From a virus: a DNA stretch of 23,451 nucleotides. The number at the start of each line of letters is the position of its first letter. The stretch's first letter is position 1. Positions 1 through 23,451 of this stretch are shown here, one piece after another. The DNA is taken from positions 1 to 23,451 of the IMG/VR virus record IMGVR_UViG_3300032722_001607; one strand, given 5' to 3'. The translations under genes were made by a program, and so were the position numbers. Under the pieces are notes generated by a model. The model saw only the letters and a list, made by a program, of their open reading frames with translations, ran no database searches and had not been told where the DNA came from.

Positions 1-819
1 CCTCTGCACCAGCCGGTCAAACAACCCGGTGACAGTTTCCATCGAGTCAATCAGCACGCTCGCGCCGAACATCGCCTGCTGCGACTGCAGGTAGTCCGCC
101 ACGGCCTGCAGGCTGGCGGTGTCAATCATCGCCGCCGGCAGCGCCAGGCAGTTTTCATCCGTCAAAATTTCCGCCGCGACGGCCGCGAGGTTGGCCTGGC
201 CGTCGGTGATGCCGGCGGCCGCGCCAGTGACGAGCGCCTGGCTGGGCGCGCGGCGCACGACGATCTCAAGGTTCGGCCCGGACTGCACCTGCTGGCCGAG
301 CAGGAAATCGCGCACCACGACATAGACCAGCCCCTGATAGTCGGGATGCTGGTCGCCATAGCCCAGCCGGCCCTTCACGCCGCCGTCGTTGTTCAGCGTG
401 GTCAGCAGCGAGTCCACCGTCTGCGCGTTCGTGCCCCAATAAAAACGGAGCACGCCATAATAGGTGCCGTCGCTGGCGGTGATGGAAAAGTCGTCAAACA
501 TCTCCGCGCTGCGCGTGAAGACATATTCCGTCCAGCCCTCGTTCACCCAGCCGGGCGTGCTGGCGTCCGTGCCGGGCGCGTTGTTGTTGGCCGCGACGTG
601 GGTGCTGGTGCATTTCCAGGTCTGCGCGTCGAAGACGTAGAGCGTGCCGGTGGTGCAGGTGGCGCCCACCGCCCAGGCCGTGCCCTTGGGCCAGACCTCC
701 GCGCCGTCAATGATGATGGCGACGAGGTCCTCGCCGGGCCCGATGCACACCGCGCCGGCCATGGTGCCAAAGTAGTCATACGTCTGGCCCATGCCGCCGG
801 ATTTGCCGCCGCCGCCCAT
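1..819 (-). CDS. Tail-tip / host-specificity protein (gpJ-like), C-terminus beyond window
   Basis: The frame is open from the ATG at 819 to the left edge (273 codons, no stop), so the gene is partial at its 3' end. After a Gly-rich start (MGGGGKSGGMGQ) comes a stretch typical of tail-tip proteins of the lambda gpJ / GTA tail-protein type: YDYFGTMAGAVCIGPGEDL, then a repeated hydrophobic-plus-D-G pattern (IIIDGAEVWPKG). Around residues 160-185 is YGDQHPDYQGLVYVVVRDF, which resembles the family motif hPaYrGlaYvvf. Such proteins form the tip of siphovirus tails and usually set receptor recognition through a large, variable C-terminal part that is not visible here. It follows the 63-aa gene with only one base between stop and start, and lies in the usual order hub, NlpC/P60, tip. 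The general class is fairly secure; the exact subfamily is not. Confidence 0.72.
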   Translation of the reverse strand, partial: MGGGGKSGGMGQTYDYFGTMAGAVCIGPGEDLVAIIIDGAEVWPKGTAWAVGATCTTGTLYVFDAQTWKCTSTHVAANNNAPGTDASTPGWVNEGWTEYVFTRSAEMFDDFSITASDGTYYGVLRFYWGTNAQTVDSLLTTLNNDGGVKGRLGYGDQHPDYQGLVYVVVRDFLLGQQVQSGPNLEIVVRRAPSQALVTGAAAGITDGQANLAAVAAEILTDENCLALPAAMIDTASLQAVADYLQSQQAMFGASVLIDSMETVTGLFDRLVQR

Positions 820-820
820 A

Positions 821-1012
821 TTATTTCTTTCCTTGCATTTGGTTGGGCGCCGGCGCGCTGCGCAGGTTGTAGATCGGCGTGAGCCATTTCACCGCGAGCT
901 TGCGCGTGCCGGCGACGTAGGCCACCGGCAGCGCCTGCTGCTGGTTGGCGGTCATCTGGTCCTGGATGCCGAACGCCTTGGCCGTCGGCGAACTGGAGGA
1001 ATTGCCCATCAT
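821..1012 (-). CDS. Small tail protein (63 aa), upstream of the tip gene
   Basis: This 63-residue protein begins MMGNSSSSPTAKAFGIQDQM and continues with a Gln-rich turn and a hydrophobic stretch (ALPVAYVAGTRKLAVKWLTP). Its ATG overlaps the TGA of the NlpC/P60 gene in an ATGA arrangement, and its TAA is one base before the tip-protein start, so it is clearly part of the same coupled set. I do not recognise a family. The hydrophobic stretch looks like the extreme N-terminus of some tail-tip proteins, so it could be a small tip component or the detached first domain of the gene that follows. There is no signal peptide or membrane helix. Confidence 0.6.
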   Translation of the reverse strand: MMGNSSSSPTAKAFGIQDQMTANQQQALPVAYVAGTRKLAVKWLTPIYNLRSAPAPNQMQGKK

Positions 1013-1464
1013 AGCATTGGCCTCCAGATTTTTTTGATGCGCTGGAGATAGCTCGCGTCGCGCACATTGCTCAACACCACGCCGTGGCCGCGCAGGCAGT
1101 GGATGAATTTTCCGTCCACGCCCAGCACGATGCCGCAGTGGTGGACGCAGCCGCCGATCTGGATGCCCAGCAAATCTCCGGGCGCAGCCTCGCCGGCGAG
1201 CAGGGAAACAAACTGCGGCCAGCCGGCCACGGCCTTTTCGAGCAGGCTGTCGGTCTGCGCGCGGCTCCAGTCCATCGGCGCTGCCGGGATGGTGCAGCCG
1301 GCCGGCAGCACGCCCAGTTCCTGGTAGATCGTGCCGGTGAGCATCTGGCAGCTCACGCCCCGTCCCTTGACGGCCGCGTTGGGCATGAACGGCGTGTCCA
1401 GCCATTCCAGCGCGTGGAACTGCAGCCGCGCGATTTTTTCCGGGTTGTTGAAAAATGGTTTCAT
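1009..1464 (-). CDS. NlpC/P60-family tail peptidase (151 aa)
   Basis: The protein resembles the small NlpC/P60 (CHAP-like) cysteine peptidases found next to tail-tip genes in lambda-like phages and in gene transfer agents (the GTA g14 position). They cleave peptide cross-links of peptidoglycan during DNA entry. Visible elements are Cys39 in GRGVSCQMLTG, the expected nucleophile position; GDLLGIQIG at about 96-104, preceding the His block; His109 in HHCGIVLG; and a third polar residue, His122, in KFIHC. The usual Asp before the nucleophile is replaced by Ser (V-S-C rather than D-C), so activity is probable but not certain. I chose the ATG at 1464 because it overlaps the stop of the preceding exported-protein gene (ATGA). 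The open frame extends further upstream to 1752, but that part is only an antisense-free shadow of the neighbouring gene. The length is normal for the family. Confidence 0.78.
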   Translation of the reverse strand: MKPFFNNPEKIARLQFHALEWLDTPFMPNAAVKGRGVSCQMLTGTIYQELGVLPAGCTIPAAPMDWSRAQTDSLLEKAVAGWPQFVSLLAGEAAPGDLLGIQIGGCVHHCGIVLGVDGKFIHCLRGHGVVLSNVRDASYLQRIKKIWRPML

Positions 1465-1949
1465 GGCTGCCACTGGCTGGAGAGGACCGGCACCACGCCG
1501 GCCTGGTTGGTGAACAGGACGATGTTGTTGGACGCCGTGCGCAGATACACGGACTCGTAGTTTGTCCCCTGCGCGTTGACCGCGCCGCAGTATTGCCGCG
1601 CGCCGGTCGTGAGATTGGTCAGGAGCGCCGAGCTGGTGTTTGTGTAGATCACGTTCAGCGTCAACCAGCCGGGGATCGGCGGCGACGTGTAGTTCACGCC
1701 GCTCGTGAGCGGGTTGGCTGTGCGCGCGTTCGGCGGATTGTTCCCGATCCACGCGACCAGGTTGCTGGCGGTGATCTGGCTGTTGGTCGGGGCGCCAAAC
1801 TGGTTGGTGGTGAGCGCGCCGAACAGGAACGTGTCGCCCGGCAGCGGCGTGCCGACGGGATAGTTCGTCCAGTTGACCGCGCCGGCGAGCGACGCGAGCG
1901 AAAGCACGGCCGCAACCAGGATTTTTTTCAGGATGTTTTTGTTTTTCAT
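1461..1949 (-). CDS. Exported Thr/Asn-rich protein (162 aa) within the tail cluster
   Basis: It starts with a clear Sec signal peptide: positive MKNKNILKK, hydrophobic ILVAAVLSLASLA, and probable cleavage after Ala24 (LAGA|VNWT). The mature part is rich in Thr, Asn, Pro and Gly and has no recognised domain. Residues 51-64 (FGAPTNSQITASNL) match one unit of the 14-residue repeat of the exported protein at 7205-7936, and both mature proteins carry an N-Y-P motif near the N-terminus, so the two are probably related. It sits between the tail hub gene and the NlpC/P60 gene, whose start overlaps its stop. The ATG at 1949 is chosen over an upstream in-frame ATG at 2105 because the latter would overlap the hub gene and bury the signal peptide. 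Its function is unknown. Confidence 0.7.
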   Translation of the reverse strand: MKNKNILKKILVAAVLSLASLAGAVNWTNYPVGTPLPGDTFLFGALTTNQFGAPTNSQITASNLVAWIGNNPPNARTANPLTSGVNYTSPPIPGWLTLNVIYTNTSSALLTNLTTGARQYCGAVNAQGTNYESVYLRTASNNIVLFTNQAGVVPVLSSQWQP

Positions 1950-1971
1950 AATTGGGTGCAGCGTCACGCTG

Positions 1972-3987
1972 CTATTTTTTGCCGCCGCCGGACGGCTGGG
2001 TGATGCGCAGGACGGTCGGGTTGCCGACCGGCATGAAGGGAAAGCCGCCGAAGCGCTTTTGATAATTGTTGAACTTGGTGCGCGCGGTCGCGGCCTGGCC
2101 GTCATAGCCGGGATAGAGCTTGACGGTGTCGCCGGCCGTGGGCGCGGCGGCCAGCGCGCCGGCGAGAGACAGCGTGACCTGGCCGGCGACGATCGCCAGG
2201 CTGTCGCCGATCATCCGCACCTGCTGCGCGCCGGAGCCGGCGGCGGTGATGATGAGGTAGCCGGCCGCAAAATAATGCGCCGCAAGTGTCGCGCCGTTGG
2301 CGCTGGTGATGGTGCCGACGATCAGCGTGCACGTCGGCGCGTCATAGCTCACCACCACGGCGTTCCACAGCCAGTCCGCCGGCGCCAGCCCGTTGGCCGT
2401 CTCGAACAGGCACCAGTTGTCTGTCACCTGGTATTGCCGGCGCGGGATCTGCCGGTCGAAGATGTGCGAGAGCGTCTGGCATTCGGCGGTGATGAACGGC
2501 GGCTCCAGCTTCGCGCCGCCGACCTCGCCATAAAAATAGCAGCGCAGGTTGGACACGGTGCTGGCGGCCGCGTTGATGTCGCCCTCGAAAATCTGGAGCA
2601 TCAGCGGCCACTCCAGCGTGAGCGGGAAAAGGAGCGAGAGCGGGTTGCCGGCGAAGTTGCGGCTCTTGAGCGTGGTCGCGTTGCGCTTGAGGTCGGCCGT
2701 GTCCGTGATGTTGTCAAACTCCATCGGCGCAGAGAGCCAGGTGTTCACGCCGTCGGACAGGTCGCGCTCGTAGCCGCAGAAATACCAGGTCGTCACGCCG
2801 CTCGGCGTCGTCATGGTGAACTGGAAGAAGCTGGCCGTGGGCGGCAGCGCGCCCATCGTCGTGCCGTAGGTCTCGCCGGCCACGGCGTTCGTCTCCCAGG
2901 GCAGCTCCTTAAATTGGATCCGGCAGGTGGCCAATATCGGGGAGACAAATTTCAGCGTCAGCTTCAGCAGGTCAAACCGCGCGAGCACCAGCGATTCAAT
3001 GGTCGTTAAGCCGACGTTAAATGCCGTGCCGGGCGCGGCCGCGAGCGTCCACACATTGCCCGCCACGCTGCTGACGGCCAATGGAACGCGGTTGATGCCG
3101 TCGCCCACTAATATATATGCGTTGGTCCCCAGCGCCGCGACGTTGTCCACAGTCATGGTGCCGTCCGCCGCGCCGAGGTTCACGGCCAGGTTCGCCTCGG
3201 TGAGCGCCGCGCCGAGCCAGAAATTATTCTGCTCGCCGCCCATGGTGGTGAAGAACGCGAGCAGATTAAACGGGTCGCTGTTGCGCAGGGTGAACGACTG
3301 CTTGGCGGTGCGGCGGCCGCGCTGCGCGTAGTAGGCCGTGGCCAGCGTGCGCAGGTTGCCGAGCGGCTGCCTCGTAATGTCCTGCTCGCTGTCTCCCGAA
3401 TTGGGCGGCGTGGACCAGTCGGGCACGAACGGGAACAGCGGCCGCATCCCGCCGGCCGCCACCAGCCCGTCAGGCGCGGCGAACGCCGCCGGCGTGAGCG
3501 GATAATTTCCATTCTCGGAAAATTTGTAGTCCACCGCCAGCACGCCGCCGGCCAGCATCTGCGGATTGGGATTCTCAAGGAGGATGCCCACCATCAATGG
3601 ATAGGCGAACAGCGCGAAAGGCAGCGCGGAGGAAGGCTGCACGGAATTAAAACTGCCGTCCGCATTGAATGTGGCGTAGAACGCGGCTGTCACCGGCGGC
3701 GTGACGCCGGCGATGAACCCAGCCGGCCAGAACGGGCACAAAACATTTTGCGCGGCCAGCGCCTGCAGGGAATTACGCAAGGTGGTGATGGCCGGCAGCG
3801 ACGTGAGCACGGCCGAGTAATTCAACTTGAGCCGCAGCGTGTCGCCCGTCGCCCGGCGGGTCTCGCGGCCCGTCAAGCCGCGCTCGTAGCTCGCCGGGAT
3901 CGCCGCCTCGATGCTGACGGCCGCCGACCAGTCCGGCTGGTCGTCCAGCAGATAGGCGGTGGCAGCGTTGAAAGTGACCGGGATCAT
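1972..3987 (-). CDS. Tail hub / distal tail protein, DUF2163-BR0599-like (671 aa)
   Basis: The C-terminal 60 residues carry the signature of the phage BR0599 / DUF2163 family: KLYPGYDGQAATARTKFNN followed by RFGGFPFMPVGNP. In most relatives the first motif reads P-G-C-D and has a second Cys; here the Cys positions are Tyr and Ala. These proteins lie between tape measure and NlpC/P60 in GTA-like and B3-like tails and build the hub on which the tip assembles. The first 400 residues, starting MIPVTFNAATAY, look like a duplicated distal-tail domain with many beta-prone segments. This would explain a length about twice that of simple DUF2163 proteins. The start at 3987 overlaps the stop of the 59-aa gene (ATGA) and is preferred to an in-frame ATG at 4032. 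Confidence 0.7.
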   Translation of the reverse strand: MIPVTFNAATAYLLDDQPDWSAAVSIEAAIPASYERGLTGRETRRATGDTLRLKLNYSAVLTSLPAITTLRNSLQALAAQNVLCPFWPAGFIAGVTPPVTAAFYATFNADGSFNSVQPSSALPFALFAYPLMVGILLENPNPQMLAGGVLAVDYKFSENGNYPLTPAAFAAPDGLVAAGGMRPLFPFVPDWSTPPNSGDSEQDITRQPLGNLRTLATAYYAQRGRRTAKQSFTLRNSDPFNLLAFFTTMGGEQNNFWLGAALTEANLAVNLGAADGTMTVDNVAALGTNAYILVGDGINRVPLAVSSVAGNVWTLAAAPGTAFNVGLTTIESLVLARFDLLKLTLKFVSPILATCRIQFKELPWETNAVAGETYGTTMGALPPTASFFQFTMTTPSGVTTWYFCGYERDLSDGVNTWLSAPMEFDNITDTADLKRNATTLKSRNFAGNPLSLLFPLTLEWPLMLQIFEGDINAAASTVSNLRCYFYGEVGGAKLEPPFITAECQTLSHIFDRQIPRRQYQVTDNWCLFETANGLAPADWLWNAVVVSYDAPTCTLIVGTITSANGATLAAHYFAAGYLIITAAGSGAQQVRMIGDSLAIVAGQVTLSLAGALAAAPTAGDTVKLYPGYDGQAATARTKFNNYQKRFGGFPFMPVGNPTVLRITQPSGGGKK

Positions 3988-4163
3988 TTTCGATTTACGA
4001 TTTCCAACAGCAGCTCGCGGTTGAACTTCCACACCGGCGGCGCCGGCGGCGCGGCATACGCCCGCAGCGGCACGCAGCGCAGTTTGTTCGCGGCCGGCCG
4101 GAGCGTGGCGTTTTCCGAAAGTTCGCGCACGATCGCGAGGGTGGATTCAAAATCAGTTTTCAT
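3984..4163 (-). CDS. Small tail protein (59 aa) between tape measure and hub
   Basis: This ORF of 60 codons lies in a gap that otherwise looks empty. It starts at the ATG at 4163, 16 bases after the tape measure stop, and ends with a TGA that overlaps the hub start. The product begins MKTDFESTLAIVRELSEN, has a central Pro/Ala stretch (AAPPAPPVW) and ends in a basic helix (ELLLEIVNRK). Position and coupling support it as a real gene. The gene at this place in many siphophage tails encodes a short minor tail protein, but I do not recognise the family. Confidence 0.6.
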   Translation of the reverse strand: MKTDFESTLAIVRELSENATLRPAANKLRCVPLRAYAAPPAPPVWKFNRELLLEIVNRK

Positions 4164-4179
4164 GGTGGCACTGACGCAG

Positions 4180-6579
4180 TCAGCGGAATTTGTGGATGTG
4201 GCGGCCCATCACGTCCACGACCCATTTCTCATGGTCATCGTTTTTCTGGAGGTGGTCGGCCATCTGGCGCGGGTCGGTGAACGAATAGACGGAGACCGCC
4301 TTGCCACTGCCGCCGCCGCCCGGCGCCGCCCCTGCGGAAGCCGTGCCGCCGTGGTGCAGCGCGGCCAGCGTGCCCATGCCGATGCGGTCCACCGCCGACG
4401 CCGGCATGACGTATTCGCCGCGATGGACGATGCCGGCCGGCTCATTGACGCCGCCGTCGCCGGTGTAGCCGCCGGCGGCAAAACCGCCGCACGCCGCGAG
4501 CACAGCGGCGATGATGGCCGCCATGGCAGCGACCGCCAAGATCGGGCCAATATAAGGAATTGACGACTGCGATTCGGCAGCGCCGGCACCGGCTGCGACA
4601 GCGTGTGCCGCCACTCGAATTCCAACACCAGTCGTGGTCGCTGTGGTCGCTATGGTTTCGCCTTGCATGTGAAACATGGTGCGGATAGCAACGCCGATAT
4701 TATGGGCGGTCGTTTCAATCGTTCTCCACAGCGTGCGGATGCCGGTGCCGATCATTGTAAAAATGGATTTTTGTCCCTCGCCGGCCGCGTGGACGCCCAC
4801 CTGCGTGCCGGTCATGGCCGTGTCGTGCGCGGCCTCACCAGTGCGGATGATGATGCGCTGCGCCGCACCGGTGCCGGTGATGGTGACAATGGTGGCCTGG
4901 CTCGCCGCCGCCTTGGCCGCCTCGCCGACATGGAAGATCGAGCTGATGGCCGCCATGATGGTGTGCTGCAGCGCCCACTGCACCGCCATGTGGACCATCT
5001 GGTTGACGACCTCCGTGATGATGGAATTGTAGATGCTCCGCAGCGCCTGGCCCCACGTCTCCGTGCCCAGCACCAGGCCGGAGATGTTCTGGCTGATGCT
5101 GTTGGTGGCCGTGGTCCACACGGCCGCGAACGCCTGCGCCGACTGCTGCGCGAGCGTGCCGATGTTCTGCAGCCGCACGATGGTCTGGCCGAGCTGGTAG
5201 TTGAAGCTGTCCGCGTTCTTCGCCTCGTCGAGCTGGTGCTGCAGGTCCACCTGCTGGCCCATGAGCTGGTTGATTTTCTGCATCGCCTCCAGCTTGGCGG
5301 TCTCATCTTTGGTGCTGTTGGCGGCGTCGGCCAGGCTCGACATGCTCTGGTCGTTTTGCGACATGAGCGACTGGATCGGCCCGATGGACGACTGGCCCTT
5401 CTCGTAGTTATTGAGGAACGGATTGTCCTTGATGCTTTTTAATTTCGCCTCCGTCTGGCTGCGCGCGATTTCCTGCTGCAGCACGAGCTGGTGTTCCAGC
5501 TCCCGGTTCTTTTCCGCCAGCGCCTTCTCCTCCTCCTTGTGGCCGGCCACGCGCTTCTTTTCCTCCTCGATGACAAACTCGGTCAGCGCCTCCTCGCTGA
5601 CAATGCCCTCCTTCGCGGCCATGCGCATCTTGTCCACGCGATAGTTGAAGACGTCGTCCGCCGACATTTTTTCACCGGCCGCCAGCCGCTGCTCGTGGAA
5701 GAACAGCTCGTCGTCAATCTCCTTGAGGAGCTGCGCCTTGTTGTCGGCCTGCTGCGACGCGGTGATCGCGTCGCCCTTGGCCTTCAGCTCGTCACGGGCG
5801 AGCTGCTCGGCGGCGGCGCGGTCGTTTGCCGCCATCTTGCTGGCGTCGGCCGCCTGCGCGATCTCCGCCATGCGCTTCTGGAAATTCTGCTCGGCCTTGT
5901 CACGCTCCTGGTCGAAGCGGCCCATCACGGCCACGCGCATCTCGCCCTCCAGCTTCAGCAGCTTTTCATATTCGGAAATCTGGCCGGCCGAGACGCCGAG
6001 CGACGCCATGCGCGCCTGCGCGGCCGCGAGCGCCGACTCCGTGCCGAGCATGAGCAGCTTCTCGACATAGGCAAAGTCGGCGGCGGACACCATCCCCTTG
6101 TCGCGCGCCGCGTTGAGCGTGGCGAGGTTGCGGCCGATCAGCCCCTGCGTCTGCGCCATCTCGCGCATCTGGGCGTCCGCCTCCGCCACGCTGGCCTTGT
6201 AGGCCTGCCACGCGGTCACGCCGGCCGGGATCAGTGCCGCGCCGATGGCGACGATCGGCAGCAGCAGCGCGGACATGGTCTCCCCGGTGAGCATGGCCAG
6301 CGTGCGCAGCCCCATCATGCCTGACCGCGCCACCAGCATTCCTTCGCCCAGCTCCCGCATGTGGCCGCCGCCGAGCAGCACCGTGGCCTCCGACAGGCCG
6401 TGGAAGGACTCGCGCAGCAGCATCGAGCTTTCGCGCATTTTTTGCAGCGCCTCGCCCGATCCTTCCGCCGCCGGCGCGAGCGACCGCAGGCCGCTGCCGG
6501 CCGACGACACAAACCGCGCGAGATCCGCCGCCGCCTGCGCGGTCTCGGCGGTCACAATGATTTTTACCGGCTCGCTCAT
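4180..6579 (-). CDS. Tape measure protein (799 aa)
   Basis: This is the longest tail gene, placed directly after the tail assembly chaperone and overlapping it by ATGA. The product is mostly helical. It has an N-terminal segment opening SEPVKIIVTAETAQAAADL, hydrophobic stretches at about residues 90-130, a long charged coiled coil at about 210-460, Ala/Thr-rich helices, and a second hydrophobic block (GPILAVAAMAAIIAAVLAAC) around residue 690. Near the C-terminus is the block GGYTGDGGVNEPAGIVHRGE, followed by YVMPASAVDRIGMGTL, which is characteristic of tape measure proteins. The protein sets tail length during tube polymerisation and is ejected before the DNA. By the usual scale of roughly 0.15 nm per residue, the tail would be about 120 nm. 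Confidence 0.93.
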   Translation of the reverse strand: MSEPVKIIVTAETAQAAADLARFVSSAGSGLRSLAPAAEGSGEALQKMRESSMLLRESFHGLSEATVLLGGGHMRELGEGMLVARSGMMGLRTLAMLTGETMSALLLPIVAIGAALIPAGVTAWQAYKASVAEADAQMREMAQTQGLIGRNLATLNAARDKGMVSAADFAYVEKLLMLGTESALAAAQARMASLGVSAGQISEYEKLLKLEGEMRVAVMGRFDQERDKAEQNFQKRMAEIAQAADASKMAANDRAAAEQLARDELKAKGDAITASQQADNKAQLLKEIDDELFFHEQRLAAGEKMSADDVFNYRVDKMRMAAKEGIVSEEALTEFVIEEEKKRVAGHKEEEKALAEKNRELEHQLVLQQEIARSQTEAKLKSIKDNPFLNNYEKGQSSIGPIQSLMSQNDQSMSSLADAANSTKDETAKLEAMQKINQLMGQQVDLQHQLDEAKNADSFNYQLGQTIVRLQNIGTLAQQSAQAFAAVWTTATNSISQNISGLVLGTETWGQALRSIYNSIITEVVNQMVHMAVQWALQHTIMAAISSIFHVGEAAKAAASQATIVTITGTGAAQRIIIRTGEAAHDTAMTGTQVGVHAAGEGQKSIFTMIGTGIRTLWRTIETTAHNIGVAIRTMFHMQGETIATTATTTGVGIRVAAHAVAAGAGAAESQSSIPYIGPILAVAAMAAIIAAVLAACGGFAAGGYTGDGGVNEPAGIVHRGEYVMPASAVDRIGMGTLAALHHGGTASAGAAPGGGGSGKAVSVYSFTDPRQMADHLQKNDDHEKWVVDVMGRHIHKFR

Positions 6580-6799
6580 TTGATTTTGCTTTTTAGTTCG
6601 CGGACAAAGTCCTTGAATCCGTCTTCCGTGGCCTGCCCGGCGCGGGCGGCGTAGCTGTTTTCCAGCAGGTCAATCGCCCGCTGCCGGCCCTTCGCCTCCG
6701 CCACCAGTTGCAGCCACTCCAGCGTCTGGCCGGCCACCAGCTCGCGGTCTATCTGACCGGTGGCGGCACAAATCCGGGCGACAAGGTCGGCGAGCGCAA
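6576..6799 (-). CDS. Tail assembly chaperone -1 frame extension (T part of a G/GT-like pair)
   Basis: In the -1 frame relative to the 149-aa gene, coding quality resumes at about 6797 with ALADLVARICAATGQIDREL. It runs about 73 codons to KSKIK and a TGA that overlaps the tape measure ATG. It has no ATG of its own, so it must be reached by a frameshift from the upstream gene, giving a fused product of about 207 residues. No canonical X-XXY-YYZ site is visible next to the switch. A perfect T-TTT-TTT run sits upstream at 6926-6932, but slippage there would decode an unlikely Gly-rich stretch. A true frameshift mutation or a base-calling error that splits one 207-residue gene is the alternative. 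Confidence 0.6.
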
Positions 6800-7198
6800 C
6801 TGGTTTTGTTTCGCCAGCCCGGTCTCCATCGCCAGCTTCACCACGTCCGCCGGCAGCGTGGCCATCGCCGCAATCATGGAAGCATTTTGTTTTTCCGCGC
6901 GTTCCATACGGCGCTGGCAGAAGGAAAAAAAACCTTTCGCGTTCACCTCCCGACCTTTGGTCAAGACTTCCTCAAAAGATTCCGGTGCCAGCCCCAGCGC
7001 CCAGATTTTATCCTTGGCGCAGAGAAAGCCGACCAGCGCCGGCTCGTCGTCCACCAGCGGGAAGCCGTTTTCATATTCGCGCACCGGGATCTGGCGGATT
7101 TTTATTTCCACGGCGGGCGGCAGCGTGCCGTCGGCGAGCGGTTCAAGGTTGACGGTGTGTTTCAGGCCGCCGTTGAGGGTGATCATTTTGTGGTCCAT
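6749..7198 (-). CDS. Tail assembly chaperone, short (0-frame) product (149 aa)
   Basis: It lies between the tail tube region and the tape measure gene, the conserved place of the tail assembly chaperone (lambda G, Mu gp41 type). The product starts MDHKMITLNGGLKHTVNLEP. The middle contains an acidic/aromatic segment and helices typical of such chaperones (GKNF-like turns are absent). The last 16 residues in this frame are Pro-rich and look like out-of-frame tail sequence, while the -1 frame continues as a well-formed helical protein to the tape measure start. Chaperone genes in this place are commonly made as two products by programmed frameshifting, which fits. Start at 7198; a second Met four codons later is also possible. 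Confidence 0.65.
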   Translation of the reverse strand: MDHKMITLNGGLKHTVNLEPLADGTLPPAVEIKIRQIPVREYENGFPLVDDEPALVGFLCAKDKIWALGLAPESFEEVLTKGREVNAKGFFSFCQRRMERAEKQNASMIAAMATLPADVVKLAMETGLAKQNQLRSPTLSPGFVPPPVR

Positions 7199-7204
7199 AA
7201 ATTT

Positions 7205-7936
7205 TCAGGGATAGTTGGTGGTGATGAGGGTGGTGTTGGTGGTAACGATCCAGCTAAACGTGCCGGTGCCGTTCGAGACCACGCAGGTGCCATAGCCGGC
7301 GTCCCCATAGTTTCCCGCCGCGCTGGTGGAAAACATCTTCGTGGCGTAAAGCTGGTTGGAGGTGGTTTCGATCGCATACATCCCGCCGGCCGACGGGTTG
7401 TAGGAAAAGAAAATCCCGTTCGTGCCCCTGTAAGGGACGGACGTGTTGGTGGTAGAATAATAACTCCCCGCCCCGATGCTGCCGGCCAGCACCACAAAGT
7501 TCGTCGTGGAGTTGGTTGTGCCCACCGTCACCACGTTGGTGGTGACGATGCCAACGCGCTGCGCGCCGCCGGCGAAGGTGTTGCTGGCGGTGAGGCTGCC
7601 GGGCGCGTTCGTCCCAAAATAATTCGAGGCCGTCAGCCAGCCCGGCGCGTTCGTCCCAAAATAATTCGAGGCCGTCAGCCAGCCCGGCGCGTTCGTCCCA
7701 AAACGGTTGGAGGCCGTCAAGCTGCCCGGCGCGTTCGTCCCAAAATAATTCGAGGCCGTCAGCCAGCCCGGCGCGTTCGTCCCAAAACGGTTGGAGGCCG
7801 TCAAGCTGCCCGGCGCGTTCGTCCCAAAGGCGGTGTTGGCGGTGATGCTCATGGGATAGTTGGTGCCGAACTGCGCGAGGGCGGTTGCCGCCACCAGGAC
7901 AGCCAGGCCGCAAAAAAATGATTTCGGGAATTTCAT
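7205..7936 (-). CDS. Exported 14-residue-repeat protein (243 aa)
   Basis: A Sec signal peptide (MKFPKSFFCG, then LAVLVAATALAQ) is followed at the predicted mature N-terminus (residue 23) by seven tandem 14-residue units of the form FGTNAPG[S/W]LTASN[R/Y]. They cover residues 23-120; the first unit is diverged. The C-terminal 120 residues are Thr/Asn/Gly-rich with many beta-prone stretches and no recognised domain. Upstream is a GC-rich hairpin (7947-7978) and an A/T-rich leader without Shine-Dalgarno. The gene stands among tail genes, six bases before the chaperone start. Repeats of this type suggest an elongated beta structure such as a fibre or surface protein, but whether it is a virion part or a host-altering exported protein cannot be told from the sequence. 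Confidence 0.75.
   Translation of the reverse strand: MKFPKSFFCGLAVLVAATALAQFGTNYPMSITANTAFGTNAPGSLTASNRFGTNAPGWLTASNYFGTNAPGSLTASNRFGTNAPGWLTASNYFGTNAPGWLTASNYFGTNAPGSLTASNTFAGGAQRVGIVTTNVVTVGTTNSTTNFVVLAGSIGAGSYYSTTNTSVPYRGTNGIFFSYNPSAGGMYAIETTSNQLYATKMFSTSAAGNYGDAGYGTCVVSNGTGTFSWIVTTNTTLITTNYP
7577..7870 (-). repeat. Seven in-frame 42-bp tandem repeats
   Basis: Six 42-bp units (7577-7828) plus one diverged unit (7829-7870) lie inside the exported-protein gene. Two unit types alternate: one encodes S at position 8 and R at 14, the other W and Y, in the order SR, WY, SR, WY, WY, then S with T. The three WY copies read the same base for base, as do the two full SR copies, which indicates recent expansion or gene conversion. 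The unit length is a multiple of three, so copy number can change without breaking the frame. Confidence 0.93.
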
Positions 7937-7946
7937 AAATAAATTT

Positions 7947-7978
7947 GCCGGCGCGCGCAGACTCCTGCCCGCGCCGGC
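7947..7978 (-). other. GC-rich intergenic hairpin upstream of the repeat protein
   Basis: A 9-bp perfect stem (GCCGGCGCG with CGCGCCGGC) with a 14-base loop lies between the stop of the 53-aa gene and the A/T-rich leader of the exported-protein gene. There is no T tract after it on the minus strand, so it is not a standard intrinsic terminator. It could stabilise or process the mRNA, or attenuate transcription. Confidence 0.6.
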
Positions 7979-7988
7979 GTGGCTTGGT

Positions 7989-8150
7989 TCAGGGCTTCGG
8001 TTTTTCCGTCGGTGACTGCGTCACGGCCACCGGCTTGGCGGCGGCGTCCTTCGCGGCCTGCGCGGCGGTCAGCGCCGAGAGCTTTTCCGGCGTGTGCGGC
8101 GCGGGCGGGTTCTTGTGGTCAATGGCCTCGATTGGTTTTTTGTCGAACAT
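7989..8150 (-). CDS. Small Ala/Pro/Lys-rich protein (53 aa)
   Basis: This short ORF is below usual length cut-offs. It starts at the ATG at 8150, 38 bases after the tail tube stop, and ends with TGA at 7989. The product begins MFDKKPIEAIDHKNPPAPHT and is Ala-, Lys- and Pro-rich, ending TEKPKP. There is no Shine-Dalgarno. It is probably a low-complexity accessory tail protein, or a small protein expressed along with the tail tube. I recognise no family. Support comes from its fit between flanking genes and from the hairpin that begins right after its stop. Confidence 0.5.
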   Translation of the reverse strand: MFDKKPIEAIDHKNPPAPHTPEKLSALTAAQAAKDAAAKPVAVTQSPTEKPKP

Positions 8151-8188
8151 AATCAGTTGATGTTGATGGTTGCGGTTGACGGTCAGGA

Positions 8189-8743
8189 TCAGATGGCGGA
8201 CCCGGCCAGCGCCGAGTAGAGCCAGGTGAACTCAAACTTCGGGTTGATGATGTTGTTTTCGCCGACCGCGATGTCGGTGACATTGAGGTCCACCCACCAG
8301 TCGTCCACGATGTAGAGGCCGTTGGTGGCGTCGTAGCGCTGGCGCTTGAGCCAGCCCTTGAAGTTGGCCGCGCCGGCGAGCGGGTTGAACCCGGTGTCCG
8401 CGATCTGGATGAGCGGCGACTTGTAGAAGCCGGCCAGCGCGAGGCGGGACAGCTCGTTCATCTCCACGTTCATCACCAGCTCATGCTCGGTGCGGATGAT
8501 GTCCTTGGTGGTGATGATGCCGGTGCCGGGCATCGGCGCCATGATCTTGGCCGCCTTGCTCGTGATCTTGTCCGTGGCCGGCTTCTTGACGGAGCCGAGC
8601 GCGAACGTGGTCCAGATGGGGTCGGTGGGCCCCGGCTTGGCGGCGACGGCGACCGTGCCCGCGCCAGGGATGGTGAACGCCTGGCCGGCAGGCGCGAAGT
8701 AGAGAAAATCGCCAGTGGCGATGACGGAGGGTTGTGCTTGCAT
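8189..8743 (-). CDS. Major tail tube protein, putative (184 aa)
   Basis: Position (after the tail completion genes and before the chaperone and tape measure) and length fit the major tail tube protein. The N-terminal part has short beta-prone strands (GDFLYFAPAGQAFTIPGAG). Residues 70-110 carry the pattern of a core strand pair and helix found in tube proteins (GTGIITTKDIIRTEHELVMN, then MNELSRLALAG), and the C-terminus is aromatic (KFEFTWLYS). It has a long A-rich leader (AACAAAACAAACAAAC type) and no Shine-Dalgarno, as for the other abundant virion proteins here. I did not see a direct motif that excludes other tail roles. Confidence 0.62.
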   Translation of the reverse strand: MQAQPSVIATGDFLYFAPAGQAFTIPGAGTVAVAAKPGPTDPIWTTFALGSVKKPATDKITSKAAKIMAPMPGTGIITTKDIIRTEHELVMNVEMNELSRLALAGFYKSPLIQIADTGFNPLAGAANFKGWLKRQRYDATNGLYIVDDWWVDLNVTDIAVGENNIINPKFEFTWLYSALAGSAI

Positions 8744-8790
8744 AATTTTATTTCAGTTCAGTTTGCGATGTTTGTTTGTTTGTTTTGTTG

Positions 8791-9264
8791 CTACGGGATC
8801 GGTTCCAGCTTGGTGATGGCCTCGATGGAGAGTTCGCGCAGGTTGCGTTTCTTGTCCGGCACGAAATCATTTCTCAAGACGCGCAGCGGCAAAAAGCCGG
8901 CCACGGGGAATTGCGCAAGGAGCTGGTTCACATATTCGGAAACGTCCTTGCACTTCGGCTTCAGGCCGCCGGCGTCGCGCCAGATGATCGGCGTCTCGGC
9001 CACGGCGATCGCGAATTTCACCGTCAGCCCGGACTGCGGCGCGGTGGGCGTGCCGTTCACATAGTGCGGCTCGCCGATCAGCACCAGCATTCCAATGCTG
9101 TCAATCGCCTTGGCAATCTTCGTCGTGAGATCGTTGGTGTCCTCGGTCAGCACCGCAATGCCGGCCATCTGCGGCTTGATGGCCGGGTTGGCATTGCTCA
9201 ACTTCGGGAGGCCGGCAGTGAGCCGGGTGTTCACCGCGTCGGTTAAATTGGAGAGCGCGCCCAT
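8791..9264 (-). CDS. Tail terminator-like protein, putative (157 aa)
   Basis: The gene lies one base downstream of the 211-aa morphogenesis gene and just before the tube gene, where siphophages keep the tail terminator and Mu-like phages keep gp37 (DUF1834). The product opens with a helix (GALSNLTDAVNTRLTAGLP). Beta-prone stretches follow (GMLVLIGEPHYV; LTVKFAIAVAETPII) and then a second helix (DVSEYVNQLLAQF), an alpha/beta order shared with tail terminators. Assignment rests mainly on context; there is no diagnostic motif. Confidence 0.45.
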   Translation of the reverse strand: MGALSNLTDAVNTRLTAGLPKLSNANPAIKPQMAGIAVLTEDTNDLTTKIAKAIDSIGMLVLIGEPHYVNGTPTAPQSGLTVKFAIAVAETPIIWRDAGGLKPKCKDVSEYVNQLLAQFPVAGFLPLRVLRNDFVPDKKRNLRELSIEAITKLEPIP

Positions 9265-9265
9265 G

Positions 9266-9901
9266 TCAGTTGTTCGACGCCAGGCGTCGGGTTAAAAATT
9301 GGTCCATCGCGTCGTAGGCCACCGACTGCATCTCCTCGTCGGCCGGCAGCACGGTCGGGTCGGCGTCCTGATCCACGGACGGCACGAGCCAGAACAGCAC
9401 CACGTCGCCGATGATGTCCGCCTCGTTGCGCGACTTGCCTTTATTTTTTCCGGTGCGGACATGGCCGACGACCGAGGCCACCGCGCGCTTGAGCTTCAGG
9501 CCGCCGCCGCGCTTGGTCTTGAAAAATTGCAGGTTCGTAAAATCCGCCGGCACCTTGCCCACGGCGTCGGTGCCTTCCACCGGGATGGCGAGATATTTGC
9601 CGTTGATGGCGCGGATCGTCCCGCCAAACAGCCGCTGCGCCAGGCCGATCTTGTCAATGGCGATCGTGGCCTGCCCGCCGGTGGTCTCCGGGTTCTGGAC
9701 GGAGCGCGCGGCGTCCGCATAAAAATGTTCGCCGCCGGCGCGATGGCGCTCCTCGTTCAGCTCCGTGAAATGTTCCACGAGCAAAAGTTTCACGGCGCGG
9801 CCGCCGGCGTCAGCCATGGGTTCTTCCACCAGCGCGGCGCGGGCGCGCGCGCCCAGCGCGGTGAGCGCCTCGGACTGCACCCTGACGATGAGCGCGCTCA
9901 C
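9266..9901 (-). CDS. Phage virion morphogenesis / tail completion-like protein (211 aa)
   Basis: The product starts MSALIVRVQSEALTALGARA and has a segment (LLLVEHFTELNEERHRAGGE, then FYADAARS) resembling a group of phage head-tail joining proteins distantly like the Mu gpG / P2 gpS virion-morphogenesis family. Next comes IGLAQRLFGGTI and KYLAIPVEG, typical of this group, where an H-x-G-x-A-x-R block is followed by a pattern in which the protein is basic and sheet-rich. Its start overlaps the MuF-like gene by four bases. It probably helps finish the tail or join it to the head. Confidence 0.5.
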   Translation of the reverse strand: MSALIVRVQSEALTALGARARAALVEEPMADAGGRAVKLLLVEHFTELNEERHRAGGEHFYADAARSVQNPETTGGQATIAIDKIGLAQRLFGGTIRAINGKYLAIPVEGTDAVGKVPADFTNLQFFKTKRGGGLKLKRAVASVVGHVRTGKNKGKSRNEADIIGDVVLFWLVPSVDQDADPTVLPADEEMQSVAYDAMDQFLTRRLASNN

Positions 9902-10713
9902 GCGGCCACCTCCTCGGCGAACTTTGAAATTTTGTTGGAGAAGGATTCGATGGCAGAGACGATGTTCGCCGGCTCCGGCGCCGCCTCGCCTTTATCGAGC
10001 AGGCCAATCTCCTCGCACGTCGCGCGGGAAACATCCTTGACCCACATCCCGCTGTTGAACGCGAACGGCGGCCAGATGACATCGAGCGCGTCGTCGAACA
10101 GCTCCGACGAGCCGATCCAGTTCCAGATGTCATGGTTCTTCAGCGCGATCAGCCGCAGGGCCGGCGTGATGGTCCAGCCGGTGCCGATGGGATCGTCGGT
10201 CTGCTCGCCGGCCAGCCGCCAGCGCGCGAGCCAGTCGCGTTTCTTGGCGCGCTCCTCGAGGCGGAACAGTTCGTCGGCCGGAAAACTGTCGAGCACGCCG
10301 GCGCGCTGCGACTGGAGCCAGTTGCCCTGGCCCTGGGCGAGTTGCTTGTTCGTCTGCAGCACGAGCGACACGCGGGCGTCGCTGCCCAAATCTTTGATGG
10401 TCCCAGCATCTTCCGGCGCGGGTGCGTAGTTGACCGAGGCCAGAAAATCCTTGATGGCGCGGGCGACATACGCCGGGCTGTATTCCGTGGTGGCCGCGCC
10501 GGACACGCGCACCGGGTTGAGCAGCCCGCCGATCCGGTCCTGGTAAAGTTTCAGCAGGTATTCATCCGTGGTCTGCGCGGAGAAAAACGACTGGTTCTTC
10601 AGCGCGGCATCGAGCGCGCGGATGTCCGCGCTGGTCATGTAATCGGCCAGCAGGTTTTTTTCCGCGAGCGCCTTGACAGCCTCGGAGAAGGGCATGGGTT
10701 CGACGGCGATCAT
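9898..10713 (-). CDS. MuF-like minor head protein, putative (271 aa)
   Basis: The first 90 residues (SEAVKALAEKNLLADYMTSA; later FFSAQTTDEYLLKLYQDRIG) are helical. From about residue 110 the order of blocks recalls the MuF / SPP1 gp7 minor head domain: RVSLVLQTNKQLAQGQGNWL (family: r..li..TN...a...g.y), then a charged segment with ERAKKRDWLARW, then LRLIALKNHDIWNWIG, and finally PPFAFNSGMWVKDVSR, which takes the place of the usual P-P-x-G-x-x-C-R-C ending. This suggests a Cys-free MuF relative. In Mu the F gene follows the portal; here it is displaced to after the DUF1320-like gene. It overlaps both neighbours by ATGA. Minor head proteins sit at the portal and may enter the host with the DNA. 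Confidence 0.5.
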   Translation of the reverse strand: MIAVEPMPFSEAVKALAEKNLLADYMTSADIRALDAALKNQSFFSAQTTDEYLLKLYQDRIGGLLNPVRVSGAATTEYSPAYVARAIKDFLASVNYAPAPEDAGTIKDLGSDARVSLVLQTNKQLAQGQGNWLQSQRAGVLDSFPADELFRLEERAKKRDWLARWRLAGEQTDDPIGTGWTITPALRLIALKNHDIWNWIGSSELFDDALDVIWPPFAFNSGMWVKDVSRATCEEIGLLDKGEAAPEPANIVSAIESFSNKISKFAEEVAA

Positions 10714-11165
10714 ATCAGCCCCCCCATTTTCTTGGCCGTCGCCCGGCGTTCGTCGGCGCGCGACTGCACCGGGTTGCTGCTCTGCATCACCGAGCCGGAA
10801 GCAATCGGATTGTCCGGCGCGTCCACCATGTCAATGCCGCTGGCGATCCGGTCGAGGTCGCGCTGGCGGCTCTTCAGGCTTTCTGCCTCCGCCGGCGACA
10901 GGTCCATTTCCAGGGCCACCTTCAGCCGGCAGAAAATAATATCCACCGCGAGGGGTTTCAGGCCGCCGGGGATTCTGGCCACATCCGCGTCGAGCTGGTT
11001 CGCGCTCGCCACCTTGCGGCGGATCTCCAGCGTCACGTCCGCAATCACGCCAGCCACGCGGCCGGTCTGGCCGGGCGCCAGCGCCGTGGTGTCGGCGGCG
11101 GTGATCAGCGGGGCGACCTTTGAGTTGTAAAGGTCGGCAATCGTGATGGCGATCCAGCGTGGCAT
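10710..11165 (-). CDS. Head-tail connector, DUF1320 / Mu gp36-like (151 aa)
   Basis: The protein has the features of the DUF1320 (Mu gp36) family of adaptor proteins. It has an N-terminal helix with W-x-x-I-x-x-A-D-L (WIAITIADLYNSKV). Later come ADVTLEIRRKV, a pattern of D-x-x-x-E-I-R, and PGGLKPLAVDIIFCRLKVAL (family: lP..Lk..a..ia...L), then a short helix and a disordered basic C-terminus. Mu-like phages carry this gene soon after the major capsid gene, as here. It probably forms part of the ring between portal and tail. The start at 11165 follows an A-rich leader (TTTGAAATAAA) without Shine-Dalgarno. Confidence 0.6.
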   Translation of the reverse strand: MPRWIAITIADLYNSKVAPLITAADTTALAPGQTGRVAGVIADVTLEIRRKVASANQLDADVARIPGGLKPLAVDIIFCRLKVALEMDLSPAEAESLKSRQRDLDRIASGIDMVDAPDNPIASGSVMQSSNPVQSRADERRATAKKMGGLI

Positions 11166-11180
11166 TTTATTTCAAAGGTT

Positions 11181-11214
11181 GCCGGCGGCGCGGGTCGTGC
11201 GGCGCGCCGCCGGC
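11181..11214 (-). other. Strong GC-rich hairpin after the exported-protein gene
   Basis: A perfect 12-bp stem (GCCGGCGGCGCG with CGCGCCGCCGGC) and 10-base loop lie just after the stop at 11221 and before the A-rich leader of the connector gene. There is no T tract, so a Rho-independent terminator is not supported; a partial terminator or mRNA-stabilising element is possible. Together with the hairpin at 11731-11757 it brackets the exported-protein gene. Confidence 0.65.
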
Positions 11215-11220
11215 GATTGG

Positions 11221-11706
11221 TTACGGCGTGACGCTGATGAACGTGTTGGTCGGGTCGAGCCACACGGTGCTGGCGTGCGCGTTGGCCACGCCGGAGATCC
11301 GGCAGAGCGCCTCGTTGTCCAGCGTCGTCGGCGGCACCAAGGTGTCGCCATAGACGATGGTGGTCCCGTTCATGGCCACCGTGGGCGCGGAACCGCCGAC
11401 CGTGCTCCAGTTGGTGCGCGTGACGCCGGCGCTGGTGTAGGGCGTCGCCGTCTGGAACGTGAACGTGAGGTTGTCCGTGCCGGCGTTGGTGCCCCAGAAC
11501 GAGCTGTGCAGCGCGAACCCACGCCCGCGCCAGATGGGAAAGCTGGGCGTGTAGAGGTTCGTGGAACCGCTGCCAGGGATGGCCACCGCGCCGCCCGCGA
11601 TGCTGAACAGCGAGTTGGTGAGCGGATAGGTTTTCGGGGCCACGGCTTGGGCGCTGCAGAGGAGCGGCAGCGCGGCGGCGGCGAGGATGCAGAATAATTT
11701 TTTCAT
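11221..11706 (-). CDS. Exported protein (161 aa) within the head cluster
   Basis: A clean Sec signal peptide (MKKLFCILAAAALPLLCSAQ) is followed by a mature part rich in Thr, Gly, Ser, Asn and Pro, with strand-prone segments and no recognised domain. It shares the general style of the exported proteins at 1461-1949 and 7205-7936 (PLTNSLFS, WGTNAGTDN). The gene stands directly after the major capsid gene, where a decoration protein would be expected, yet a signal peptide makes a virion role less simple. It is bracketed by two strong hairpins, as cargo (moron) genes often are. Function unknown. Start at 11706 after an A/T-rich leader. Confidence 0.68.
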   Translation of the reverse strand: MKKLFCILAAAALPLLCSAQAVAPKTYPLTNSLFSIAGGAVAIPGSGSTNLYTPSFPIWRGRGFALHSSFWGTNAGTDNLTFTFQTATPYTSAGVTRTNWSTVGGSAPTVAMNGTTIVYGDTLVPPTTLDNEALCRISGVANAHASTVWLDPTNTFISVTP

Positions 11707-11730
11707 GGTCGTTTTAATTTAATAATTTGT

Positions 11731-11757
11731 GGGGCGCGGCGAAGGCCGCCGCGCCCC
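11731..11757 (-). other. Strong GC-rich hairpin after the major capsid gene
   Basis: A perfect 11-bp stem (GGGGCGCGGCG with CGCCGCGCCCC) and 5-base loop sit nine bases after the capsid stop at 11766. On the minus strand it is followed by A/T-rich sequence but no run of T. It could reduce read-through from the capsid gene or protect the 3' end of the capsid message. Confidence 0.65.
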
Positions 11758-11765
11758 GATGTTTT

Positions 11766-12977
11766 TTACTGGTTGGCGATGGTGAGCTGGCGGATGCCGC
11801 CGGCGTAGGTGATGACAATCTTCTCGTAGAACTCGACCGTGATGGCGACGAGCTTGGAGCTGATCTGCTGGACATACACCCGGAACAGGCCGCCGCCCTG
11901 CTCGCCGTCGAAGGTCGAGACAAAGCGCTTGATGTTGGACGGGTCTTCCGTGTCCACGTTGTCCTGCGCGTAGAAGGAATAAACCTTCGCGCCCAGGATT
12001 TCCGATTTGGCGGTCGCGCCGGACTGGTAGCGTTCGCGGCTGACATAGACCTTGTCCACGCCGAGCGCGGCGGCCAGCGCGGCCTCCGGGTTCGTGCCGT
12101 AGCCAAGGTAGCCGGCCGGGTTGTTCTGCGCGCCATACGCCTGCTGGCGGTAGAGCGCCGCCGTGTCGCCATAGGCCACGCGGTTGTTGCGGATGCCCGT
12201 GATGTTCGTCTGCGCCACGAGGTCGGCCACCACGTCCATGTCCGGGTTCACCGGGACCACGCCGGGGTTCACCGGCTGCGGTGCCCAGACCAGGTTGTTG
12301 TTCACGGCCGCCGCGCTGATCGCCGCGAGCGCGCGGCGGTAGCTGTTGCGGTAGAGCCGGCGGGTGAGCTTGGCCACCGCGTTCTGCTGCCAGCCGGGCA
12401 CCTGGCCCGCGCCGACGCCGGTGTCGGACACGTTGTCCAGGTCCACGATCAGCGTGAGCCCACGGTTGAGCGTCTTGTCGTTCACGTCCGTGCCGGTGTA
12501 TTTCACGGACTTGAAGTCCGCGCCGATCGCGCGCTGGTCGTCCACGAGTTCGGACATGAACTCCTCGGCGTTGTTCGCCGCCTTCCACTCGAAGCGGCGG
12601 CCCACCGGGACAGCCGGGGCGAAGAACTGCAGGGTCGCCTCGATGTCGTTCGGATCGCGCCAGCCGGTGGTGAAGTTCGTCAGCGGCTCGCTGTAGAAGG
12701 TTTCGAGGAACTGCGAATCGTTGGCGAAGATCGCCGCGAGACGCGGGTTCGTGTTCATGAAGCCAGAGAGGCGTTCATCGTAGCTGGTGGGGTGGAAGCT
12801 GCTGTCGTTGGCGAACAGCACCTGGCCGGCGCGATAGCCCTGACCGCGATCCAGCCCGACGATCGGCGCCTGGGCGTCAATCTCGTTGGCGAACTGCGGC
12901 AGGATGATCTTGCCGAAGCGAACCGGCTTGGCGCCGGCGGCCAAGATGGCCGATTTTACTTTGGTAGCATTTTTCAT
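11766..12977 (-). CDS. Major capsid protein (403 aa)
   Basis: It lies after protease/scaffold and cement-like genes and has the length of an HK97-fold capsid protein. Residues 1-86 are a distinct N-terminal region (MKNATKVKSAILAAGAKPVR onward) containing three Phe-Ala-Asn-Glu/Asp motifs at 29-31, 55-57 and 84-86. The likely core begins after the third, with FLETFYSEPL and FFAPAVPVGRRFEW. Later segments fit the capsid fold: a helix with RALAAISAAAVNNNL, NRVAYGDTAALYRQQAYG, GVDKVYVSRERY, and a C-terminal strand pair (KLVAITVEFYEKIVITYAGG). The N-terminal region is probably a delta-like domain removed at maturation. It has an A-rich leader (GACCAAATAAA) with no Shine-Dalgarno, as expected for strong SD-independent initiation. 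Confidence 0.8.
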   Translation of the reverse strand: MKNATKVKSAILAAGAKPVRFGKIILPQFANEIDAQAPIVGLDRGQGYRAGQVLFANDSSFHPTSYDERLSGFMNTNPRLAAIFANDSQFLETFYSEPLTNFTTGWRDPNDIEATLQFFAPAVPVGRRFEWKAANNAEEFMSELVDDQRAIGADFKSVKYTGTDVNDKTLNRGLTLIVDLDNVSDTGVGAGQVPGWQQNAVAKLTRRLYRNSYRRALAAISAAAVNNNLVWAPQPVNPGVVPVNPDMDVVADLVAQTNITGIRNNRVAYGDTAALYRQQAYGAQNNPAGYLGYGTNPEAALAAALGVDKVYVSRERYQSGATAKSEILGAKVYSFYAQDNVDTEDPSNIKRFVSTFDGEQGGGLFRVYVQQISSKLVAITVEFYEKIVITYAGGIRQLTIANQ

Positions 12978-13032
12978 TTTATTTGGTCGTTTGATGTTTT
13001 TGTTTTTTCATTTGGATGAAACGTCACGTTGG

Positions 13033-13680
13033 TCAGAACGCGAGCTTGCTGGGCAGGGTGTGGCGAACCTGGATCGTGTCGCCGGCGGCGGAACTGGCGT
13101 CGGTGCCGATCACCGCGATGCCGAAGATGCCGGCGTCACCCGTGGTGGCCTTGGTCGCCTGGCCAACCGCGCCGGACTTGACGTAGTCGCCGTCCGCGAT
13201 CGTGCCGTCCGTCTGGACGCGCAGCGTGCCCTTGGCCGCGCCGAGCAACTGGATGGCGATGGGCATACCTGCTTCCGCCTGGTCGTTCGACGGACCCAGC
13301 ACCACGTCGTTCAGGCCGGCGATGGCGGAGTGGTCCACATCCGTGCCCTTCTTGTAGAGCAGATAACGGCTCGCGGTGGCCGCGTCGGCGATGTAGGTCT
13401 TGACGCCATGCTCGAACGTGCCCTCACCAATGTTGGCGAAGCAGGCGGAACCTGCACTCATCTTGGGCGTGTCCAGCAGAATGCCGAACATCCGCTGGAT
13501 GAGCAGCGGTGCCAGATAAACCTTCCGCATGTGACTGCGGAAGAATTTCCGGTTGGCATTGCCGATGACCTGGCGACGGTGGGGTTGGCGTGCCTTTTGG
13601 ATAGCTGCGACCGCCAAGGCAAACATGGCGACCACAACCGCGACGAGCGCGACGACGAGGAACAGTGTGTTCATTTTCAT
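13033..13680 (-). CDS. Capsid cement-like protein with hydrophobic N-terminus (215 aa)
   Basis: Residues about 85-215 resemble DUF2190-type capsid cement proteins: SRYLLYKKGTDVDHSAIAG, VVLGPSNDQAEAGMPIAIQL, then LGAAKGTLRVQTDGTIADGD and GIFGIAVIGTDASSAAGD, a Gly-rich pseudo-repeated beta pattern. Uncommonly for the family there is an N-terminal hydrophobic helix (TLFLVVALVAVVVAMFALAV) followed by a basic segment. A Phe-Ala-Asn motif at 81-83 marks the junction to the cement domain and could be a maturation cleavage site. The start at 13680 (a second Met at 13674) is preferred to an upstream in-frame ATG at 13737, which would put a perfect hairpin in the coding part; the 13680 site has an A-rich leader. 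Confidence 0.62.
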   Translation of the reverse strand: MKMNTLFLVVALVAVVVAMFALAVAAIQKARQPHRRQVIGNANRKFFRSHMRKVYLAPLLIQRMFGILLDTPKMSAGSACFANIGEGTFEHGVKTYIADAATASRYLLYKKGTDVDHSAIAGLNDVVLGPSNDQAEAGMPIAIQLLGAAKGTLRVQTDGTIADGDYVKSGAVGQATKATTGDAGIFGIAVIGTDASSAAGDTIQVRHTLPSKLAF

Positions 13681-13715
13681 TTTCGTTTTTTCGTTTGTTG
13701 TTTTGGTTGTGCCCG

Positions 13716-13735
13716 GCCGCCCCTTGCGGGGCGGC
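13716..13735 (-). other. GNRA-capped hairpin upstream of the cement gene
   Basis: A perfect 8-bp stem closed by a four-base loop that reads GCAA on the minus strand (a GNRA tetraloop), so a very stable RNA hairpin is expected. It lies between the stop at 13746 and the A-rich leader of the cement gene. There is no T tract after it. Likely roles are mRNA processing or stability. Confidence 0.65.
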
Positions 13736-13745
13736 ATGGCGGTGA

Positions 13746-14054
13746 TTATTTCTTGGCGGTCTTTTTCTGGTTGCCGTGCTCGTCCTGGTAGGCGATGGCC
13801 ATGACGGCCTGCTCGCGGTTCAGCGCGCCGCCCGACTGGGAAATCTTCTGCGCGATGCGCTTCTCCAGTTTCGCGACGTTGGATTCCGGCTTCTCGACGT
13901 TCAGCTCCTGCAGGAGTTGATTCTCATCCGAGAGCAGGCCGTTTTGCTTACGCAAATCAGAGGCTTCAGCCATGACACCTTTGACGCACTCAACGATGAA
14001 TGCTTCGTCGGTGTCAGGTTTCAGTTTGAACAATTTAATCAGTTCTTCTTTCAT
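13746..14054 (-). CDS. Coiled-coil protein of the head cluster (102 aa)
   Basis: The product begins MKEELIKLFKLKPDTDEAFI and has a charged central coiled coil (ASDLRKQNGLLSDENQLLQE) and a Lys-rich end (KKTAKK). It lies between the protease/scaffold and cement genes. Small helical proteins in this place can be accessory scaffold or head-assembly proteins, but no family is recognised. There is a leader of 45 bases with A-rich sequence before the start. It lacks the Phe-Ala-Asn motif of its neighbours. Confidence 0.6.
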   Translation of the reverse strand: MKEELIKLFKLKPDTDEAFIVECVKGVMAEASDLRKQNGLLSDENQLLQELNVEKPESNVAKLEKRIAQKISQSGGALNREQAVMAIAYQDEHGNQKKTAKK

Positions 14055-14099
14055 GATGTTTTCGATTTTAGTTTTTGGTGTTGGTGGCAGCGGTCGCGC

Positions 14100-14810
14100 T
14101 TACTTTTTCTTGCCAGGCATTTTGATGTCCACCGACTGCATCCCCTCGAACAGCGCGGGGTGCCGGCGCTGGGCCTCGGCATAGATGCGGGTGTGGTCCT
14201 TGGTGCGGTTGAGCTTCAGCTCGACGGCGATCGCGCCCATGACTTCGTTGGCGAACGTCGCGCGGGCCTTGGGATCGGAGATGTCCACCTGTTCCGTCTT
14301 GCCACCGCGCTGGAGCGTGATGGACGTGGTCTTGACCTTGGCCGCGAGCGCGCGGAGGGCGGTGCGCTCGTTGGCGAACTGCGCCTCGGTTTTCAGCCGG
14401 CGTTCCCAGTCCGCCTGCTCGGCGGCCGTGATGCGGCCGGAGCTGATGCCCAGCGCCAGCTCGTCCTTGATGCGGTCGGCGCGCTCGTTGGCAAACCGGG
14501 TGTTCGCATCCGTGAGCGCGGTGGCGTTGCCTTTGATCTTCTCCTCGATCTGCGCGATCGTGGCGGCCGGGTCGGTGATCTCCGCCTCGTTGGCGAAGGT
14601 GATGCCCACCGAGGCGGCGAGGCCGACCAGTTTTTTCTTGATGCCCGTCGTGGCGGTTTCCCACGCGGTTTTGTCGTTCGCGAAGGTCGCGACCTTGGTT
14701 TCAATCTCGCCGATGGCGGATTCCATTTCGGTGTCAGTGGGCTCGGCGGCGTTGGCAAACGTCGGCTTGAGCGAGAGCGCTGCGAACAGCGCGATCAGTT
14801 TTTTCTTCAT
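14100..14810 (-). CDS. Nested scaffold product from internal start Met215 (236 aa)
   Basis: This is an in-frame internal start within the protease gene. The ATG at 14810 is preceded by an A-rich stretch (AACACCACAAACACA) just like the leaders of free-standing virion genes here. The encoded linker at that place (VKTNNTTNT) is low complexity. The product starts MKKKLIALFAALSLKPTFAN and consists of the helical scaffold half with six of the seven Phe-Ala-Asn motifs. This would give excess scaffold over protease, as in Mu Z and lambda Nu3. The first 20 residues are hydrophobic and look like a signal peptide, which is odd for a scaffold. Internal start is inferred, not shown. Confidence 0.5.
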   Translation of the reverse strand: MKKKLIALFAALSLKPTFANAAEPTDTEMESAIGEIETKVATFANDKTAWETATTGIKKKLVGLAASVGITFANEAEITDPAATIAQIEEKIKGNATALTDANTRFANERADRIKDELALGISSGRITAAEQADWERRLKTEAQFANERTALRALAAKVKTTSITLQRGGKTEQVDISDPKARATFANEVMGAIAVELKLNRTKDHTRIYAEAQRRHPALFEGMQSVDIKMPGKKK

Positions 14811-15452
14811 TGTGTTTGTGGTGTTGTTTGTTTTTACGTTTGCCGGCCCCGCTTCAGCGGGTTCGGCGAGAGTGTCGTCGGCATTAAAAAAGTGGACGGG
14901 CAGGTGCGGATTGTTCGTCAGGCCGGCGCTGACGATCTTCATGGGCCGGTAGCAGGGTTTGCCGTTGACCATCCCGCAGTCCTCGGAATCGCACAGGTCG
15001 CCGCTGAACGCCTTCAGGCGTTTCGCCAGGTCGGCGCCTTCCACCAGCTCACTGCCTTCGTTGGTGAACACCGGCAGGCCGTAGAGCCCGTCGGCGCGCA
15101 CTTCGAGATCGGCGAACACGCCCTTGGCTTCCTTGTCCGGATAAAACTTGCCCAGGCCGGGAACGTGCGGATGGCCGACGTAGATGTTGCAACCCTTGAT
15201 GAATTTGCGGAAACCGCGCTGCTCGTTGTGGAACGTCGCCACCATCGCGTCCGCGCCCGTCTTATCAATGCGCTGGATCGCGGGCACCTTCTTCATGCCG
15301 CCCTTGCCGTCCGGCAGCAGCGCCGGCGACGGATGATCGCCGAAGGGCGCAATCATCGCCCAGCCGTCCGCGCCGATACTGATCTCGTTGCAGAAGCCGA
15401 CCAGCGTGGCACTGGTGGAATCGTTTGCGAACATGACGAATTGGGTTTTCAT
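14100..15452 (-). CDS. Prohead protease / scaffold, Mu I-like (450 aa)
   Basis: The N-terminal half (about 1-200) resembles the Mu-like prophage I protein protease: GWAMIAPFGDHPSPALLPDG, a His pair in YVGHPHVPGLG (94, 96), GVFADLEVRADGLYGLP, KAFSGDL (Ser150), and IVSAGLTNNPHLPV, the typical LTN-P ending. His94 or His96 and Ser150 are possible catalytic residues, by position only. A Thr/Asn linker (TNNTTNT) leads to a helical scaffold half from about 215 to 450 with Met215 as an internal start. Phe-Ala-Asn occurs seven times (8-10, 232-234, 257-259, 286-288, 320-322, 359-361, 400-402). A protease fused to its scaffold with a nested scaffold start is known in Mu (I and Z) and lambda (C and Nu3). 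Start overlaps the portal stop by ATGA. Confidence 0.82.
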   Translation of the reverse strand: MKTQFVMFANDSTSATLVGFCNEISIGADGWAMIAPFGDHPSPALLPDGKGGMKKVPAIQRIDKTGADAMVATFHNEQRGFRKFIKGCNIYVGHPHVPGLGKFYPDKEAKGVFADLEVRADGLYGLPVFTNEGSELVEGADLAKRLKAFSGDLCDSEDCGMVNGKPCYRPMKIVSAGLTNNPHLPVHFFNADDTLAEPAEAGPANVKTNNTTNTMKKKLIALFAALSLKPTFANAAEPTDTEMESAIGEIETKVATFANDKTAWETATTGIKKKLVGLAASVGITFANEAEITDPAATIAQIEEKIKGNATALTDANTRFANERADRIKDELALGISSGRITAAEQADWERRLKTEAQFANERTALRALAAKVKTTSITLQRGGKTEQVDISDPKARATFANEVMGAIAVELKLNRTKDHTRIYAEAQRRHPALFEGMQSVDIKMPGKKK

Positions 15453-17326
15453 GCTTTGGGTTTTTCCCCGGCGATGCCGTTGGCGAGGTTCGCCGACAGG
15501 ATTTTGTAGATGGCGTTGGCCACGGCTGGATCGTGGTCGAGATTCTTTTTGAGCTTGCCCAGGTCGGCGAGGATCGCGGCGAGCTTTTGTTTCTGCACCT
15601 CCGCGTCGGTTATTTCCGCCACGGCGGCGAGCCGTTGGTTGATGCCGGCAAACTCGGACAGCACGGCCTCGACGACGAGCGCCTGGCTTTTTGTATCCAG
15701 ATGGTTCGCGTTGGCGAACTCCGGGTTCTTGTCTGTCTTACTGGGCGGAATGAGCGGCTTGCCGTCCGGCCCGGTGCCCGGTGCCGGCGCGGCCACTTCC
15801 GCCACGTCCTCGTCGGGTTTCGGCAGCGCACGGGAATAGCGTTCCATGAGCGCCTGCAGGCCCAGCACGCCCCGGCCATCCTTGTCCTTCACGGTCGCGA
15901 GGAACTCGTCCACCGCCAGATCATCCTGGATGTTCCGGCGCGGCGTGGTGCGCAGCTTGACGTAAGCCAGGCGTTCCGCGTCCGGGCCGAACTTCCACGC
16001 GAGCGCAAACTTGGTGACCTTGCTGTCGAGCGTTTCCTCCAGCAGCTTCGCGTCGTCGGTCTCGAGGATTTCCGACTCGTCTTCCTGCAAACTCGCGCCA
16101 GTGGAGTTTTTGCCGCTGGTCGTGCCCAGGTCGCCACCGCGCCAGAGCTGCGTGATGCTCCGGTCGAAGACGGCGATGAACTTTTCAAAGCCGGCTTCGC
16201 CGCTGGCCTTGGCCTCGACGAGCGAGAGGTCGGCGTTGCGGTTGGTGACCGCGCTCCATTCCTGCGCGAAGTCCTGCACCGCCGTCACAAAATCATTCCA
16301 CTCCGGCGAATCCTTCACGGCGTCCGTCTTGCCATGGATGCCCGGCATCCCGAACTTGTCGAGATACGCCAGGCCGGATTTCAGCACCAGCGACTTCATC
16401 AGATAGACGACGCTGCACGCCTCCATGATGCCGTCGCCGCACGTCACCAGCCATTCGCCCGGCATCATCTCGTTGCCGTAGATCTGAAATTCGCTGGGCA
16501 GGAAACGCAGCTTCCCGCGCGTGCCCTCAAACCACCAGATCGGGCAGAAGATGAATTTCGCCGTCAGCTCGCCGCCCTCGGTGGCATCATCGGCCGCCAT
16601 CGGCTGCCAGACGATCTCGTGGACGGCGAAGTATTTACCGATCGCGTCCATCATCTGCCGGACCAGCAGCGAGAAGCCACCTTCCTCGTCCGGGTTCAGC
16701 GCGGTCGTGGCGGAGACATTCGCGTAAAAATTGTCGAGGAAATCCTTTTGCTGTTGCGCCAGGGTTTTTTGCGAATCGTCCACGTCCTCGCGGATCAGGA
16801 TGTCGTAGCCGTGGCGCGCGACGCTCTTCATCCGCTTGGGCCGGCAGATCTGGAGCTGGTAGTCGCGGCGCTCCATCGTGTCCCACGCCATGCCGGCGCT
16901 GCGGAAGAAACCGAGCCGCCACTGGTCGAGCGCCGTGACGAGCCGTTCGAAGGTCAGACCCTTGATCGGATTATTACGCATCCGCACCGAGAGCGTGACG
17001 CGGCCGGGCGTGATGCTGGCGTCGGGCGCATTCTTATATTGGCCGCCCCGGTTGCGCGGCTGCCGGAAATAATCTTCCTGGTCCGGCGACCCCGAACCTC
17101 GGGTTGGCGGCTTGCCGAACTGGCTCGTGGCCGGCCGCTGATCCGCCCCGCGCGACTGCCGCGAGGAGTTGCCGAGCTTGGGGTTGGTCGGGAACTCGTT
17201 GGAGACGGCATTGGCGAACCGGCGCTGATCCTTGCCGGACAGTTTTTGGAAGGTGGCGACAACGCCGGCCAGGGCAGTTTCCAGCCCAATGGTTTTCACC
17301 CCACCCTTTTTGGCGGATTTACGCAT
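15449..17326 (-). CDS. Portal protein, DUF935 / Mu gp29-like (625 aa)
   Basis: Portal proteins form the twelve-fold ring through which DNA is packed. Recognisable parts of the DUF935 family are RNNPIKGLTFERLVTALDQW (118-136), RDYQLQICRPKRMKSVARHG (154-173), FAVHEIVWQP, GEWLVTCGDGIMEACSVVYL (290-309), LDKFGMPGIHGK (322-333) and DRSITQLWRGGDLGTTS (about 390). A 100-residue Arg/Gln/Gly-rich N-terminal extension with a Phe-Ala-Asn at 37-39, and a 110-residue C-terminal region with another at 537-539, are additions to the roughly 500-residue core. The gene overlaps the 51-aa gene by eight bases at its start. That overlap contains AAGAAGGGGGTTAGCC before the ATG, one of the few plausible Shine-Dalgarno sites here. 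Confidence 0.88.
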   Translation of the reverse strand: MRKSAKKGGVKTIGLETALAGVVATFQKLSGKDQRRFANAVSNEFPTNPKLGNSSRQSRGADQRPATSQFGKPPTRGSGSPDQEDYFRQPRNRGGQYKNAPDASITPGRVTLSVRMRNNPIKGLTFERLVTALDQWRLGFFRSAGMAWDTMERRDYQLQICRPKRMKSVARHGYDILIREDVDDSQKTLAQQQKDFLDNFYANVSATTALNPDEEGGFSLLVRQMMDAIGKYFAVHEIVWQPMAADDATEGGELTAKFIFCPIWWFEGTRGKLRFLPSEFQIYGNEMMPGEWLVTCGDGIMEACSVVYLMKSLVLKSGLAYLDKFGMPGIHGKTDAVKDSPEWNDFVTAVQDFAQEWSAVTNRNADLSLVEAKASGEAGFEKFIAVFDRSITQLWRGGDLGTTSGKNSTGASLQEDESEILETDDAKLLEETLDSKVTKFALAWKFGPDAERLAYVKLRTTPRRNIQDDLAVDEFLATVKDKDGRGVLGLQALMERYSRALPKPDEDVAEVAAPAPGTGPDGKPLIPPSKTDKNPEFANANHLDTKSQALVVEAVLSEFAGINQRLAAVAEITDAEVQKQKLAAILADLGKLKKNLDHDPAVANAIYKILSANLANGIAGEKPKA

Positions 17327-17474
17327 GGCTAACCCCCTTCTTAAAGGCCATTAGCTGGCCGTTAGCTGCCCCTCTGGGCGCGGGATGCCCCCCATGGCGG
17401 GTCAACACGGCCAAAACGCCGCCTTGGCCGTCCTGGCACTCGGGAAAAATGGTGGTTGTAACGCAGTTGCTCAT
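17319..17474 (-). CDS. Small linker gene (51 aa) between terminase and portal
   Basis: A short ORF fills the otherwise empty space between the terminase stop and the portal start. Its ATG at 17474 overlaps the terminase TGA (ATGA), and its TAA at 17319 overlaps the first codons of the portal gene by eight bases. Its product begins MSNCVTTTIFPECQDGQGG, contains two Cys (4 and 13) and two His-Gly pairs (HGGH), and has no membrane segment. The coupling on both sides supports translation. A Cys/His make-up could mean a small metal-binding protein, but there is no full C-x-x-C motif; function unknown. Confidence 0.55.
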   Translation of the reverse strand: MSNCVTTTIFPECQDGQGGVLAVLTRHGGHPAPRGAANGQLMAFKKGVSHA

Positions 17475-19591
17475 CCCATTAACCCTTTCGAGCGACCCAA
17501 GCCATTCCGGCCGGGTAAATTGATTTTGGTATAGGCGAATTTTCCGGTGCCGCCGCCCACACCGCAGACCTCCGCCAGCCCGCTATAGGCATCCGCCAAC
17601 AGAAAATGGTTGTCACACTTGTCCACGTAGTCGCCCAGCTCGCCGGTCTTCTCTTCCTTGGCGCGCTGGCTGCCGGTCAACAGATGCTCGTCGAGGGTTT
17701 CCAGGATGCCTGGGGCGCCCGGCGCGCGGAGCGGCAGCCGCATGACCGGTTGTTGGCGGACGGTGCGCTTGCCGGCGATGCTCACTACCTCAATGACATT
17801 TTCGGACGGCGTCAGAAATTCCTTCACCACGCGGTCAATGGATTCAAACCGGTTGCAGGCGATGTAGGGGACAAACTTTTTCTGGCCGCCCTGGTCAAAC
17901 TCCACCGCGCCCTGCTCGATGCCCATGCCGAGCTGCTTCTTGGAGAAGCGCACGACCGCGCATTTGAGCCCGCGCCATTCCTGCCGGCCGCCGTCCCAGG
18001 ACAACTTGCCGCAGGAAAAACTGGAGTCCTTGGACTTGAAATCCACGCGCGGCCAGTTGGCCAGCGTGTCCAGGCCGTTCAGGATCAGTGCCAGGGTGCG
18101 CGCCTCGTCCACGGCCGGGTTCTCGTCAATCATCAGCGCCGAGATGCCGCGCGCCTCGCACAGCAGCCGCACGCGGGCGACCATGTCGCCGAGCGCAATC
18201 TTGTCCACCGCGACGCAACGCTTTTCCGCCGGGCTGTGGATCTCGCGGGTGTAGAGCCAGCAGCGGCCGCCGGTGTCCAGGCCGGCCACGCGGATTTTTT
18301 CCGGCGTCAGTGTGCCGAAGCTAAAGGGCGTCACGCCGCGTGAACGGTTCAGGATTTGCGGCGAGAGGCTTTGCGCCGCGCTCTTGGGCATCGCCTTGCG
18401 GTCGCAGCAGAAGGCGATCATCTCCTCGTCGTCCATCACAGCCCGCGTCCAATGGGAGACGATCTGTGCCAGGTCAATCGCCGGCGTGCCGATCTGCGCC
18501 ACGCGCAGCGACCAGCGCCGCTGCTTGATGCGCTCCGGCATCCGGTAGTGGACGGCCGTCATGTGCGCGTCGAGTTCTTCGCCCGTCTCCGGGTGCGCAT
18601 AATAGTATTTGCCGTCCGGCACATAGACGGCAGCCACCTCGGTGGAATTGGCGTGGCGGAAATCGCCCTCGTAAGTCAGGCGCGGATCGGACGGCGACGG
18701 CTTCGCGCCAATTTGCACGCGGCAAATCTGCGGCCAGTTTTCTTCCGGGTTGATCCAGCCGGGCGGCACGGCTGAAACCACCACGCAAGAATCATCCGCC
18801 TTGGCGGTGATGAGCTTCGCGGGAATCTTCGCGCCGACCGGGCCGATGAGCTTTACGCCCTGGCTCCCGGCCTCGAACTGTTTGTTCTGGCCCGCGCCGT
18901 GGACGCGCATCGTGCCCACCACGATCTGCAGCCGGAGCTGCGAGGCGGTCATACGGCCGGAGAGGAACTTCGCGTTCGCGCGCGGGATGTCGTCCTCCTC
19001 GTCGCGGATTACCACGTCGGCGCTGAAGGTGGTCGGAACTTTTTTCAGGCCGCGAAACATTCCCGACGCCTTGCGCTTGCCATCGGTCACAATGAACGCG
19101 CCCTTGGTGTTCACCGATTTGCCGGACTTGTTCACGGCCTTGCCGATCTGCGTCATCTGCGAGAGCCAGCCGATGTTGTCCAGGACGACCGGCCGGAACT
19201 TCATGTCCACAATGCCGTCCGCCAGGCCGTCGTCAGGCAGATAGACGCCCACGTTCAAAAAGCGCTGCGAGGTGATATAGGCCGCGAGATAGAGTTCAAG
19301 GATCGTCTTGCCAAACTGCGCGCCGCCGCAGAGCGCGAAGGTGGAATCCTTCAGCGGCTCGCCGGTGTCGCTGCCGAGAATTTCATCCAGCACCCGGCAC
19401 GCCTCGAAAAGGATCTCACGGCCGAAGAAAGAAAACGGATCGAACTCGCCGGCGCGCTTGAAATCCGAAGTGGGCACCCGCGCCTGCTGCAGCAGGAAGT
19501 CGCGGAAGTGGCGGATCTCCGGGATGGACATCTTCCCCAGCGCGCCGAGCGCGCCGTCGCCGATCTCCAGGATGTCCCGTTGTTTTTTCAT
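17471..19591 (-). CDS. terL: Terminase large subunit (706 aa)
   Basis: This is the ATP-driven packaging motor and nuclease. Walker A is GGAQFGKT (residues 89-96). Walker B is ADVVIRDEED (191-200) with the Asp-Glu pair, and a coupling-like segment VVVSAVPPG follows near 270. The nuclease half has VAGLDTGG (Asp439), SALMIDENP (Asp489) and a late Asp-Asn-His-...-Ala-Asp-Ala block (DNHFLLADAY), which would make up the acidic metal site. The overall spacing recalls the lambda gpA-like large terminase more than the Mu gp28 type, though this cannot be settled by eye. The start at 19591 overlaps the small-subunit stop by ATGA. A longer in-frame ORF up to 20161 is rejected because it covers the small-subunit gene. 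At 706 residues it is longer than many large subunits and within the gpA-like range. Confidence 0.88.
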   Translation of the reverse strand: MKKQRDILEIGDGALGALGKMSIPEIRHFRDFLLQQARVPTSDFKRAGEFDPFSFFGREILFEACRVLDEILGSDTGEPLKDSTFALCGGAQFGKTILELYLAAYITSQRFLNVGVYLPDDGLADGIVDMKFRPVVLDNIGWLSQMTQIGKAVNKSGKSVNTKGAFIVTDGKRKASGMFRGLKKVPTTFSADVVIRDEEDDIPRANAKFLSGRMTASQLRLQIVVGTMRVHGAGQNKQFEAGSQGVKLIGPVGAKIPAKLITAKADDSCVVVSAVPPGWINPEENWPQICRVQIGAKPSPSDPRLTYEGDFRHANSTEVAAVYVPDGKYYYAHPETGEELDAHMTAVHYRMPERIKQRRWSLRVAQIGTPAIDLAQIVSHWTRAVMDDEEMIAFCCDRKAMPKSAAQSLSPQILNRSRGVTPFSFGTLTPEKIRVAGLDTGGRCWLYTREIHSPAEKRCVAVDKIALGDMVARVRLLCEARGISALMIDENPAVDEARTLALILNGLDTLANWPRVDFKSKDSSFSCGKLSWDGGRQEWRGLKCAVVRFSKKQLGMGIEQGAVEFDQGGQKKFVPYIACNRFESIDRVVKEFLTPSENVIEVVSIAGKRTVRQQPVMRLPLRAPGAPGILETLDEHLLTGSQRAKEEKTGELGDYVDKCDNHFLLADAYSGLAEVCGVGGGTGKFAYTKINLPGRNGLGRSKGLMG

Positions 19592-20154
19592 TTCGCGTTC
19601 CGGGCTTTCTTCAAGGCCAAAAATGCCTGGGTAAATAATTCCTCGGCCGGCGTGCCCTTGGCTTCCGCCAGGCAATACTCCAGCGCCTTCTGCTGTTCGG
19701 ATTTCTTGGCCTCCACCGCCTGGGTTTCCTTCAGGGAAATTTCCCGTTCTTTGAACGCGGCCTTCGTCTGCGCGCTGATGCAGTTCAGCACCGTGTTGGT
19801 CAACTGGTCCGACAGCTTCAAAAATTCCGGGTCGGCGTTGCCCTGCGTCGAGAGCTGAAGGATCAGCACCCGGTGCAGCTTGATCAGCGTCTCCAGTTCC
19901 GGCGCGGGATTCTTCGCAAATTCCTTCTCCACTTCCCGGCACTGCCGCGCTCCCGACGTGATCTGCCCCAAAAGTTTTTTCTTCAAGCGCGCCGAACGCG
20001 CAGATTCCAAATAGACCGACAAGGTGGACGGTGCGACGGAAACGCCCTCCTCCTTCAGCCAGGCGAGGATTTCCGGCAGCGTCTTTTTGGCGTCGTCCAT
20101 TTCCAGCAGCGTCACCGCATACTGGTCCAGCTTGGATTTCTTTTGTTTGGGCAT
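19588..20154 (-). CDS. terS: Terminase small subunit, Mu gp27 / DUF3486-like (188 aa)
   Basis: The gene lies immediately before the large subunit and is coupled to it. The N-terminal region is a DNA-binding-like helical domain (KLDQYAVTLLEMDDAKKTLP, then EILAWLKEEGVSVAPSTLSVY), consistent with the DUF3486 pattern of a target-recognition helix-turn-helix. A long central coiled coil follows and a Lys-rich end. Small terminases bind the packaging site and recruit the motor. Six bases separate it from the upstream winged-helix gene. The family assignment is by pattern and position. Confidence 0.65.
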   Translation of the reverse strand: MPKQKKSKLDQYAVTLLEMDDAKKTLPEILAWLKEEGVSVAPSTLSVYLESARSARLKKKLLGQITSGARQCREVEKEFAKNPAPELETLIKLHRVLILQLSTQGNADPEFLKLSDQLTNTVLNCISAQTKAAFKEREISLKETQAVEAKKSEQQKALEYCLAEAKGTPAEELFTQAFLALKKARNAK

Positions 20155-20160
20155 GGCGCA

Positions 20161-20415
20161 TCAGAGTTTCCGGGCTTTGTGGATTCCGGCGGTCGTCAGG
20201 GTCCAGGAGCGTTCCTCCAGGTCCACGCTGGCCGCGTCCGCATATTTTTTGGATTCAACAAACTTCAGCGCGTCCAGCACGTCGCTAATTGACGGCGCGT
20301 CCGGCCGCGACAGCGCCTGCACGCCGCGCACCAGCGCCGACTCCGGCATCGGCACGCCGTCCGCCGCGTTCAGCACGAGCAAAATGTTTTTTTCGAGTTC
20401 GGCGCGCGTGATCAT
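20161..20415 (-). CDS. Small winged-helix-like phage protein, Mu gp26 position (84 aa)
   Basis: The product opens MITRAELEKNILLVLNAADG and has PESALVRGVQALSR, a second helix pair (SDVLDALKFVESKKY) and a short C-terminal strand pair (WTLTTAGIHKARKL). This layout matches a family of about 80-100 residue phage proteins with a winged-helix look that stand next to the terminase in Mu-like phages (gp26 in Mu; the VpaChn25_0724-type family). It may help in DNA recognition or packaging initiation, but the role is not established. The start overlaps the upstream gene by ATGA. Confidence 0.55.
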   Translation of the reverse strand: MITRAELEKNILLVLNAADGVPMPESALVRGVQALSRPDAPSISDVLDALKFVESKKYADAASVDLEERSWTLTTAGIHKARKL

Positions 20416-20819
20416 TTGTGCTCCCTCCGTGAATTTTGGTCCAGCACCCGGGCGAAAGTTTCCAGCGACTGCGTGAAGGCCCGGATGGTGTCGTTGCTCG
20501 CCCGGGCGTTGGCCTCGATGACCCGTGTGAATTTTTCAAAGCTCAACTCGAACGCCTCGATCTTGCCCTCGTTGTTGCTGACCCGCTCCGCAATCGGGTT
20601 CAGCCGGTCATGCAGGTCCTTCGCCCGCTGCTCGTTCAGCCTGTTGGATTCGGCGATGGTCTTGGTGAGCGTGTCCATGGCGTCCACCACCGTGGTCAGT
20701 TCCCGCGAGGTGGCGAAATACGCAGCCACGCCCAGGATGGTTGCGATGCCCACCACCACGGCGATGGCGATGAACACCCATTGCCCGGCAAATTCGTTCG
20801 TTGCTTCAGCGAGTAACAT
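20412..20819 (-). CDS. Membrane-anchored coiled-coil protein (135 aa)
   Basis: A single transmembrane segment (about residues 14-36, WVFIAIAVVVGIATILGVAA) is followed by a charged coiled coil of 100 residues (LTKTIAESNRLNEQRAKDLH). This layout (Nt helix, long cytoplasmic or periplasmic rod) is found in phage proteins at the Mu gp25 position and in some Rz-like or XhlA-like proteins tied to lysis. The protein could form a spanin-like or holin-assisting rod, but there is no diagnostic motif. The start is two bases beyond the methylase stop. Confidence 0.6.
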   Translation of the reverse strand: MLLAEATNEFAGQWVFIAIAVVVGIATILGVAAYFATSRELTTVVDAMDTLTKTIAESNRLNEQRAKDLHDRLNPIAERVSNNEGKIEAFELSFEKFTRVIEANARASNDTIRAFTQSLETFARVLDQNSRREHK

Positions 20820-20821
20820 AT

Positions 20822-21598
20822 TTATTTGGGCGTGATAATGAGTTCACCGAAGGTCTGCGCCGAATGCGTCCGGGCATTCACGGCGCGGTTCTGGGTGACG
20901 ATGGGCTTCAGGTTGCAGCCGGAGAAAAGCTCGCGCGTGAACGGACTGTCGTTCAGCGTCACGATCCACCGGCCTTTGAGGTTGCCGACTTCGCGGCGGA
21001 ACGCGGTCAGTTGTTTTTCGTCCCAGCCCTTGTAGCCACCGTTGGTCGCATTCTGGTAGGGCGGGTCGATAAAATGAAACGTGTCCTTCGAGTCGTAGTT
21101 TTTGAACATGCGGTCGTAGGAAATGTTTTCCACAACGACCCCGTTCAAACGCTTGTGCGCGTCGCCGATCAGGACGGAAACCTTGGTGTGGTCAAAGCCC
21201 ACGCCGCCGCCCTTCGTCTTCGCCACGCCGAAGCTGTGCATGTTGCCGCCGAAGCTCGTGCGGTTCACCAGGAGAAACCGCGCCGCGCGTTGCAGCTCGG
21301 TCAGGCCCGGCTGCTCCACGAAGTCGTGCAGGTTCTGGCGGCTGGCGAACAGCCAGTCCAGTTCGCCGAGCAGCGCCGGCAGATGGAACTGGAGATTGCG
21401 ATAGAGCGCGATCAGGTTGCCGTTGATGTCATTGATGACCTCGGTCGAGGAACGCATCTTCGCAAACAGCACCGCGCCGCCGCCAAAGAACGGCTCGCAG
21501 TAGCAGACGTGCGGCGGGATCAGCGGCAAGATATGTTTCAGCATCCGGCTCTTGCTGCCCTGCCAGCGCAGGATGGGTTTGGCGCGTTGCTCGGTCAC
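20822..21598 (-). CDS. DNA adenine methylase, D12 class (258 aa)
   Basis: The protein is an N6-adenine methyltransferase of the Dam / D12 type. Visible motifs are RWQGSKS (11-17, the K-W-x-G-S-K type start), the S-adenosylmethionine-binding loop EPFFGGGA (35-42), VINDINGNLI (54-63), and catalytic DPPY at 178-181 in HFIDPPYQNA. The length (258) is near that of Dam (about 270). In phages such enzymes protect DNA from host restriction or mark it for other proteins. The ATG overlaps the lipase stop by four bases, so the two are co-expressed. It stands before the packaging genes. Confidence 0.9.
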   Translation of the reverse strand: MTEQRAKPILRWQGSKSRMLKHILPLIPPHVCYCEPFFGGGAVLFAKMRSSTEVINDINGNLIALYRNLQFHLPALLGELDWLFASRQNLHDFVEQPGLTELQRAARFLLVNRTSFGGNMHSFGVAKTKGGGVGFDHTKVSVLIGDAHKRLNGVVVENISYDRMFKNYDSKDTFHFIDPPYQNATNGGYKGWDEKQLTAFRREVGNLKGRWIVTLNDSPFTRELFSGCNLKPIVTQNRAVNARTHSAQTFGELIITPK

Positions 21599-22362
21599 AA
21601 ATTATCCTTGGGTAAAAACGCGTTGACGTAGTGGCGGACGTGGTGGTCGTCCAAACAGTTGTCCAGCAGCGCCGGCACGCCGCCCGCACGCCAGGCGCGA
21701 TACAGGCCCCATGCGTCCGACCAGAGCAGCGCGGCCACCGTGGGGCCGATGACGGCCTGACCGGTGACGGATGAAATCAAGACCTCGGTGCAAACGTGCC
21801 GGTAGGGATCGGTGAACATCGGCAGATGCGGGATGCGCGCCACGATGTCCTCCTCATGCACCACGCGGAATGTCACCGGGCCGAGCGACCACTCGTAAAG
21901 CCGCTTGAACGCGCCGTTGCCGACGCGCGGCTGGCCGAAGGTATAGACCTGGACAATCGGGAATTTCTGCCGCTTCAATTCCAGCGCCGCGAGGATGGCC
22001 AGCGCGCCGCCGAGCGAATGCCCGGTGATGAAGATCGGCAGTTCAGGCAGCCCGCGCAGATGCGCCGTCAGCTCCTCGATGATGCTTTCATAGGCTGCGA
22101 GAAAACCGCAATGCACCTGGCAGTCCGATCCGTCCGCCTCCTCCACCAGCGTCTCGCGCCAGAACTGCGCGTCGGTGATGAAGTCGCGTAAATTGGCCGT
22201 GCCGCGAAACGCCACGATTCGGCAGTCCGGCAGCTCCACCACCACCACCTGCGTGTCCGTGCGGTCGCACCGCACGGTCGGCGCGTCCTGATACGCCACC
22301 GCCGACGCCGTCGCGCAGGCGCTGGCGTTGCTGATGTCAAACTTGGTGGCGAGGAGATTCAT
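21595..22362 (-). CDS. Class 3 lipase (alpha/beta hydrolase) (255 aa)
   Basis: A lipase 3 family enzyme that hydrolyses acyl esters. The oxyanion-side motif is RIVAFRGT (48-55). VHCGFLAAYES lies at 84-94, and the nucleophile elbow GHSLGG has Ser116. FGQPRVGN is at 142-149. EEDIVARIPH gives the likely Asp172, and PYRHVCTE gives the likely His189. All three catalytic residues are in the expected order and spacing. There is no signal peptide, so it acts in the cytosol unless released at lysis. It sits between a lipoprotein and a methylase in the place of the lysis genes of Mu-like phages. A role in degrading membrane lipids during release is possible (compare the esterase LysB of mycobacteriophages, a different family), as is a host-modifying role. 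Confidence 0.88.
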   Translation of the reverse strand: MNLLATKFDISNASACATASAVAYQDAPTVRCDRTDTQVVVVELPDCRIVAFRGTANLRDFITDAQFWRETLVEEADGSDCQVHCGFLAAYESIIEELTAHLRGLPELPIFITGHSLGGALAILAALELKRQKFPIVQVYTFGQPRVGNGAFKRLYEWSLGPVTFRVVHEEDIVARIPHLPMFTDPYRHVCTEVLISSVTGQAVIGPTVAALLWSDAWGLYRAWRAGGVPALLDNCLDDHHVRHYVNAFLPKDNL

Positions 22363-22371
22363 TTCAGGAAA

Positions 22372-22560
22372 TCACTCGACGGTGAGCCAGGTCACGGTGC
22401 AGTGGATAACCATGTGGTAAGCGAGGGGTATGTTCTCAAATACGCCTTTGTCCACGGCAACGAGGATTGTTCCATTTTCGTCCTCGTCAGAGATTGTGAC
22501 GCCAGTTCCCCGCACCGTTGCGCCCTCTGCCAGCCAGCTAACTTTTGTGTTCTTTTTCAT
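22372..22560 (-). CDS. Small hypothetical protein (62 aa)
   Basis: The product begins MKKNTKVSWLAEGATVRGTG and appears to be a short beta-rich domain with SDEDENGTILVAVDKGVFEN and an aromatic C-terminus (HCTVTWLTVE). There is no signal peptide or membrane segment. Nine bases separate its stop from the lipase start, and 23 bases lie between it and the upstream lipoprotein gene, which places it in the same operon. No family recognised. Confidence 0.55.
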   Translation of the reverse strand: MKKNTKVSWLAEGATVRGTGVTISDEDENGTILVAVDKGVFENIPLAYHMVIHCTVTWLTVE

Positions 22561-22583
22561 CGCCTGGTGTTTTTGGCGGTTGA

Positions 22584-23138
22584 TTACTTGGCCGGCGCCA
22601 CCGCCGCCGCCGCGCCGCTGGCCGCGCCGGCCGGCGTGGTCTGCTTGATGATCTCTGCCGCCGCGTCGCCCACCGCCTTGCCGACCGCCGTGACCATCGC
22701 CACGGAGTTGGTCGTGATGGTGGAATCAATCTCACCCACCTGCGTCGTGCGGCCGCCGCCGAGCGCGTTCTGGTTGGAGTGCGAGAAGTTCAGGCTGCTG
22801 GCCTTCGGGTCGGTCAGCACAAACGTGCCGCCGCCGGCGCTGGCATCCGTCCACGACTCGTCGTAGGCGACAAACACGAGCGGGCGCGGGCTGAAAAATC
22901 CCGGCGCGTTCGTGCCGGCGGCCGTGAAGGTGATTTGGTTGAGCTGGTTGTTGGCCGCCGAGTTGTTGACGTTCGGCACGATGGCCGACCAGCCGGGCGG
23001 CAGCGCGATGCCGTGCGCGACGAGGTGGTGCGCGGTGTCGGACTTGACGTGCGCCGAGGCGCAGCCCTGGGTGAAACACCCCATGGCGAGAATGCCCGTC
23101 AGGAGTGAGACTTTGAGGAGTGTGATTTTATTTTTCAT
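22584..23138 (-). CDS. Lipoprotein (184 aa), first gene of the visible operon
   Basis: The N-terminus MKNKITLLKVSLLTGILAMG leads into a Cys pair (Cys21 and Cys26). A-M-G-C or T-Q-G-C could act as lipobox, so the mature protein is probably attached to the membrane by a lipid. The rest is rich in Asn, Thr, Ala and Gly (GTNAPGFFSPRPLVFVAYDE), with a low-complexity end (AAGAASGAAAAVAPAK). No domain is recognised. In Mu-like phages this place often holds the Rz1-like outer-membrane lipoprotein of the spanin pair, but Rz1 proteins are much shorter and Pro-rich, so this is only a possibility. Start at 23138. Confidence 0.6.
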   Translation of the reverse strand: MKNKITLLKVSLLTGILAMGCFTQGCASAHVKSDTAHHLVAHGIALPPGWSAIVPNVNNSAANNQLNQITFTAAGTNAPGFFSPRPLVFVAYDESWTDASAGGGTFVLTDPKASSLNFSHSNQNALGGGRTTQVGEIDSTITTNSVAMVTAVGKAVGDAAAEIIKQTTPAGAASGAAAAVAPAK

Positions 23139-23159
23139 AGGATTATCGGAGGTTTACTG

Positions 23160-23397
23160 TTTGGTTAATGGCGGCGATGGTGCCGCCCTGGAAAGGGCCA
23201 GCCGCACGGGAACACGGAGGGCAAACCGGGAACATTCCGCACGACTGGTGAGACCGCCGGGAACCAGCGGTCTCAAATTGGCTTGCCGGGACGAAGCCCG
23301 GCGAAGTCTGGTTGAATGAAAGTTTGCCCTGCACGCCCGCAGTAAAACAAAACACCGCAGGCGATGTTCGCCCACGGTGGGGATTACTGCTTTTTTT
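23160..23397 (+). ncRNA. Candidate structured RNA, plus strand, ending in an intrinsic terminator
   Basis: This stretch of about 240 bases has no supported gene but holds many paired elements. They are GGCGGC/GCCGCC (23170-23187), a GNRA-type CCCT-GGAA-AGGG (about 23187-23198), a 9-base long-range match AGGGCAAAC (23218-23226) with GTTTGCCCT (23322-23330), TGAGACCGC/GCGGTCTCA (23249-23275), GCCGGG/CCCGGC (23285-23302), and the three-tier terminator stem (23339-23390). CTGGT (23245-23249) can also pair with ACCAG across the GAGACCG stem, which would form a pseudoknot. The only T tract is at the plus-strand end, so it would be read left to right, divergent from the lipoprotein gene. I do not recognise a family, and the 5' end is a guess. 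Confidence 0.4.
23339..23397 (+). terminator. Three-tier stem-loop followed by seven T (plus strand)
   Basis: Nested stems GCAGTAA/TTACTGC (outer), CACCG/CGGTG (middle) and GGCGA/TCGCC (inner) with a three-base loop are followed directly by TTTTTTT at 23391-23397. This fits an intrinsic terminator for plus-strand transcription. No coding gene is seen upstream on that strand, which supports a small RNA ending here or transcription from beyond the visible genes. Confidence 0.5.
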
Positions 23398-23451
23398 GAA
23401 AAATAAAACGGAAGGCGAAGACCTGTCGCGCCGCAGCCGGGCGAAGGCGGA

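Follow-up and report, generated by a model that had tools for sequence, protein, structure and literature searches.

The tripeptide Phe-Ala-Asn (FAN), which recurs in the prohead proteins of the virus studied here, is very probably the site at which the phage's own Mu I-like prohead protease, with a fold resembling T4 gp21, recognises and cuts its substrates. We infer cleavage from the distribution of the motif, its conservation and coupled change among relatives, the predicted folds, the N-termini of homologues, the presence of Asn at both borders of the protease domain and a parallel in phage Mu. The consensus would comprise Phe or Leu at P3, a small residue at P2, Asn at P1 and Glu, Ala or Asp at P1', and by analogy with T4 and SPN3US the bond cut is most likely the one following the Asn. 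The window, meaning the whole stretch of DNA that was analysed, is a virus record of 23,451 bases, whose minus strand carries a head operon. This runs from the terminase and portal through the protease/scaffold and a small protein to cement and capsid, and head-tail and tail genes follow (Table 1).

Table 1. Head genes of the window and the candidate protease sites within them (numbers after a motif are residues of the protein)
Feature	Position	Strand	Basis
Portal protein	15449..17326	-	PF06074 Portal_Mu, E 1.9e-44, residues 148-477
Portal N-terminal FANA 37-39, weak candidate	17210..17218	-	FAN/FVN in closest relatives only
Portal C-terminal site FANA 537-539, 88 residues from end	15710..15718	-	similar sites in long portals
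Mu I-like prohead protease fused to scaffold, 450 aa	14100..15452	-	fold match; relatives match PF10123
FAN 8-10, protease N-terminal site	15423..15431	-	FAN/FCN/LAN there in most relatives
FCN 20-22, N-terminal border of protease domain	15387..15395	-	N22 invariant in 35 relatives
FFN 188-190, C-terminal border of protease domain	14883..14891	-	N190 invariant in 35 relatives
Candidate separate scaffold product, internal ATG at residue 215 (MKKKLIAL...)	14100..14810	-	likeness to Mu Z
Scaffold site FANA 232-234	14751..14759	-	in-frame FAN
Scaffold site FAND 257-259	14676..14684	-	in-frame FAN
Scaffold site FANE 286-288	14589..14597	-	in-frame FAN
Scaffold site FANE 320-322	14487..14495	-	in-frame FAN
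Scaffold site FANE 359-361	14370..14378	-	in-frame FAN
Scaffold site FANE 400-402	14247..14255	-	in-frame FAN
Cement (decoration) protein, membrane-helix-like N-terminal segment before site	13033..13680	-	relatives match PF09956
Cement site FANI 81-83	13432..13440	-	N83 invariant in 25 relatives
Major capsid protein, HK97 fold, putative N-terminal propeptide of ~86 residues	11766..12977	-	predicted structure
Capsid site FANE 29-31, inside propeptide	12885..12893	-	in-frame FAN
Capsid site FAND 55-57, inside propeptide	12807..12815	-	in-frame FAN
Capsid site FAND 84-86, putative final maturation cut after N86	12720..12728	-	border motif, homologue N-termini

The minus strand encodes 13 in-frame FAN triplets, seven in the protease/scaffold, three in the capsid protein, two in the portal and one in the cement protein. 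This recount agrees with the first-pass annotation, which had already placed the triplet in prohead proteins only and had given the correct residue coordinates; those of the cement protein hold when translation starts at the ATG of MKMNTL, which puts the triplet at residue 81 as opposed to 100 from an upstream ATG. FAN is absent from the other 20 called proteins (5,324 aa; 1.27 expected), and the residue that follows it is Asp or Glu at nine of the 13 sites, as had been noted. The genome is rich in G+C, which makes the codons of FAN common and could favour an excess by chance or composition; however, the composition of the portal, protease/scaffold, cement and capsid proteins predicts only 0.48 triplets over all four, as low an expectation as had been claimed, and the highest total among 20,000 within-protein shuffles was five. 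Since the positions are also kept across relatives, the probability of such an origin is negligible. A nonamer recurring at the DNA level was ruled out: the pattern TTYGCNAAY has 13 matches on the coding strand, all of them in-frame FAN sites, and four on the other strand. This confinement indicates that selection acts on the protein, as proposed earlier, although the codon variety offered in support is modest, with TTC GCC AAC used at eight of the 13 sites.

The protease core spans approximately residues 23-190 of the fusion protein with the scaffold lying downstream. Its structural model is of moderate quality (pLDDT 60) and in the VIA search finds its best PDB match in T4 gp21 (5jbl; Z 8.8 over 132 aa, model residues 12-176), followed by the protease of HCMV (Z 4.0), beyond which no family stood clearly above background. 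The model thus assigns the protein to the T4 gp21/herpesvirus assemblin fold. When searched singly, the protease, capsid and cement proteins of the window gave no Pfam match at the cut-offs, the protease falling below the reporting limit for PF10123 (Mu-like_Pro); 15 of 28 members of its family do match PF10123 (best 1.8e-29), which together with the fold bears out its earlier identification as Mu I-like. Invariance was checked at five positions, and N22, H94, S150, S175 and N190 are each invariant in 35 protease-scaffold relatives, which makes H94 and S150 candidates for the catalytic His and Ser of this fold. N22 lies at the start of the protease domain and N190, in the context FFNA, LLNE, LANA or similar, at its end, so that the same pattern frames the domain. 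The two triplets concerned, FCN 20-22 and FFN 188-190, had been overlooked by the first-pass annotation; the former may be structural instead of a cut site. The internal Met215 is preceded by an A-rich leader, AAAACAAACAACACCACAAACACA, an arrangement also seen in relatives, and the scaffold may additionally be produced from this start. The fusion, the putative nested start and the Portal_Mu gene upstream correspond to the PF10123-type layout.

A search with the capsid and protease of the window returned 39 non-redundant related loci, some of them incomplete; those in named genomes belong to Pedosphaera, one MAG of Kiritimatiellaeota and further Verrucomicrobiota. When 35-39 related phages of Verrucomicrobiota and Kiritimatiellota are compared, the motif broadens to [F/L]-[small]-N-[E/A/D]; thus the claim that a Mu I-like protease cuts at FAN is supported in its substance, but was drawn too narrowly and missed the two sites framing the protease. 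At the border of the capsid core (xxF.E.YF.EPLT..GWRDPN), where the motif is found in 37 loci, the triplet reads FAN, FCN, LAN, LSN, LVN, IAN or AAN, and Asn is always there where the region is present. The part upstream of this border varies among relatives in both length and sequence. As the regular expression that collected the capsid sites demanded an Asn, its invariance rests on the alignments, in which it is kept throughout 36 capsids and 25 cement proteins, as are N22 and N190 in the 35 proteases. Alignment of homologues had been suggested as a check, as had counting across related phages, and the latter gave the same picture: over the 39 loci the ratio of observed to expected [FLIM][ACSV]N is 7.5 in the protease-scaffold, 3.6 in cement, 2.4 in capsid and 1.9 in portal proteins, compared with 231 observed against 230.2 expected (1.00) in the other proteins (106,566 aa).

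The preference is sharpest in the scaffolds. In 35 of them, Asn occupies the third place of [FLIM][ACSVT]N 143 times against 21.0-21.6 expected (6.8-fold) and is the sole residue enriched there, the next best reaching 1.5-fold. Phe is enriched 22-fold and Leu 6.7-fold at the first place, and the Asn is followed by Glu 83 times (2.1 expected) and by Ala 37 times (3.8 expected). The T4-type pattern [LI]xE is depleted (0.77-fold) in the same 35 scaffolds. Individual sites are sometimes lost, appearing as LATER and LAAER in two relatives, and the scaffold of locus L042 has no site starting with F, L, I or M.

The triplet also changes in concert between proteins. Loci L018, L021 and L022 carry FCN in the capsid, the cement protein and the protease N-terminus, nearly all of L028-L038 carry LAN in the capsid, cement and protease, and the same three proteins read LSN/LCN/LCN in L041 and AAN/AHN/ACN in L042. 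When capsids were clustered at 75% identity and the first residue of the triplet was compared, capsid and cement agreed in 11 of 16 clusters (5.4 expected, p 0.003), capsid and protease in 10 of 15 (p 0.008), and cement and protease in 11 of 15 (p 0.001). Clustering at 60% identity left five clusters, with which the test has no power, and the coupling was not significant. The sharing of one variant by three unrelated proteins is what a common recogniser would be expected to produce.

The capsid border site is supported by homologues that lack the extension. Almost all of residues 1-106 of the capsid model have a pLDDT below 50, and the remainder is predicted to adopt the HK97 fold, with 3bjq as the best PDB match (Z 20.4, model residues 86-403) and Z scores of 14.5 against HK97 1ohg (model residues 104-402) and 15.7 against T4 5vf3. 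PF10123 was found in 93 of 289 genomes, representing other Mu-like prophages of Verrucomicrobiota, whose capsids of about 310 aa are homologous to that of the window without having the N-terminal extension. In the capsids of L092 (E 1.6e-11), L105 (1.9e-10) and L102 (3.5e-7), Met1 aligns to window residues 87, 88 and 87, respectively. Were the window capsid cut after N86, it would thus begin where these homologues do, in agreement with the removal of the N-terminal region predicted in the first-pass annotation. Among short cement homologues the three best start at window residues 80-84, where the site is at 83, and weaker ones scatter. The NR clade consists of the Verrucomicrobia Mu-like prophages L067, L074, L079, L082, L089, L090-L094 and L102-L105.

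Twelve of 25 cement relatives match PF09956 (Phage_cement_2; best 5.4e-10), and a hydrophobic segment precedes the site in 29 of 36 relatives. The N-terminus of the window cement protein (13440-13680, minus strand) is strongly hydrophobic and resembles a membrane helix (Kyte-Doolittle 3.2), a property not found in the mature part. Cleavage could free a membrane-held precursor; T4 proheads leave the membrane around maturation (PMC9026906) and proheads of SPN3US protease mutants remain membrane-bound (PMC10052503). In several long portals C-terminal sites lie 84-104 aa from the end, and no site is present in the LAN-group portals, most of which are 439-459 aa and have no C-terminal extension. 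The C-terminal portal site is thus well supported as judged from the sequences, but the N-terminal one is poorly conserved and the weakest candidate of all, so that of the two portal extensions once thought to be removed only the loss of the C-terminal one can be proposed with some assurance.

A docking motif used for the co-assembly of the prohead, binding a pocket on the capsid, scaffold or protease and remaining uncut, would likewise be common to all prohead components, be repeated in the scaffold and yield coupled change between proteins. Docking does not account for a triplet that stands where the variable N-terminus of the capsid meets its conserved core, exactly at the point where extension-free homologues start, nor for its presence at either end of the protease domain. 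The extension-free capsids of the NR clade have no N-terminal site either; we consider docking improbable. Somewhat less remote, though still unlikely, is a cut through the same motif before the Asn (FA/N). Herpesvirus proteases cut after Ala, as in the A/S bond of their assemblins, they share the predicted fold (HCMV, Z 4.0), and P2 of the window motif is often Ala. Yet the residue preceding N22 and N190 may be A, C, S, V, T, F, L, M, P or G with the Asn itself invariant, and T4, phiKZ and SPN3US keep their constant residue at P1 (PMC5694885).

If the triplet is a cleavage site cut after Asn, the protease would free itself within the assembled prohead at Asn10/Asn22 and Asn190 and chop the scaffold into pieces of roughly 25-40 residues. 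The capsid protein would lose its first 86 residues and the cement protein its hydrophobic N-terminus, although the proposal does not account for how an internal protease would reach the cement protein. The portal would be trimmed at its C-terminus and perhaps also at its N-terminus, and these steps together would clear the interior for DNA. The presumed order is self-release, fragmentation of the scaffold, removal of propeptides and trimming of the portal.

Head maturation by a dedicated protease is a known theme; the novelty would lie in Asn taking the place of Glu and in motifs that differ between lineages and are legible in the repeats of the scaffold. The T4 protease recognises L/I-x-E and cuts after the Glu (PMC9026906), that of SPN3US recognises A-x-E (PMC10052503), and P1 is Glu in T4, phiKZ, 201phi2-1 and SPN3US (PMC5694885). 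The window protease resembles T4 gp21 in its predicted fold, a very short motif in which P3 is hydrophobic and a single residue, presumably P1, is constant, several sites in the scaffold and propeptides, and a presumed internal start codon in the gene. Unlike in T4 gp21 the constant residue is Asn instead of the Glu of T4-type specificity, and protease and scaffold form one gene. With SPN3US gp245 and phiKZ gp175 (A-x-E, S-x-E) it shares a short motif, many redundant propeptide sites and, as predicted for the window, the capsid, the portal and the protease itself as substrates, but those enzymes of giant phages cut after Glu and their scaffold is unfused. The likeness to Mu gpI/Z comprises the PF10123 family, the Portal_Mu-type gene upstream, the fused and nested layout and the portal C-terminal site; however, Mu repeats ALSA where the window has FAN, and Mu gpT has no N-terminal propeptide according to its record note. 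In HK97 an N-terminal extension is removed from the HK97-fold capsid protein. A comparable removable extension is predicted for the window capsid, but in HK97 it serves as the scaffold, whereas the window has a separate scaffold and its extension bears three sites.

Other lineages of the family display scaffold motifs of their own. The protease-scaffolds of the NR clade repeat hydrophobic-x-N-R, with 61 copies against 2.7 expected (22.8-fold), compared with five against 2.2 in portals, where sites are present in some and lacking in others, and 21 against 17.5 in the other proteins. In this clade ILNR precedes the DGW that opens the protease domain, and Mu has AALN..DGW at the position of N22. 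The protease-scaffold of L060 repeats AFSD. Mu gpI (L056, AF083977) contains LSA six times against 0.24 expected, in ALSA repeats, of which the copy at 128-130 within the protease domain may be structural. The Mu portal H has a single copy, at residues 429-431 within KEAALSAEDI, 82 aa from its end. This ALSA falls within the stretch of the portal C-terminus that the Mu virion structure lacks: the cryo-EM paper reports that the last 124 portal residues are absent and attributes this to protease I (PMC11915804, citing Grimaud 1996). In JBD30, a Mu-like phage with a structure, there is only a weak repeat, AALT, and the portal has no [AV]L[ST]A, and this phage speaks neither for nor against a code written in the scaffold. 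It is likely that a Mu-type lineage switched P1 to Asn and that throughout the family the scaffold repeats the motif cut by its own protease (FAN-E, xxN-R, AFS-D, ALS-A), so that the specificity of the enzyme shifts in step with every one of its sites in a manner readable from sequence. Such a code would predict that the Mu portal is cut after Ser430.

The open-licence literature yielded no stated cut site for Mu protease I and no Asn-directed prohead protease. An Asn-directed enzyme whose motif is spelled out in its scaffold would make head maturation sites predictable in uncultured phages and would provide a natural enzyme-substrate series for protease specificity co-evolving with several substrates at once, in addition to a concrete prediction for the Mu portal, whose processing by protease I is reported.

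Some further features of the window may be mentioned. A-rich leaders precede the internal scaffold, cement and capsid ATGs (14811-14834, 13681-13710 and 12978-13010, minus strand) and show no clear Shine-Dalgarno sequence, which suggests that these phages share a start signal of a non-SD kind. Adjoining the tail genes, the protein encoded at 7205-7936 (minus strand) contains a unit of about 15 residues, FGTNAPG(S/W)LTASN, several times in tandem and is possibly a fibre or surface protein. Near the terminase genes, the product of 20822-21598 (minus strand) looks like a DNA adenine methylase of the Dam type, with FFGGGAVLFAK and DPPYQ recognised by eye, and a protein similar to it is found upstream of the portal in L010.
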